A DNA stretch of 53,753 nucleotides from Planctomycetota bacterium. Lineage in GTDB: Bacteria > Planctomycetota > Phycisphaerae > UBA1845. The translations under genes were made by a program, and so were the position numbers. This document shows, one piece after another, positions 1 through 53,753 of this stretch. Positions within the stretch are counted from its first letter, which is position 1. Every line of letters starts with the position of its first letter. Where the stretch lies: NCBI GenBank assembly GCA_030616775.1, contig JAUWWQ010000028.1, positions 1-53,753 on the forward strand, written 5' to 3'. The notes below the pieces were generated by a model, which saw nothing but the letters and a program-made list of their open reading frames with translations, did not search any database and was not told where the DNA came from.

Positions 1-91
1 GGCAGAACTCACTGAACGTGGGGTTTGTCAACACCGGTTGATGGAGCGCAAACGACTGCGATTCGTCGGGAGATTTCAAGACTTCCGCCCG

Positions 92-409
92 CTACGAGCT
101 GGGTTTTATGCAACGTGGGGGTATAGTCAGCATGCTTTCCCATCGAACGCCCTTGCCGACACCGGGTGCCTCATCTCCGTTGAACCGCCGGAGATAAGTT
201 TCCGTGCAGATAACGAGCACAAAGTCGGCTTCCCTGATTTGGCGCGACATCCATCGCGGCCAGCCTTCGTTCGGAGAGACCTCATACTGATCGATGTTGC
301 AGTCGAAACCGTCGGTGCGGAGACGGTTGGATAATGCCAGGACGCGCGCCTGATGTTGGGAGGAGTCGTGACTGTAGCTGATGAAGATCTTCGGCGTGCT
401 CATTGCCAT
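92..409 (-). pseudogene. SEFIR-domain protein, N-terminal fragment
   Basis: The encoded peptide opens with MSTPKIFISYSHDS and continues with a conserved VLVICTETYLRRF segment and GKGVRWES. This is the order of motifs in SEFIR (TIR-like) domains, which mediate protein-protein signalling and are common in bacterial defence proteins. The domain normally runs about 150 residues and is followed by an effector region. Here similarity stops after GVRWES and the frame closes about 13 codons later, so both the end of the domain and any effector are missing. The chosen ATG has a GAAGG six bases upstream. It lies beside a transposase relic on the same strand, which fits an eroded mobile or defence region. 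The domain call is fairly safe; the loss of function is inferred. Confidence 0.6.
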
Positions 410-469
410 TGGCAACCTTCGCGACAACCAGGATGCGGTCCGGCGAACACCGTCGCTCCGGGAAAGATG

Positions 470-880
470 CTATCCTTGTGACTGGGATTCTAGCTGAATG
501 TCCTTCCCGAAGCGAACCGCAGACCGGGAGCCCGAATCTCGAGGATAATGCCCACTCCGTTGCCCTCGGGCAGGGGTCAGGCATTGCAATTGACCCACGT
601 ACGGATACAACAACCGGCGTTTTCGGACACCCGAACGGCTGTCCCTGGCGGTCCACCTCAATTGGGCATATGCCTTCAGCTTCTCGATCAGCATTTTGGG
701 CAGGATCCCACGATCCCCTACCAGCGCCACACGGGAGATGCCGAACCGCTCGCGCGGCTTGTTGACATGATCCCTAACAGTTGCCAGATCCAACCCGATC
801 CGTAGGGCTCTATCTTCAGGCAAGACACCCAGCTCAGCGAAATGCAGGTCCGCGTCTTTGAGGTCCTGGGCCTGTAGCCT
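470..880 (-). pseudogene. IS1634-like transposase remnant
   Basis: Minus-strand translation around 640-880 gives an ELGVLPEDRALRIGLD stretch, then KPRERFGISRVALVGDRGIL, then IEKLKAYAQLRW. The middle block matches the 'RFG(I/L)xRVxLVGDRGML' core of DDE transposases of the IS1634/IS4 superfamily, where the Asp of GDRG is catalytic. A complete enzyme would be about 500-600 residues. Here the frame degenerates after AYAQLRW into sequence without recognisable transposase motifs, and no upstream N-terminal part or terminal inverted repeat is visible. It is best read as a dead insertion-sequence fragment, transcribed in the same direction as the neighbouring SEFIR fragment. Confidence 0.55.
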
Positions 881-974
881 GTCTCCGGCGCCACACAGCC
901 GAATTCGAGGTAAAATGTCCTCGTCTATTGGCGGGGCTTCGGAATTTTAAGTGTTTGGAATCTGCAGAATAGGC

Positions 975-1003
975 TTGACCATGGCGCTATTATGATATAT
1001 TAT
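975..1003 (+). promoter_or_regulatory. Sigma70-type promoter upstream of the winged-helix gene
   Basis: TTGACC (975-980) is followed after exactly 17 bases by TATTAT (998-1003), in a locally AT-rich island inside GC-rich DNA. It points toward the regulator gene starting at 1141. A second possible -10, TATACT, lies at 1001-1006 with a poorer spacing. Confidence 0.55.
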
Positions 1004-1006
1004 ACT

Positions 1007-1022
1007 GTTATAACGTTATAAC
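1007..1022. promoter_or_regulatory. 16-bp perfect palindrome, candidate operator
   Basis: GTTATAACGTTATAAC is a perfect dyad that begins four bases after the -10 box, so it would cover the transcription start. The downstream gene encodes a winged-helix DNA-binding protein, so autoregulation is a natural reading. The binding itself is inference. Confidence 0.45.
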
Positions 1023-1140
1023 GTTTTATCATAGAAAGATGACGGAGGGCCGCTGAGGGCTTTTCGGGGGAGGAAAGGACAGCGGTGTTGGGTAGGGGGA
1101 CGGACAAGAGATTGTGCTACAGGGAGATAGGAGAGTCACA

Positions 1141-1794
1141 ATGGCAAAGAAGAGTACAAGGAAAGGTGGTCGCCAAACTCGGGCGAAGGCCGATAGGGGG
1201 GACGGTCGCAAGGGCGTCCGTAGGGCGAGAGGGTCCAGGAGGGCGGTAGGGGGGCGGCAGCGAGGAAGCACGATGACGGGGCGGCGGCGCCCAGCCGAAG
1301 GCGCTGGGAAGCGTTCTGGGACACGGCCGTTCCCGCAATTGAAACACGCCGATGGGTGCGGCGCGTTTCTGGTTGTCGGAGAACGCGTGGGGGGGGAGTG
1401 GGATCAGGCGACACACAGGGTTGAGGTGCCTCTGTCGCTGAGACCGTCTGACGGTAGGGGGGGTGCGAAGCGTCTGGCCCGTGCCATGCCGCGGGTGTGC
1501 CGGGCGCTGGCGGCATTCGGGCACGTGCAACGGGCTCAGATCATGGCCAAGCTATTGGAAGGCCCAGCCACCTACCGCGCGTTGCAGCAGGTGACGAAGA
1601 TGAAGGCGGGGCCGCTATATCATCACGTTAATCAGCTAAGGCTGGCAGGGCTTATTCTGCCGAAGCAACGTGATCTCTACGAGTTGACGCGGGGGGGTAG
1701 GAACCTGATCCTGGCGGCCATTGTGGTGGGGCCGCTAATTCGGGATGCGCGGCGCCGACCGGTGGGGCGGGTCTCGAAAACGGTGCGAGGATAG
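1141..1794 (+). CDS. Winged-helix (ArsR-like) DNA-binding protein with basic N-terminus
   Basis: The C-terminal third (about residues 130-195) has the pattern of a winged helix: IMAKLLEGPATYRALQQ, then a recognition-helix-like region containing GPLYHHVNQLRLAGLI, then a wing ending in YELTRGG. The GPLYHHVxxL signature is typical of ArsR/PadR-like regulators. The first about 70 residues are extremely rich in Lys, Arg and Gly, unlike ordinary ArsR proteins, and may bind nucleic acid nonspecifically. No metal-binding cysteines were noticed. I start at ATG 1141, which has AGGAG at 1129-1133; a GTG 27 bases upstream lacks a good site. A promoter and a palindrome lie upstream, suggesting self-control. 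The target genes are unknown. Confidence 0.75.
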   Translation: MAKKSTRKGGRQTRAKADRGDGRKGVRRARGSRRAVGGRQRGSTMTGRRRPAEGAGKRSGTRPFPQLKHADGCGAFLVVGERVGGEWDQATHRVEVPLSLRPSDGRGGAKRLARAMPRVCRALAAFGHVQRAQIMAKLLEGPATYRALQQVTKMKAGPLYHHVNQLRLAGLILPKQRDLYELTRGGRNLILAAIVVGPLIRDARRRPVGRVSKTVRG

Positions 1795-1867
1795 GCCTTC
1801 TTGGCCCAGCACGGGTAGTATGGCGAGCAAACGCGGATAGCATCCCCCAGGCGTCGGAAACCGCCTC

Positions 1868-3004
1868 ATGAGCAAAACACTGCACGTCGCGGTACTGGAA
1901 CCATACTATGGCGGCTCGCATGCAGCCTTCGTCGACGCCGTAAAGCTGCATAGTCGACATCGGATCACGTTGGTAACCATGCCGGCGAGGAAGTGGAAGT
2001 GGCGGATGCGCGGAGCGGCCATTTGGTTCGCTAAAGACGCCAACGACTGGCTACGGAAGAACGATCGTGGCCCGGCCGACGTGATCCTTGCCAACGACAT
2101 GCTGAGCATCGCGGACCTGCGGGCGCTTTTGCCGGCGGATTATCGCAACATACCGATCATCTGCTATTTCCATGAGAACCAGTTGACCTATCCGATTCCC
2201 GACGAGCAGGAGCGGGATTATCAATACGGGATGACGAACATCACGTCATGCCTTGCGGCGGATGCCGTCTGGTTCAACTCTCGGTTTCATCTGGAGAGTT
2301 TTCTGGCGGCCGCCGAGGAGTTGCTGGACAAGATGCCTGACTACGTACCGAGAGAAGCTCTCCAGGAAATCCGTAGTAAGGCGGACGTTCTACCGCCGCC
2401 GGTGGACGCTGGCCGCACCCGCCGCGAGGCAGGGCCACCGAACCAGCCGATGACTATCCTCTGGTGCCACCGCTGGGAATATGACAAGAACCCCGAGCCT
2501 TTCTTCAATGCCTTGATACACCTGGACGAGGAAGGTTACGCCTTTCATCTGGTGATGGTCGGCGAGCAATTTAGAACGGCTCCGTCGGTGTTCGCAAATG
2601 TGCGCAACCGCCTGCAGTCGCATATCGTTCACGCTGGCTTTCTGCCTGAGCGGGCGGCCTATCTGTCCATGCTTTCACGATGCGATGTCGTGGTCAGTAC
2701 GGCGATCCAGGAGAACTTCGGGATCGCGGTTGTTGAAGCCATCCTGGCCGGCTGTCAGCCGCTCCTTCCGAGCCGGATGGTGTATCCGGAGCTGATCCCA
2801 GCCAAACTACTTGGTGCATGCTTGTATCCGTATGACGCTGATCTCTATGAACACCTGCGGGCCCTGATCGACGGGCATGCCTGGCTCAGCCCGGCCGCGG
2901 CCGACGAACTGCAAAGTACGATCGAATCTGAATACGGTGTGAGCAACGCATCGCCGCGTTTGGACGACGGCCTGGCGACCGTAGTTGACCGTTGCAGTCA
3001 GTAG
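1868..3004 (+). CDS. tRNA-queuosine alpha-mannosyltransferase (GTDC1/DUF3524-like)
   Basis: This 378-residue GT-B glycosyltransferase carries the N-terminal DUF3524 hallmarks: LEPYYGGSH near residue 10, an HxxxLVTMPARKWKWRMRG block near 35-50, and CYFHENQLTYP near 100. The C-terminal half has the GT4-type signature ENFGIAVVEAILAG around residue 280. Proteins of this family attach mannose to queuosine at the wobble position of tRNA-Asp, using GDP-mannose in the cytoplasm. Length and motif order are normal, so the gene looks intact. It stands alone on the plus strand and converges on a set of three minus-strand membrane proteins. The family call is secure. The precise sugar and tRNA are taken from characterised relatives. 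Confidence 0.85.
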   Translation: MSKTLHVAVLEPYYGGSHAAFVDAVKLHSRHRITLVTMPARKWKWRMRGAAIWFAKDANDWLRKNDRGPADVILANDMLSIADLRALLPADYRNIPIICYFHENQLTYPIPDEQERDYQYGMTNITSCLAADAVWFNSRFHLESFLAAAEELLDKMPDYVPREALQEIRSKADVLPPPVDAGRTRREAGPPNQPMTILWCHRWEYDKNPEPFFNALIHLDEEGYAFHLVMVGEQFRTAPSVFANVRNRLQSHIVHAGFLPERAAYLSMLSRCDVVVSTAIQENFGIAVVEAILAGCQPLLPSRMVYPELIPAKLLGACLYPYDADLYEHLRALIDGHAWLSPAAADELQSTIESEYGVSNASPRLDDGLATVVDRCSQ

Positions 3005-3176
3005 GAGGGGGGTCTGACACAAATGGCCGCACCATCACCGCAGAAAAAGTGCTTTTCCGCATGAGGATGCGTGGCCGAGGGCAAAAGTCGTACTCAGGAA
3101 TCGCTCAAGTTGCGAAAACCGGGCCGTTTGCGAGGATTTTTCAATGGATAGTCCAGACTTTAAGTTGGTGCTGCAA

Positions 3177-3217
3177 CGTCCTATAAGATATGTTACGTCA
3201 CATTCGATTATAGGACG
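3177..3217. terminator. Inverted repeat between convergent genes
   Basis: CGTCCTATAA (3177-3186) and TTATAGGACG (3208-3217) form a perfect 10-bp stem with a 21-base loop. It sits between the convergent mannosyltransferase gene and the small membrane-protein operon, where a bidirectional terminator would be expected. There is no U-tract, so the assignment is weak. Confidence 0.3.
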
Positions 3218-3238
3218 CGCAACTTCCACGACGCTAGC

Positions 3239-3622
3239 CTATGGTCTGCGTCCGCGAGAGGCAGGTCGCTTGCCTCGTGGTTGGCTGGTGGATTGAGCAG
3301 CCGCCCGCCGCAGGTCTGTCAGCTCGATGCCCTGTGCGATCTCGATCTGCTGGCGGCTGGCATTGAACCGGTACGCGACAAGCCGCTCCGCAGGAGTGTC
3401 AAGAACGTAAAGGTGCTCTTCGTCCGCGATGCTCACGCCGCCGACGGTCAGGACGTATGCCCCGCCCGCGGTGGTCATACCATCAGCCCAGGCCGGCTCG
3501 GGACGCGTGTTGATGATCAGGACGCCGACCAACAGGATCGCAGCCGTTGTGGACAGAATCCCGATAACGAAGTCCTTCGAGTCCACGGATCTGTGTGAGT
3601 GTCCCTGCAAGTCAGATCTCAC
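3239..3622 (-). CDS. Small membrane-anchored protein, paralogue of the gene upstream
   Basis: This 127-residue protein has one hydrophobic segment (about residues 18-37, VIGILSTTAAILLVGVLII) and then an exported domain. In that domain an EEHLYVLDTPAERLVAYRF stretch parallels VLYVLDVPSRKLYAFYP in the neighbouring 96-residue protein. The shared 'YVLDxPxxxLxAY' core suggests a common small beta-rich fold. The C-terminus is basic and low in complexity. The ATG overlaps the stop of the upstream gene by four bases (ATGA), which indicates translational coupling. I do not recognise the function; such protein pairs look like conserved planctomycete envelope proteins. Confidence 0.6.
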   Translation of the reverse strand: MRSDLQGHSHRSVDSKDFVIGILSTTAAILLVGVLIINTRPEPAWADGMTTAGGAYVLTVGGVSIADEEHLYVLDTPAERLVAYRFNASRQQIEIAQGIELTDLRRAAAQSTSQPRGKRPASRGRRP

Positions 3623-3909
3623 TTCCGATCAAAGTCTTTGGCCAAATCGCGCGGCTGAGTGGCCGCCAATTGGTTGGTGTGCCCTCCGGTTGGATAGAAC
3701 GCATACAGCTTGCGACTGGGCACGTCGAGCACGTAGAGCACGTCGTAAGTCTGGCCGGCCACTTTCGCGGTGACGCATGCAAAATCGCCGGGCCGGGCAC
3801 CGATCTGGGCATACGCCGCCGGCAGCGAGTAGCTTCCAAACAGCAACACCGCGAGCAGAAACAGGTTCAGCCCGACGAGCATGACAATCATGGAGCGTTT
3901 CGTAAACAC
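3619..3909 (-). CDS. Small exported protein with YVLDxP motif
   Basis: This 96-residue protein has an N-terminal hydrophobic helix (MIVMLVGLNLFLLAVLLFGS) and a possible signal-peptidase site after AAYAQ. The mature part contains VLYVLDVPSRKLYAFYPTGG, closely echoing the downstream gene product. It is the middle gene of a three-gene minus-strand set (4204 to 3239) and overlaps the next gene by ATGA. Function is unknown. The paralogy and coupling suggest the two products work together at the inner membrane or in the periplasm. Confidence 0.6.
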   Translation of the reverse strand: MFTKRSMIVMLVGLNLFLLAVLLFGSYSLPAAYAQIGARPGDFACVTAKVAGQTYDVLYVLDVPSRKLYAFYPTGGHTNQLAATQPRDLAKDFDRK

Positions 3910-3973
3910 GCGACTATTTCCTTAGGAACAGCCCTTCCATCTGAGCTTGCGAAGCTTACCGGCTAAACGCAAC

Positions 3974-4204
3974 TCAGTGTGGACGCTTCACATTCACAAA
4001 AGCCGGCAGACAGATAAGGACGGCCAGCAGCCCGGCGGCCACCCACTGGTACATGCTGCTATCCTCGTTGGGCACTCGTCCCATCCTTTGCGCCCAAGCC
4101 GAAGCAGCCGTCATATGCATCGCCAGCCCCCCCACCGCTACCAGCCAACCTCTCCGTCGTCGCAACAATCTCAGCACGTCATAAAGTTGCCGGTATCGTC
4201 TCAT
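3974..4204 (-). CDS. Small two-helix membrane protein
   Basis: This 76-residue product has a very basic start (MRRYRQLYDVLRLLRRRRG) followed by two hydrophobic stretches, about 20-38 and 51-69. It is the first gene of the minus-strand set ending at 3239, separated by 64 bases from the next gene. Nothing in it points to an activity. It is probably real because of its position and its clean charge/hydrophobicity pattern, but it could be a chance frame. Confidence 0.45.
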   Translation of the reverse strand: MRRYRQLYDVLRLLRRRRGWLVAVGGLAMHMTAASAWAQRMGRVPNEDSSMYQWVAAGLLAVLICLPAFVNVKRPH

Positions 4205-4786
4205 GCCGCGTATTCTACCGCTTGTCGGAAGCCCCGTAAAGCAGTGTGCGAGCCATCAGGCCGCTCTGGGTTCGTGACAGTTTTGGCGGGTACACGGGAC
4301 CTTTTTGCCCCGTTCACGGTGCTTTGCCGCGCAGCGGGCTGCTAGACCGGCCCTCTCAGGGCCGGTAACGGGGAGCGCCCCCCCTACCCCTTTTTGGCTG
4401 TGTGATCGTGTAGCCCGTCTGAACGGGCTTTCATAGTCATCACCCAGCTCACGAGAAAGAGAATAAGTCCGTTGAAACGGTCGTCAGAAAAGGTGTCGTC
4501 GTCAGAAAAGCGTCAGAAAAGGTGTCAGCGTCAGAAAAGGTCAGAAAAGGTGTCAGGATGAATTTCTTGACACGGGGCTCCTGCGACCCCGTCAGGGTCG
4601 AATGGACTGTTGGGGTACCATATTCCGTGGGCGGCGTCCGCCTGTGGCGGACTTGCCCACGGCTACTGTCGTTCAGCCTTTCAGGCTGGGAACCGTGAGG
4701 CGCCGGGACACCGAGGTGTGGGAATCAACGATGCGTGGTCAGCTATCAGTGTCCTCGGGTTGGCAGTTGGGTAGGATTATTGGTGA
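4205..4786. other. Non-coding stretch made largely of short inverted repeats
   Basis: No convincing gene is present. At least four perfect hairpins follow one another. They are an ACCGGCCC/GGGCCGGT stem at 4346-4366, AGCCCGT/ACGGGCT at 4412-4429, CGACCC/GGGTCG at 4584-4600, and a nested structure at 4625-4662. In the last, CCGTGGGC/GCCCACGG encloses GTCCGCC/GGCGGAC. A smaller AGCCT/AGGCT hairpin follows at 4675-4687. The second hairpin is followed by TTCAT. The block separates two minus-strand gene sets. Confidence 0.6.
4483..4571 (+). repeat. GTCAGAAAAG tandem-like array ending in a MITE fragment
   Basis: The decamer GTCAGAAAAG occurs five times in about 65 bases with variable 0-9 base spacers. 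The block ends at 4545-4571 in AAAAGGTGTCAGGATGAATT TCTTGAC, which is the left end of the 217-bp MITE described at 39111 and 40377. The array therefore looks like repeated insertion or replication slippage of a MITE end rather than independent DNA. Confidence 0.6.
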
Positions 4787-5980
4787 CTATGGTGCGGAGC
4801 CCAGGGCGAAGAGGCTGATTCGTTTGGTACCGATGGTGTTTGTGACGAACAGGAAGTAGGCGGGTTGAAAGTTGGCGGGGACCAATGAAGCCAGGCGGTC
4901 CGGCAACGTGGGGGCGATGACCACGCCGACGGGCATGGGTGTACCGCCGGGCTGATCCTCGCGGCCGCCGAGCAGCATCAGAAGCTGTCCCTGCTCGTCG
5001 AATAGATGGACACGGCTGAATTCGACGTCGGTGATAAAGACCACACCGTCCGGTCCGACGGCTAGATGCCGGGGCTTGCCCATATCGCCGTAGCGATTTC
5101 CCGGTCGGCCCATGCTGCGCACCGGGGTGTGCGAGTCATCGAAGACCTGTACGCGAGCGTTCATCGTGTCGGAAACGAAGATCTTTCCCTTTGAGTCCGT
5201 GGTGACTCCCATCGGGAAGTAGAACCGGCCCGGCTCACTACCAACACCGCCGAAGCTGGTGATATGCGCTCCGTCTGCTGTGGAAAAGACATCGATGCGG
5301 TGCGCGGCGATATCCGCCACGTAGAGCCTGGATCGCACTGCCGCGCAGGATACGGGCCTGTACTTCTCGCGATCGGGAGGGCGAAATCGACGCAGCGACT
5401 GACCGGTAGCATCGAAGGCCGCCACCTCACCGCGGCCGGTGTCGGCCACGTAAACGGTTCCTGCCTCATCGACCGCAATGGCGACCGGCTTGACGAGGAC
5501 CACGTTACCGGTCTGGCCGATACCTTTCGCCTGGCCGGTTTCCAGGTTCCAGTCGTGGACGATGCCGAATTCGGTATCGCATATGTACAGGTGACCGCTG
5601 CGAAATGCGACACCCGCCGGCGTGCCAACACGCGGGCTTACCATTACTCTCCTAAATGCATCCAAGAGACTCCCGCGGACCGGAACCAAGTCATGCAGAC
5701 GGTTGAACGATTTCAAATGGACCACGTGGGCTGAGCTGGGTGGTGGAGGGAAGTAGACCAGATTGGGCGTTACTTTGATCGAGGCACAGCCCGTCAGCAC
5801 ACCGAGAGTGAGTAGGCTATTCAAACAGAGGATCGTTACGTACTGCAACCGTTGGATGGGCGGGTGCCACTGGTCCCGGCGCGCCGGGACCGCCAGTGCC
5901 TTATACCCCTGACGAAGAAACACTGGCGGACAAGCCGCCAGTGGCACCCGCCATTTGGCGTCATCTAGCTTCTCACACAC
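4787..5980 (-). CDS. NHL-repeat lipoprotein of the cytochrome operon (first of two)
   Basis: A lipoprotein signal (LCLNSLLTLGVLTGC, lipobox Cys at residue 65 of the longest frame) precedes a six-bladed-propeller-like body. NHL motifs recur there, for example YICDTEFG, VYVADTGRGEV, LYVADIAAHRI, IFVSDTMNARVQVF and VFITDVEFSRVHLF. Such propellers are protein-protein docking modules. The gene is last in the porin-cytochrome operon and starts five bases after the tetraheme gene stop. Codons 1-44 lie in a palindromic repeat (5855-5955), so translation may really begin at the TTG near 5848. The role as an outer-membrane scaffold for the cytochromes is inferred from context. Confidence 0.75.
   Translation of the reverse strand: MCEKLDDAKWRVPLAACPPVFLRQGYKALAVPARRDQWHPPIQRLQYVTILCLNSLLTLGVLTGCASIKVTPNLVYFPPPPSSAHVVHLKSFNRLHDLVPVRGSLLDAFRRVMVSPRVGTPAGVAFRSGHLYICDTEFGIVHDWNLETGQAKGIGQTGNVVLVKPVAIAVDEAGTVYVADTGRGEVAAFDATGQSLRRFRPPDREKYRPVSCAAVRSRLYVADIAAHRIDVFSTADGAHITSFGGVGSEPGRFYFPMGVTTDSKGKIFVSDTMNARVQVFDDSHTPVRSMGRPGNRYGDMGKPRHLAVGPDGVVFITDVEFSRVHLFDEQGQLLMLLGGREDQPGGTPMPVGVVIAPTLPDRLASLVPANFQPAYFLFVTNTIGTKRISLFALGSAP
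5858..5955. repeat. Palindromic repeat overlapping the start of the NHL gene
   Basis: GGCGGGTGCCACTGG on the left is matched by CCAGTGGCACCCGCC on the right, giving a 15-bp perfect terminal inverted repeat. Internal dyads include GTCCCGGCGCGCCGGGAC. Related GTGGCACC palindromes occur near 39480 and 46690. The element inflates the apparent N-terminus of the gene reading through it. Confidence 0.55.
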
Positions 5981-5984
5981 GCTC

Positions 5985-6569
5985 TTACTTTTTGTGGCAC
6001 GTCAGGCACAGTGCACTGCGGGCGTTGCTGGTGACCAGCATGTACTCTTCGCCGGACATATTGTGGGGGTCGTGGCAGGAGTTGCACTCGACCTTGCCGT
6101 CGGGCAGTTGAACGGTGCCCGCGGCCGTCACCGACGTTACCGGGCGGTAGTCCCTGTCAAACTGCGGATAGTCAACGCCCACGGGGTGATCGCCGGTGCC
6201 GTGCCCGGTGCCGAAAAGCCCGGGATTTTCTCTGTTGACGAATCGCCCGCCCTCGGCACCAGAGATGGTGTCCCTGGCAATCGTTCCGTCATGGCAGCGC
6301 AGGCACACGTTCGTCCCCGGTCCCGCCGCCTTGGATTGGGTCAGCGGCATCCCGAAGGTGCGGTTCAGGTCGGCGTTTTCTTCCCACAGCGGCGCAGCCG
6401 CCGGCTTGTCGCTCTCCGCCGAGTGACAAGCGCTGCACAGGTCCCCGCCGGACCAGTCTTTGTTGCTGAAATCGTGCTTGGAACCCTCAAGACCGCCCCA
6501 GGCCCATCCACCGATGATCATAAGGGTAAAGAACAGGAAGCAAGCGGTGACTCTGGTTGGTTTCATCAT
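5985..6569 (-). CDS. Tetraheme c-type cytochrome
   Basis: After a hydrophobic signal (VTACFLFFTLMIIGGWAW) the protein has four CxxCH haem-attachment motifs: CSACH, CLRCH, CNSCH and CLTCH, the last almost at the C-terminus. CHDPHN after the third motif is typical of the doubled-CXXCH cytochrome family. These proteins are exported and carry covalent haem in the periplasm or at the cell surface. I start at ATG 6569 because its first bases overlap the stop of the 12-haem gene (ATGATGA), a coupling seen throughout this operon; longer frames upstream have no signal sequence. A small electron-transfer partner of the large cytochrome is the likely role. Confidence 0.85.
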   Translation of the reverse strand: MMKPTRVTACFLFFTLMIIGGWAWGGLEGSKHDFSNKDWSGGDLCSACHSAESDKPAAAPLWEENADLNRTFGMPLTQSKAAGPGTNVCLRCHDGTIARDTISGAEGGRFVNRENPGLFGTGHGTGDHPVGVDYPQFDRDYRPVTSVTAAGTVQLPDGKVECNSCHDPHNMSGEEYMLVTSNARSALCLTCHKK

Positions 6570-8371
6570 CGGTTCACTCCCAGCGAGAAGCTGCGCACGC
6601 GGGACGGCGTCCCGCCACGGGCCGTGTTGGCATAAGGGAAATTGATGTGTGTCAGACCGTGACACGTCATTGTGCAATTTCCTGATAACGTCCCCGTGTC
6701 GACGTATTCAACGCGTCTCCCACTCGGCGTATCCGCAGGCATTACCACGGACAGATCGAAGTTGATCAAGTTGCTGTGATTGACGCTGTTGCCCTGGCCG
6801 CGATAGATCCCGTGGGAGTCATGGCAGACGCTGCACGGGGTACGGGCGTCGACGATGTGACGACTGTGCAGCGAGAAGCTCTCATTGTTGATAATACTGT
6901 CTTGGCTGTGGCAGCCGTAGCACAACGCGTACGCCTGGGCACTTTCCGTGGTGAAGTCGTCGGTCTCATAGTTGCGCACCAGCAACGGTTCGAAGATGGA
7001 ACCGTGTGGGCCGTTGGCCCCGGAACCGCGCGCCGACCGGGCGTTATCGCTGTTATGGCAATCCGTGCAGGTGATAATGCTCCCGATCCGTAACGGCGGG
7101 ATCAGACTAACGCTGGTGCTGTTCCGTCTCGGCCCCGCGACCGGATGAAACGAGGGATTGGACACCTGAAACTCCAGCCGCGTGTTGGTTTGAGTGACCT
7201 GTCGCGAGGTTCTGATCCGCGGCCGGCTGACGCTGTCTCCGTGGCACTTGAAGCAGATTTCATAGAGGAACTTGGCATCGTCGGTTTCGCGGCCGGTGAT
7301 GGTTACGCCGGATGCGTTCAGGTTGGGCCCCTTGACAGTTTGTCCGAACGTACTGCGCACAGTTCCAATGGGGTTGTGCCGGGCGGCGTGTGGGTTGTGG
7401 CAGTCCACGCATTCAACGTGTCGCCGCATGGTGAATGGAATCTCAGCCGGATCATGGACTCCCGTACGGAATCGCCCGTCGTGGCCCGAGCGCTTGTAGA
7501 TGTCTGAAGCGATATTGAACCCGGCGATTGCACCGCTATGACAATTGAGGCAGTTGTCCTCTTCGCGCTCGAATCGCAGCAGCCTCTCTCTGTGTGGGGC
7601 TGAATGAATCTTGTGGCAGGTCAGGCAGCCGTTGTCGCTGACGGTGGCATACTTCAAGCGCTCTTGCGGATCGACCGTCCGTCCGGTGGTGCGCTTGCCG
7701 CTGGTGGCATGCCCAGAGTGCATCCACCCCTTCATATCGTGACAAGCCACGCATATGGCCGACATCTGATCCGAGATCCGCAGAAAATCGCCCAACTCAT
7801 CGTTGTGCGGATCGTGGCATGTCGTGCAATGCACTTCACTGTGGACGCCCAGGGGCAGGTCCCGGGTGACCACCTCGGGCGGCCGAATCTGCCTATCTAT
7901 GTTGGACAGGGCCCGGTCATATCGAAAGCCGATCGGATGGTCATCGGACAGATCGTTGGTCAGGTCGGCCATTCCCGGCGGAATTGTTCTGGCGGTCATG
8001 ACGATCGGGTGAGTAACCGGGCGCGAGAGCACGTTACCAAGTGCCATAGATCCGTCATGGCAGCTAAGGCACATCTTGGACGGTCCGTAAGGCTGATCAA
8101 TTCGAGCGTCGGTCGTGGAACTCTCATAGATGCGATAATAGGTCCGGGGGTTCGCCCGGTTCCACAGGGGCGTCTGCGGGGCGGCGTTGTGCGGCGTGTG
8201 GCAGAAGATACAGACTCTGCCTTCCTGCACGGCACGAATAGGCCCGGGCCCACGAGCAGACAGATCGTGCTTGGAATTGACCACCGACTCATCGGCAAAA
8301 GTCACTGCCGTCAAGTTCGTTAACACAAGTAGGGCAGGCGTCGCCCACCCGGCAGTTCGTCGCATCGTCAT
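6566..8371 (-). CDS. Large multihaem c-type cytochrome (11 CxxCH plus one CX3CH)
   Basis: This exported protein of 601 residues has a signal peptide ending around TAVTFA. It carries eleven CxxCH motifs in order: CIFCH, CLSCH, CTTCH, CVACH, CLTCH, CLNCH, CVDCH, CFKCH, CTDCH, CYGCH and CSVCH. Near the C-terminus is an atypical CTMTCH with three residues between the cysteines. Repeated CHDPHN/CHNPHA/CHTPHN strings place it in the doubled-CXXCH family used for long-range electron transfer. It overlaps the upstream NHL gene by four bases and the downstream tetraheme gene by four. With the porin two genes upstream it resembles the decahaem or dodecahaem component of a porin-cytochrome conduit. Confidence 0.9.
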   Translation of the reverse strand: MTMRRTAGWATPALLVLTNLTAVTFADESVVNSKHDLSARGPGPIRAVQEGRVCIFCHTPHNAAPQTPLWNRANPRTYYRIYESSTTDARIDQPYGPSKMCLSCHDGSMALGNVLSRPVTHPIVMTARTIPPGMADLTNDLSDDHPIGFRYDRALSNIDRQIRPPEVVTRDLPLGVHSEVHCTTCHDPHNDELGDFLRISDQMSAICVACHDMKGWMHSGHATSGKRTTGRTVDPQERLKYATVSDNGCLTCHKIHSAPHRERLLRFEREEDNCLNCHSGAIAGFNIASDIYKRSGHDGRFRTGVHDPAEIPFTMRRHVECVDCHNPHAARHNPIGTVRSTFGQTVKGPNLNASGVTITGRETDDAKFLYEICFKCHGDSVSRPRIRTSRQVTQTNTRLEFQVSNPSFHPVAGPRRNSTSVSLIPPLRIGSIITCTDCHNSDNARSARGSGANGPHGSIFEPLLVRNYETDDFTTESAQAYALCYGCHSQDSIINNESFSLHSRHIVDARTPCSVCHDSHGIYRGQGNSVNHSNLINFDLSVVMPADTPSGRRVEYVDTGTLSGNCTMTCHGLTHINFPYANTARGGTPSRVRSFSLGVNR

Positions 8372-9507
8372 GACGACGTCCTCATGTATTCAAATACCTG
8401 GACACGGTGGTTGCCCGAATCCGCCACCCAGATGCGGTTCTGATCATCGATCGCCAGCCCGGCAGGCAGCGAAAACTTGCCCGGGCTGCTACCCTCCTCT
8501 CCAAAAGCCATAAGCAGTCTCCCAACCTCATCGAAAATCTGGATGTTCTCAAAGTGGGCGTCAATGACATAAACATGTCCGTCGCCGTCAAATGCCACAC
8601 CCTTGGGCAGGGACAGATCACCGGCCCCGTCTCCCTTCTGGCCGATCGTCTTCACACAACGGCCATCCAGATCAAGCAGTTGCACCCGGAAATTCCCGCT
8701 GTCAGCCACAAGAAACCGGTCCCCGGCGGAGCAGATGTGTGTGGGAAAGTTGAACTCGCCCGGAGCGGTCCCTCGCTTGCCGATCGTCTTGATCAGCTTT
8801 CCGGCCAGATCGAACACGGTCAAGTGGTGGGCGTTGCCATCCACGACGTAGAGCTGCCTGCGTTTCGGTACGTAGGCGATGCCCACAGGACGCTTCAGCA
8901 CGTCGCTACCGAAACGCTGCCGAAAACTACCCTCGCTATCCAGTTCAATCACCTCGTGGCGCTGGGCATCGGTTACAAAGAGTCTTTCACCGGCCCAAGC
9001 TGCCCCCACAGGCGCCGCCAGCCGCTGATCACCAAAGCCGCTGACCATGTGGTGTGAGCGGCTGTCCAGGTCGATCACATGGACCGAACCCCCGCCCGGG
9101 TCGGCGATGGCCAGAACACCCGGATTCCGAACCGCCAACCCGTGCGGCCCCGAAAATCTGACCGGCGGGCGAGGGCCTCGGAAAGCGGCCTTTATGACTT
9201 CCATCCCCGATTGGCCGGCCTTCAAGTCCCGGCTGTCCGACAGGATGCCCAAAAGCTTGATACGCGGCGCGTCCGGTGGCGGCGGCCAGACTCGCGGCGG
9301 ATCCAACTGTGGAAACAGCATACCCTGGGGTCGGGCACACCCGGCCGTTACGCCGATACACAGCAGGGACAGGCTCACCACAACGGTGCGCACGCTTCCT
9401 GGCGCAACGGAGCTGCGGCTTTTGGCCCGTGCGGATATCCGCGCGAACTGAGCCTCGCAGCTTGCCCGAGGCACGACAGGAGAATAGTCATCGACGACCG
9501 AGTACAT
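8368..9507 (-). CDS. NHL-repeat lipoprotein of the cytochrome operon (second)
   Basis: This 379-residue product has a rather long N-region, a hydrophobic core (VVVSLSLLCIGVTAGC) and a lipobox Cys at about 57. A beta-propeller with NHL blades follows, including FVTDAQRHEVIEL, LYVVDGNAHHLTVFD, LVADSGNFRVQLLD, VYVIDAHFENIQIFD and WVADSGNHRVQVFE. ATG 9507 is chosen because GGGAG lies seven bases before it; it overlaps the porin stop by 20 bases. The ATGA overlap with the cytochrome gene downstream suggests fixed stoichiometry. A surface docking or assembly role beside the multihaem cytochromes is inferred; there is no haem motif or catalytic signature in it. Confidence 0.8.
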   Translation of the reverse strand: MYSVVDDYSPVVPRASCEAQFARISARAKSRSSVAPGSVRTVVVSLSLLCIGVTAGCARPQGMLFPQLDPPRVWPPPPDAPRIKLLGILSDSRDLKAGQSGMEVIKAAFRGPRPPVRFSGPHGLAVRNPGVLAIADPGGGSVHVIDLDSRSHHMVSGFGDQRLAAPVGAAWAGERLFVTDAQRHEVIELDSEGSFRQRFGSDVLKRPVGIAYVPKRRQLYVVDGNAHHLTVFDLAGKLIKTIGKRGTAPGEFNFPTHICSAGDRFLVADSGNFRVQLLDLDGRCVKTIGQKGDGAGDLSLPKGVAFDGDGHVYVIDAHFENIQIFDEVGRLLMAFGEEGSSPGKFSLPAGLAIDDQNRIWVADSGNHRVQVFEYMRTSS

Positions 9508-11557
9508 CGGGCAGCTCCCTGCGCACTCTGAAATACACGCCGTAGTTGTCTTCCTCGGAATCGGGGAGATCGAGGCGATCGTACTCCAAGGTAAGTTCAC
9601 CCGAAAGATCACCCACGACGTACTCCAGCCCGGCGGTAACATCCCAGGCCTGAGTGATCCCGGCGGCCGAATCGTCCTCATATCGATACGCGACGCGCTC
9701 AACCGTGGACAGCGAGTCGGTAAGACGCCAGCGGTGATCGAGTTCCGCGTCGATTACAGTGACATTACGGTCGGCAAACCCGTCTTCGAAGAAAAACCGG
9801 GACAGACGGGTCGAGGCATCCACGGAATGATCCGGGCTCTCGAGGATCCGCAGCAACCCGTCTAAGTGAAAGGCATCATACGGTTCCACCTTGTCGTCGA
9901 AGATCTCGAATTCGGCGCCGAGGGTGTAGCGTTTGGCCTCGTACTTGGTGCCGATGTGGTGGTGATTAGTCCGGTCGGCCCGTCGCAGGAAACCGGTCGA
10001 GACATCGTCTTCCTGATTGCGATACGAAAGTCGATAGTAGGGTGTCAGACCATTGGAGAAGCGCTGCTCGAGGCTGAAGTCGACACGTACCGTGTCGAGT
10101 TTACCGTCAGCGGGCGTGCGGATTTGGTAGTCAATCAGGACCGTGTTCCCATCCGCAATCTGCCCGGTCCGGATGCGGCTTATGCGGGTCACGTTGCCCT
10201 GCCTGAACACCGCGTAATCGATACCCAATCGATAGAACCGGCGGTTGCTGCTGTCAGTCACCACGATGGTACCCGGAACCACATTACGGTTCCGTAGGAT
10301 AAGCGCGAAAGGATCGCGGAAGGTATGGGCCTCGTCCAGTACGATCCGCCGTCCGTTGTCACCGTCGACCTCCTCCGTGTCGTATGCCAGGGCCAGGTTG
10401 GCGTAGAGATGGCCGAAGCGGTTGCGGCGGTTGTACTGCCAGTCTACCGAAGCGCCGTATTGGGTGGTGTTGATATCGTCTTCGATGTCCTCATACAGGC
10501 CGAAGACGTCCACTGTCGTGGTCAGGTTGGTGTACATCTGGTGGACCAGTTGGAAGTCGGCCCGCTGAGTTTCGATGTCCAACCCGGCGTAGCGTTCACG
10601 GTTGAACTGGTATTTGTAAAGCGTTTGCAGGTCATCGGTGTGTCTCAGCGTAAGCTGCGGGCCGATCTCGAAGAAGTCACGGGCGAAATCGCCGCTCTCC
10701 TCCTGCCAGTGGACAAGCGTTCGCAAACCGTGCTGATGCTGCTCGCCGAATTCGAGCTGATGCTCGACGATCAGCAGGTCGCGCGTCGTCTCGAAGGGCT
10801 CCCGCAGGCCCTGGTACTCCTGCTTGGTCTCAGCATGTTCGTAGGAGAGCTTGAACCGATGGTGATCGGTGATCAGCCAGTCGGCACCATAACGCAACGT
10901 GCTTTCCGTAAAGTGCTCATTGTCGCGGCGGTCGACGTTGCCGGTCCGGTCGGTCTCGAGGTAATCATAGGACAACTCCATGGGCACCTTTTGGTGGGAA
11001 TAAACCCAACTGGTGCCGAACCCCGTCCGCCGCTGGTTGAGGGTCGGTTGAAACCGGCGGTTGATTCGGTCCTCCAGACGCAGGCCGTATACCGAGCCCG
11101 AGAACTCTTGCCCCTGGAAGAAGTTGGCCCGCAGATCGAACTCCAGCAGATACCCGTTGTCGTCATCAGTTCGGTCGAAGGAGTCCGTATCCTCCTTGAA
11201 GCGATTCTGGGTCAGGGCAACGCTGAAGTCACCGCCGAAGGAGATTAAGCCGGGGTCCCACACCCAACCACCGAGCTTCAGGCCGATCCTCTCTTCGAGC
11301 CTCCAGTCGCGGTTACGCTGCGTCAAGTTCCGTCCGTACCCGACTCTCCTGGACGTTTCGACTCTGGTGTACGAGTACTCGCCTTCGAGCTCCAGGTAAG
11401 CGTCGAGATGGTCAAGACTGAAGTACTTGGGCCTTTGGGGTGTTGTAGCCGCCTCGTCGGAGGCATAGGCCACTGGAACGCCCGCGGCCCCGAGCAGGAT
11501 TGCCCAGGCCGCGCAGCTAGACACCGCAAAGCGCAAGGTGCTGACCGCGCCAGACAT
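9488..11557 (-). CDS. Outer-membrane beta-barrel porin of the cytochrome operon
   Basis: The 689-residue product has a clear signal peptide (cleavage likely after PVAYA) followed by alternating short beta strands rich in Tyr, Arg and Asp, for example YLELEGEYSYTRVE, LRYGADWLI and LTPYYRLSYRNQE. This is the texture of a 20-plus-strand barrel such as MtrB-type porins, though no MtrB-specific motif was identified. No CxxC was seen near the start. ATG 11557 has GGAAAGG six bases upstream; a start 24 bases earlier is possible. It heads an operon containing two multihaem cytochromes, so it probably sheathes a cytochrome through the outer membrane. Confidence 0.75.
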   Translation of the reverse strand: MSGAVSTLRFAVSSCAAWAILLGAAGVPVAYASDEAATTPQRPKYFSLDHLDAYLELEGEYSYTRVETSRRVGYGRNLTQRNRDWRLEERIGLKLGGWVWDPGLISFGGDFSVALTQNRFKEDTDSFDRTDDDNGYLLEFDLRANFFQGQEFSGSVYGLRLEDRINRRFQPTLNQRRTGFGTSWVYSHQKVPMELSYDYLETDRTGNVDRRDNEHFTESTLRYGADWLITDHHRFKLSYEHAETKQEYQGLREPFETTRDLLIVEHQLEFGEQHQHGLRTLVHWQEESGDFARDFFEIGPQLTLRHTDDLQTLYKYQFNRERYAGLDIETQRADFQLVHQMYTNLTTTVDVFGLYEDIEDDINTTQYGASVDWQYNRRNRFGHLYANLALAYDTEEVDGDNGRRIVLDEAHTFRDPFALILRNRNVVPGTIVVTDSSNRRFYRLGIDYAVFRQGNVTRISRIRTGQIADGNTVLIDYQIRTPADGKLDTVRVDFSLEQRFSNGLTPYYRLSYRNQEDDVSTGFLRRADRTNHHHIGTKYEAKRYTLGAEFEIFDDKVEPYDAFHLDGLLRILESPDHSVDASTRLSRFFFEDGFADRNVTVIDAELDHRWRLTDSLSTVERVAYRYEDDSAAGITQAWDVTAGLEYVVGDLSGELTLEYDRLDLPDSEEDNYGVYFRVRRELPDVLGRR

Positions 11558-11653
11558 CGCACACCTTTCCGCTGATTCCACTCAATTACCGCGTCCAACC
11601 TGACGCTAAGGTGGTAGAGCATCCGCCCACCACCAACGGCTGGACAACGGCTT

Positions 11654-11682
11654 CATATAGGCGATCAGAGCCGGATTGGCAA
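11654..11682 (-). promoter_or_regulatory. Candidate promoter of the porin-cytochrome operon
   Basis: On the minus strand TTGCCA (11682-11677) and TATATG (11659-11654) are separated by 17 bases, leaving a leader of about 90 bases before the porin ATG at 11557. Confidence 0.45.
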
Positions 11683-11895
11683 CAAGAAATTTCCCAGCGA
11701 TGCGCCGAGGCGTATACGCACCGGTCTGCCCCGGCGGTGTGGAGCAGCACGCAGGGCCGCAGCCGGCTATTGGGCTCCGCCTGATTTTGTACAGTGCGCT
11801 CACTAATTCACAGGTCGATACCCCGTAAAAACACTGCTCAGAAGCCTGGGACAATGGGGTGGAACAGAAGCGAAGAGGGAGAGGGTGTAGCCAAG

Positions 11896-11992
11896 CATCG
11901 CTGGACCGAGAATCCATCGCTGGACCGAGAATCCCTTCTCGGTCCTCTGGCAGGTGCCGAGAATCCCGATGCACATCGGGACTCGGCACAGC
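11896..11992. repeat. Short direct repeat and two hairpins in the divergent region
   Basis: A 19-base unit CATCGCTGGACCGAGAATC is present twice in tandem (11896-11933). It is followed by a GGACCGAGAA/TTCTCGGTCC hairpin and then a longer near-perfect hairpin (11957-11992) with GTGCCGAG and CGGCAC ends and a TCCCGATG/CATCGGGA inner stem. The remainder of the 11558-12201 gap shows no gene. The position between two divergent electron-transfer transcripts makes a regulatory role possible but unproven. Confidence 0.5.
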
Positions 11993-12116
11993 GTATAGTG
12001 AAGGCCGGGGTGTAATCGGGCTGGAGACGAAACGAAAGCCTGGAACGGTGTGGAACGCCTATCGATCTACAACCGCCCTGCTCTCGGGGCCGGGCCAACA
12101 TCCTGCAAAAAAACTA

Positions 12117-12144
12117 TTGATCTTCCCGAACCAGCGGGTATCGT
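12117..12144 (+). promoter_or_regulatory. Candidate promoter of the 5-haem lipoprotein gene
   Basis: TTGATC (12117-12122) and TATCGT (12139-12144) are separated by 16 bases and lie about 60 bases before the ATG at 12202. The -10 match is modest. Confidence 0.35.
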
Positions 12145-12201
12145 GGGGTAGTCAAGAGCATCCACCGACGGGGCGTTGGTGCGGTCGACCCGAGGTATAC
12201 C

Positions 12202-12765
12202 ATGCGTAAGGTCGTTTGTGTAATTGCATTGTGTTGGCTTGTCTCCCTGGGATGTTCGCAGGAAGCGCGCCAGCGGCTCAAGCATTGGTTCTTTGAGGTT
12301 CCTGAGGAAGGTGCGGCGGAGACGGTGGCCGAGGGTCTCGCGCCCTCGATGCAAAGGCCGGAGGTCCTGCCGCTTCCCCGGCCCAGATTCGCATCGCAAC
12401 ATCCGCCGTTTATCTTGCGCGAGTGTCTTGGCTGCCACGACGCCGGGCAACGCATGCAGGTTCGTGATGATTTGCTGGACTCCTGCCGGACCTGCCACGT
12501 CCGCTTCTTCTCGGAAGAGGTAGGGCATAGTCCGGTTGCGGATGGGGAATGCCTCGAATGCCACGAGCAGCATCGCAGCGAAAGACGGTATCTGTTAAAG
12601 TTACCGGTGCTCGATCTGTGCGTCGAGTGTCACGACGAACCTGAAGAGTTGAGTGAGCCGGCCCACACTGTGGCCCAGGTCGAGCAATGCACCGCCTGCC
12701 ACGACCCGCACTTCGGCACGGGGATGCTGCTCAAGCCGAACCCCACTATCCCGATACCGGAGTGA
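12202..12765 (+). CDS. Pentahaem c-type cytochrome lipoprotein
   Basis: The 187-residue product starts with a short lipoprotein signal ([12 protein letters not shown], lipidated Cys at 18). It has five CxxCH motifs: CLGCH, CRTCH, CLECH, CVECH and CTACH. CHEQH and CHDPHF after two of them fit the doubled-CXXCH family. GAGG precedes the ATG by six bases. It diverges from the porin-cytochrome operon and probably serves as a membrane-tethered periplasmic or surface electron carrier feeding it. The number of haems and the lipid anchor are read directly; the direction of electron flow is not known. Confidence 0.85.
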
Positions 12766-12816
12766 TGCAATCTCAAACCGCAGTTCCGAAGGACTGCGCA
12801 ACAAAGGACGATCCCA

Positions 12817-13395
12817 ATGCAGCGAAGAATGATTCATGCATCGAACATGACCTCTCGTCAATCGACAACGCGCCGATCCGCTAATCGAGGTGCTGGGCTC
12901 TTCCGCGTCTCCAGCTGGCCAATTGGGCTGAGCGCAATCGCCCTGGCTTTGGGCATGATGGGGTGCGGCACCAACCTGGATGAGATCCTCTTCCAGAGCG
13001 GTACGGCTCTGGGTCGAACCTACCTCGATCTACTCTTGACGGACGTGGCCAACACGCTCGCGGAAAGGTGTGATCAAGACGACGAGCCGGTCGACGGCGA
13101 CCAGAACGGCGACGACGCCGATGACGGCAACGGCGGTGACAACGGCACCACGGATGGTGGGTTCGAGGACCTCGTGGGTGACCCGGCCGCCGGTGAGCCG
13201 CTCTATGCCTCGTGTGCGGCGTGTCACTGCGCCGATGCCGGCGGTGGTTGTCTGCCTGGTACCCCAGGCGTTGTCGGCGTTAGCGCTGAGACCCTGGATG
13301 AGTTCCTTCGGGGCGACGCCCCTCATCCGCCCTCTGATCTTACCGACCAGGAAATCGTTGATCTGGAAGCCTACTTAGCCCCCCTCGGCGAGTGA
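12817..13395 (+). CDS. Mono-haem cytochrome c lipoprotein with acidic linker
   Basis: This 192-residue protein has a basic start, a hydrophobic core and a lipobox (LALGMMGC, Cys about 50). A 35-residue Asp/Gly/Asn-rich linker (residues about 85-120) follows, then a small cytochrome c domain with LYASCAACHCADAGGG as the only haem site and a C-terminal DQEIVDLEAYL helix. Methionine ligands are not obvious. AAAGGA lies eight bases before the ATG. It sits 51 bases after the pentahaem gene and is probably co-transcribed. The acidic low-complexity linker may let the haem domain swing between partners, which is inference. Its stop is directly followed, in the same frame, by an AbiEii fragment. Confidence 0.75.
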   Translation: MQRRMIHASNMTSRQSTTRRSANRGAGLFRVSSWPIGLSAIALALGMMGCGTNLDEILFQSGTALGRTYLDLLLTDVANTLAERCDQDDEPVDGDQNGDDADDGNGGDNGTTDGGFEDLVGDPAAGEPLYASCAACHCADAGGGCLPGTPGVVGVSAETLDEFLRGDAPHPPSDLTDQEIVDLEAYLAPLGE

Positions 13396-13866
13396 CGGCT
13401 TCGTGACACCCGTTGGGCACGGCCGCTCGCGGTTGCCAACCCGTGGTTCACCGGCGAGGCCAGCGTCACGACGTACCTACTGGACGAGCTAATGGGCACG
13501 AAACTGCGTGCCCTCTACCAGCGTCGCAAAGGGCGCGACCTCTTCGATCTGTGGCTGTGCCGTGGCTTGCTGGACCCGGAGCAGGTGGTGGCGTGCTTTA
13601 CTGCCTACATGAAGCACGAGAAGCGGACGATCTCGCGCGCTGAGTTTGAGCGGAACTTGTTCGAAAAGGAAACTGGCTCTGCTTTCCTGGACGACATCAG
13701 ACCGCTTCTGGCAGCGGGCATCAGCTATGACGCCAGCGTGGCCGCGACGATCGTCCGCGAGAACCTTATCAGTCGGCTGACTGGAGAACCCTGGCGGGGG
13801 ACGCCGTTTGCTGGTGACGCGGAAAGACGCGGCGGACCACGCCGGGGCAAGGGACGCAAGAAGTAG
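13396..13866 (+). pseudogene. AbiEii-type nucleotidyltransferase toxin, N-terminally truncated
   Basis: Reading on in the frame of the upstream cytochrome gives PLAVANPWFTGEASVTTYLL, then DELMGTKLRALYQRRKGRDLFDLW. These are the hallmark C-terminal motifs of AbiEii/MenT-like toxins. A full protein is about 280-300 residues and has its nucleotide-binding GSxxxxD motif near the N-terminus. That half is absent, and the fragment begins immediately after the stop codon of the cytochrome gene. No AbiEi antitoxin is visible. An internal ATG at 13492 could yield 124 residues, but without the catalytic part. It is a dead remnant of a toxin-antitoxin or phage-abortive locus. Confidence 0.75.
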
Positions 13867-13977
13867 AGTGCATGGCCGTTTACCGCCATCCGATCAACGC
13901 CATCCTGTTCCTGTTCCGTCTGTCGGCCTGGTCGTGCCTTACCCGAGGCAGCGTAAGAACATCGCCGCAATGAGGAC

Positions 13978-14535
13978 ATGACGATGGTTCAGGCCAAGAC
14001 ATCCTCGACTCAGAAAGCCGGGTATATCAAGGACGTTCGTGGACGAAGAGTGACACAGCTCGATCCGATCACCTTGCGCTTGCAGGGCAGAATGGAGGGG
14101 CTTCCACCGGACCTCCTCCAAGACATATGCGGGCGGATTGGCACGCGGATGACGCGGACCGAACTGTGGCTATTCGGTTCACCGCGCATCATGCACTGGG
14201 TGATCCGCCTGAGCGTAGTTGGCTTCAGCCTTCTCCTGGCCCTGTGCGTCGCCGTGGCGATCATTCGCCCTTTGGCGCTTGGCTCAACCGTGCGTTACTT
14301 GTCCCCGCTGAGTGCCAGCCTGGCATTCCTGTACCTGCTGTGGATCGTTGCGCGCCGCATGCGGTCTCGCCGAGTCATCGAGATTATGCTCGAATACCTC
14401 CGCTGCCCGCATTGCGGGTACGACATCCGTGGGTTGCCCACTGACCCCGAAGACGGGGCCACCATCTGTCCCGAATGTGGCTGTGCCTGGGAAGTGGACA
14501 GCTCCCAGGCCGTCGGAGAGCACGGCAATGGCTGA
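13978..14535 (+). CDS. Membrane protein with C-terminal double zinc ribbon (copy 1)
   Basis: The 185-residue product has a soluble N-terminal part with GYIKDVRGRRVTQLD, two hydrophobic segments (about 76-98 and 108-124) and a C-terminal ribbon. The ribbon has cysteines in YLRCPHCGYDIRGLP and ICPECGCAW, spaced as a zinc-ribbon pair. This tail is a common planctomycete module of unknown function. It overlaps the following paralogue by eight bases. The N-terminal segment resembles that of the second copy (RIKDARGRKVTQLD), so the pair arose by duplication. Its role is unknown; binding of a zinc ion is the only safe prediction. Confidence 0.7.
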   Translation: MTMVQAKTSSTQKAGYIKDVRGRRVTQLDPITLRLQGRMEGLPPDLLQDICGRIGTRMTRTELWLFGSPRIMHWVIRLSVVGFSLLLALCVAVAIIRPLALGSTVRYLSPLSASLAFLYLLWIVARRMRSRRVIEIMLEYLRCPHCGYDIRGLPTDPEDGATICPECGCAWEVDSSQAVGEHGNG

Positions 14536-15208
14536 GAAGCAAGCACGTCACGCCCAGCGGGCTGGACGCATCAAGGACGCTCGCGGCCGCAAGGTGACTC
14601 AGCTTGATCTCATCGCGATGTACTTGCTGCGTCAACACAACGTGATCGAAGCCGACGTACTGCAAGCCATCGCACACGAGAAGGGCGTCAGGATCACGGG
14701 GAAAGAACGCGCTTCGCTGGTCGTTGGCGTCGTCGGCGCACTCCTCGTAATCAGTCTCTTCACCCACGCGGTCCTCACCGGCGATATACGCGGTGCCCCC
14801 CTCGCAAAGTCCTCCAGTCTGATCTTTCTCTGCGCCATTCCGTTTTCAGCCTGGTACCGTATAAAGCGGTCACGTTTCGGCAAGGTCGCGGCGGCGATGC
14901 TCAAGTATCTCCGCTGCCCGCACTGCGGCTATGACCTACGCTTGTTGCCCATCGATCCCGCCGATGGCGCAACCATCTGTCCCGAGTGCGGCTGCGCCTG
15001 GAGATTAGATAACTTCCAGGCCGCAGGGGGAATCACCCGATTCAAGAAACCCGGCCAATCCCGAGAATCGGGCTTGCCAAAGCGGCCCTCCACGGCCATC
15101 TTCATAGCAACGCTCCTTTCGATTTGGACCTGGTTTTGCGGAAGCCCAAATCGGCAAAAAGGAGCGTACCTCATTGATAAAACGGCTATATCGCTTCATG
15201 ATGGTTAA
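14528..15208 (+). CDS. Membrane protein with double zinc ribbon (copy 2)
   Basis: The 226-residue product is a tandem paralogue of the gene before it. It shares RIKDARGRKVTQLD near residue 15, two hydrophobic stretches (about 60-78 and 90-104) and the ribbon motifs YLRCPHCGYDLRLLP and ICPECGCAW. It carries an extra C-terminal extension of about 60 residues with another hydrophobic patch, absent from copy 1. ATG 14528 overlaps the stop of copy 1 (ATGGCTGA). Longer in-frame starts upstream would lie wholly inside copy 1 and are rejected. Function is unknown. Confidence 0.7.
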   Translation: MAEKQARHAQRAGRIKDARGRKVTQLDLIAMYLLRQHNVIEADVLQAIAHEKGVRITGKERASLVVGVVGALLVISLFTHAVLTGDIRGAPLAKSSSLIFLCAIPFSAWYRIKRSRFGKVAAAMLKYLRCPHCGYDLRLLPIDPADGATICPECGCAWRLDNFQAAGGITRFKKPGQSRESGLPKRPSTAIFIATLLSIWTWFCGSPNRQKGAYLIDKTAISLHDG

Positions 15209-15224
15209 CGGCGTTGGGTGCCCT

Positions 15225-15284
15225 GGGCAAACTTGTTTGCCCGTGTCCCATGCCCTCGCGGCACGGGTAAGCTAACGCTTACCC
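15225..15284. repeat. Pair of perfect hairpins
   Basis: GGGCAAAC/GTTTGCCC (15225-15242) and GGGTAAGC/GCTTACCC (15265-15284) are perfect 8-bp stems with 2- and 4-base loops. They sit between the zinc-ribbon pair and the next gene and may act as terminators or belong to the general palindromic repeats of this genome. Confidence 0.45.
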
Positions 15285-15349
15285 ATGGCAACCAACTATC
15301 AATCGACGGGTAACGGAACACTAACTCGATTCGCAGTAAGTAGCCTCTT

Positions 15350-15949
15350 ATGCCTGAGGAACCGCTCATTGCTCACAGCCTTGCGGAAGGGTACCTCTAT
15401 CTTATGGCGACGCCGTGCGCCTCGTGCGGGCAAGGCCCGCTCAAGGGCCTTGATGCAAGGGTTGTCAGCGAGACGGAAAGGAGCGTTACGGTGGCCATTG
15501 CGACCAGATGCGCCGCTTGTCAATCGGATACCACTAAGGTATTCCTACTGCCCGGCGGTTTGGGCATCGAAGAAAAGGGTGAAGCAGCGATTGTCAATCC
15601 CACCGACGAACCGTCCCGGATTCTGGACGTCGGGCAGTGGATAGTGCTGTTTCGGATGATCACCGAGGCGGCCAGCAAAGAGACTGACAAGACCCAGGCG
15701 CGCCATCTGGGCATCGAAGCCGCCCAATGCCTGGAGGAAGCCCTTAAATTCTACGATGACGTGGACAATGATCTTCCGCCGTCGGAGGCCTTCTTCACGG
15801 ATGCATCGCGGGAACGATTTCGTGGGGCTCCCGAACAGTTCTCTAGGCGACGACTGATTGACCTACGGACAAAACTCCCCAGCATGGCGGCCATGCGGGC
15901 CAGTGTTTCAGCTCGCAAGAAGAAGCGGTGGTGGAGGCGGCGGGGATGA
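15350..15949 (+). CDS. Hypothetical protein with paired CxxC motifs
   Basis: The 199-residue product has PCASCGQGP near residue 22 and RCAACQSD near residue 53, together a likely zinc-binding or redox pair. A helical region follows (ARHLGIEAAQCLEEALKFYDD) and then a strongly basic C-terminus ending in KKKRWWRRR. It overlaps the next gene by four bases (ATGA), so the two are translationally coupled. No signal peptide or membrane segment is present. I do not recognise the family. Confidence 0.6.
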   Translation: MPEEPLIAHSLAEGYLYLMATPCASCGQGPLKGLDARVVSETERSVTVAIATRCAACQSDTTKVFLLPGGLGIEEKGEAAIVNPTDEPSRILDVGQWIVLFRMITEAASKETDKTQARHLGIEAAQCLEEALKFYDDVDNDLPPSEAFFTDASRERFRGAPEQFSRRRLIDLRTKLPSMAAMRASVSARKKKRWWRRRG

Positions 15950-17544
15950 GAACCTTTCGCCTGTTTGTGGTCTTGTCGTCACCCGCTTTCGCCGGAACCC
16001 AGGGGGCGCACACAATCGACCTGGCGCAGTTGCGGACCCGGGTAGAACGGCTCCAGGAGCGTGTGGCGGAGCTGGCTGGGACAGATGATCTGCTCGACAC
16101 ACTGCACTTCGGCTGGTTTGATCGGCCGTACGCGCGTGCAACGCTGGCGACACTGGTCAAGACAACAACTACGCTGCAGCGCGAGGTCCGCCTGCGTGAG
16201 CGGGGCAACGGTGCAATTCCAGAGTCAAGGGTCGGTGCGATGCTCTCATGGGCCGAGGAAGCGCTTGAAAGGGTGCCGGCCGCCGAGCCTCTCGCCGGCT
16301 TCAGACCTCATCGACTTCGCATCACCAGTGACCAACTGGCCACGGCAACAGCGACGGCGCCGTTATATGGTCTGGTAGACCGCACCACGGCCACTCGCCA
16401 CGACGAGCGTTTCGGCGATCTGGATTTGATGGCTGCGATGGGGTCCCGAGTTTATCCGGTGGTCTTAAGCGACACTGCCTGGGCGCGGGCCGACGCTGTC
16501 CTTATTGAACGGGCAGAGGCGCTCGGCATGGCCGTCGTTGGGCTGGCCATGTCAATGACCGGAAGCGAGAGTGATTCACTCGCACCCGCAAGGGTCGCAA
16601 GCGGGCCCATCGTGACAGTGAGATCCATGACACTGCTGGAAATGCTCGGGCCCGATTCCGATGCTGCGAGTCCGTCCGGTCCGACGCTCGCCCTGACGGA
16701 TCCGGTCCGAGGGGAGTCTCTGGCGGCATCACTGGCACGCCGGGCGCTTGCCCGTGGTATTTGGGGTCATGGGCGCTACATCGTGGATGGCTGGCAGGTT
16801 CCCAAAGTCCGCGTTTCGCCACAAGAGCGCTCCGCCGTGACGGCTGCAGCCATGTGGGTTCACGCTATCGAAGGCCAATCGCTTGGCTTGATCCGTGGCT
16901 GGCGCGATCTACGCGACGGATCGGGTAGTCCTTACCCCAGCGGGTTAGTGAATCCAGCCCATGTGGAGACGATTGCCCACACTGCACTCGACCTCGTCCG
17001 GTTTGGTACCTACGTGTCGCCTTTCAACGTAGTCCCGCCGGCGGCGGTGGGCGTCGGTCCCGGTGCTGTCGACGGTGATGATGCCAATGCCTGGGCTGGC
17101 TGGGTGGAACCGGTATGGTCAGCCCTGCTGGAACGGCAGATTCGTTTCGACGTCGTGAGTCTCGCTGCAGACGGCGGCCAATTCCGCGAGCCTTATCGGG
17201 TGACGTTCCCGCTGCGTCGCAACGAGATCGGCGACGCCACCTCGGTAGTCACCAGGCTTGAGCGCGTACTTACTACGGTGGGCGAACACGTCCATCGGGT
17301 GACCGCCCGTGAACTCGACGGCACACTGGCAAGTGACGTGTTCGTGCGGGACGCACGGACGCCAAACGGCAGGCCGTGTGTGGCCGTTGTGAATCTCTCG
17401 GCTCGATCCCGGCGTATAAAGCTACGTGGTGGCACCATGCTCGGCCCACTACGGGACGTCATCTCGGACACAACCGTTGAAAGACCCAGCGAACTTGTGC
17501 ATCTAGGTCCCTGGCAGGTGCGACTGCTGTGGCCCGTGGAGTGA
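15946..17544 (+). CDS. Exported protein of unknown function, glycosidase-like layout
   Basis: This 532-residue product has a short hydrophobic start (FRLFVVLSSPAFAG). Its central region contains alternating helices and strands, including GIWGHGRYIVDGWQVP. The C-terminal domain (about 440-532) looks like a beta-sandwich, with VNLSARSRRIKLRGGTM and a final WQVRLLWPVE. The order of a central alpha/beta region and a C-terminal beta domain recalls glycoside hydrolases of the GH42 type. I see no catalytic acid pair I could defend, so this is only a suggestion. It is coupled to the CxxC gene before it. What it acts on is unknown. Confidence 0.5.
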   Translation: MRTFRLFVVLSSPAFAGTQGAHTIDLAQLRTRVERLQERVAELAGTDDLLDTLHFGWFDRPYARATLATLVKTTTTLQREVRLRERGNGAIPESRVGAMLSWAEEALERVPAAEPLAGFRPHRLRITSDQLATATATAPLYGLVDRTTATRHDERFGDLDLMAAMGSRVYPVVLSDTAWARADAVLIERAEALGMAVVGLAMSMTGSESDSLAPARVASGPIVTVRSMTLLEMLGPDSDAASPSGPTLALTDPVRGESLAASLARRALARGIWGHGRYIVDGWQVPKVRVSPQERSAVTAAAMWVHAIEGQSLGLIRGWRDLRDGSGSPYPSGLVNPAHVETIAHTALDLVRFGTYVSPFNVVPPAAVGVGPGAVDGDDANAWAGWVEPVWSALLERQIRFDVVSLAADGGQFREPYRVTFPLRRNEIGDATSVVTRLERVLTTVGEHVHRVTARELDGTLASDVFVRDARTPNGRPCVAVVNLSARSRRIKLRGGTMLGPLRDVISDTTVERPSELVHLGPWQVRLLWPVE

Positions 17545-17576
17545 GTGCAGCGGCGCGCGGTTACGGACCATTGAAC

Positions 17577-17605
17577 TTGGCAGCATGGCAGAGCGGGCTT
17601 ATACT
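17577..17605 (+). promoter_or_regulatory. Sigma70-type promoter of the dnaJ-like gene
   Basis: TTGGCA (17577-17582) and TATACT (17600-17605) are separated by 17 bases and lie about 50 bases before the GTG at 17656. No CIRCE or sigma32-like element was noticed. Confidence 0.5.
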
Positions 17606-17655
17606 CCGCTTGTGGGTACGCTGTGACTACGCCAGGTCGATGAGGCCCATACCGA

Positions 17656-18627
17656 GTGTCGAAGCAACGTGACTACTACGAAACCCTGGGTGTGAAGAGA
17701 TCCGCCTCTCAGGAAGAGATCAAGCGCGCCTACCGAATACTGGCCAAAAAGTACCACCCCGATCGTAATCCGGACGACCCCTCCGCGGAGCGCAAATTCA
17801 AGGACGTGCAACAGGCCTACGGGGTACTGAGTAGCCCCGATAAGCGAGCCCAGTACGATCGGTTCGGAGAGGCTGGCGTGGGGCAGTGGACCGCGGGGCA
17901 GCGCGGCCAGAAGGTCTACGAGTGGGGCGCCAACTCGAGCATTAACCTGGACGATCTAGAGGACCTGATGTCCGCTTTCGGTGGCAGTGGCAGCAGACGG
18001 GCAAGCGTATTTGACCAGTTTTTCAGCGGCTTGCGTGGCGGCCCGGGGCGGGCGGCAGCGCCCCAGCGGGGTGCCGACGAAACGGGCCGGATATCGCTTT
18101 CCTTCGACCAGGCCATTCATGGGGCCGTGGTAACCGTGCAGCTTCGGTTGAAGGACGATGGGCGGGACGAGACGCTGGAGGTCAAAATCCCAGCGGGTGT
18201 CCAAGACGGTCAGAAGATACGAGTGTCGGGGCGGGGGCACCCCGGTCGCGGCGGCGGTCCACCGGGCGACTTCTATTTGGTCTGCTCCATTCAACCCCAC
18301 CCCTACTTCAGGCGTGACGGCGCGGACCTATACGTGGATATACCGGTGACCGTCGTCGAGGCTTCCTTGGGTGCGAAGATCGAGGTGCCGGCGATCGATG
18401 GTCATTTGACCCTCACCTTGCCACCTGGGACCCCGAGTGGGGCGAAGCTACGACTGAAAGGGCGCGGTGTTTCCAAACCAGGCCGGGATGAGCGCGGTGA
18501 TCAGTACGTTGTCATCAAGATCGTACCCCCGGAACAATTGACAGAGGAGCAGCGTCGGCTGTTCGAGCAGTTGCACGAGCGTGACCAATCCGACCCCCGT
18601 TCAAAGTGCGCCTGGAATAAAGGGTAG
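17656..18627 (+). CDS. DnaJ-family co-chaperone, CbpA type
   Basis: The J domain (residues 5-70) includes [20 protein letters not shown], the HPD tripeptide at 34-36 in [10 protein letters not shown], and a QYDRFG end. A Gly-rich linker follows, then two C-terminal substrate-binding domains with [19 protein letters not shown] and [19 protein letters not shown]. The cysteine-rich zinc finger of DnaJ proper is absent, which makes it a class B J-protein such as CbpA. It stimulates DnaK ATPase in the cytoplasm and hands over unfolded proteins. GTG is the start, with the J domain beginning at once. Length (323) is normal. Confidence 0.9.
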
Positions 18628-18674
18628 GCGACATCTGCACGGCGGCGGGCGACTCCGACTAGAATCGACCGAGA

Positions 18675-18956
18675 ATGAGCGGAGTATGTCTTCTTCTGAC
18701 TTTTGCGGTGCCCAAGCAGGACGCTGATCCAACCAAGGTCGCGCCCGCCCTCGCACTTGTTCTGTTGATCGGGTTCGTGCTGGCACTGCTGTTCCTGTTG
18801 AGCACGTACGTGCTTGTGCGCAGCATGCGCCGTTATCGGGCTGCTGCCAGCCGGCGACGACGGGCGCCGACGCCCACGGATGATGTCTGGGCGATGGGCA
18901 AGCTACCCGACGATGCCGACACCGACGACCGGGGCCTCGAGGAACCTGAGCACTAG
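18675..18956 (+). CDS. Small single-pass membrane protein
   Basis: The 93-residue product has one strong transmembrane helix (ALALVLLIGFVLALLFLLST, about 25-50). A basic cytoplasmic-type stretch (RSMRRYRAAASRRRR) follows, then an acidic tail. The charge pattern places the C-terminus in the cytoplasm. The stop codon TAG lies inside the first bases of a palindromic repeat (18953-19058), so the original C-terminus may have been altered by that insertion. The gene follows dnaJ by 47 bases. Function is unknown. Confidence 0.55.
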   Translation: MSGVCLLLTFAVPKQDADPTKVAPALALVLLIGFVLALLFLLSTYVLVRSMRRYRAAASRRRRAPTPTDDVWAMGKLPDDADTDDRGLEEPEH

Positions 18957-19058
18957 AGCGTTTTCGGGAATCGTGTAGCGGAACCCCCCTTTCGTCCCCC
19001 CTTGACAAGGGGGGAAAGAGGGGGGTCGACTGCTACACGGAAGCAGGAACTGCTCTAG
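18953..19058. mobile_element. 106-bp palindromic MITE-like element (family B, copy 1)
   Basis: CTAGAGCG at the left end and TGCTCTAG at the right end pair, and inside are TGTAGCGG and CTGCTACA, then a C-run/G-run stem around CCCCCCTTGACAAGGGGGG. It supplies the stop codon of the preceding gene. A second, more diverged copy in inverted orientation lies at 24926-25016. There is no coding capacity. Confidence 0.65.
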
Positions 19059-19104
19059 TATGTGCCGGTGCCCGCATGCTGAATTAGGTAAGGAGCATGC
19101 ATCA

Positions 19105-19848
19105 GTGAACCTAAACGGTACGGTGGCATTGGTGACCGGCGGTGCAAAACGCGTCGGGCGCGCTATCGTGCTCGAACTTGCCCGGGCGGGCTGCAACGTG
19201 GCGATCCACTTTCGTAATTCGCATACTGAGGCGGAGCAGCTCGCCAGTGAAGTTGGCCGGATCGGTCGGCGAGCGGTGACAATACGCGGTGATCTTTGTG
19301 ATACTGCGAGCTGGTCTGCGATTATCCGGCAGACCATCGACGGTTTGGATCGATTGGATGTCCTGGTCAACAACGCCTCGGTGTTTCTGACCGGGAAGCC
19401 CGATTCGATCGACGCGTTCAACCATCAGCAGTGGGAGGCTGTGTATCGGGTCAATCTGGTCGCGCCGATGGCACTAAGTCATCACGCCCGTCCCTATCTG
19501 GAGGCCCACGGCGGAGGTAAGATCGTGAACCTGTGTGACGTCTCTGCCGAGCGGCCTTTGCCCAAGCACCTGGCATACTCCACCTCCAAGGCGGCGCTGA
19601 TCGCCCTGACCAAGGGGCTGGCACGGGTGATGGCCCCGAGCGTTCAGGTCAACGGTGTGGCACCAGGGATAGCGGTTTTTCCGGATGAATACTCCGCGGC
19701 ACTACGCGGCAAGCTGACCAGCCAGGTCCCACTTGGCCGTGAAGGAACACCCCGGGAGGTCGCCCGTCTCGTGCGGTTTCTGGTGGAATCTGGAGACTAC
19801 ATCACCGGCCAGGTCATCCCCATAGACGGCGGGCGGAGCCTGATATGA
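19105..19848 (+). CDS. Short-chain dehydrogenase, pteridine-reductase-like
   Basis: This 247-residue Rossmann enzyme has the nucleotide-binding VTGGAKRVGRAIV at residues 9-21, LVNNASVFL near 92, the catalytic YSTSK near 156 and a C-terminal GQVIPIDGG. The 'RVG' in the glycine loop and HFRNS at the end of strand 2 (an NADPH-type arginine) recall FolM and related pteridine or dihydrofolate reductases. General SDR activity is certain; the substrate is a guess. I start at GTG 19105, with AAGGAG about ten bases upstream. Upstream in-frame codons run into the MITE-like element. Confidence 0.8.
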   Translation: MNLNGTVALVTGGAKRVGRAIVLELARAGCNVAIHFRNSHTEAEQLASEVGRIGRRAVTIRGDLCDTASWSAIIRQTIDGLDRLDVLVNNASVFLTGKPDSIDAFNHQQWEAVYRVNLVAPMALSHHARPYLEAHGGGKIVNLCDVSAERPLPKHLAYSTSKAALIALTKGLARVMAPSVQVNGVAPGIAVFPDEYSAALRGKLTSQVPLGREGTPREVARLVRFLVESGDYITGQVIPIDGGRSLI

Positions 19849-20259
19849 CTCGCTCGCACGCCTCGAAGAGCGATTGCGGGAAATTGTCGAAAGGAGCGTA
19901 CAGCCCGGCCTATCGCACTGGTCCGGACTGGTGGGCAACCGGTGATATCAGAAGTCAGCCGCTGGATGAGACCACTCCGAGCACTGCGATCCAGCCTTCG
20001 AGGGGGTCGGTCCGGTTGCTGTAACCGCCGGCGAGAGCGTAGCTCTACCGTTTCCAACCTTGCAGCTATGCGCGGATGGAATACAATCACCGGGCTGCAA
20101 TGCGAACTGGTCTTTCACCCGTGGAGAGCAACGGGCGCCCGGGCGGAGGCCTTCGGCAGCGGGTGGCTCTTGACTGCCTCCGTGGGGTTGAATCGACCAC
20201 CCGATTGCCTGCGGCCCCTGTGATGCTGACGCGCGTAAAGAGAATTGGGTAGAACATCT
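19849..20259. other. Intergenic stretch without a recognisable gene
   Basis: I see no credible ORF here. A CGGAGGC/GCCTCCG stem lies around 20150-20190, followed by GGGGTTGAATCGACC, which superficially resembles a tRNA T arm but is not part of a cloverleaf. A structured RNA or leader of the downstream gene cannot be excluded. Confidence 0.4.
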
Positions 20260-21942
20260 ATGGATACAAGCACGGCATCGCTCCTTCTGGGCATCGCTCC
20301 TGAAGCCGGGCCTTACGTAAACGTGATCAAGATCATAGTCGTTGTTGCGCTGCTTCTGGGCTGGGCGGTGGCGGCACAATGGGTCGAACGGGACACCGAC
20401 TTCGTCAAGACGAAACGCGAGCAGTGGAACTTGATCGTTTTCTCAGGTGGGGCCGTGGCAATGTTCGTCTTGCTGATCCCGCCGTTGTGGCAGGGTCAAC
20501 TGTTTGCCGTAGGTGTGGCGTTTTGGGTGCTGCTGTCGGGAGCACCGTTTGTCGCCTACCTCATGCACCGCGACAGCCGCGTGGCACCTGACAGACGCAT
20601 CCTCACCATCGGCCGCGTCAAGCGTTTGGCCAGTGGCAGCGGCGGCGCCAAAAAAGCCAAGGACAAGGGTGTGCGTGTGAGGATTACAGATCACGCCGGA
20701 CAATCCGTGGCATTCCCGGACGACTACGAGGAGGCGACCTCCTATCAGGTGGTGCAGGACTTTCTGTTCGATCTGCTGTGGCGGCGGGCCTCCGATGCCG
20801 ACATGTTGGCAGGCAAAGAGAAGTATCGGCTCGTGTACCGGATCGACGGGGTTGCCACAGAGCATCCAGAGGGTATCTCCACCGAAGACGGCGAGCGGAT
20901 TTTCCGGTACCTCAAGACACTGGCCGGCCTCAACGTCGAGGAGATTCGTCGGCCTCAAATGGGAACAATCAAGGTAGCTCTTTTGGGCCACGAGGGGGAA
21001 CCGGACTACAGTGAGGTACATACCTCAGGCACCACAGCCGGCGAGCGGCTACGCCTGCGAATCCAATCGGGCACTACGCTGCTTCGACTTCACGAGCTTG
21101 GTCTCGCCCGGCAGCGTCTTGACACGATGAGGCGTCTTATGGCCAAGCACCGGGGGGTGCTGCTGATGAGCGCACCCGCGCAAAACGGGCTGACCACCAC
21201 GTTGTACGCAACCCTCCGCAGTCACGACGCCTATATGAACAACATCCATTCGCTCGAACGGCGCCCGCTTACCGAACTGGACAATATAACCCAGTACCGC
21301 TATGACGGCGCCAATACCGAAGTCAACTACGCCCGAATGCTCCAGACGGTCCTCCGCCGTGAACCAAACATCGTGATGGTCGGCGAATGCGAAGACCGCG
21401 AGACGGCAGTGGTTGCGACCCGCGCCGCCGCCGAGGACCGTAAGATCTATATGGGCATACAGGCGAAAGACACGTTTGACGCACTTAGCCGGTATCTTAG
21501 CTTGCTGCACGATAACCGGCTCGGTGCCAAGGCCCTGCTTGGTGTGCTCAATCAGCGCCTGGTTCGCATACTTTGCACGGAGTGTCGTGAGGCCTTTCAG
21601 CCGGATCCCGCCACGCTGAAGAAACTGAATCTTCCAGTTGAAAAAATTGAACGTTTCTATCGGCCACCGAGCGAGCCCAAAGTGAGCCGGCGTGGCAAGA
21701 AGATCGTCTGTCAGAAGTGTCAGGGCACCGGGTACGTAGGGCGAACAGGCGTGTTTGAGCTGTTGGCCGTCGATGACCCCGTACGGAAACTCATCGCAGA
21801 GGGCGCTCAGATCAGTCGAATCAAAGTGCAATGCCGCAAGAGCAAGATGTACTACCTGCAGGAAGGCGCCTTGTTGAAGGTCATTGACGGGACGACCAGC
21901 ATGGACGAAATCCTGCGCTGTCTCCGCAGCGGCGAAAAATAG
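20260..21942 (+). CDS. Membrane-anchored GspE/PilB-like protein with degenerate Walker A
   Basis: The 560-residue product starts with three hydrophobic segments (about 22-40, 57-75 and 80-101), unlike any standard secretion ATPase. From about 160 it follows the GspE/PilB plan: KYRLVYRIDGVAT in the Asp-box region, LRLRIQSG, a nucleotide-loop region, a Walker B-like NIVMVGECEDRETA (370-383), a DNRLG...NQRLVRILC stretch, and two zinc cysteine pairs (CTEC 439-442, CQKC 484-487). The P-loop reads APAQNGLTTTLY where the family has GPTGSGKTTTLY, so the phosphate-binding Lys is replaced by Leu 311 and two glycines are lost. ATP hydrolysis is therefore doubtful. It precedes a CvpA-like membrane protein by 15 bases. 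It may be a structural or sensing derivative of the type II/IV motor family. Confidence 0.8.
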   Translation: MDTSTASLLLGIAPEAGPYVNVIKIIVVVALLLGWAVAAQWVERDTDFVKTKREQWNLIVFSGGAVAMFVLLIPPLWQGQLFAVGVAFWVLLSGAPFVAYLMHRDSRVAPDRRILTIGRVKRLASGSGGAKKAKDKGVRVRITDHAGQSVAFPDDYEEATSYQVVQDFLFDLLWRRASDADMLAGKEKYRLVYRIDGVATEHPEGISTEDGERIFRYLKTLAGLNVEEIRRPQMGTIKVALLGHEGEPDYSEVHTSGTTAGERLRLRIQSGTTLLRLHELGLARQRLDTMRRLMAKHRGVLLMSAPAQNGLTTTLYATLRSHDAYMNNIHSLERRPLTELDNITQYRYDGANTEVNYARMLQTVLRREPNIVMVGECEDRETAVVATRAAAEDRKIYMGIQAKDTFDALSRYLSLLHDNRLGAKALLGVLNQRLVRILCTECREAFQPDPATLKKLNLPVEKIERFYRPPSEPKVSRRGKKIVCQKCQGTGYVGRTGVFELLAVDDPVRKLIAEGAQISRIKVQCRKSKMYYLQEGALLKVIDGTTSMDEILRCLRSGEK

Positions 21943-21957
21943 GAACGGAGCTGGACC

Positions 21958-23805
21958 ATGTGGTTATCGCTTCTGTTGTTACTTATTGTGTTGGCAATCG
22001 CAATACGGCAGGGCCCACAAGGACTGTTTAGGGCGTTTATCATGACAGTGCTGACGGTGTGCTGCGCGGCCACCGCCCTGGGAACATATGAATGGGTCAC
22101 CAATCACTGGATTAGGCCCATATGGCCGAAGGACACATTGAATACAGATTTCATGCTGCCGCTGATGCTGGGAATAACGTTTGGTGTCCCCCTGCTGATT
22201 CTATCTCTGGTGTTCGATCGACTTATCCGGCGTGCGTGCGTGCTGCCGGGTTTGGCGGATCGAGTCGGCGGGGCAGTGTGCGGTTTTGCGACCGGCTTCA
22301 TCATGGCCGGCATACTGGCAATTTGTCTCCAGATAATTCCGTTCGGCGGTTCTTTCTTGGGATACTCGCGTGTAGCAGCGGCCCAACCGCGAACGCTACG
22401 CGCTCCCGATGCACAGCCGCCCGCCGGAGATGCGCAAGAGAACAACCTTTGGTTGAAGCCGGATCGTTTCGCTGCCGGTGTGGCCTCAGTGGTCTCGACC
22501 GGCGTCTTCAGTGGTTCGCACAATTTTTTGGAGGATAACCCGGATCACGTCCAGGCCGTGGGTTGGGTGGGGGCGACCCATGCCGAGGTGTCGCGCTACG
22601 CACCGCCAAAGTCGATATCCTTTGTCCGCACCGAGAAGGTGGACGCCGTATACCGGATGACCCCTGCTGATTCAAGGAGTGAGGACAATCCGAAATACGA
22701 CTTGATCAGACCCGAAACGGGGCATGAGTTCCGCATGGTTCGTGTTCAGCTAAACAGAGAAGCACGTGATGCCCGGAAGACCCACAATTTCGCGCTCCGG
22801 CAGTTTCGTTTGGTCGGACAGTCTGCCGACGGCAAGTCCTATCAGCAGTACCACCCGATTGCGATCCAGCAATCGGACGAGACTGACGTGGTTAATCGTC
22901 ATGTGCGGTTAAAAAAGCGCCTGGGCAAGTTCTGGCCGATGACCAGCGATGTCTATGTGCCCCGAGGAACGGATAATCAGGTTGAAGTTGTCTTTGAGGT
23001 TCCGGCTGGGTTCAAGTCGTCCTTTATAGAGTACAAGCGGGGAGCGCGAGTATCGTTGTCGTTTGACCAGACAGCCCCAGCAGCTCCTGGGCCTCAGCGC
23101 CGTAGGCGCGCTGACGCAACGACACCGACGCCGGGTGCGCCCGATGAGTCGAGGACCGCATCCGCCTCACAGCCGTCGCGGGGCAGGCGGGAGAGACGGA
23201 CACGCGAGGACTCCGGAGAGGGGGCACGGGTGCGCGCCGTCGCGGCCGGCGGTGAACAATCGCGTTTCAGTGATGAGCTTCCAATGACCTTGCGCTCATA
23301 CCGGCGCTTGAAGAACGCGGAGGTCTCCAGAGACACCCTGTCCAACGGTCATCTTTCCGGCCAAGTGGACCGGCAGGAAAACGGCAGAGACCCCGCGGTG
23401 AGCAAGTTTGATGTGCCCTCCGACAAACGCCTGCTCCAGCTCAGTGCGACGCGGCTGCAGGCCCGGAGCATCCCAGGCCAGGCCCTGAGCCAGGCGATCG
23501 CGACCGTCCAGAACTACTTCGTCGAGGATGACCGCGGCAATCGTTACCCCTTGGCGGGGAAATATGCAATCGCCACAGTCCGAGGCCGCAAATACGTTGA
23601 GGTCCAGTACTTCACCCGCCCGACAGGTGCGGGCGATAGGGTGGGGAAGTTCAGCCGCATCGACGAAAGCAAGCTCCAGCCTGATGAAGAATTTGTGCTG
23701 CTGTTTCTCGTCGATCCTGGTGTTCGTATCGTCTCGTTCAGCAGTGGGTCCCAGACGGCCGGTAGAGATGACCTGACAGGTGACAACCTGGTTGCACCGC
23801 CGTAG
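21958..23805 (+). CDS. CvpA-like membrane protein with long exported domain
   Basis: The N-terminal 130 residues hold four hydrophobic segments (1-17, 25-42, 66-84, 105-125). The fragment RVGGAVCGFATGFIMAGIL resembles the CvpA (colicin V production) family, which usually ends there at about 160 residues. Here a further 480 residues follow. They include two similar beta-rich regions separated by a proline/arginine-rich linker (about 375-425), with FRMVRVQLNREARDARKT and a late VEVQYFTRPTGAG. The gene starts 15 bases after the GspE-like gene and is surely co-transcribed. The two proteins probably form one membrane complex. Function is unknown. Confidence 0.6.
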   Translation: MWLSLLLLLIVLAIAIRQGPQGLFRAFIMTVLTVCCAATALGTYEWVTNHWIRPIWPKDTLNTDFMLPLMLGITFGVPLLILSLVFDRLIRRACVLPGLADRVGGAVCGFATGFIMAGILAICLQIIPFGGSFLGYSRVAAAQPRTLRAPDAQPPAGDAQENNLWLKPDRFAAGVASVVSTGVFSGSHNFLEDNPDHVQAVGWVGATHAEVSRYAPPKSISFVRTEKVDAVYRMTPADSRSEDNPKYDLIRPETGHEFRMVRVQLNREARDARKTHNFALRQFRLVGQSADGKSYQQYHPIAIQQSDETDVVNRHVRLKKRLGKFWPMTSDVYVPRGTDNQVEVVFEVPAGFKSSFIEYKRGARVSLSFDQTAPAAPGPQRRRRADATTPTPGAPDESRTASASQPSRGRRERRTREDSGEGARVRAVAAGGEQSRFSDELPMTLRSYRRLKNAEVSRDTLSNGHLSGQVDRQENGRDPAVSKFDVPSDKRLLQLSATRLQARSIPGQALSQAIATVQNYFVEDDRGNRYPLAGKYAIATVRGRKYVEVQYFTRPTGAGDRVGKFSRIDESKLQPDEEFVLLFLVDPGVRIVSFSSGSQTAGRDDLTGDNLVAPP

Positions 23806-23930
23806 TACGCAGGTGCACACCGGGCTTGTGTATTGAACGCCGTCGACACACACCATGCCCTCGTCGGACAGGCAGCGCTGCGCGGCCCGAGCGGGGATGA
23901 CGGGATGCCTGACCGGTAGATCCGCCGTGC

Positions 23931-24671
23931 TCAAGCGTCCTGGCGGGGATGGACTTCGCGGGCGCCGCCGATTTCGCGCGGGTCGATTCCCAGCGCCTCC
24001 ATACGCCGATAGAGCCTGCTTCTGGAGATGCCAAGCAGGCGCGCCGCCAGCGTCCGCTGACCGTTGGCGCGTTTCAACGCGGCCAGTATTTCCCGTCTCT
24101 CAATGGTGGTGAGTATCCGGTCCAATGGTCCCATGCCGTCGGTGCCTTGCTCCGGTGAAGTATCAGTATCCCTGGGCCACGTCCTGCCGGAGGCGTCAGG
24201 CGATGCCGAGGCCTCGCGCAGGACACGAGCTGCGCCCGGATCAGCCACTCCCCGGGACTCGTCCTCCTTTTCTCGTGCTTCCGTAATATCGCGCATAATG
24301 CCGACAACACAAGCGACTCGGCCATTGTCGTCGTACATGGGCGAATAAGTATTGTCGATCCACACTCGCCGGCCATCACGGTGCAGGATGCTCATCCGTT
24401 GACGGGCGGAAGTTACATCGCCTGCGAAGACCCCCAGACTGGGGCACAGTGGACCGGAGAGTGGCCGATCATGCTCATCACGGCAGTCGGTGAGTTGAAA
24501 GCAGGTGCAAGACGTTCCCGTGACGGAGGCGCAATCCGCCCCCGTGATCCGCTCACACCCTTCGGAGAACATGACAACTTGACGATTACGATCGATCACG
24601 AACATGCCATCAACAGCATGTCGGAGTACGTCTTTGAGGGTGAACTCAGTAGCATCAGCGTTCGTCGTCAT
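23931..24671 (-). CDS. PAS-Fis transcriptional regulator without AAA+ domain
   Basis: The N-terminal PAS domain (about 10-130) runs from VLRHAVDGMFVIDRNRQVVMFS to CVVGIMRDITEARE and includes cysteines in TSCTCFQLTDC that could hold a cofactor. A linker of about 55 residues leads to a Fis-type helix-turn-helix (EREILAALKRANGQRTLAARLLGISRSRLYRRM, split here as two parts: ERREILAALKRANGQRT and AARLLGISRSRLYRRME). Such sensor and DNA-binding ends normally flank a sigma54-activating AAA+ domain of about 240 residues, which is absent. It may act as a repressor or as an activator of ordinary sigma factors. The gene is transcribed alone; possible partners are not evident. Confidence 0.75.
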   Translation of the reverse strand: MTTNADATEFTLKDVLRHAVDGMFVIDRNRQVVMFSEGCERITGADCASVTGTSCTCFQLTDCRDEHDRPLSGPLCPSLGVFAGDVTSARQRMSILHRDGRRVWIDNTYSPMYDDNGRVACVVGIMRDITEAREKEDESRGVADPGAARVLREASASPDASGRTWPRDTDTSPEQGTDGMGPLDRILTTIERREILAALKRANGQRTLAARLLGISRSRLYRRMEALGIDPREIGGAREVHPRQDA

Positions 24672-25032
24672 CGAGTACTTCCTTAACTCTGCTAGGATTG
24701 ATGAACCTGTACCCAGCGTCCCGGCCCTGATGGGGGATTGTAGAGGAGTCGGGTGGGCGGTTCAATAGCGAACATCCCTAAGTCGGTCGGGTGGACCATT
24801 TCCTCGCCCGAGGGGTGGACGATGCCCGCCGTCTGGCAAGAGTGTCCGCACCAGGCGGCTTTTACCATAGGGCCACGTCCTTCAGCTGATTACTGGGATA
24901 CAGGGATACGGATTCACTCAGCCCAGAGCGCTTTCCATATTTTGTGTGTCCCCCCCCTCTTTCCTTGACAAGGGGGGATGGAAGGGGGATCCGCTATGCG
25001 ATTTCGGTAACCGCTCAAGCCCTGAGGGCCGC
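24672..25032. other. Intergenic gap holding a palindromic element
   Basis: The gap lies between the start of the PAS-Fis gene and the stop of fbp, both on the minus strand. It contains the family B element at 24926-25016. The remainder shows no gene and presumably carries the promoter of the regulator. Confidence 0.5.
24926..25016. mobile_element. MITE-like palindromic element (family B, copy 2)
   Basis: Read on the minus strand it aligns with the element at 18953-19058. Both begin GAGCG, continue through TAGCGGA and a run of C, share the CCCCCCTTG(A/T)CAAGG centre, and end in a G-run. The outer ends GAGCG/CGCTC pair. It lies in the fbp downstream region and carries no ORF. Confidence 0.6.
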
Positions 25033-26040
25033 TCATGGGCGCCAGAAGGATAACACGTGGTCCACTTCCGCTTTACTTCCTATGACCAGCGGGGTCCGCT
25101 CGTGCAACGCGGTTGGCGTCTTGTCAAGGATTCGCTGCTTGCCGTCCGTGGCCGTACCACCTGCTTGCTCGGCGATGAATCCCAGGGGATTGGCCTCGTA
25201 TAGCAACCGCAACTTGCCCTCCGGTGCCTTCCGCGTTGGCGGATAGATAAATACACCACCCTTGAGGAGGGTGCGGTGGAAGTCTGCGACCAGCGAGCCG
25301 ATGTATCGCAGACCGTAACCGCCGGCCTCATCCGACTTGACCCATTCGAGATACTTCTGGACCCCATCGGGAAACACATTGTAATAGGCCTGGTTGATGC
25401 TGTACGTCTTGCCGACGGGCGGCATGGTAACGCCTTCCCGGCTCAGCCGGTACGCACCGATCGCCGGGTCCAGTGTGAACATGTGAACACCGTCACCTGT
25501 TGTGTAGGCCATCACGGTGCTGCTGCTGTAAATGACGTACCCGGCTGCAATCTGCTGATGGCCCGGTTGCAGGATGTGGTCCATCACCCTGCCGGCTGCA
25601 ACGCCTTCGCGCCGCCGCAGGATGGAAAAGATGGTCCCGATCGAGACATTGACGTCGACGTTGCTGGAGCCGTCGACCGGATCGAACAAGACGATGTACT
25701 CTGCCTTCTCCGATTCCTTGAGGATGCGGGGCTCATCGTCCTCCTCAGAGACCATGATGCCGACGTTATCGTGATAGCCCAGACAACGGGCAATCGTCTC
25801 ATTTGCGAGTACGTCGAGTATTTGGACCTCCTCGCCCTGCACGTTAATATCGCCGGTTGAGCCCAGCACATCGACCAGGCCGGCCCGGCGAACCTGATCC
25901 GCAATGATCTTCGTTGCCAGCGCGATCGCTCCGAGAAGCCAACTGAACTCTCCAGTGGCTTCGGGATGATGTAGCCGCTGTCGTTCGAGGATGTGCTGCT
26001 GGATTGTTTTGATCGCTGCGGTTGCGGGTGACTTATCCAC
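25033..26040 (-). CDS. fbp: Fructose-1,6-bisphosphatase, class I
   Basis: The 335-residue enzyme has the class I hallmarks. These are IMVSEEDDEP for metal binding (near 100), LFDPVDGSSNVDVNVSIGT (near 125) with the DPxDGSS metal-ligand motif, and a substrate region with YIGSLVADFHRTLLKGGVF. The C-terminus carries EQAGGTATDGKQRILD. It hydrolyses fructose-1,6-bisphosphate to fructose-6-phosphate in gluconeogenesis in the cytoplasm. I start at GTG 26040, preceded by AAGGAG at a good distance; a longer frame would add 43 residues not found in the family. It appears monocistronic. Confidence 0.93.
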   Translation of the reverse strand: MDKSPATAAIKTIQQHILERQRLHHPEATGEFSWLLGAIALATKIIADQVRRAGLVDVLGSTGDINVQGEEVQILDVLANETIARCLGYHDNVGIMVSEEDDEPRILKESEKAEYIVLFDPVDGSSNVDVNVSIGTIFSILRRREGVAAGRVMDHILQPGHQQIAAGYVIYSSSTVMAYTTGDGVHMFTLDPAIGAYRLSREGVTMPPVGKTYSINQAYYNVFPDGVQKYLEWVKSDEAGGYGLRYIGSLVADFHRTLLKGGVFIYPPTRKAPEGKLRLLYEANPLGFIAEQAGGTATDGKQRILDKTPTALHERTPLVIGSKAEVDHVLSFWRP

Positions 26041-26880
26041 GTCCGTTTCTCCTTCCTGGCTCAAAAGAATGCTGACCGGTTTGGCCCTCGTCAGTCCAGA
26101 TCCCAAAGGCCCCGTCTGTCGGGCCTTACAAGCACGTGTCATGCCATGCGCGGGTGCACGTCCAGGCAAGCCCGCAACTCGAGAGCCAGCCTCTCTAGGC
26201 TACCACTTGCTACGTGAAATGCAATCGCCGTCACATTGTGCCGGCAAGTGGAGCGCGACAACAGCCCCGGCCCCCCCTGCGTGAGCCAGATCCATGTTTC
26301 CTGAGACAAAAGACCATCCCTCTGTGCGATGCGGCTCCCGCACCGTTGTCTGGAGGCCGGTGGGTTCATCGGCTATCCGCCGCCACACTCCATTGCGGCG
26401 TCTGCAAATGTCGATTCACCGAGGCGTCGCGAAGATGAGCAAAGACCGCTTGAAGTCACCCTCAACCACAGGGGGATTAGCCTATCGCACATCGTGCCGC
26501 GGACAGGCGTTGTCACCTGGTGCCCCTTGCGGTGGGCTCGCCCGGATTGTGGTTCCGGACTGATGGATACCCAGCCCCCGGTCTCGCTGGGCTCCAGTCC
26601 GTCCTTCGCCGCTTTTTTAGCTACCCGGGTGCCTTGGGATTCTCCCGTCGACCCGCCGACGCACCAGCATCTTCTTGCACAACAGAGGCCGATTTCATTT
26701 GCTCCGATAGCAGCGCGGCATTATACTGCCAGCGACCGATCGGATTTGTCCTTGCCTGCCGACTCTGATGGGCTCTGGCATCTCCAACTGGCCATAAGGG
26801 CCATAAGGTCGTAAGATGCTCGAAATCGAGCGCTCGTGGAGAATGCATGCGCGCGTGACTACGCGTAGATTGGAGCCCGC
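26041..26880. other. 840-bp stretch without a supported gene
   Basis: Several open frames cross this interval on both strands, but none has a plausible ribosome site, a domain, or sensible composition. It lies between the divergent fbp gene and a small basic protein, and presumably contains their promoters. Confidence 0.4.
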
Positions 26881-27087
26881 ATGTCAAAGAGCAACCGACC
26901 CTCCCCTCTGAAGCGTGGCCGGGAGGAGAGGAAACGCCAGCGCGAGGCTAGGAAGGCGGAAAAGGCTGCACTGAGACGAGCGCGGCGTGAAGCCCAACAA
27001 GCATCGGAGCCGAGAAATCAAGCAACGGATGGATTTGAAGGCAACGTCCTCGCAGCCGATCCGCAGCCCGAAACGGATGACCAGTGA
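26881..27087 (+). CDS. Small highly charged protein
   Basis: The 68-residue product is mostly a Lys/Arg/Glu/Ala-rich helix (KRGREERKRQREARKAEKAA, about 10-30, continuing with RRARREAQQ) with an acidic tail. The ATG has GGAG five bases upstream. Such charged helices occur in small ribosome- or RNA-associated proteins, but no family is recognised. It precedes two small genes on the same strand, the second of which encodes an RNA-binding protein. Confidence 0.5.
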   Translation: MSKSNRPSPLKRGREERKRQREARKAEKAALRRARREAQQASEPRNQATDGFEGNVLAADPQPETDDQ

Positions 27088-27162
27088 TTGCGCAAGACCC
27101 GCTGGCGGCGCTTCCCCGTCTGATGCGGCTCGGTGCGCAATGACCTGGAGAGCTTGTCTACG

Positions 27163-27549
27163 ATGACGTCGCAAGAAAAAACTCAGTTGTTGGCCTTGTT
27201 CGACAACGTGGGCAAGTGGTGCCAGGGCTGTGAAGCGTTAGACCCCTCCGGCAGCGCGGTTCGTTATGACGACGACACGGCGGCGGCTTGGGATATCGTT
27301 GGCGGGATGTGTCACCTCTTCGGTTGGCGGCGAGCACGGGAACTCTTTGGCCAGCTCCATCGGCACATCAGCGGACGGCAAAGGACTCATTGTGACCCCA
27401 ACGAGGACATCACCGCCATGGCCGCCCTCTTCGATTTCAACGATGCGTTTGACACTACATACGAGAAGGTCATGGCGACGCTCGAGGGTTTACCGGTCTG
27501 GCGCGGTCGCCCGTCATCCGTGGGAAGAAACCTGATGTGCGAGACGTGA
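27163..27549 (+). CDS. Hypothetical protein, DUF6197-like
   Basis: The 128-residue product has a helical layout with WCQGCEALDPSG near residue 20, AAAWDIVGGMCHLFGW near 40-56, and FDFNDAFDTTYEKVMATLEG near 95. The pattern of a Trp/Cys-containing front, a conserved N-D before a Thr-Tyr and a helical end recalls DUF6197 proteins, whose role is unknown. GGAGAG lies ten bases before ATG 27163; a GTG at 27133 is the alternative. It lies 39 bases before the RRM gene. Confidence 0.5.
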   Translation: MTSQEKTQLLALFDNVGKWCQGCEALDPSGSAVRYDDDTAAAWDIVGGMCHLFGWRRARELFGQLHRHISGRQRTHCDPNEDITAMAALFDFNDAFDTTYEKVMATLEGLPVWRGRPSSVGRNLMCET

Positions 27550-27588
27550 TCGCGCATTATTATTTGCTGACTTATGAGGAACGAAAAG

Positions 27589-27921
27589 ATGAAGAAGATC
27601 TATGTCGGGAACCTGGCGCACCAGACAACGGATGAAGGCCTTGAAGCGGCGTTCGCTCCGTTTGGGACCATTCGCAGCGCGGCGGTCGTACGTGACCGGG
27701 TTACCGGAGACTCCCGGGGCTTCGGGTTCGTAGAGATGGAGAACGACAACGAAGCCGGCGCTGCGATCGCCGCTCTGGACCAAAAGGAACTTGATGGCCG
27801 CACCGTGACGGTCAACGAGGCCCGTCCTCGCGCCGCTGGGCCACGTCGTGGTGGTGGTGGTGGTGGCGGTGGTGGCGGTGGTGGTCGTGGTGGGCCCGGG
27901 AGGCGCGGCCGTAGTTGGTAG
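27589..27921 (+). CDS. RRM-domain RNA-binding protein with glycine-rich tail
   Basis: The 110-residue protein is a single RRM plus tail. RNP2 is KIYVGNL at residues 3-9, and RNP1 is SRGFGFVEM at 42-50, with the aromatic residues that stack on RNA in place. The tail (about 84-110) is a Gly/Arg run ending in GPGRRGRSW. This is the layout of small bacterial RNA-binding proteins of the cyanobacterial Rbp type, often linked to cold response. GAGGA sits eight bases before the ATG. The function in this host is inferred from the family. Confidence 0.88.
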   Translation: MKKIYVGNLAHQTTDEGLEAAFAPFGTIRSAAVVRDRVTGDSRGFGFVEMENDNEAGAAIAALDQKELDGRTVTVNEARPRAAGPRRGGGGGGGGGGGGRGGPGRRGRSW

Positions 27922-28251
27922 GACCAGTGTCCTCAATGGCTGGCAAAAGCGCACGCTTCCTTATTGCAGGCGCCCAAGGGGGGCGATCCGGTGTTTTCTT
28001 AAAGGGAGAAACAAGTCCAAGTCGTTGCCTGAAGAGTAGTCGTTCGTTGCCAAGCAAGCCAAAAACAAGTGGTTCCGCGTTGGTTTGAAGAAGATCCGCG
28101 CCGCGTGCAGGAGCCCGTGGGTTTGTTGAGTGATCTGCCGTGATCAAGGGGGCGTGAAGTCTGCGCGCCTCGCGGCTGAATAATCTTGTCGCAGGAACTT
28201 CATGCTTATCATGACCGAAACCGCTAGAGCATACCTGGCAAGGGTGCCGGC

Positions 28252-28383
28252 AACCGCTTCCAGTTCGAGCGCCAGGGCTACTTCTGCGTCGATCCGGATT
28301 CTTCCAACGAAAGGCTCGTTTTCAACCGCACAGTGCCACTCCGCGACACCTGGTCCAAGATCGAAAAAACTCAGAAAAAGTAG
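28252..28383 (+). pseudogene. Glutaminyl-tRNA synthetase, C-terminal relic
   Basis: One frame translates to [18 protein letters not shown], then [15 protein letters not shown], ending SKIEKTQKK and a stop. This is the very C-terminus of GlnRS, where the consensus is [16 protein letters not shown] followed by LVFNRTVxLRDTW. Nothing upstream in any frame continues the homology (a full enzyme is about 550-580 residues), and there is no start codon or ribosome site, so only the last 43 codons survive. Preservation is near perfect, which suggests a recent deletion or a duplicated tail. The non-coding flanks are otherwise featureless. The nearby gltX gene may matter for glutamine charging. Confidence 0.8.
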
Positions 28384-28472
28384 GGTATCCTGCGGCGACC
28401 AGAACGCAGAGCCGACTCCGCCCCGTGGCACGAGTGCCGATTGACGGCGTCGGGCAAAGCCCGACTGCTGAC

Positions 28473-28784
28473 TTAGGCCGCATACAGTGCCCTCCGGGTC
28501 CGGTTGGCCTCCCGAATAAAGTAGGGATTCCGCATGGCCGCGGGCATGACCAAGTCCACTATGCGTTCTAGGAGTGTCTCCAGTTCGAGTTTGAGGTCAA
28601 AGTACACTGACAACCAGGGGCCAAGGTCCGCCCCGGGCAGGAACTCGATCAGAAAATCCACATCACTGCTTTTGGGATCGAAGGTGTCCTCCGCAGCCGA
28701 GCCGAAGACTTCGAGCTTGGCTACGCGGTACTTCCTGCACAGCACCTCGATGGCCTCGCGCTTATCCTCAATGAGCTGAATCAT
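28473..28784 (-). CDS. MNT-type minimal nucleotidyltransferase (orphan antitoxin-like)
   Basis: The 103-residue protein has the GSxxxxxx(D)xD core: VFGSAAEDTFDPKSSDVDFLIEF, residues about 26-48, with Gly-Ser and the Asp-x-Asp metal pair. This is the MntA/MNT family. Characterised members adenylylate and silence HEPN ribonuclease toxins. No HEPN partner is found on either side within a kilobase, so the protein is either an orphan or acts on a partner elsewhere. The next gene on this strand, gltX, lies about 80 bases upstream. Confidence 0.8.
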   Translation of the reverse strand: MIQLIEDKREAIEVLCRKYRVAKLEVFGSAAEDTFDPKSSDVDFLIEFLPGADLGPWLSVYFDLKLELETLLERIVDLVMPAAMRNPYFIREANRTRRALYAA

Positions 28785-28863
28785 TAGCGTTAGCCGATTT
28801 CTCTACACAGCCACAGACAGTCCATGGTCGGATCAGGCATCCCGGCGTTGGGCGGAGCACAAC

Positions 28864-30390
28864 CTACCTTTGCTGTGCCACACAACGTTCAATCCGCGAC
28901 ATTGTATAGTCTTTGCCGAGCAGCATCAGCGTATCCTCGATTGAAGGGCTGATGGTCGTGCCGCTAACGGCTACGCGGACTGGCTGGGCGACTTTGCCGA
29001 GGCCGACACCTTTTTCCTCGCAGACGGCCTTGAAAAACGACTTCAACCCGGTTGGCGTCCAGTCTGAAAGCTCGCCCAGCCGGGGAAGAAGGTATTCTAG
29101 CATCCGAAAGCCTTCGCCGTCGTTCTTGGCCAGGACCTTCTTCACAGCCTTCGGGTCGTACTCTATTGACTCATCAGGCACGAAAAGGAAACCGGCCTTC
29201 CTGATGACATCCGCAAATGTTCGGAAGCCCTTGCAGGCTTCGAGCACTTTCGCCAGGGTTGCATCGTCGGCCCGGTCGACGACCGACTGGAAAGTCGGTC
29301 CCACAGACGCGTTGACAGTTATGTAGTCCTTGAACAGCTCCAGCAACCGATCCGGTGCCAGCCGCACCGCCCAATCCGTATTGAAGGCCAACAGCTTCTC
29401 CCGATCGAACTTCGCGTTGGTCTTGCCGATCCGGTCGATGCTGAACAGCTCGATCGTCTCATTCAGGTCGATCTGTTCCCGGTCGGCACCGACGGACCAA
29501 CCCAGCAGCGAAATGAAATTGACCACGGCCTCGGGGAGATAACCGGCCGTGCGGAAGTCGTGCACGTCAATCTCCGGCGACGGCAGCCCTATCTTAATGG
29601 CCTTATCCTTATCGCGTTTGCTCATCTTGCTGCCGTCCATGTTGAAAATGACCGGCAGATGGGCGTATTTCGGTGTGGCGAATCCCAGGGCCCGCTGCAG
29701 GGCGATGTGCTTGGGCGTGTTCATGAGGTGCTCCTGGCCGCGGAGCACGTGCGTTATCTTCATCAGTTCGTCGTCGACCACGCATGCCATGTGGTATGTC
29801 GGAAACCCGTCACCTTTTTGAATGACGAAGTCCTCGTGTTGATCAGCCGCCAATGTGACCTGGCCGAGGATCTCGTCGCTGACGGTGATGTTCTCATCGG
29901 GCATTTTGAAGCGTACAACGATGGGCCGCCCCTCGGCCCGTGCCGCCAGACCCTGCTCGATTGTCGGGAGGGGATCCGGTCTCGGGTACCTGAACCCACC
30001 CTCTTTGGCCGTGGCAGCCTCGCGCATCGCTTGCAGTTGTTCCGGTGTTTCGAACGCGTAGTATGCGCTTCCCGATTCGAGCAATTGTTGCAGGTAGCGG
30101 TTGTATATATCCAGCCGCCGGGATTGAAAGTAAGGGCCATAGTCGCCGCCGACCTCAGGTCCTTCGTCCCAGTCGAGTCCCAGCCAGCGAAGATCATCAA
30201 GAATTTTCCGAACCGAGACCTCCACATGGCGGGTCTGATCGGTGTCCTCGATGCGCAGCACGAATGTGCCGCCGGCCTTGCGCGCCACGAGCCAGTTGAA
30301 CAACACGGTTCGCGCACCACCGATGTGTAGATAGCCGGTGGGCGAGGGGGCGAAGCGTACGCGGACCATTTCGCGGGTGTTGTTCGTCAC
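28864..30390 (-). CDS. gltX: Glutamyl-tRNA synthetase
   Basis: The 508-residue class I synthetase has RFAPSPTGYLHIGGARTVL at its start, with the HIGH-type motif, and the KMSKS-type loop GSKMSKRDKDK in the middle. GQVTLAADQHEDFVI, THVLRGQEH and the C-terminal anticodon-binding helical cage are in normal order. It charges tRNA-Glu in the cytoplasm. I start at GTG 30390, with GAGAG upstream and the N-terminus in the usual position; an upstream extension of 31 residues is not family-like. The presence of a GlnRS relic 500 bases away raises the question whether this enzyme is non-discriminating, which I cannot judge from sequence alone. Confidence 0.93.
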   Translation of the reverse strand: MTNNTREMVRVRFAPSPTGYLHIGGARTVLFNWLVARKAGGTFVLRIEDTDQTRHVEVSVRKILDDLRWLGLDWDEGPEVGGDYGPYFQSRRLDIYNRYLQQLLESGSAYYAFETPEQLQAMREAATAKEGGFRYPRPDPLPTIEQGLAARAEGRPIVVRFKMPDENITVSDEILGQVTLAADQHEDFVIQKGDGFPTYHMACVVDDELMKITHVLRGQEHLMNTPKHIALQRALGFATPKYAHLPVIFNMDGSKMSKRDKDKAIKIGLPSPEIDVHDFRTAGYLPEAVVNFISLLGWSVGADREQIDLNETIELFSIDRIGKTNAKFDREKLLAFNTDWAVRLAPDRLLELFKDYITVNASVGPTFQSVVDRADDATLAKVLEACKGFRTFADVIRKAGFLFVPDESIEYDPKAVKKVLAKNDGEGFRMLEYLLPRLGELSDWTPTGLKSFFKAVCEEKGVGLGKVAQPVRVAVSGTTISPSIEDTLMLLGKDYTMSRIERCVAQQR

Positions 30391-30536
30391 GTCAATCTCT
30401 CGTAAGCACCTACTGCAACGTCGCGGTGGTTTGCCGGGAGCCCCGCGCGCCGGACCTTTTATCGTAGCATACGTGCGATACACACGGTAGCAGACAGATG
30501 CGATGAAGTTGGGTGGTTAGCAGGTGCCCTGCCAAA

Positions 30537-30620
30537 TGTAGCGTCCGGCGCCCCTGCCGGACGTAGTAGCCCCGGAACCGCACCGGTCGCCCAGGTCCGC
30601 CACGGGAGGCGGACGCTACA
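30537..30620. repeat. 84-bp element with 11-bp perfect terminal inverted repeats
   Basis: TGTAGCGTCCG (30537-30547) and CGGACGCTACA (30610-30620) are perfect inverted repeats. Inside lies GTCCGGC/GCCGGAC (30543-30562). It sits between pssA and gltX, both on the minus strand, and resembles the short palindromic sequences common in large planctomycete genomes. Confidence 0.6.
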
Positions 30621-30631
30621 GAGGCCGTCCT

Positions 30632-31594
30632 TCAAGCGAGTTTCCGTTCCGTGTCTTCCGTGTCTTTGGTGTCTGCGGCGGAATCCACGGAGGGCATATG
30701 ATGCCGCTCGCGCACTAGACGGACCAGTAGAAACAGCGGGCCGCTAGCCGCATACCACAGCACGAGCAACAGCAACGTCGGGGCTTTCTTGATGGACCAG
30801 AACGCGGCGATGAGCAGTACGAAGGTCATCACCTGGCTGAACGGCCTGTGGCCGAGAAAGTACGCCCGATGCAACCGCCGATAGGGTATATGGCTGATCA
30901 TCAAGAACGCTATCAACACGGCCACAAACGGCATCGAGTAGACGGTGATCGTCCGTCCTGTTTCGCCCATCTCTTCTTGGAAGAGGATCAGTGCCGCTAT
31001 TACGCAGGCGGCACCGGGGGTGGGGAGCCCACGGAACGTTCGGAAGTCGAAGTCCGCCTTGGCATGCTCGACGTTGAATCTCGCCAGGCGTATGGCGGCG
31101 AAGGCCACATAGACAGCGGCCGCGACCCAGGCGACCCGGCCGAAAAAGTGCTCGCTGATCGGTGAGGGCAGGATCGACTCCCCGGCGAGTTCCTTGGTCA
31201 TAAAGGTGACCATCAGCACCGCCGGGGCTGCGCCGAAAGTGACCACGTCGGCCAGTGAATCGAGCTGTCCTCCAAAGTTGGTCGTGCTGTGCGTCACCCG
31301 GGCGATGAGCCCGTCAAGAAAGTCAAAGAGCATCCCCACGATGACCAGGCCCGCGCCAACTGACAGGAATGGCGGAAGGGTGCGCTCCACCAGGGACTGG
31401 TGAAGGGTGCGCACCGCCGTTTCCGGAACGCCGGCCCCAAAGTCATACATTGCCCGCACGGCGAAGTGGATCGCCGCGAATCCGCAAAGCAAGTTGGCCA
31501 GCGTCATGAGTGTCGGCGCAAACGCTAGCGACCGCAGCCGACGCCGTCGACGCCGTTGAGGTCTCCGACGGGGTAGCTTCGCTATGATGGCCAT
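30632..31594 (-). CDS. pssA: CDP-diacylglycerol-serine O-phosphatidyltransferase
   Basis: The 320-residue integral membrane enzyme carries the complete CDP-alcohol phosphotransferase signature. It runs D94 G95 x2 A98 R99 x8 G108 x3 D112 x3 D116, whose aspartates bind metal and CDP. About eight hydrophobic helices follow the pattern of type II phosphatidylserine synthases. It joins CDP-diacylglycerol and serine to give phosphatidylserine. The N-terminus is very basic (RRRPQRRRRRR). It lies 70 bases downstream of psd on the same strand, so the pair makes phosphatidylethanolamine. Confidence 0.9.
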   Translation of the reverse strand: MAIIAKLPRRRPQRRRRRRLRSLAFAPTLMTLANLLCGFAAIHFAVRAMYDFGAGVPETAVRTLHQSLVERTLPPFLSVGAGLVIVGMLFDFLDGLIARVTHSTTNFGGQLDSLADVVTFGAAPAVLMVTFMTKELAGESILPSPISEHFFGRVAWVAAAVYVAFAAIRLARFNVEHAKADFDFRTFRGLPTPGAACVIAALILFQEEMGETGRTITVYSMPFVAVLIAFLMISHIPYRRLHRAYFLGHRPFSQVMTFVLLIAAFWSIKKAPTLLLLVLWYAASGPLFLLVRLVRERHHMPSVDSAADTKDTEDTERKLA

Positions 31595-31663
31595 TCCGAC
31601 GTCTTTCTCACTCTTTTACCTACCGGCCGCGTCCCGTTCGCACGCTCCATGAAGCCGCAGGGC

Positions 31664-32380
31664 TCAGCCTGTACGGGCCTCTGTATGGGTCAACTCCGCC
31701 GGCTGATAGCTGACGCTCCGCCCGTCCTCGATGGGCTGCCGTGCCACCACTGTAAGACCGGCTCGGACCTTGTCGCCGACTACAACTTTGGTTTCGGTGT
31801 GATCGCGCCGCGGGATGACCAATTCCACCCGAGATCCGAACTTGACCAATCCGAAACGGGCACCGATCGGCAGGTGCTGCTCGGCGGTGGCATGGCAGAC
31901 GATCCGCCGGGCTAGGACTCCGGCAACCTGGCGGACCTCGACCGGCCCGGGCATCGGCCCATCAGGATCGATCAGCAGCGTGTTGGATTCATTCCGCCGG
32001 CCGGAGTCAGGATGCCTTGCATCCAGGAACTCCCCGGGGCGATACGTGACTGACCGTACGCGACCTGAGCAGGGCGAACGGTTGATGTGTACGTCAAGCA
32101 GACTCATGAAGATGCCTATTCGAACCGCCGGACCACCGAGTCGTTCATGCGTGTCAAGCTCTGTCATCTCGGTGACAGTCCCATCAGCCGGGGCACACAG
32201 CTCGCCGGGTCCGAAGTTCCCTCGGCGCTTGGGATCCCTAAAGAACGAAAGCACCCAAAGCCACACGATGATGCATGGGATCAGCGCCGGCCAAAACAAC
32301 CAAACTGCAACGGCCCCGAGCACACCGAGAACCAACGTGGTAAGCGCGATCTCACGAAGGCCTTCTCCGGCAATCGGCAC
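31664..32380 (-). CDS. psd: Phosphatidylserine decarboxylase proenzyme
   Basis: The 238-residue short-form enzyme has a hydrophobic front (about 14-45), CAPADGTVT near 62, the DVHINRSPCSGRV block near 96-108, and RFGLVKFGSRVELVIP near 175-190. The Gly182-Ser183 pair is the self-cleavage site at which Ser becomes the pyruvoyl group. It decarboxylates phosphatidylserine to phosphatidylethanolamine at the inner membrane. The start is a GTG. It is the first gene of the psd-pssA pair. Length and motifs fit the Bacteroidetes/planctomycete-type class. Confidence 0.92.
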   Translation of the reverse strand: MPIAGEGLREIALTTLVLGVLGAVAVWLFWPALIPCIIVWLWVLSFFRDPKRRGNFGPGELCAPADGTVTEMTELDTHERLGGPAVRIGIFMSLLDVHINRSPCSGRVRSVTYRPGEFLDARHPDSGRRNESNTLLIDPDGPMPGPVEVRQVAGVLARRIVCHATAEQHLPIGARFGLVKFGSRVELVIPRRDHTETKVVVGDKVRAGLTVVARQPIEDGRSVSYQPAELTHTEARTG

Positions 32381-32484
32381 GGCAATAACCCGCCAAAAAG
32401 TCGAACGATCGAAGCGCCGACCTGGAGCTTTCGACGATTTCGACGCTGATTATTGTTGGAGATGATAGCAACCCTGATACGTAA

Positions 32485-32523
32485 ACGCACGCCTTGAGCG
32501 TCTGGAACGCTCGAGGCGTGCGT
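32485..32523 (-). terminator. Rho-independent terminator candidate
   Basis: A 16-bp stem (one G-T pair) with a 7-base loop lies between ACGCACGCC and GGCGTGCGT. On the minus strand it is followed by TTTAC and comes 45 bases after the stop of the exported-protein gene ending at 32568. Confidence 0.55.
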
Positions 32524-32567
32524 TAGCCTTCCGGGTTACACTTCAGATCCGTTGAGTTCGGTCTTGC

Positions 32568-33176
32568 TCAGCCACCGAACCGGACCGCCAAGTGTAATCC
32601 GTGGTCCCAGCGACTCAGCCTGCGGTGAGCAGGGATGACCATAGGATAGGGGCGGGCCTTGCGAATCAGCAGACGCGGGTGAGACATCCGATGACCCGGT
32701 CTGACCAGGACCTTCTCATAGATGACCCTGGTTGATGCGGGCCGTACGAGCACGCGCCCATAGACGGTCTCGAAGTATCCCGGCCTGACCAGTACTCTCT
32801 CCGTTCGCCACACCTTCCGAGCGGGCTGCACAATGTCTCGGACGATGTCATAGCCGATCAATTGGCCCCACATGTCGTATCGGAGCACATCCCGTGTGAC
32901 GACCTCCGCGGGCAACTCCACCAGGATCCGGCGATCTTCGTAGGCGGGCTCATGCCATACCTTCGTCGCCCGGTCCTCAAAGACAGCCGCTTCTTCGATG
33001 GTTCGCGCCACGGTTGCGTAGACCGGCGGGACCCAGCCCGCGACGCCGTGACGCAGGGCAGCCACCCGGCCATGGCCGGCCAGAGCCGTGTCGGTGGCAA
33101 CCACCAGCCCCACGGCGAACGCTGCCATGCCGCTGAGCGTTTTGACCCGTTTGCGGATTGTTCCAGCGACCTTCAT
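32568..33176 (-). CDS. Exported protein with VLVRP repeats
   Basis: The 202-residue product has a signal peptide (MAAFAVGLVVATDTALA, cleavage likely after ALA). The mature region contains DMWGQLIGYDIVRD and then three spaced repeats built on VLVRP: ERVLVRPGYFE, GRVLVRPAST and EKVLVRPGHR. The C-terminus is basic. ATG 33176 has GGAGG eight bases upstream. Codons further 5' belong to no gene, although the frame is open for another 220 codons. It probably sits in the periplasm or on the surface; I recognise no family. Confidence 0.6.
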   Translation of the reverse strand: MKVAGTIRKRVKTLSGMAAFAVGLVVATDTALAGHGRVAALRHGVAGWVPPVYATVARTIEEAAVFEDRATKVWHEPAYEDRRILVELPAEVVTRDVLRYDMWGQLIGYDIVRDIVQPARKVWRTERVLVRPGYFETVYGRVLVRPASTRVIYEKVLVRPGHRMSHPRLLIRKARPYPMVIPAHRRLSRWDHGLHLAVRFGG

Positions 33177-35124
<1,948 letters not shown>

Positions 35125-35127
35125 CAG

Positions 35128-35664
35128 ATGACCCGGCCTCAATCGCCGCGACGCAGTATGGGGGCGCCGAATCCAGACCCCGACCGCGGAAGCGGGCTAA
35201 TCTCGTGGATCCTCATTTTCATGGCCCTATCCGCCTTTGCGCCGTGTGTGCTGTTGCCTGAGTTGCGCTCTTATCAGGCGATGCGAATGGCCGAGGAGGC
35301 CCAGCAACATCGCATGGATTCCCTGCAACGCACTGTAGATCGAGAGCACCGCCTGCTCGAGGCCCTTCGAAGTGATCCGGCGGTAATTGCCCGTGCAGCT
35401 CAGCGGGAGCTGCGCTTCAAGAAGCCCGGCGACCGGCAAGTCCGGGTCTCGGTCACACCTACCGGCAAAGCGTCGGATGAGGCGATTACGCCCAAGGCGG
35501 TGCCTGCACCGCGACCCCTTGTCCGGGCCGCAGCCTACCTGCCCAAATATAACTACGATCGGATCTTCTGTGACGACCGGGCCCGGCTGGTGATTATGGC
35601 CATGTCCGTCGCCCTTATGCTGCTGGCGATCTGTCTGCCCCGTAGACCGGAAAGCTCGATGTAG
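35128..35664 (+). CDS. FtsB/DivIC-like septum-formation protein
   Basis: The 178-residue product has a transmembrane helix (about 25-45, ISWILIFMALSAFAPCVLL), a coiled coil (about 50-85, MAEEAQQHRMDSLQRTVDRE), and then DPAVIARAAQRELRFKKPGD. That stretch matches the 'DPxxIExxAREELGxxKPGE' element of FtsB/DivIC. It differs from typical FtsB (about 100 residues) in having a 70-residue C-terminal extension with a second membrane helix near 153-170. It starts three bases after eno, and eno-ftsB linkage is common. A role in the divisome is likely. In planctomycetes, some of which lack FtsZ, this would need separate proof. Confidence 0.7.
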   Translation: MTRPQSPRRSMGAPNPDPDRGSGLISWILIFMALSAFAPCVLLPELRSYQAMRMAEEAQQHRMDSLQRTVDREHRLLEALRSDPAVIARAAQRELRFKKPGDRQVRVSVTPTGKASDEAITPKAVPAPRPLVRAAAYLPKYNYDRIFCDDRARLVIMAMSVALMLLAICLPRRPESSM

Positions 35665-35673
35665 CGCAGAGAT

Positions 35674-37716
35674 CTACTCCCCCTCGGCTTCGGTGCGCGT
35701 GTTGCGATACCACACCAGGCGGTCGTCGCTCAACCCGGCGCCGGTCCGACGGTCCAGTGTCCCCACGATGTCATTCTTACCGTCGTTGTCCAGGTCCACT
35801 ACCAGCAGCGTGTTGATATGTGTCGATGTATCGACGGCCTCGATACCCACACCCGCTCCAGGCGTTCCGTCGCCACCGTCGGGCGTTCCCGAGCCCGGTG
35901 CCACGCCCGTCGTGTCGGTGGTGTCAGGCGGGCTGTCCTGAATGATGGCGTGGGCGACCCACGGATCATATACGATGTCGCCTGCGGTCCCGTCGTACCA
36001 GTAGACTCCACCTTCCACAGCCACGATGACTTCGTTCCTACCGTCACCAGTGACGTCACCGAGGGCGATCGCTTCCGGTTCTTGCGAGGCGAACTCCGTC
36101 AACGTAAACACCGGCCAGGGAAAGTTGAACCGATCCGGAACCGGATCGTTAGGCGGAAACTCGGGTGGAATGACCAGGTTGTTCGGCTGGCGGAACCACT
36201 GGATAATCTGCCCATTGATGGACCGGACCAGGAGGTCCTCGGATCCGTCGTTATCAATGTCGCCGATGGCAATCACGTCCGCTGCCGTGTCGACCTGTCC
36301 TACAGGACGCAGCTCCCACTCGGTGGCCAGGAACCGCCATCCGCCGGGCTGGCAGACGCCGTCTTCGATTCCCAGACAGCCACCGCTGTCCTGGCAATCG
36401 GCACCGTCGTTCTCACCGCCAACACATTGGCCACCCGTGCAGGTACCATCGGGGATTCCGAGGCAGTCGGCGTCACCGTTGGGGCAGGCTCCGCCGTCGT
36501 TGACGCCGCCGTTGCAAAGGTCGACACCGTCCTTAAAGCCCGCAATGACGGCCGCCAGCCCGCTGGGACCGTCTGGTTGATGCGGTACCAAAGGATTGCG
36601 AGCCCAGCGAATGTTCTGGCTCACGGCGTTCGTGACGGTCGCGATCACGTCCAGATCGCCGTCGTCATCGATATCCAATACTTCGATATCCTTGAGCTGT
36701 GGCGCATCGGTCATCAGAGTGACCGGCACTCCCCTTGACAGACCGGCGGGCGGCGGGGCACCCCAAGCTTCGGAGGTCTGGGCCAGTCCCGGGCCGGGAT
36801 TCACCCACAAATCCACTGTGTTGATCGGCGGCTTTTGCCCGAGCTGTTCGCACTCACCCGGGTTCAAAGCCACGAGTATGTCATCGCCCGGCTGGCCGTC
36901 GATGTTGGCAACGACCAGATCGGTAAACCCGGACCACTCGGGCTTGGTTTTCGATTCCTCGAAGCTCTTGAACTCGATGCCCGGAAACTGGTTGTGGATC
37001 CACCGATCCCGGACAAACGGATTGACCAGGATCATTTCAATCCAGCGATCCCCGTCCGGGATCAAATTGGCAGCTCCAGGGTTGAAGAGAACTATGATCT
37101 CACCGTCCAAACCGCTGATCTCCGTGGGCGGGTCTGCGGGGCACATTGCTACAAAGCCGGTTGCCTTGGAAAGGATGATGACATCCAGCCAGTCGTCGTC
37201 ATTGATGTCACCGTCGCCGTCGTCATCGTTGATCTGACCGACCTGCAGGCCGGCCACGACGGCCACAGGGGTCGTACCTGCAAGCGTGATAGTGCGGAAT
37301 GAAATGTTGCCCTCCGGATCACGCCGCTGGAGATGCAACTGAACCGGTTGGGATTGGTTCCACGCGCTCACCAGGTCCGGCAGCCCGTCCTGGTCGATGT
37401 CAGCCGAGATCACGAACTTCGGCCCGGCGCTATCCTCAGGCACCGGATCAATCTGGAAGGCCGTAAAGAAGCTTCGCGTCTCCTCGCCTGGTAGTTCGAC
37501 GTCCTCGGCTCCCTCCACCACCTGATCTGCGGTGCCCCCGGTTCCACCCGGTGAGACCGGGGCATCGGAGAATTCGCTTTCGACCCGGGTGACCCCGCCG
37601 CCGCTTGGGGCGGACGGTTCATCCGCAAGTTGGTCGACGACCGAATCGCAACCGTAGGCAACAATGGCCAGAGCAGCAGCTCCGCTGGCAAGTCGTTTCA
37701 ATGTCGAGGTCCTCAT
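35674..37716 (-). CDS. FG-GAP/VCBS-repeat lipoprotein
   Basis: The 680-residue product has a lipobox (VAYGC, Cys 23) after a hydrophobic signal. Long Ca-binding beta-propeller-type repeats follow, for example VISADIDQDGLPDLVSAW, DDWLDVIILSK, VVANIDGQPGDDILVAL, VLDIDDDGDLDVIATV, AIGDIDNDGSEDLLV, ALGDVTGDGRNEVIVAV and VVDLDNDGKNDIVGTL. The DxDxDG motif is shared by all. A cysteine-rich stretch of about 60 residues (13 Cys, about 415-475) interrupts the propeller and looks like an Asp/Gly/Cys-rich knot. ATG 37716 has GGGAG six bases upstream. It is likely a surface adhesin or binding lipoprotein. Confidence 0.8.
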   Translation of the reverse strand: MRTSTLKRLASGAAALAIVAYGCDSVVDQLADEPSAPSGGGVTRVESEFSDAPVSPGGTGGTADQVVEGAEDVELPGEETRSFFTAFQIDPVPEDSAGPKFVISADIDQDGLPDLVSAWNQSQPVQLHLQRRDPEGNISFRTITLAGTTPVAVVAGLQVGQINDDDGDGDINDDDWLDVIILSKATGFVAMCPADPPTEISGLDGEIIVLFNPGAANLIPDGDRWIEMILVNPFVRDRWIHNQFPGIEFKSFEESKTKPEWSGFTDLVVANIDGQPGDDILVALNPGECEQLGQKPPINTVDLWVNPGPGLAQTSEAWGAPPPAGLSRGVPVTLMTDAPQLKDIEVLDIDDDGDLDVIATVTNAVSQNIRWARNPLVPHQPDGPSGLAAVIAGFKDGVDLCNGGVNDGGACPNGDADCLGIPDGTCTGGQCVGGENDGADCQDSGGCLGIEDGVCQPGGWRFLATEWELRPVGQVDTAADVIAIGDIDNDGSEDLLVRSINGQIIQWFRQPNNLVIPPEFPPNDPVPDRFNFPWPVFTLTEFASQEPEAIALGDVTGDGRNEVIVAVEGGVYWYDGTAGDIVYDPWVAHAIIQDSPPDTTDTTGVAPGSGTPDGGDGTPGAGVGIEAVDTSTHINTLLVVDLDNDGKNDIVGTLDRRTGAGLSDDRLVWYRNTRTEAEGE

Positions 37717-38044
37717 GGTGATCTCCCACACCGGCCAAAGACCGGTCTGCTAAAGGTGTTCGCTGAAAAGTTATCGGCTTAAAAGGACCCCGACTTGCGG
37801 GTGCGCAATGCTTCGCGCCGGACGGGGGAATATCGGCCTGCTTCTCCTACACGTCGTTCTGCTCCGTCCGATAGCTATACTTTAGCGTCCGGCGGAATAT
37901 GTCAGACCGACTTTCCATGTGTGGAGGCTCCAGGTGCTCTCCCGGGTCGGTCGCCGCACAGAGCACCTCGGCTTGGCGCCACCCCCGGTTACCTCCTACG
38001 ATGCCGATGGCTAATTGAAGTCGGTGACGGTGCGCAGAGATAGC
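37717..38044. other. Divergent intergenic region, no gene seen
   Basis: The interval separates the FG-GAP lipoprotein gene (minus) from the release-factor-like gene (plus) and should carry promoters for both. No clear -35/-10 pair or repeat was found. Confidence 0.4.
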
Positions 38045-38569
38045 ATGCCGAAAACAGCGGCCAACAAGTTCCTGACCCTGGAGGACCCTGTGCTGATTGC
38101 TCAGTGCGAGGTGGACCGTTATCGGTCCCGCGGTCCGGGGGGGCAGAAACGGAACAAGACCAGCTCGGCCGTTCGACTCCGGCACGGCCCCACGGGGCTG
38201 AGTGTCACGGCCACCGAGGAACGATCCCAGCACGTTAACAAGGGTCGTGCGGTTCGGCGGCTCCGTCGGGCCATCGCCCTCAACGTCCGCACGGACATCG
38301 ACCTCGATCGATATAGTCCCAGCGAGCTGTTATCGTCATGCATCGTGGCCAAAGGACAGTTGCAGGTAGGACGTCGCGATGGGCGTTACCATCCTGCGGT
38401 CTGCGAAGTCCTGGACCTGCTGGAGGCTTGTAGAACGCGGGTCAGCGAGACGGCCAAGTACGTTGGTGTATCGACTGCCAATCTTATGAAGTTCATCCGC
38501 AAGGATCCCAAGCTTTGGGAGCGTGTCAACCAAATGCGGGCCGAGGCGGGAGTCAAGCCATTACGTTGA
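38045..38569 (+). CDS. Peptide chain release factor-like protein with GGQ motif
   Basis: The 174-residue product opens with the catalytic domain of class I release factors: [20 protein letters not shown] at residues 28-47, including the essential GGQ (32-34). It lacks the codon-recognition domains 2 and 4 of RF1/RF2. In place of the basic tail of ArfB it has a C-terminal helical region (about 117-170) ending [20 protein letters not shown]. Proteins of this kind release peptides from stalled ribosomes. The rescue role is inferred, since the ribosome-binding tail of ArfB is not obvious. Confidence 0.75.
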
Positions 38570-38614
38570 CTCGTCCCGCCTACGGTTTGATCGAAGCGCA
38601 ACGAACGATAGTAA

Positions 38615-39136
38615 ATGTCTGAACCGAACCATCATGGCAAAAGGATCGAGTCGGTAGCCTGTGCCGTTATAACCGTAAGTGACACCCGTACGCCCGACAC
38701 CGACAAGAGCGGCGCCATGATCCGTGAGCGGCTGGCGTCCGCAGGACATCGGGTTGTCAGCTATGATATCCTTCCTGATGAGCCGTGCCAAGTCCGTGAC
38801 CGGGTGGTGGCACTTTGCAGCGACGCGAGCTGCCAGGCCGTACTGCTAACCGGCGGCACGGGGCTCGCTCCGCGCGACACTACCTACGAAGCGATCACGG
38901 CCATTCTGGAAAAGCAGCTCGACGGCTTCGGCGAGCTGTTTCGGATGCTCAGCTACCAGGAGGTCGGACCGGCGGCCATGCTCTCACGGGCAATAGCCGG
39001 CACATGCAACTCTACGCTCGTCGTTTCCATGCCCGGCTCGACCGCAGCGGTCAGCCTGGCCATGGACAAACTAATCCTCCCCCAGATCGGCCACCTGGCC
39101 TACCTGCTGGAAAAGGTGTCAGGATGTATTTCTTGA
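38615..39136 (+). CDS. MoaB/Mog-type molybdenum cofactor protein, 3' end altered by a MITE
   Basis: The 173-residue protein has the MoaB/Mog fold motifs AVITVSDTR near 20, LLTGGTGLAPRDTTYEA near 88, and FGELFRMLSYQEVGPAAMLSRA near 111. NSTLVVSMPGSTAAVSLAM follows near 137-155. It adenylylates molybdopterin or inserts molybdate in cofactor synthesis. Its last eight codons (EKVSGCIS) and stop lie inside the 217-bp MITE that begins at 39111. The insertion therefore replaced the native end, which in homologues is similarly short, so the protein is probably still active. No other moa gene is nearby. Confidence 0.85.
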   Translation: MSEPNHHGKRIESVACAVITVSDTRTPDTDKSGAMIRERLASAGHRVVSYDILPDEPCQVRDRVVALCSDASCQAVLLTGGTGLAPRDTTYEAITAILEKQLDGFGELFRMLSYQEVGPAAMLSRAIAGTCNSTLVVSMPGSTAAVSLAMDKLILPQIGHLAYLLEKVSGCIS

Positions 39137-39327
39137 CATCGTGAGCGGGCTCGGTGAGTTTCGGTCATGGGACGGGCGCCTCGCGTCACTGAGCCGGAAC
39201 TTGCCTATCAGGTTTTGAGCCAGCGAGGCCTGGAAGGCCAGTGTCGCCAGTCGCCTGGAGCTCGACATCACACTTCGACCACGCGGACCCCCCGGGAGGA
39301 TATGCAAAAACCATCCCGACACCTTTG
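39111..39327 (+). mobile_element. 217-bp MITE (family A, copy 1)
   Basis: The ends AAAAGGTGTCAGGATG and CATCCCGACACCTTT form an imperfect terminal inverted repeat. The left part contains the start of a RAYT-like (REP-associated tyrosine transposase) ORF, MGRAPRVTEPELAYQVLSQR, resembling 'RPPRVTxxGLVYHAL' N-termini of that family. The rest of the transposase is missing, so the element is nonautonomous. It matches copy 2 (40377-40593) at equal length with scattered substitutions. The same strand and orientation are used by all copies. Confidence 0.7.
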
Positions 39328-39470
39328 TTCGCCCCTTTGTTCGCCCGCCCTTCCTCTGGCACGGTGGCCGTAGCCCTGAGCACTGCTGGCCAGCCGTGGG
39401 ACGCGGAATTCGGTTGGTTGGCGCCGTTGGCTGTCGGAATACAATTAGACTATGCATCCGGGTAGCCTGC

Positions 39471-39511
39471 TCGCTGGTGGATCCCGACGTACGTCGGGAC
39501 CTGTGGCACCC
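39471..39511. repeat. GTGGCACC-type palindrome copy
   Basis: GCTGGTGGA leads into the perfect 18-bp palindrome TCCCGACGTACGTCGGGA (39482-39499) and then CTGTGGCACC. Near 46675 a closely similar segment reads ACTGGCGGATCCCGATGTA, then CTTCGGGACCAGTGGCACC. It lies just before a lipoprotein start. Confidence 0.5.
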
Positions 39512-39536
39512 GGCAATTCAATCGAGGAGCTGCGTC

Positions 39537-40310
39537 ATGAAGAGACTGCTGTGTGCTGCAATGTTGATTCTGCCTGCCATAGGTTGCGGTCCGGCACCTC
39601 AACCCGTGCCCGGGGACTTCTCTATCCAGGTCATTCCGGAACAAATGGACGACGCCGTCCCCGGACAGAAATGTGTGCTGCTCATCACAGTTGAAGATGA
39701 CGGGAGTAGCCAGGCGGCTTCGGTTACCATCTCGGCCTCGGCCACCGGCGCGGACGTGAGCGTCAATCCGAGTTCGATCACGCCCGGCGAGGTCGCCGAA
39801 GTCACCGTGATACCGCACCAACCGATCGCGGCGAAGCTACAGCAAGATCGAGATCAGCCACCCATCATCATCGATGACGAAGAGGAGCCATGGACAGTTA
39901 CGGTCACCATCCAGGCCGAGCGCGACGGAGTCGAGCGAACGGCATCTGTGGACATCATCGTAAGCCCGGGCCCGGACGACTTAGGCGAGACTGCAGCGGC
40001 GTACCGCGATCTCTTCATACCCTGGCTCGCTGCGAATCATCCCGAGCTCGGTATCACGACCGACACCGAATGGGAGGGAACCATCGTTCGCCCGCATATC
40101 GTCGTCGTGATGTACTACCTCTTCTTTTCCGAGGAATGGGAGATGGGCGTGTCCTGGCACGTCACGATACCACCCCACGACTGGTCGCGGATCTACCTTC
40201 GGCGTCGGTTCATCGAGTCAGCCCCATCGCTGGCGTTTGAAATTGCTTCGTCGAGCGACGCGGAGGAGGAGCCTTTCGACATGGAACTTCCGGAGTCGGT
40301 CTGGCGATAA
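39537..40310 (+). CDS. Lipoprotein of unknown function, flanked by two MITEs
   Basis: The 257-residue product has a lipoprotein signal (LCAAMLILPAIGC, Cys at 17). An Ig-like region follows (about 30-145) with GQKCVLLITVEDDGSS and VSVNPSSITPGEVAEVTVIPHQ, and a C-terminal alpha/beta region with HIVVVMYYLFFSEEWEMGVSWHV. The ATG has GAGGAG seven bases upstream. The gene is exactly bracketed by two directly repeated 217-bp MITEs, so the segment could be excised or duplicated by recombination. The function is not recognised. Confidence 0.7.
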   Translation: MKRLLCAAMLILPAIGCGPAPQPVPGDFSIQVIPEQMDDAVPGQKCVLLITVEDDGSSQAASVTISASATGADVSVNPSSITPGEVAEVTVIPHQPIAAKLQQDRDQPPIIIDDEEEPWTVTVTIQAERDGVERTASVDIIVSPGPDDLGETAAAYRDLFIPWLAANHPELGITTDTEWEGTIVRPHIVVVMYYLFFSEEWEMGVSWHVTIPPHDWSRIYLRRRFIESAPSLAFEIASSSDAEEEPFDMELPESVWR

Positions 40311-40376
40311 TGGTCGGCTGACACCGGGCCACACAAGGCGGGGGCCGTTTCGCTTAATTCCCGCCGATCACGACGA

Positions 40377-40593
40377 AAAAGGTGTCAGGATGAATTTCTT
40401 GACATCGTGAGCGGGCTCGGTGAGCTTTGGGCATGGGACGACCGCCACGCGTCACTGAGCTGGGGCTTGTCTATCACGCCTTGAGCCAGCGAGACCTGGA
40501 AGGCCCGTGTCGCCAGTCGCCTGGAGCTCGACATCACACTTCGACCACGCGGACGCCCCCGAAAGGACACCCAAAAATCATCCCGACACCTTT
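40377..40593 (+). mobile_element. 217-bp MITE (family A, copy 2)
   Basis: Same length and architecture as the copy at 39111-39327. The left end is AAAAGGTGTCAGGATGAATT and the right end ATCATCCCGACACCTTT. The internal start is MGRPPRVTELGLVYHALSQR, which is closer to the RAYT consensus than copy 1. It ends 211 bases before the PatG-like gene. Confidence 0.75.
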
Positions 40594-40761
40594 GCTTAGT
40601 CCGACCGACAAGTGACAAACATGAGCTAGGAGGTCCACGTATACATACGGAGAGGGCCCCAAGGCCCCGGAGGACCACTCGATTGCCTTGACAAATCATA
40701 ACGGCGCGTTTATGAGGCATCATTTCGTAAGGTGGGGCCGGCGCGGGAGTCACGAAGGACT

Positions 40762-40775
40762 TTTCCCGCGGGAAA
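40762..40775. promoter_or_regulatory. 14-bp perfect palindrome upstream of the PatG-like gene
   Basis: TTTCCCGCGGGAAA lies 30 bases before the GTG start. A position this close to a start suggests an operator, but no candidate regulator is known and chance is possible. Confidence 0.35.
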
Positions 40776-40804
40776 TCGAAAGCGGTTAGACTCAGGGCTG
40801 ATCC

Positions 40805-43306
40805 GTGGAAAGAGATTATCAGCCAATCGTTGTTGAAGTGGAACAGCAGATCACCGCACAGGACGCCCTCACGCGGCGCATGCAAGTGGTAGTCGATCGC
40901 TTGTGGCATCACCTGCACGAAAAGAGAGTTTCCTGGGTGGGGTTTTACCTCAAGGTATCAGACCGCGACGAGATGGTCCTTGGACCGCACCGGGACAAGC
41001 CTGCTTGCTCCCCAATCGGCATGCAGGGAGCCTGTGGCCAAGCATTTCTTGACAAAAAGGCCCTCGTCTTCCGCAACGTGAAGGAATTGGGCGAGAGCTA
41101 CATCGCCTGCGATCCCCGTGATCAATCCGAAGTGGTCATACCGATCTACTGTGACCGATCGGCACAGCCCTGCGGTGTGTTGGACCTGGACAGTTTCGAC
41201 ATCGGGGCGTTTGATGAATCGGACGTCGAGGGGCTAAACCGTGTGCTCGCTGTGGCCGGATTACTGCCGCCATGTGACCAGAAGGTCGCACCGCCCGTTA
41301 GCGTAACGGCGTCAGCGTACAGCCATGCTGAGCCGCAATTCGCAGAAGCGATCGATTCACTTTGGCGAATCACTGTTGGCGATCCGCACGTTTGCGTCGC
41401 TGTCCTCGATGGGCCGGTCGATCGATCACACCCGGCCTTCGCGGATGCTGACCTGACGCTTCTGCCGACCCTTGTGCCCGCCGTGCCCGACGGCGGTCCC
41501 GCCTCGCAGCACGGCACCCACGTGGCCAGCGTGATCTTCGCGCGGCGCGAGGGCCGCCTTCGCGGGCTGGCGCCGCGATGTCGAGGGCTGATCGTCCCCA
41601 TCTACCGCGACGGGCCCGATGGTTCGCTGGCACCGTGCTCGCACATCGATCTCGCCCGCGCCCTGCTCCAAGCCGCTCAGCATGGCGCCAATGTTGTCAA
41701 CATCAGCGGCGGGCAACTCGAGCAGACCGGCACAGCCCACCCTCTCCTCGCCGATGCTGTCCAGACCTGCGCGGCCAGGGACGTTCTGATCGTGGCCGCG
41801 GCGGGAAACCAGGGCTGTGATTGCCTGAACGTGCCTGCGGCCCTACCCTCTGTGTTGGCGGTCGGTGCGATGGATTCACGAGGCGAGCCCCTCGAATTCA
41901 GTAACTGGGGCCAGTCTTATAGGACCCAAGGCATCCTGGCGCCTGGGAAGGATATACCAGGGGCAACGCCCGCTGGTGGGATCGTCACCCAAAGCGGCAC
42001 CAGCTATGCCACTGCGGTCGTCTCCGGCGTGGTCGGGCTCCTGCTGAGCCTGCAGCTCCAGCGGGGGCAGAGCCCCGACCCGCAATTCATCCGAAAAATA
42101 ATACTTGACAGCGCCCTGGGATGCGAATATCAGAGAATTGCAAGTTGCCGCCGTGTTCTGGCGGGTCGTCTTAACATCGCCGGGGCGGTATCGTCGGTCG
42201 TTGCAGGAGTACGCACCATGCATGATGAGAGCGAATCGCGCGAGAACGACGAATCCACTACCCCTGCCGGGGCGGATACCAATCCGGCCGCTGCCCAACT
42301 GCCCGCTCCTCAGGTGCAGCCTGCGGGATCCGGTGGTAATGGTCCCGAAGCATCTGGAACTCCGCCGCCACTGCCAACCGTAAGCACGGGAGATTCGCTC
42401 AAACAGCAGGAGGCCGAGGCTTCGCGCCCCGTGGAGCCCGCCCGTGTGAGCCCCTCGACCTGCGGTTGCGGGTGCGGGAGCGGCGCCCCGGCGCAGTTGG
42501 TCTATGCCCTCGGACAACTCGGGTTCGACTACGGAACCGAGGCCCGCCGGGATTCGATCATGCAGCACATGAAACAACCGGCTGACCCCCACGACCCCAA
42601 CCAACTACTCAACTACCTGGACAAGAACCCTTGGGACGCCACTGAGATTATTTGGACGCTGAATCTGGATGCAACGCCCATTTACGCGGTTCAACCTCAA
42701 GGCCCTTTCGCAAGCCAGGCTTGCGAAAGACTTTGCCAGTTTCTCAAGGAGCAGCTCACCGAAGGCGTTGAACGGAGCTCGCATCCGGGATGGATCGTGG
42801 GGAGCACCAGGCTGTTCACCGGACAGGTGGTCCCTGTCATTCACCCGGTCATGCGGGGTATGTATAGCTGGACAACCCGGGCTTTGGTCGAAGCGGGCTG
42901 CGGAAAGTCTCCTGCTGATAATGCTTCACAGGCTGCAAAGGATGCGTACGCACAGAAAGCGCAGGCTGTTGAGAACTTTCTTAGACGCGTCTACGATGAG
43001 CTGCGCAACCTCGGCGTGACGCCTCAGGAAAGGGCGATCAACTACTCGGCCACCAATGCCCTCCTAGTTGCGGAGGTTTTCAAAGACGCGATCAAGGAGG
43101 AGATGGATCTCGACACCATCGAGGTGGAGCGCAGTCCGATCTGCCGGCCCTATTCGGATTGCTGGGACGTCAAGCTTACTTTCTTCGACCCGAAAAAGGT
43201 GTTCGAGCGGGCCAAGAAAGTATATCGATTCTGCTGCGACGTGAGTGATCCCGTTCCCTGTATGGTCGGGGAGATCCGTTCCTGGGCGATAGCAAGAATT
43301 CCGTGA
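40805..43306 (+). CDS. fRMsr GAF domain fused to PatG-type subtilisin protease
   Basis: The 833-residue protein has three parts. Residues 1-150 form a GAF domain of the free-methionine-(R)-sulfoxide reductase type: WVGFYL at 44-49, Cys68, Cys77 and Cys102 in IACDPRDQSEVVIPI, and GVLDLDS at 124-130. All three cysteines used by the E. coli enzyme have counterparts. Residues 190-465 are an S8 protease with Asp202 (VAVLDGPVD), His236 (HGTHVAS), Asn335 (AAAGNQG) and Ser400 (GTSYATAVVSG). NVVNISGGQL, LAVGAMDSRGEPLEFSNWG and LAGRLNIAGAV closely follow PatA/PatG proteases that cut cyanobactin precursors. After a Pro/Ala-rich linker and CGCGCGSG (553-560) comes the PatG C-terminal domain (VYALGQLGFDYGTEARRDS, IIWTLNLDATPIYAV). 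No signal peptide is present, so it acts in the cytoplasm. The start is GTG. Confidence 0.85.
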   Translation: MERDYQPIVVEVEQQITAQDALTRRMQVVVDRLWHHLHEKRVSWVGFYLKVSDRDEMVLGPHRDKPACSPIGMQGACGQAFLDKKALVFRNVKELGESYIACDPRDQSEVVIPIYCDRSAQPCGVLDLDSFDIGAFDESDVEGLNRVLAVAGLLPPCDQKVAPPVSVTASAYSHAEPQFAEAIDSLWRITVGDPHVCVAVLDGPVDRSHPAFADADLTLLPTLVPAVPDGGPASQHGTHVASVIFARREGRLRGLAPRCRGLIVPIYRDGPDGSLAPCSHIDLARALLQAAQHGANVVNISGGQLEQTGTAHPLLADAVQTCAARDVLIVAAAGNQGCDCLNVPAALPSVLAVGAMDSRGEPLEFSNWGQSYRTQGILAPGKDIPGATPAGGIVTQSGTSYATAVVSGVVGLLLSLQLQRGQSPDPQFIRKIILDSALGCEYQRIASCRRVLAGRLNIAGAVSSVVAGVRTMHDESESRENDESTTPAGADTNPAAAQLPAPQVQPAGSGGNGPEASGTPPPLPTVSTGDSLKQQEAEASRPVEPARVSPSTCGCGCGSGAPAQLVYALGQLGFDYGTEARRDSIMQHMKQPADPHDPNQLLNYLDKNPWDATEIIWTLNLDATPIYAVQPQGPFASQACERLCQFLKEQLTEGVERSSHPGWIVGSTRLFTGQVVPVIHPVMRGMYSWTTRALVEAGCGKSPADNASQAAKDAYAQKAQAVENFLRRVYDELRNLGVTPQERAINYSATNALLVAEVFKDAIKEEMDLDTIEVERSPICRPYSDCWDVKLTFFDPKKVFERAKKVYRFCCDVSDPVPCMVGEIRSWAIARIP

Positions 43307-43327
43307 GTTTCTTAGGAGGATAACACG

Positions 43328-43528
43328 ATGAGGCTTCCAAAGCAGTCAGCAGGTATGATCCGTCATTTTACGCTGGGGAGTTACGTTGACGGAACGATTT
43401 CCCCGTCTTACTACAGGGGTCGTTTTCTTTCCTGGTATCACGATCTGTTTATATTTAATGAAGATCAGATGATAAACGGCATACACCAGGAGTTTGTGCG
43501 TGGCGTTGTTGTTCGAGAGTTTCCCTGA
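43328..43528 (+). CDS. 66-residue peptide, candidate precursor for the PatG-like protease
   Basis: The gene follows the protease stop by 21 bases and has the ribosome site TTAGGAGGATAACACG, the strongest in the window, suggesting high output. Its start MRLPKQSAGMIRHFTLGSY recalls the cyanobactin leader opening 'LPxQxxPVIR'. SYVDGTISPS near residues 18-27 loosely resembles the recognition element '(A/S)YDGxxxS'. The rest (residues 28-66) is aromatic-rich with no Cys. Whether a core peptide lies there is unknown. The precursor role is inference from position, size and these short matches. Confidence 0.55.
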   Translation: MRLPKQSAGMIRHFTLGSYVDGTISPSYYRGRFLSWYHDLFIFNEDQMINGIHQEFVRGVVVREFP

Positions 43529-43583
43529 GGATGGGACTACCGGACGGTTACTAGCGAGAACAATTCTGTAGAGGAGGGGGGCG

Positions 43584-43694
43584 ATGATCGGCCGATGGAT
43601 GGTTTGCACATCAGCCTTCATGGTACTGATGCAGAGGGAGTTGCTGATAGCGGGTCAAAGTCCATGCGCTAGACCGGAAAAGGTGTCAGGATGA
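43584..43694 (+). pseudogene. Small secreted-type ORF truncated by a MITE
   Basis: GAGGAGGGGGG lies just before ATG 43584. The frame encodes MIGRWMVCTSAFMVLMQREL and then LIAGQSPCARPEKVSG, 36 residues, beginning like a signal peptide. The last six codons (EKVSG and the stop) come from the MITE that starts at 43678, as in the moaB gene. The ORF is therefore probably the surviving N-terminus of a larger exported protein. Confidence 0.5.
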
Positions 43695-43750
43695 ATTTCT
43701 TGACATCGTGAGCGGGATCGGTAGGCTTTGGGTATGGGACGACCGCCGCG
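43678..43750 (+). mobile_element. MITE (family A, copy 3), left end only
   Basis: AAAAGGTGTCAGGATGAATT TCTTGACATCGTGAGCGGG and the following bases match copies 1 and 2 up to the RAYT-like start codon region (GGGACGACCGCC). The match then stops, and the right half with its inverted end is absent. The larE stop codon lies 15 bases further on the opposite strand. Confidence 0.65.
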
Positions 43751-43764
43751 CCAAGGCCCAATGT

Positions 43765-44589
43765 TTATTTCCCGATGACTTCGTTCATGCTGCCGCTGCG
43801 GAAGCCGCGGAGGTCCAGGGCGACGTAGGTATAGCCGAGTGAGCGGAAGTGGCGATCAATTCGTGCGGCGTTTTCGGGTTCGGCCAGCGTCTTGATGAAT
43901 ACCGGCGGGACCTCGATCCGGGCCAGGTTGCCGTGATGTCGGACCCGGCACTCGCGGATGTCCATCTCCTCGCGCAAGAACGCCTCGGCCAGCTCGATCA
44001 TGTGGAGCTTTTCCGGCGTAATCTGTTCGCCGTATGGTACACGGCTGGCCAGGCAGGGGCTGGCCGGCTTGTCGTGGGTCGGCAGGCCCAGGCGCTTTGA
44101 CAGCTCACGTATATCATCTTTGGTGAGGCCGGCTTCGGCGACGGGCGCTCGGACCTGATGTTCGTCAGCGGCCTGGAGGCCTGGTCGAAAGTCGCTCAGA
44201 TCGTCGGCGTTGTTGCCGTTGACGCCGGCCTTGATCCCCCGCTCGGCGATGAATCCCTTGAGGCGGGTGTAGAGCGCGGTCTTGCAGTGATAGCAGCGGT
44301 CGGCCGGGTTGGCCGTGTAATCGGGATTATCGAATTCATCGGTGTCGAGGACGACGTGCTCGGCGCCGACGGCATCGGCCAGCTTGCAGGCCTCCTCGAA
44401 TTCCGCCCGGGCTAGGCTGTCACTTCGGCCGGTGACGGCCACTACATTCTTGGGCCCGAGCGTGTCGATCGCCACTTTCAGAACGAACGTCGAGTCGACT
44501 CCGGCGCTAAAAGCAACGGCGATGCTTTCCAGCTCGCGGAGAATCTGCTGCATACGTTCGTATTTTTCATCGAGCGTTGGCTGTGTCAT
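43765..44589 (-). CDS. larE: LarE-type ATP-dependent sacrificial sulfur transferase
   Basis: The 274-residue protein has the PP-loop pyrophosphatase motif SAGVDST at 28-34. RCYHCKTALYTRLK follows near 98-112, then GVNGNNADDLSDFRPG near 122-137 and PASPCLASRVPYGEQ near 175-189. Cys179 of the last motif matches the sacrificial cysteine of LarE. This enzyme gives its sulfur to build the nickel-pincer cofactor of lactate racemase and relatives. larB and larC are not in the window, so the operon is split. The gene ends against a MITE fragment. Confidence 0.88.
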   Translation of the reverse strand: MTQPTLDEKYERMQQILRELESIAVAFSAGVDSTFVLKVAIDTLGPKNVVAVTGRSDSLARAEFEEACKLADAVGAEHVVLDTDEFDNPDYTANPADRCYHCKTALYTRLKGFIAERGIKAGVNGNNADDLSDFRPGLQAADEHQVRAPVAEAGLTKDDIRELSKRLGLPTHDKPASPCLASRVPYGEQITPEKLHMIELAEAFLREEMDIRECRVRHHGNLARIEVPPVFIKTLAEPENAARIDRHFRSLGYTYVALDLRGFRSGSMNEVIGK

Positions 44590-44918
44590 GTTAGTCCCGC
44601 CGCTGATTCACCCACCCTAGATCATAGCACGTGCTGTAGGCGTTGACCATCGCGGATCGAAGCGATTACCTCACCGGGGAGTCTATCCGTCGCAGGCGAG
44701 CTGCCTGGGGGTGCGGTCATATCGTACACCTACCGGTGCCTGCGTCCGTACATCCTGATGTAGGCGGGCGAGTGTTGGCTACGCCCATGCCGCTTCCTCA
44801 TCTGCCGCCGCCGGACGGCTCGGAGTGTGTACAATCGACAATCCGACAATCTCCAAGCGTCAATCGACAATCTGGTGGCTGCTTCCTTACGGGCGCGGCT
44901 CTGTTTCGCTACACGTTA
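44590..44918. other. 329-bp gap, no gene seen
   Basis: No supported ORF. It lies between larE and the TldE-like gene, both on the minus strand. A short repetitive run (GACAATC and AATCGACAATC) around 44830-44875 is the only feature. Confidence 0.4.
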
Positions 44919-46580
44919 TCACTTGTTGCGTTGGGCGGGGGATTTGAGGATGGGGAGTTTGTCGAATTCGCGTTCGATCTTGGTCAGTTCGAGTTCTTCA
45001 AAGACGATGGCGGGAGCAATGATGCTCACCGGGATGCCCGCGGGGGAGTTGTAGACCTTGCGTTCCGTGCCCGCGGCCAGGATGCGTCTGAGGGATCGGG
45101 TCTCTGTAGGCAAGAACTCCATGCCGCGGATGAGTTCCTCGCGGCCGTCGTCGACGTAGACCTTGTAGGCGTAGATGGGGTCGCCGAGCCCGCCGTATCC
45201 GCCCGCTTCCATCGACTCGATGCGCAGGCCGAACTCGAGTCCCTCGTCGCGGGCAGCCTGGATTAGCTTCTCCTTTAGCTCATCCGCTGACATACCGTTG
45301 TCATCATGGATGTACAAACATCCGATGGTGGCCTGTGCGTCGCCGTATCGGCCGCTGCGGCCGTGGCCTGTTGTCTTCTTGATCTTCCGGGTGGGGGCAC
45401 GGCCGGCAAGCAGTGTTTTCAAGACTCCCTTTTCGACCAGGGTGACCCGGCCGGGTAGGACGGCTTCGTCGTCGTAGGTGTATGCGCCGGCCAGAATGGT
45501 GTCTTCGAACCGCTGCGGCCCGGGATCGTCGTAGACGTTGAAAGAGCGTGGCAAGATGCGCTGGCCGATTTTCTTCTCCAGGCTGGTGTCACCCCAGCCG
45601 CCGCTGCCCAAAGGGATCGGAGTTGCACACAGGCCGTCAGCCAGTAAGGCGTGGAAGACCTTTCCCGCGGCTACCGGCTCGAACAGCACCGGTCCGGTAT
45701 AGTGCTCCAACACCGGGGCTTCGCTCAGTACATTCAGCTTCTTACACATCCGGTCGATGTCGGCGAGCATCTTTTCGATGGGTGGTAAATGATCGATTTG
45801 AAGACCGAGGTAGAACAGGTTGTCGGTAAGGTACATGCCTTCTTCGGCCTGGAGTCTGGCGTGAATCTCGACGGATACGCCGGTGTCGGCCGTGCGAAGG
45901 CGCGTCCCTTCGGAGTTGACGATCCATCGGTTCTCCGCGCCGGCAAAGAAGGTCACGCCGGAGTTTTGGATATTCGGGTATTGCTTGAATCTGGCTGATA
46001 ACTGCTCGATGTTATTCTCCCATTGTTTGTTGTCGAAGGCGATCTCGGCGGAGGGCTGGACGGCGCGGACGGGCTGTCCTGGTGAAAAGTCATCGGGTCG
46101 GTCTTCGACGGTTTTTTGCTTGAGGTAGGCCTGTTTACGGGTGAGGGTTTCCACGGCATGTTTGTAGTCGGTGTCGGTCATTTGCCAGACGGCGTGTCGA
46201 AGTGCCGCGATGTTGTCATCCAGTGGCAGGGCCGCCCGCCCACCGTATCCCCGGCCCATGTTCGTGTTGTCCAGCTTCGGGGAGCCTACACGGACCCGAC
46301 TGGTGACGAAGCGATACCGGTCCTGGTCGGACCGCAGCAGGGCCCCGTAAGCGGCACGCATGTTGAAGGCGAGGCGGTCCTGGGCGTTGTATTGGATGAA
46401 ATAGGGGCGGGGCAGGTCTTCGAGCATGAGAGCGTTCATCGAGCGCGCAAGTTCATCGACCAACGCCTTCATGGGGATGTCGTTATCGGGCAGCGCCCCA
46501 CCGCCCCGTGCGGCGGAGGCGACGGGCAAGAACAACATCACGCAGATACTAGCGATGGTCGCAGTGTTACGTCGCCACAT
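44919..46580 (-). CDS. Exported TldD/PmbA-family protein lacking the metal site
   Basis: The 553-residue product has a signal peptide (ATIASICVMLFLPVASAA) and the two-domain layout of TldD/TldE proteins, with EEAP-like central strands and the late GRVTLVEKGVLKTLL. Where active TldD has HExxxH, this sequence reads FHALLADGL (309-317): the first His is present but Glu and the second His are not. It therefore resembles TldE (PmbA), the non-metal partner. The adjacent gene upstream encodes a copy with HExxxH. E. coli TldD/TldE is cytoplasmic, so secretion is unusual. A supporting role to the active subunit is likely. Confidence 0.8.
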   Translation of the reverse strand: MWRRNTATIASICVMLFLPVASAARGGGALPDNDIPMKALVDELARSMNALMLEDLPRPYFIQYNAQDRLAFNMRAAYGALLRSDQDRYRFVTSRVRVGSPKLDNTNMGRGYGGRAALPLDDNIAALRHAVWQMTDTDYKHAVETLTRKQAYLKQKTVEDRPDDFSPGQPVRAVQPSAEIAFDNKQWENNIEQLSARFKQYPNIQNSGVTFFAGAENRWIVNSEGTRLRTADTGVSVEIHARLQAEEGMYLTDNLFYLGLQIDHLPPIEKMLADIDRMCKKLNVLSEAPVLEHYTGPVLFEPVAAGKVFHALLADGLCATPIPLGSGGWGDTSLEKKIGQRILPRSFNVYDDPGPQRFEDTILAGAYTYDDEAVLPGRVTLVEKGVLKTLLAGRAPTRKIKKTTGHGRSGRYGDAQATIGCLYIHDDNGMSADELKEKLIQAARDEGLEFGLRIESMEAGGYGGLGDPIYAYKVYVDDGREELIRGMEFLPTETRSLRRILAAGTERKVYNSPAGIPVSIIAPAIVFEELELTKIEREFDKLPILKSPAQRNK

Positions 46581-46665
46581 TCTGGAAGCTCCCCATAGCA
46601 GTAGTGCAGTGTTTCATAAATCTCTCAATTACTGTTGTGCGCCATGAGCAACTCGCCTGCGCATA

Positions 46666-46735
46666 CTCACTGGCGGATCCCGATGTACTTCGGGACCAGT
46701 GGCACCCCAAACGCCAGTGGCATCCCTCCGCGGCT
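46666..46735. repeat. GTGGCACC-type palindrome between the two TldD-like genes
   Basis: ACTGGCGGATCCCGATGTA and CTTCGGGACCAGTGGCACC form an imperfect dyad, followed by a second GCCAGTGGCATCCC. The same arrangement occurs near 39471 and 5858. Confidence 0.5.
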
Positions 46736-46743
46736 CGTTGGGG

Positions 46744-48471
46744 TCACGGCGCGTCGGCGCTCATGGGCGGCGGATCGAGAATCGGCGGTCGGTTTTGGCT
46801 CCGGACGCGCTTTTCGATTTCGATGGTCGAAACCAGGATACTTGGTGAGACCGCCGCGACCGGAATCCATCCGGACTCCGCCCCGCATGAACCATTGAAC
46901 ACAGCCGGATCATCACCCGTATGGGTGATTCTTTCAAAACAGGTAAGCGGCGTTCCCACAATGTCAACGCCGCGGATCGACTCGTCGGGGCGGCCGTCCG
47001 GGTAAACCCGATAGACCACGATCGGCAGCACCTTGAACGATTGCGGGCCACGGCGGCTCGTGGTCGTGAACCCGCCGGAGATATCCTCGAACAGAAGCCC
47101 GTACGGTTTGCCCTGCCGGTTGCACTCTTCGATCAGCAACTCGCGAAGCCGATCAAATGGGACCTGTTTCGTGGATTCCACGATCAGATTCGCCTGTCGT
47201 GAGACGACGGCGCGTCCCGACTGACGCCGGCCATGGCCGTTGGATTGGGGGAATCCCTCAATGGGACTTCGGGACATCAGGAAGGTTTTGAGAACCCCGC
47301 TGTCAACTAGTGTCACCCGGCTGGCTTTTGCACCCTCGTCGTCGTAGAGGTAATGTCCGCGCAGGTCGATGTCGCAGAGGCGCGTGATTGTCGGATCGTC
47401 ATGGACGTTGAGGAAATCCGGCAAAACGCGCTGGTTGATCTTTTTCTTGAAGGTCTGGCCTTCGGTGACGTCTTTTTGGCGGTGGCCCTCGATGCGGTGG
47501 CCGAAGATTTCGTGAAAGAAGACGCCGCTGGCCCGGTTGCGAAGGATGGCCGGGCCGATGTAGGGCTCAGCCAGCGGTGCGTCACGAAGTGCCAGGACCT
47601 GTTCGATCACACGCCTGAATGCTGCGGTGATCTCGGTATCATCGGGCAGTCTCCCGGGTGTGGCTGCGTTGAAATCAAAGGACTGGCCTACGTCCATGCC
47701 GTCGTCGGCCTTGGTGCCGGCTGTGAGCGTGATGCGGTAGCGCTTCTGTGCTGTTTGCAGCCGTGTGCCTTTACTTGTCACCATGTAGCGGGTGCCCGCG
47801 TAGGTGCCGATGGTGACGCTCGAGCCGTGTATCAGTGGGAAATCGCGAGCGATCGCGGATATCCTGCGCAGCCGATCCACCCAGGCCTCGCGGTCGAGCG
47901 CGAACACGGCGGGAGGTTCGTGAAACACGCTGGGCTCCTGGCGACTGAAGTCGTCGGAGGGGTCCTCCTCCTCGACCTTAACCTTCAGGTTGGTTTTGAT
48001 GCGTGTGAGCCTTTTCACGGCGCGTTTGAAGATCCGATCGGTATGATACCACAGGACATAGCGAATGGAGCCGGCATCGTCGGCAAGTGCAAGGGGGATA
48101 TTGCCGCTACCGGAGGCGCGGGACGCTCCACCGCCGCGAAGCTGATGCGTATTGTCCAGTGTGTAATCGCCGACGCGCAGGTCAAGGTTCAGGTTACGTT
48201 CGACCGTTTGCTGGTCGCGAGTGATCGCCCCCAACGTCGCGGAGATGACGGCGGTGTGTTCATCGTAAACCGTGTAGCTGATGTAGTACGGCCTGATACC
48301 GTCCGGTGCGACAAGATGCTCCATGGAGTAGGCGAGCTCATCAGCAAGGTAATTCATCAGCAGGCGGGGCCCAGCGGCAGTGTTCCGAGTGGAGGCGGGC
48401 TCATGGGCGGTCAGCGGACACGGAGCCAGCATTGCAACCGATGCAATCAGGAGAATTACGCTTACCTTCAT
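46744..48471 (-). CDS. Exported TldD-like metallopeptidase
   Basis: The 575-residue product has a signal peptide (VSVILLIASVAMLAPCPLTA), and the HExxxH zinc site is intact: FFHEIFGHRIEGH, with His320, Glu321 and His325. DFLNVHDDPTITRLCD and RVTLVDSGVLKTFLMSRSP follow as in TldD. TldD/TldE act on modified peptides in microcin B17 and other RiPP pathways. Here both members are exported, so substrates would be outside the cytoplasm. ATG 48471 has GGAAGGATGATTCC upstream. It follows a FIST gene by four bases and precedes the TldE-like gene by 163 bases. Confidence 0.85.
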   Translation of the reverse strand: MKVSVILLIASVAMLAPCPLTAHEPASTRNTAAGPRLLMNYLADELAYSMEHLVAPDGIRPYYISYTVYDEHTAVISATLGAITRDQQTVERNLNLDLRVGDYTLDNTHQLRGGGASRASGSGNIPLALADDAGSIRYVLWYHTDRIFKRAVKRLTRIKTNLKVKVEEEDPSDDFSRQEPSVFHEPPAVFALDREAWVDRLRRISAIARDFPLIHGSSVTIGTYAGTRYMVTSKGTRLQTAQKRYRITLTAGTKADDGMDVGQSFDFNAATPGRLPDDTEITAAFRRVIEQVLALRDAPLAEPYIGPAILRNRASGVFFHEIFGHRIEGHRQKDVTEGQTFKKKINQRVLPDFLNVHDDPTITRLCDIDLRGHYLYDDEGAKASRVTLVDSGVLKTFLMSRSPIEGFPQSNGHGRRQSGRAVVSRQANLIVESTKQVPFDRLRELLIEECNRQGKPYGLLFEDISGGFTTTSRRGPQSFKVLPIVVYRVYPDGRPDESIRGVDIVGTPLTCFERITHTGDDPAVFNGSCGAESGWIPVAAVSPSILVSTIEIEKRVRSQNRPPILDPPPMSADAP

Positions 48472-48475
48472 GGAA

Positions 48476-49660
48476 TCATCCTTCCAACTGATTGTCCGGT
48501 TGGCGAAAGAGCGCGATGCTGGCGGTGAAGCCGTGGATGAAGTTGGTCCCACCGATCGGGCCGAACTCACCGCCACAGAAAAGCCCCGCTACCGGGACGT
48601 CACCCAGTAGCTCGCGCAAGACGCCCACGTCGTGTCCGGGTTCCGGCCACATCTGTGTGCCACGGCCGTTGCACCCGAAAAGCAGGGCGCCGCGGACCCC
48701 GGTATCGGCATGCGGTGAGAGCATTGTGCGCAGATCCTCGTCAGCGCTGGCACCGTCGCGCACGTGAAACTGCACGGTAGCACCAACGCGGGCATTACCT
48801 GCGATGGCCATGGCTCCATTGTGCCGGTCCACACCGATGATGTTGTGGATCAGGAAATCGCCGCGGGTGAAGCGATCTTTGTACTCGTCGATGACCCGGC
48901 CGACGAATAGCGATTGCTTTACGAGCCGTTCATCCTCCTTGGACAACCTTACAAGCACGTTTTGTAGTTGCTCGAGGGCGGCCCGACCGCCGAGCTCGCG
49001 GATTACATTTCGTTCAGCCTTGGTGATGACAAAGGGCTTGCCGATGGGCCGGCAGCCCTGGGATACGACCGTGTCGACGGCAAGGAGACCGGTCAAGGCG
49101 ATCCCGACCATTCCCTCACGGTGGATATCACCGTTTAGTATGAGCCTGTTCTGCTGAGGCATGCGGGCGGCGCTGGCCACCCCGCCGACCAATGGGCTGC
49201 CGGGGTACGCCTCGTTGATCTGCTCGATGAAGTCATGGATCGCCAGGCGAAACGGATCAGCCAGGGCCACAAAGGTTGGCCGGCTTTCCGGTGATACGCC
49301 GACGATGCGTTCCCAGTCTAACGGTGTTCCTATGGATTCCAGATCACTCTGCACCATGTAGAAGGGACGGATCTCCACGTCGGGCATCGACGCGACCAGC
49401 AGCGACATGGAAGGCACACGCTCCAGCTCTTTGTCAAAGCCGATCGTTCCCTCCGCCGTGCAACCTAGAAGCACCGCACCGGGGAAACTGGTACCGATCC
49501 GGTCGATCACATCAGCCAAGTGATCTTTGAAGTGCTTCGTGATAAACAGCAGAGCCAGGTCCACCATGCCGCGTGTCAACCGCGAATCAATCGGTTCAAG
49601 CAGCTCGTCGACTGCCTGGGGGGCGTCGGTGGCCTCGGTGATAGATGATGCAAATCGCAC
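48476..49660 (-). CDS. FIST-domain signal transduction protein
   Basis: The 394-residue protein has the FIST N domain (LALLFITKHFKDHLADVID, VLLGCTAEGTIG, SMSLLVASMPDVEI) and the FIST C domain (LFVGRVIDEYKDRF, DFLIHNIIGVD, GALLFGCNGRG and GLFCGGEFGPIGG). FIST is thought to sense small ligands, perhaps amino acids. No output domain is attached. GTG 49660 with an upstream GAGG is used; a TTG 36 bases earlier is possible. It is four bases from the TldD gene, so the three genes form an operon in which the sensor may regulate the protease pair. The link is inferred. Confidence 0.8.
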   Translation of the reverse strand: MRFASSITEATDAPQAVDELLEPIDSRLTRGMVDLALLFITKHFKDHLADVIDRIGTSFPGAVLLGCTAEGTIGFDKELERVPSMSLLVASMPDVEIRPFYMVQSDLESIGTPLDWERIVGVSPESRPTFVALADPFRLAIHDFIEQINEAYPGSPLVGGVASAARMPQQNRLILNGDIHREGMVGIALTGLLAVDTVVSQGCRPIGKPFVITKAERNVIRELGGRAALEQLQNVLVRLSKEDERLVKQSLFVGRVIDEYKDRFTRGDFLIHNIIGVDRHNGAMAIAGNARVGATVQFHVRDGASADEDLRTMLSPHADTGVRGALLFGCNGRGTQMWPEPGHDVGVLRELLGDVPVAGLFCGGEFGPIGGTNFIHGFTASIALFRQPDNQLEG

Positions 49661-49846
49661 TACGGTTGACCTCGATCTCTGCGCTGGGTGCCTCAACCCT
49701 CTTCGCGGACCGTGGAGGGCACGGCTGAGGTCCGCTCATCAGCAACCATAGGGCGGACTGGCGAAAGATTCAAATCCGCTATATGTTCGGGTTCGACGAA
49801 GGTGCCCTGCCAGTTATAGTCGTGATTTAAGGAATATCCTCTGCCG

Positions 49847-52762
49847 ATGTCTCGCCACAGCGTTCAGGCAACCCACCGTTGGCACGTTCGCGTTCGCCCG
49901 CGGACGGCACAGCTCGACGGACATGGGCGAGATGTGCTCACCGAGGTCCACCAGATCGGGCTTGGGCACATCGAAGGGATCCGGTCGAGTCGGATTTATT
50001 TTCTGGCCGGGAGCCTCGGGGAACCGGATGTGCGGCTGATCGCCGAGGAGTTGCTGACCGACCCCGTAGCGGAGAAGTACGAATGTAGTCCGGGATTCTC
50101 GCAACGCAATGATCTGGAACCCGCTGTCGAGGTGCACACGCTGCCGGGCGTAATGAACCCTGTGGCGATGAGTACGCTCGAAGCGGCGCAACGCCTTCTG
50201 AAAGCTCGGGTCGGGAAACAGGCCACCATCGAGGATGTCCAAACCGCTCGACGCTACGAAATCGTCGGAGCGCGGAACTGCGCGGACCTGGAACAGATCG
50301 CGGCCAAAACCCTGGCCAACGAATGTATCGAGACCTGGTACGTCGACGGTTTCGGTCGAAGCGACCAGATTCCTGACTCGTTCCCGGCACCGCCGAGCCG
50401 TCCGTTCAGGGTGAGGCATATTCCGATCTGCAACCTCGGCGACGACGACCTGGTTCGCCTGTCGCGTGAGGCGCACCTGTTCCTGTCGCTGACCGAAATG
50501 GAGGCGATCCGCGAGCACTTCGGTCAACTTGGCCGCGAACCGACCGACCTGGAACTCGAAACGCTCGCCCAAACTTGGTCTGAGCACTGCGTGCATAAGA
50601 CATTAAAAAGCGCGATCGATTACAGCGGTGACGACTTCGGCCGCACCGGGCACGTCAAGGTTCACTTCGACAATCTGCTAAAAGAGACCATCGTGGCCGC
50701 CACGACAAAGCTCAACCGTGACTGGTGTTTGTCGGTGTTCGTCGACAATGCCGGCGTGATTGCGTTCGATGGGGAATACGGCCTGGCATTCAAGGTGGAA
50801 ACGCACAATCATCCCTCGGCGATCGAGCCCTACGGCGGGGCGGCGACGGGTGTGGGCGGGTGCATCCGCGACATTATGGGTTGCGGACTGGGTGCCAAGC
50901 CGATCGCGTCAACCGACGTGTTCTGCCTGGGGCCGCCGGACTTCGACGCGACCAGGCTGCCGAAAGACGTGCTGCACCCGCGGCGGATTCTGAAAGGCGT
51001 TGTCGGGGGTGTCCGCGATTACGGCAATCGGATGGGAATCCCCACGGTCAACGGAGCGATCTACTTTGATGAGCGGTATCTGGCCAATCCGCTGGTTTTC
51101 TGCGGATGCGTCGGGCTAATCCCGGGCGATCGAATCCATAAGCAGCCGCGCCCGGGCGATCGAATCGTCGTTGCGGGCGGTCGAACCGGACGCGACGGAA
51201 TCCACGGTGCCACGTTTTCGTCAGCGGAGTTGACCGAGACACACGCCGAGGAGTTCTCGCACGCCGTGCAGATCGGACACGCCATAGAGGAAAAGAAGCT
51301 GCTGGATGCCCTGCTCCTGGCCCGTGACCATCCGGGCGGCTGTCTCTACTCAGCCGTAACCGATTGCGGCGCCGGTGGGCTCAGCAGTGCGGTCGGGGAA
51401 ATGGGGGCGATGCTGGGAGCTATGGTTGATCTTGACGACGTCCCGCTGAAATACTCCGGGCTGCGCTACGACGAAATCTGGATATCGGAAGCCCAGGAAC
51501 GCATGGTCTTCGCCGTGCTGCCGGAACGGCTTGAGGCCTTGTTGGCTGTCTTCGCGGATGAAGAAGTCGAAGCCACGGTTATCGGGACATTCACCGACGA
51601 CCGCATACTGCGGGTTCGCTACCAGGGCGAGACAGTCGGCGAACTGGACATGAAGTTCCTCCACGAGGGCGTTCCCAGAGTGACCCTGACAGCCAGGTGG
51701 ACCACCGGGCAAAACGAGGGATCGCGGCCAGCCGGCTGTGGAGATCAGAATGATGATGCCGCGCCGAACAACCGGCTTCTTCGAGCACTGGGCGAGTTGA
51801 ACACTGCTTCCAAGGAATGGGTAATTCGCCAGTACGACCACGAGGTGCAGGGTCGCAGCGTGATCAAGCCGCTGGTCGGTACGGGTTTCGGGCCGTCGGA
51901 TGCCGCGGTCTTGCGTCCCCGATATGACGGCCAAAAGGCCGTGGCGGTTGGATGCGGCTTGTGTCCCGAGCTGAGCGACATCGATCCGTACCGGATGGCC
52001 GTTGCCGCGGTGGACGAAGCGTTGCGGAACGTCATCTGTGTCGGCGCGAATCCGGAGCACACCGCCATTTTGGATAATTTCTGCTGGCCGAAGGTTGACA
52101 CAGCCGAGTCCCTGGGCGCGTTGGTGCGGGCCTGCCGCGGCGCGAGCGACGCGGCTGTTGCGTATGGACTACCCTTCATCTCCGGCAAGGACTCGCTGAA
52201 CAACGAGTTCTCAATGAGCGCGGACGAGGCCAAGCGGACCGGCCTGCCCGAACAAATTGCGATTCCGTATACGCTCCTGATTAGTGCTCTGGGCGTTATC
52301 GAAGATGTTCGGCAGTGCGTGTCAATGGATTTGAAGGAGCCGGGCAACTGTCTCGTGGTTGCATCCGCACCGGTGGATCGCGTCGGTTTGGACAAGGCTT
52401 GCGCGATGCACCGCCGTGTATCGGAGTTGATCCGTGCCGGCAAGGTCCGGGCGGCGCATGATGTAAGTGACGGCGGCCTTGCGGTGGCGATCGCAGAAAT
52501 GTGCGTTGCTTCCAATCTCGGCGCGACTGTCAATGTCAGCTCCGAAGCATATGGCGATTCGATCTTTGCCCCTTCTGCGACGACGTATGTGTTGGAGATG
52601 ACGATGGCGGTGGCTGAAGCTTCCGGTTTGCCGGTCATCGGGCGGGTGGAGGCTGGACCGCACGTTCGTATCAAAAGTGACCGGCTGGAACCGATTGATC
52701 TACCTGTAGCTGAACTCGCCGAGGCCTGGCGGGCGCCTCTGGCGCAGGGTGGAGGTCGATGA
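49847..52762 (+). CDS. purL: Phosphoribosylformylglycinamidine synthase, fused PurS-PurL
   Basis: The 971-residue product begins with about 170 residues of PurS-like strands and helices (WHVRVRPRTAQLDGHG, LIAEELLTDPVAEKYE, VMNPVAMSTLEAAQRLL). PurL follows from about 195. TWSEHCVHKTLK near 242 and VETHNHPSAIEPYGGAATG near 317 hold the nucleotide- and glycinamide-binding residues. Later motifs include KPIASTDVFCLG, VVGGVRDYGNRMGIPTV and GKDSLNNE. It makes FGAM from FGAR, ATP and ammonia in purine synthesis. Most bacteria have separate purS and purL; here they are fused. It overlaps purQ by four bases (ATGA). Confidence 0.93.
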   Translation: MSRHSVQATHRWHVRVRPRTAQLDGHGRDVLTEVHQIGLGHIEGIRSSRIYFLAGSLGEPDVRLIAEELLTDPVAEKYECSPGFSQRNDLEPAVEVHTLPGVMNPVAMSTLEAAQRLLKARVGKQATIEDVQTARRYEIVGARNCADLEQIAAKTLANECIETWYVDGFGRSDQIPDSFPAPPSRPFRVRHIPICNLGDDDLVRLSREAHLFLSLTEMEAIREHFGQLGREPTDLELETLAQTWSEHCVHKTLKSAIDYSGDDFGRTGHVKVHFDNLLKETIVAATTKLNRDWCLSVFVDNAGVIAFDGEYGLAFKVETHNHPSAIEPYGGAATGVGGCIRDIMGCGLGAKPIASTDVFCLGPPDFDATRLPKDVLHPRRILKGVVGGVRDYGNRMGIPTVNGAIYFDERYLANPLVFCGCVGLIPGDRIHKQPRPGDRIVVAGGRTGRDGIHGATFSSAELTETHAEEFSHAVQIGHAIEEKKLLDALLLARDHPGGCLYSAVTDCGAGGLSSAVGEMGAMLGAMVDLDDVPLKYSGLRYDEIWISEAQERMVFAVLPERLEALLAVFADEEVEATVIGTFTDDRILRVRYQGETVGELDMKFLHEGVPRVTLTARWTTGQNEGSRPAGCGDQNDDAAPNNRLLRALGELNTASKEWVIRQYDHEVQGRSVIKPLVGTGFGPSDAAVLRPRYDGQKAVAVGCGLCPELSDIDPYRMAVAAVDEALRNVICVGANPEHTAILDNFCWPKVDTAESLGALVRACRGASDAAVAYGLPFISGKDSLNNEFSMSADEAKRTGLPEQIAIPYTLLISALGVIEDVRQCVSMDLKEPGNCLVVASAPVDRVGLDKACAMHRRVSELIRAGKVRAAHDVSDGGLAVAIAEMCVASNLGATVNVSSEAYGDSIFAPSATTYVLEMTMAVAEASGLPVIGRVEAGPHVRIKSDRLEPIDLPVAELAEAWRAPLAQGGGR

Positions 52763-53538
52763 GCGTGGCTGATGTGCGTGTTCTGGTATTACGGGCGGCC
52801 GGGATCAACTGCGACGAAGAGGTGATGCACTGTTGGCAGTTGGCCGGTGCTAAGCCGACATTGATGCACGTCAACCGCCTCGCGGAGAATCCCTCGATTC
52901 TCGACCGGTACACAATCGTCACCATCCCCGGCGGATTCAGCTACGGCGACGACATCGCCGCCGGACAGATTCTTGCTCAACGGATTCTTCTCGAGCTTGA
53001 AGAGCCCTTTAGAAGGCTGGTCGATCGCGGCGGCGGGCTGCTGGGTATCTGCAACGGGTTTCAGATACTGGTCAAGACCGGCCTTTTGCCCGGCGGTGAC
53101 GTCGGCCGCAATCAGGTCACCGTAACCTATAACGACTCTGCAAAGTTCGAGGCCCGCTGGGTGAGACTCGAGGTCGGCACTGAACACTGCGTATTCCTAA
53201 CGCCCGGAACCTGCCTGGAACTGCCAATCGAGCATGCCGAAGGGAAGGTGGTGACAGCAAGTGACACCGTGGTAAAGCAGCTTAAAGAGAATGGCCATAT
53301 CGCCGTGTGCTACGTGGATACCGAAGGTCGATATGACTGCTACCCGGCCAATCCTAACGGCAGCATCGCGGGCATCGCCGGTCTGTGTGATCCCACCGGC
53401 CGAATCTTCGGTCTAATGCCCCACCCCGACCGCCATTTCGACCACACCCATCATCCCTGCTGGACCCGCCGCAGACCCACCGGCCCACCTGACGGCCTGA
53501 CAGTATTCCAAAACGCGGTGACATACTGGAGTCACTGA
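52759..53538 (+). CDS. purQ: Phosphoribosylformylglycinamidine synthase, glutaminase subunit
   Basis: The 259-residue class I glutamine amidotransferase has VTIPGGFSYGDDIAAGQIL near 54, the nucleophile elbow GGLLGICNGFQIL near 93 with catalytic Cys, and MPHPDRHFD near 218 with the catalytic His. It releases ammonia from glutamine for PurL. The start codon overlaps the PurL stop (ATGA), giving a purSL-purQ operon with coupled expression. Its C-terminus is longer than usual (RRRPTGPPDGLTVF). Confidence 0.93.
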   Translation: MSVADVRVLVLRAAGINCDEEVMHCWQLAGAKPTLMHVNRLAENPSILDRYTIVTIPGGFSYGDDIAAGQILAQRILLELEEPFRRLVDRGGGLLGICNGFQILVKTGLLPGGDVGRNQVTVTYNDSAKFEARWVRLEVGTEHCVFLTPGTCLELPIEHAEGKVVTASDTVVKQLKENGHIAVCYVDTEGRYDCYPANPNGSIAGIAGLCDPTGRIFGLMPHPDRHFDHTHHPCWTRRRPTGPPDGLTVFQNAVTYWSH

Positions 53539-53616
53539 ACTATAAAGCGCGTTCCCACATGAGACCCCGCAGGGAGCAGCACCTACCACCAGGGCGCGAT
53601 GGTCGCGGTTCTGGTT

Positions 53617-53753
53617 CTACTCTTGTTTTGTCCACGTCCCGAGGGTCCAATCCCCGGTAGGGATGAGCTCCTCAAGGGGCTTCTCAGGCCCACAATTCCC
53701 ATCAGTGCAGCGCTGAAAACTGCCGTCTACGCTCGTCCAGGTAATCTCGTCCC
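53617..53753 (-). CDS. Unidentified protein, C-terminal part (gene runs off the window)
   Basis: The frame, open to the window edge, ends in TWTSVDGSFQRCTDGNCGPE, then KPLEELIPTGDWTLGTWTKQ and a Glu before the stop (53617-53619). The 44 residues have a believable composition with two Cys and several Trp, unlike the shadow frames around it. The start is beyond 53753. It might be the end of an exported beta protein, but no family is recognised. The gene converges on purQ. Confidence 0.5.
   Translation of the reverse strand, partial: DEITWTSVDGSFQRCTDGNCGPEKPLEELIPTGDWTLGTWTKQE

Follow-up and report, generated by a model that had tools for sequence, protein, structure and literature searches.

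A planctomycete gene cluster for a probable Uet-type outer-membrane conduit, with a 12-haem cytochrome resembling OmcE at one end and MtrA at the other

The window, that is, the whole stretch of 53,753 nucleotides analysed here (contig JAUWWQ010000028.1), comes from a planctomycete genome (G000) of 4.45 Mb that is 97.8% complete. Five genes follow one another on its minus strand in the order barrel, NHL1, 12-haem cytochrome, tetrahaem cytochrome, NHL2. The barrel gene occupies positions 9488–11557 (ATG at 11557, stop at 9488; 689 aa) and overlaps NHL1 (8368–9507, ATG at 9507) by 20 bases; the gene of the UetJ-like 12-haem cytochrome (6566–8371, ATG at 8371) overlaps NHL1 by 4 bases, and the gene of the free tetrahaem cytochrome of the OmcE family (5985–6569, ATG at 6569; 194 aa) overlaps the 12-haem gene by 4 bases. 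The NHL2 lipoprotein gene closes the series at 4787–5848. An earlier note, made from the sequence alone, had described these five genes with the same overlaps, and our coordinates bear it out; its five-gene unit, however, overlooked a sixth part, the pentahaem lipoprotein gene at 12202–12765, which lies on the plus strand and diverges from the operon.

The 4-base gap that the note gave between the tetrahaem and NHL2 genes exists nominally, with GTG 5980 as the NHL2 start, but it is doubtful. A 23-base palindromic repeat at 5921–5943, with 12 copies in the genome and 0 in the reversed control, sits in the first 20 codons of this longer frame, and for this reason we prefer TTG 5848, which is probably the true start and leaves a gap of about 136 bases. 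Promoter and terminator scans gave results at chance level only. At the DNA level, the window holds 23 CxxCH-type sites, as against 3.7 ± 1.8 in shuffled sequences, and 15 of the 23 fall inside the 12-haem and tetrahaem genes; Paired_CXXCH_1 haem domains are recognised with E values of 2e-22 and 2e-11.

The 12-haem protein carries 11 CxxCH motifs and a single CxxxCH, in line with the 11+1 haems of the earlier note, and all are invariant across 74 homologues, including the Cys and His residues of the twelfth site, CTMTCH (6659–6676, minus strand). The same alignment has a surplus of conserved histidines outside the motifs. Identity is 39–46% to planctomycete homologues and 41–75% across the wider 74-row alignment, and the structural model has a pLDDT of 86.6. 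Residues 34–212 (7736–8272, minus strand) match OmcE (7tfs) both by sequence profile (E 1.5e-44) and by structure (Z 11.9, rmsd 3.0, 176 residues aligned, 31% identity). The eight-haem part, residues 199–590 as aligned (6602–7777, minus strand), matches residues 62–330 of MtrA (6r2q_A) in the same N-to-C order, with a profile E value of 7.8e-5 and a structural Z of 7.4 (rmsd 4.9, 219 aligned), where a Z below 8 may reflect a common arrangement only. Profiles and models point to an OmcE-like tetrahaem domain fused to an MtrA-like eight-haem wire, with the MtrA match of middling strength. In a phylogenetic tree, the 74 N-terminal domains of 12-haem proteins form a single clade (support 0.875) that excludes every free tetrahaem protein, which indicates that the fused OmcE-like domain is old and has not been remade locally.

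The free tetrahaem protein, with four CxxCH motifs, is by profile comparison a full-length relative of OmcE (7tfs: E 2.8e-40, positions 12–209 of 209; 9yuq: E 9e-40); single-sequence matches are weaker (9yuq 1.6e-10, 7tfs 0.004). Its C-terminus reads CLTCHKK, and OmcE likewise ends in CHKK. Signal peptides are present in the tetrahaem proteins, and a lipobox in 4 of 70. In the literature surveyed we found no description either of this OmcE identity or of a 12-haem protein composed of OmcE-like and MtrA-like parts; priority is uncertain for both. In filaments of OmcE, a haem at the interface is bound by a His from the neighbouring subunit (PMC12954529), and OmcE and OmcS filaments share this ligation across the subunit boundary (PMC12954529, PMC9473688). 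Two counterpart residues are invariant here, His35 in the 12-haem protein (74 rows) and the N-terminal His in the tetrahaem proteins (14 rows), while the tetrahaem protein of the window, like its clade, lacks the His that usually follows haem 1. This N-terminal His, kept by both proteins, is a natural candidate for an inter-subunit haem ligand. Mirror-tree analysis of the tetrahaem protein gave a partial rho of 0.34 with the N-terminal domain of the 12-haem protein and 0.30 with its C-terminal part, values too close for this co-evolution test to tell which of the two parts is the partner.

The barrel protein has no match above the cut-off in Pfam or NCBIfam, no NCBIfam family at E ≤ 1 and no match by sequence in the PDB, yet it is confidently modelled as the beta-barrel that the earlier note had seen in it. 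The AlphaFold2 model, built with 65 homologues, has about 30 strands, a pLDDT of 88.9 and a pTM of 0.81, and predicts a large outer-membrane barrel. A conserved insertion at residues 421–479 (697-aa numbering) would lie on the periplasmic or lumen side, judging from strand parity and assuming a periplasmic N-terminus. Foldseek returns large barrels in general, with usher and LptD barrels among the matches; the TM-scores of MtrB (0.41/0.44) are the highest among the 50 matches listed. MtrB (6r2q_B) also gives the longest structural alignment listed, 456 residues covering 54–694 of the model, with a Z of 16.3 that siderophore receptors equal. A simple rule assigns a lipobox to 13 of 67 barrel homologues; the barrel of the window has none.

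Both propeller proteins are predicted lipoproteins, NHL1 with NHL repeats at E 1.2e-29 and the lipobox IGVTAG-C, and NHL2 with repeats at E 7e-19 and the lipobox VLTG-C; neither contains a haem motif. The pentahaem lipoprotein has five CxxCH motifs and a lipobox, VSLG-C, followed by a variant of a conserved FFDGVP stretch. It is 28–34% identical to pentahaem proteins whose genes adjoin the barrel elsewhere, and in many related loci its homologue stands between NHL2 and the barrel; we include this divergent gene in the functional unit. It is followed in the window by a monohaem lipoprotein gene (12817–13395), which was considered as a part of the module and rejected, as it has no homologue in related loci.

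Searched with the barrel alone, 294 planctomycete genomes gave 12 carriers, each from a different genus; in 11 of these 12, the source genome included, the barrel adjoins genes of the module, usually the 12-haem gene. The alignment of the 12-haem protein was used to scan 84,980 species, which gave at least 559 related stretches, some of them possibly OmcE-like cytochromes of other kinds; the 80 best loci were sampled, and profiles of the six proteins were run on these. Most of the 80 contain the module of tetrahaem protein, NHL protein, pentahaem lipoprotein, barrel, NHL protein and 12-haem protein, and they represent 12 phyla: Planctomycetota, Nitrospinota, Hydrogenedentota, Bacteroidota/Ignavibacteria, KSB1, Calditrichota, Verrucomicrobiota, Desulfobacterota, Nitrospirota, Pseudomonadota, Myxococcota and Zixibacteria. 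The suggestion of a specifically planctomycete version does not survive this breadth. Where both flanks extend for at least 8 kb (n = 43), the barrel is present in 41 loci, NHL1 in 40, the tetrahaem gene in 40, NHL2 in 39 and the pentahaem gene in 34; in 71 of the 80, the gene immediately before the 12-haem gene is NHL1. The subtype of the window, with the divergent pentahaem gene, is seen again in the loci L027, L028 and L030, and the short contig of L026 has the same five-gene order. Desulforhopalus sp. IMCC35007 is among the carriers of the module (L066). The source genome carries a second copy of the module on another contig (C18), with a barrel 31% identical and two tetrahaem genes, next to cytochrome b6/petD and 13-haem genes.

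Overall, a protein wire that takes respiratory electrons across the outer membrane is very probable. We consider it fairly probable that this is a Uet-type conduit, in which a 12-haem wire has an OmcE-type docking end, is perhaps the base of a nanowire and passes electrons outward. The barrel would sheathe the MtrA-like eight-haem part, so that a line of haems spans the outer membrane, and the N-terminal OmcE-like domain would extend this wire and present an OmcE-type interface. There the tetrahaem protein would dock and most likely polymerise into a cytochrome nanowire, a chain of tetrahaem subunits that would begin at the 12-haem protein as its terminal subunit or base. Electrons at the membrane surface may be handed on by the pentahaem lipoprotein; for the two NHL lipoproteins, a role as scaffold or assembly factors is the simplest guess. 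Electrons would most likely leave the quinone pool and end on an acceptor outside the cell. Haem-copper oxidases are the usual sink for electrons taken up from outside, and an outward direction is favoured because none was found in the source genome, 97.8% complete, under conditions in which control genomes gave matches. The more specific proposal that the 12-haem protein is a covalent nanowire base, with its MtrA-like half crossing the outer membrane in the barrel, its OmcE-like half acting as the first subunit for polymerisation of the tetrahaem protein and the invariant N-terminal His as the link between them, is put forward tentatively, as a possibility short of probable.

The weak point of the nanowire-base reading is orientation. 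MtrA enters its barrel with the N-terminus on the periplasmic side, and the alignment of residues 199–590 with MtrA 62–330 is collinear; if the eight-haem part is placed as MtrA is, the OmcE-like end is therefore periplasmic, and the tetrahaem protein would be a periplasmic partner and not a surface nanowire. It would then act as a shuttle or short wire that feeds the conduit, with no extracellular nanowire at all, and the signal peptides of the tetrahaem proteins, with a lipobox in so few of them, agree with such a location. We regard this arrangement as rather unlikely, since the solved relative OmcE is an extracellular filament (PMC12954529, PMC9473688), the full-length match to it takes in the N-terminal His as well as the closing CHxK, and the tetrahaem UetA is described as extracellular (PMC10734462). 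Also unlikely, and more so, is a module that works inward, with Fe(II), minerals or a cathode as the electron source, a role proposed for the Uet system of Tenderia: Uet received its name in a cathode-oxidising group and occurs in iron oxidisers (PMC10734462), whereas the genome studied here lacks haem-copper oxidases, and a bd oxidase is the only one that was found.

The remaining alternatives concern the barrel and the propellers. A barrel that exports surface cytochromes or serves as a platform for their assembly, with electron transfer taking place elsewhere, is suggested by the usher and LptD barrels among the Foldseek matches and by the NHL genes, which could encode export factors; the longest alignment nevertheless belongs to MtrB and spans the whole barrel, and the barrel gene is tied to that of the MtrA-like 12-haem protein across phyla, which makes this explanation improbable. 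We find it harder still to credit the model of the earlier note, in which the two NHL propellers replace or support the usual surface cytochrome as surface-exposed stand-ins for it. Both are indeed lipoproteins strictly linked to the module, and elsewhere in the genome (C18:31372-33543) a 9-haem protein has an NHL domain fused to it, which shows that a haem chain can carry a propeller of this type. The propellers themselves bind no haem, however, and they occur together with tetrahaem and pentahaem proteins, candidate surface cytochromes that are nearly always close by, and often with cytochromes of 7 to 24 haems. Replacement is thus not upheld, while a supporting role as scaffold may stand beside the preferred reading of a 12-haem nanowire base.

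Little is understood of the way in which cytochrome nanowires attach to the outer membrane and receive their electrons. In this locus, a single cluster, with its order conserved in at least 12 phyla, unites an OmcE-type subunit, an MtrA-like wire with an OmcE-type domain and a dedicated barrel, and the joint between nanowire and conduit becomes testable with two proteins. If the reading is true, the 12-haem base would be a way of wiring nanowires to the cell that is conserved in at least 12 phyla, and predicted extracellular respiration would extend to many uncultured lineages, including Phycisphaerae. It should be noted that the respiratory importance of OmcE-type filaments is disputed, according to one report (PMC11077965).

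Among known systems, the closest is Uet, described for Ca. Tenderia and Gallionella. Its description lists undecahaem UetJ, tetrahaem UetA, barrel UetC, NHL proteins UetHI, PPIase UetB and trihaem UetDEG (PMC10734462). A tetrahaem protein, an undecahaem protein (11–12 motifs), a beta-barrel and two NHL proteins likewise lie in one cluster in the window, a likeness drawn from this published parts list, Tenderia not being among the 80 sampled loci; compared with the same list, the window cluster lacks an adjacent PPIase and trihaem genes and has the divergent pentahaem lipoprotein gene instead. A SurA/rotamase PPIase is found near the module in L021, and in the gammaproteobacterial loci L141 and L142 trihaem genes take the position of the pentahaem gene. 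The 12-haem protein is present in 13 of 369 gammaproteobacterial genomes scanned, and none of these 13 has the full published Uet layout; the sampled gammaproteobacterial loci are ordered tetrahaem, NHL, barrel, NHL, 12-haem.

The description of the locus as a porin-cytochrome cluster holds. Where published usage asks for a cytochrome with at least 10 haem motifs, a further c-type cytochrome nearby and a porin of at least 10 strands (PMC13264449), the locus has 12 motifs at 6566–8371, the 4-haem and 5-haem genes, and a barrel of about 30 strands in its model, its location being predicted. The earlier note had named a barrel outside the outer membrane, or genes kept apart in relatives, as findings against it; what we found is a predicted large outer-membrane barrel with multihaem genes alongside it in unrelated genomes. 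A new kind of conduit, as the note had thought possible, is not upheld, because porin-cytochrome clusters of planctomycetes were reported earlier (PMC10732223, PMC13264449) and the gene set matches the core of the published Uet list (PMC10734462).

Geobacter Omb-Oma-Omc and Ext and the syntrophic OetABI also cluster a barrel with inner and outer multihaem proteins, but by description they are set apart by other cytochrome families (PMC10553843). The DFE_0448-0465 clusters of Desulfovibrio ferrophilus, compared by description only, share multihaem cytochromes with NHL proteins, in a genome with no apparent porin-cytochrome conduit (PMC9769857). With MtrCAB/MtoAB the locus shares a large barrel, whose longest structural alignment is with MtrB, and a 12-haem C-terminal part that resembles MtrA, but it has 12 haems and an OmcE-like domain instead of 10 haems, plus two NHL lipoproteins. 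The likeness of the barrel is structural only, with no MtrB/PioB family match in NCBIfam at E ≤ 1; the MtrA/DmsE decahaem family TIGR03508 scores 48 bits against a cut-off of 192, and no cytochrome of the window reaches the cut-off of TIGR03507 for MtrC/OmcA surface decahaem proteins; the locus has no MtrC-type decahaem gene. With OmcE of Geobacter (7TFS), the tetrahaem protein shares a full-length match, four CxxCH motifs, the N-terminal His and the CHKK end; OmcE forms filaments, which for the window protein are a prediction, and in the module an OmcE-like domain is also fused to an eight-haem wire.

The REP-like palindrome CACTGGCGGCTTGTCCGCCAGTG at window positions 5921–5943, within the first 20 codons of the long NHL2 frame, occurs in 12 copies in the planctomycete genome (G000). 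The same palindrome, read as VPLAACPP, seems to have falsely lengthened the 12-haem reading frame of L017, one of the loci compared with the window. Between the barrel gene and the pentahaem gene, GCTGGACCGAGAATCC forms two tandem copies (window 11900–11934), and a repeat resembling it seems to be carried by C18, another contig of this genome. Close to the second module copy on C18 lies a minus-strand gene (L145 3373–5544, corresponding to G000:C18:31372–33543) whose 723-aa product fuses an NHL propeller and a 9-haem cytochrome part in one protein.

Downstream of the pentahaem gene, the window encodes a monohaem lipoprotein (12817–13395), homologues of which were not found in related loci. Two neighbouring small secreted proteins (3239–3909), encoded on the operon strand downstream of the operon, share the similar stretches YVLDVP and YVLDTP; a family search assigned them to no family.

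Among the module loci, a simple rule finds an apparent lipobox in the barrel homologues of L042, L046, L051, L053, L054, L058, L078, L097, and L102, and the large barrel of these nine loci is possibly lipid-anchored. Gammaproteobacterial modules continue with an NHL gene followed by that of an 18- to 24-haem cytochrome (L087 14911–17967, L099 17048–19444, and L134 260–3271), which is perhaps a larger surface partner.

What the first reader, a model, noticed from the sequence alone, without database searches (positions are those of the whole stretch)
43328..43528. Candidate RiPP precursor directly behind the PatG-like protease
Twenty-one bases after the protease, with an AGGAGG ribosome site, a 66-residue peptide begins LPKQSAGMIR, reminiscent of the cyanobactin leader opening, and contains SYVDGTISPS. 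No other modification enzyme (YcaO, prenyltransferase or PatF) is in the window, so the product, if any, would be simple, for example a cleaved or macrocyclised peptide.
Basis: inference. Interest (0 to 1): 0.75.

Follow-up and report, generated by a model that had tools for sequence, protein, structure and literature searches.

The report
Peptide precursor for a cyanobactin-type protease
A small gene right behind a cyanobactin-type protease is very probably that protease's substrate, belonging to a little-described family of leader-bearing small proteins found behind the same kind of protease in at least five bacterial phyla, with no chemical-modification enzymes nearby.

Summary
In detail: ORF 43328-43528 (66 aa) starts 21 bases after the protease stop, with AGGAGG spaced 8 nt from ATG. 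The gene before it is a PatA/PatG-family protease of PatA type: S8 plus DUF, without PatG's macrocyclase insertion. No relative of the whole peptide was found, but its two short motifs recur. The first is an N-terminal M[KR][LIM]PxQ...(V/I)xR leader (MRLPKQSAGMIR). The second is an xΦx[PA]S site (TISPS) matching the cyanobactin PatA cleavage site G(L/V)E(A/P)S. Such ORFs occurred beside the protease in 22 of 22 surveyed loci, 35 on the protease strand against 1 on the other. They span the window's phylum, Nitrospirota, Chloroflexota and Cyanobacteriota; Streptomyces plasmids carry tandem versions. A leader profile made without the window ranks this ORF first among 2,599 open starts. In the 4.45-Mb genome the SD+motif pattern occurs once, here. 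The genome has no YcaO and no second PatA/PatG protease. Best reading: the protease cuts after TISPS and releases a linear, unmodified ~39-aa peptide; macrocyclisation is not supported. Cargo elsewhere includes Cys-rich mini-proteins, amphipathic peptides and PLA2-like domains. The window peptide's activity is unknown and nothing was tested experimentally.

The parts
40805..43306 (+). PatA-type cyanobactin maturation protease, 833 aa: weak GAF-like N-terminus, S8 domain (Asp202, His236, Ser400), linker, PatG_D/PatG_C DUF
   Evidence: TIGR03895 709 bits, PF00082, PF18047, PF18065; GAF_2 23.9 bits is below its cut-off; PatA structures 4h6w/3zxx 320 bits, PatG macrocyclase 148 bits, PatG-DUF 4uvq 214 bits; catalytic positions
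42443..42457 (+). RVSPS in the S8-DUF linker, just before TCGCGCG: possible self-cleavage site
   Evidence: xΦxP[SA] found in all 15 proteases whose linker could be delimited, 4.7 expected from shuffled linkers
43314..43319 (+). Shine-Dalgarno AGGAGG, 8 nt before ATG
   Evidence: sequence; only genome-wide hit of SD+leader pattern
43328..43528 (+). precursor gene, 66 aa, stop included
43334..43363 (+). leader motif LPKQSAGMIR (residues 3-12)
   Evidence: conserved in leaders of the other loci
43394..43408 (+). predicted cleavage site TISPS (residues 23-27), like cyanobactin RSII G(L/V)E(A/P)S
   Evidence: alignment A1; strict site in 25 of 31 precursors versus 1.2 expected, window has the relaxed form, shuffle p 0.014; RSII definition from PMC10885120
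43409..43525 (+). predicted released peptide, 39 aa, no Cys, net charge -1, possibly helical
   Evidence: inference from the site; low-confidence single-sequence model gives helix 26-64, pLDDT 63.6
39111..39293 (+). repeat copy, probable transposon remnant
40374..40560 (+). repeat copy just upstream of the protease
43675..43751 (+). repeat copy just downstream of the precursor; with the copy at 40374 it brackets protease plus precursor

Best explanation
Protease and small ORF form a two-gene peptide-maturation unit. The ORF encodes a 66-aa precursor. Its N-terminal motif (MRLPKQSAGMIR) marks it as a substrate of the neighbouring PatA-type S8-DUF protease, perhaps through the DUF. The protease cuts after the RSII-like site TISPS and releases a linear, unmodified peptide of about 39 residues. 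Shown: gene order, ribosome site, family of the protease, absence of the macrocyclase insertion, absence of YcaO and of a second PatA/PatG protease in the genome, and recurrence of leader plus site with variable cargo beside such proteases in several phyla. Inferred: translation, that this protease cuts here, that the leader is the recognition element, and that the product is linear. Unknown: export route and activity of the product; a bacteriocin-like or other secreted effector is the likeliest role, from the cargo of relatives.
For: Protease family and PatA type. One TIGR03895 member in the genome, none in 113 other genomes of its order. Same-strand leader ORFs beside the protease in 22 of 22 loci, 35 versus 1 on the opposite strand; the first lies 22-175 nt after the stop in 20 loci and directly upstream in 2. 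Held-out test: a profile from earlier loci found leader ORFs in 12 of 14 new loci of the same phylum that could be tested, 21 hits on the protease strand versus 3 on the other. Window ORF is the top start in the window with itself left out and the sole genome hit of SD+motif. RSII-like site in 25 of 31 precursors, 1.2 expected. Streptomyces plasmids have tandem copies with constant leader and variable core. Two relatives weakly match the cyanobactin precursor models TIGR03678 and TIGR04446 over the leader stretch (E 0.06 and 0.04). No YcaO; no modification enzyme among the eight nearest flanking genes.
Against: No homologue of the whole peptide exists in the data, so selection on its coding sequence cannot be tested. 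Its cleavage site is the relaxed form (Thr for Gly). Its core has no Cys, unlike most relatives outside Streptomyces, and is not measurably amphipathic, so function cannot be read off. ORF G+C is 0.46 against 0.61 for the protease, so decay or a different origin is possible. No expression or cleavage data.
Confidence: 0.85

Rival explanations
1. The ORF is a true precursor, but the protease (or a host enzyme) also joins the ends and gives a cyclic peptide, as PatG does in cyanobactins.
For: PatA and PatG proteases are related; SYVDG just before TISPS loosely recalls the AYDG recognition element.
Against: D-to-H spacing is 34 as in PatA (35), not 70 as in PatG with its capping helices; no second PatA/PatG protease in the genome; no AYDG-like element after the core; SYVDG lies before it.
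Confidence: 0.05
2. The ORF is a decayed or non-functional precursor left after horizontal transfer.
For: Low G+C, relaxed cleavage site, no Cys, repeats flanking the unit, protease absent from all other genomes of the order searched.
Against: Intact start, strong ribosome site, intact leader and site; protease intact with full catalytic triad.
Confidence: 0.1
3. The ORF is a chance open frame behind the protease.
For: No sequence relative over its full length.
Against: Best of 2,599 starts in the window with an independent profile, only SD+motif hit in 4.45 Mb, and 22 of 22 loci with the same arrangement.
Confidence: 0.02
4. The ORF encodes a PatB-like accessory protein, not a precursor.
For: PatB of a canonical cyanobactin cluster (L023) begins MRLPKLAPPVKR, the same opening.
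Against: Window ORF does not match TIGR04220 or any NCBIfam model at E up to 1 and shares only the leader; relatives have an RSII-like site and hypervariable C-terminal parts, often in tandem copies.
Confidence: 0.06

Closest known systems
Cyanobactin biosynthesis (patellamide-type: PatA/PatE/PatG/PatD; PMC10885120, PMC4663559)
   Same: PatA-type S8-DUF protease; short precursor with N-terminal leader, RSII-like cleavage site and hypervariable cargo; two relatives weakly match cyanobactin precursor HMMs at the leader
   Different: No PatG macrocyclase and no YcaO (PatD) in the genome, and no PatB, PatC or prenyltransferase among the neighbours; no AYDG after the core; cargo 10 to over 100 residues, often Cys-rich, instead of short macrocycles; host is not a cyanobacterium
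Linear cyanobactins (aeruginosamides, viridisamide; PMC4663559)
   Same: linear final product from a cyanobactin-type precursor
   Different: those are 3-5 residues long, prenylated and methylated with a thiazole, from clusters with such enzymes
PatG-DUF protein next to four short peptides in Streptomyces scabies (SCAB_66631, PMC7369419)
   Same: cyanobactin-type DUF protein beside several short peptides in an actinomycete; probably the nearest published sighting
   Different: reported as an ambiguous genome-mining hit with homology to the DUF only; no leader family, cleavage site or distribution described in the passage read
PatB/AcyB/McaB family (TIGR04220)
   Same: same MRLPK...VxR opening
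   Different: C-terminal part unrelated; no model match for the window peptide

Membership tests
PatA/PatG cyanobactin maturation protease family (TIGR03895) | match above curated cut-off | tested here: met
   709 bits versus 421
PatA subtype (N-terminal protease) | S8 domain without macrocyclase insertion, followed by DUF | tested here: met
   nearly ungapped to PatA between Asp and His, spacing 34; DUF matches 4uvq
PatG macrocyclase | capping-helix insertion between catalytic Asp and His | tested here: not met
   spacing 34 versus 70 in 4aks
Cyanobactin gene cluster (A, G, E, B, C) | both A and G proteases | tested here: not met
   one TIGR03895 member in the genome
Cyanobactin gene cluster (A, G, E, B, C) | E precursor with leader and RSII | tested here: met
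   leader and relaxed RSII TISPS
Cyanobactin gene cluster (A, G, E, B, C) | RSIII (AYDG-like) after the core | tested here: not met
   no such element after residue 27 (sequence)
Cyanobactin gene cluster (A, G, E, B, C) | PatB and PatC | tested here: inconclusive
   the neighbouring ORF is not PatB and the flanking genes match other Pfam families; the rest of the genome was not searched for B and C
TOMM / azol(in)e RiPP | YcaO cyclodehydratase | tested here: not met
   no YcaO in the 98% complete genome
RiPP in general | leader plus core precursor next to a maturation enzyme | tested here: met
   conserved leader, variable core, adjacent protease
RiPP in general | post-translational modification of the core beyond cleavage | not testable with these tools
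   needs mass spectrometry; no candidate enzyme seen

The most novel reading that the evidence does not exclude
PatA-type protease plus LPxQ/ΦxPS leader is a widespread stand-alone leader-and-protease system that matures very different unmodified cargos (amphipathic peptides, disulfide-rich mini-proteins, PLA2-like enzymes). Cyanobactin clusters would be one specialised branch that added PatG and tailoring enzymes, with PatB a relic or decoy substrate bearing the same leader.
Probability: 0.5. Interest if true: 0.85.

Novelty: new variant of a known kind. Interest (0 to 1): 0.75.

Why it matters
It gives a testable substrate, recognition motif and cut site for solitary PatA-type proteases, which genome annotation calls 'cyanobactin maturation protease' in bacteria that cannot make cyanobactins. 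It offers a simple search rule (M[KR][LIM]PxQ then xΦx[PA]S beside TIGR03895) that uncovered many unannotated small genes. It suggests a role for two long-standing unknowns of cyanobactin pathways: the PatA/PatG DUF (possible leader reader) and PatB (carries the leader). The Streptomyces cores resemble amphipathic membrane-active peptides and loci of the window's phylum carry PLA2-like cargo, so the products may be antimicrobial or otherwise secreted effectors.

Tried and rejected
Pfam and NCBIfam on the peptide itself: nothing. Profile of 22 precursors against PDB sequences: nothing. Viral contigs and phage genomes for the protease: nothing. Amphipathicity of the window core: no signal, so an antimicrobial-helix reading of this particular peptide was not adopted. 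Single-sequence AlphaFold2 of the peptide: low confidence, not used as evidence. TldD/PmbA and LarE-like genes downstream as part of the pathway: not adopted, they are on the opposite strand and nothing links them to the unit. Macrocyclisation: rejected on the missing insertion. An early profile with free start position did not separate the ORF from codon-shuffled windows; the start-anchored profile did. Strict Gly at the cleavage site fails for the window and for several relatives.

Full report
What is there. The window holds, on the + strand, a protease gene (40805-43306) and, 21 bases after its stop, a 66-codon ORF (43328-43528) with AGGAGG eight bases before ATG. The protease matches TIGR03895 with 709 bits (cut-off 421), with S8, PatG_D and PatG_C domains and a weak GAF-like N-terminus. 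It is the only TIGR03895 member in the genome and was not found in the 113 other genomes of its order that were searched.

Which protease. By sequence it is PatA type: 320 bits to PatA structures (4h6w, 3zxx) against 148 to the PatG macrocyclase (4aks), plus 214 bits to the PatG DUF (4uvq). Asp202 and His236 are 34 residues apart, as in PatA; PatG has 70, the difference being the inserted capping helices (role of the helices from general knowledge). Protease S8 plus C-terminal DUF is the PatA architecture (PMC4259220). Macrocyclisation by this enzyme is therefore not expected.

Is the ORF more than chance. A profile made from the leaders of other loci only gives this start 19.8; the next of 2,599 open starts in the window has 8.7. 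The pattern GGAG-N4-10-ATG-[KR-like]-x-P-x-Q occurs once in 4.45 Mb, here. An earlier profile without a fixed start was not decisive: 16.3 for the ORF against maxima of 10-18.6 in codon-shuffled windows.

Related loci. The first loci came from a genome scan and from plasmid records: Nitrospira (L010, L012), Chloroflexi (L011), a genome of the window's own phylum (G105, L015), cyanobacterial plasmids (L021 Acaryochloris, L022 Gloeocapsa, L024 Nostoc) and Streptomyces plasmids (L026-L029). All have small same-strand ORFs close behind the protease that open with M[KRN][LIM]PxQ...(V/I)xR, or with a short N-terminal extension in Streptomyces. Many are unannotated. Streptomyces plasmids carry tandem copies with near-constant leader and variable core (for example FLPLLGALGSLLF, FFPLLAGLASLLF).

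Held-out test. Sixteen genomes of the class of G105 were then found by the protease family alone. Their flanks were fetched and scored with the profile from the first loci. Of 14 loci with usable sequence, 12 had leader ORFs above the preset score, 11 downstream and 1 just upstream; hits were 21 on the protease strand against 3 on the other. The two misses (L066, L076) turned out to have leader-like ORFs when inspected. With a motif-plus-ribosome-site rule widened after seeing the data, 22 of 22 loci are positive, 35 hits on the protease strand and 1 on the opposite strand. Three loci were not counted: two run off their contig (L069, L075) and one protease is frame-broken (L078).

The cleavage site. 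A second conserved element follows the leader: G[IVL]x[PA][SADNQ] in 25 of 31 precursors, 1.2 expected from shuffling (alignment A1). It matches the PatA recognition sequence G(L/V)E(A/P)S after which PatA cuts (PMC10885120). The window has TISPS, a relaxed form (p 0.014 alone); relatives with EVQPQ, RLAPS, EIAPS and QVIPS show that the Gly is not universal. Cutting after Ser27 would leave YYRGRFLSWYHDLFIFNEDQMINGIHQEFVRGVVVREFP.

No tailoring. No YcaO exists in the genome. The eight nearest flanking genes match FG-GAP, RF-1, MoCF, NAD_synthase/QueC (LarE-like by its sequence), two TldD/PmbA, FIST and PurL families. Hence a linear, unmodified peptide is the simplest product. Cargo elsewhere differs: Cys-rich mini-proteins (most loci), amphipathic helices (several Streptomyces cores, p 0.001-0.03), and PLA2-like domains in L062, L067 and L068 (PF00068 at E 3e-4 and 1e-3 for the first two, below the curated cut-off; L068 by the shared His-Asp/Cys pattern only). 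The window core has no Cys, charge -1 and no amphipathic signal, so its role is open.

Origin. The protease groups with Nitrospira proteases (support 97/96) rather than with those of its own phylum. Protease and ORF lie between copies of a repeat found 11 times in the genome, in full or in part. Both fit horizontal acquisition.

Relation to cyanobactins. Features met: protease family, PatA type, leader plus RSII-like precursor. Not met: G protease, RSIII, YcaO. It works like the first step of cyanobactin maturation but is not a cyanobactin cluster. Two relatives weakly hit cyanobactin precursor models over the leader (E 0.04-0.06), and PatB of a canonical cluster opens with the same leader, which suggests common descent of the leader. 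PatB and PatC are reported as non-essential with unknown role, and the DUF as unexplained (PMC4259220, PMC4663559). In the open-access papers searched no description of this leader family was found; the nearest is an ambiguous S. scabies PatG-DUF hit next to four short peptides (PMC7369419). Subscription papers were not searched, so prior description cannot be excluded.

Side observation. In all 15 proteases where the S8-DUF linker could be delimited, the linker holds an xΦxP[SA] motif, often followed by a CGC stretch (window RVSPS-TCGCGCG, residues 547 on); 4.7 expected. This suggests self-cleavage between the two domains.

Noticed in passing
window 42443-42457; linkers of L010, L011, L015, L021, L063-L067, L071, L073, L075, L076, L023 proteases: Protease linkers between S8 and DUF contain a cleavage-like xΦxP[SA] motif, often followed by a Cys-rich CGC stretch, hinting at self-cleavage.
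   Followed up: partly
L062 (149 nt after protease), L067 (+4926), L068 (+2066): Leader-bearing ORFs whose cargo resembles phospholipase A2 (two with sub-threshold Pfam matches), so the leader is not confined to short peptides.
   Followed up: partly
L026 8743-9729, L027 8466-9608, L028 8631-10030, L029 5116-6085: Streptomyces plasmid arrays of leader peptides with short, mostly amphipathic or hydrophobic cores; a further LPVQ-type ORF with a different C-terminal part (for example L026 9844, L028 10290) ends each array.
   Followed up: partly
L023 10550-10765: PatB of a canonical cyanobactin cluster begins MRLPKLAPPVKR, the same leader as the precursors; possible clue to PatB's unknown role.
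   Followed up: partly
window 39111-39293, 40374-40560, 43675-43751: Repeat copies bracket the protease-precursor unit; 11 full or partial copies in the genome, probably remnants of a transposable element.
   Followed up: partly
window 43765-48576 (-): LarE-like gene and two TldD/PmbA-family metallopeptidase genes lie downstream on the opposite strand; TldD/E are known to cut other RiPP leaders, but no link is seen here.
   Followed up: no
window 40805-41300: Protease carries a weak GAF-like N-terminal domain, possibly regulatory; it was not examined in the other loci.
   Followed up: no
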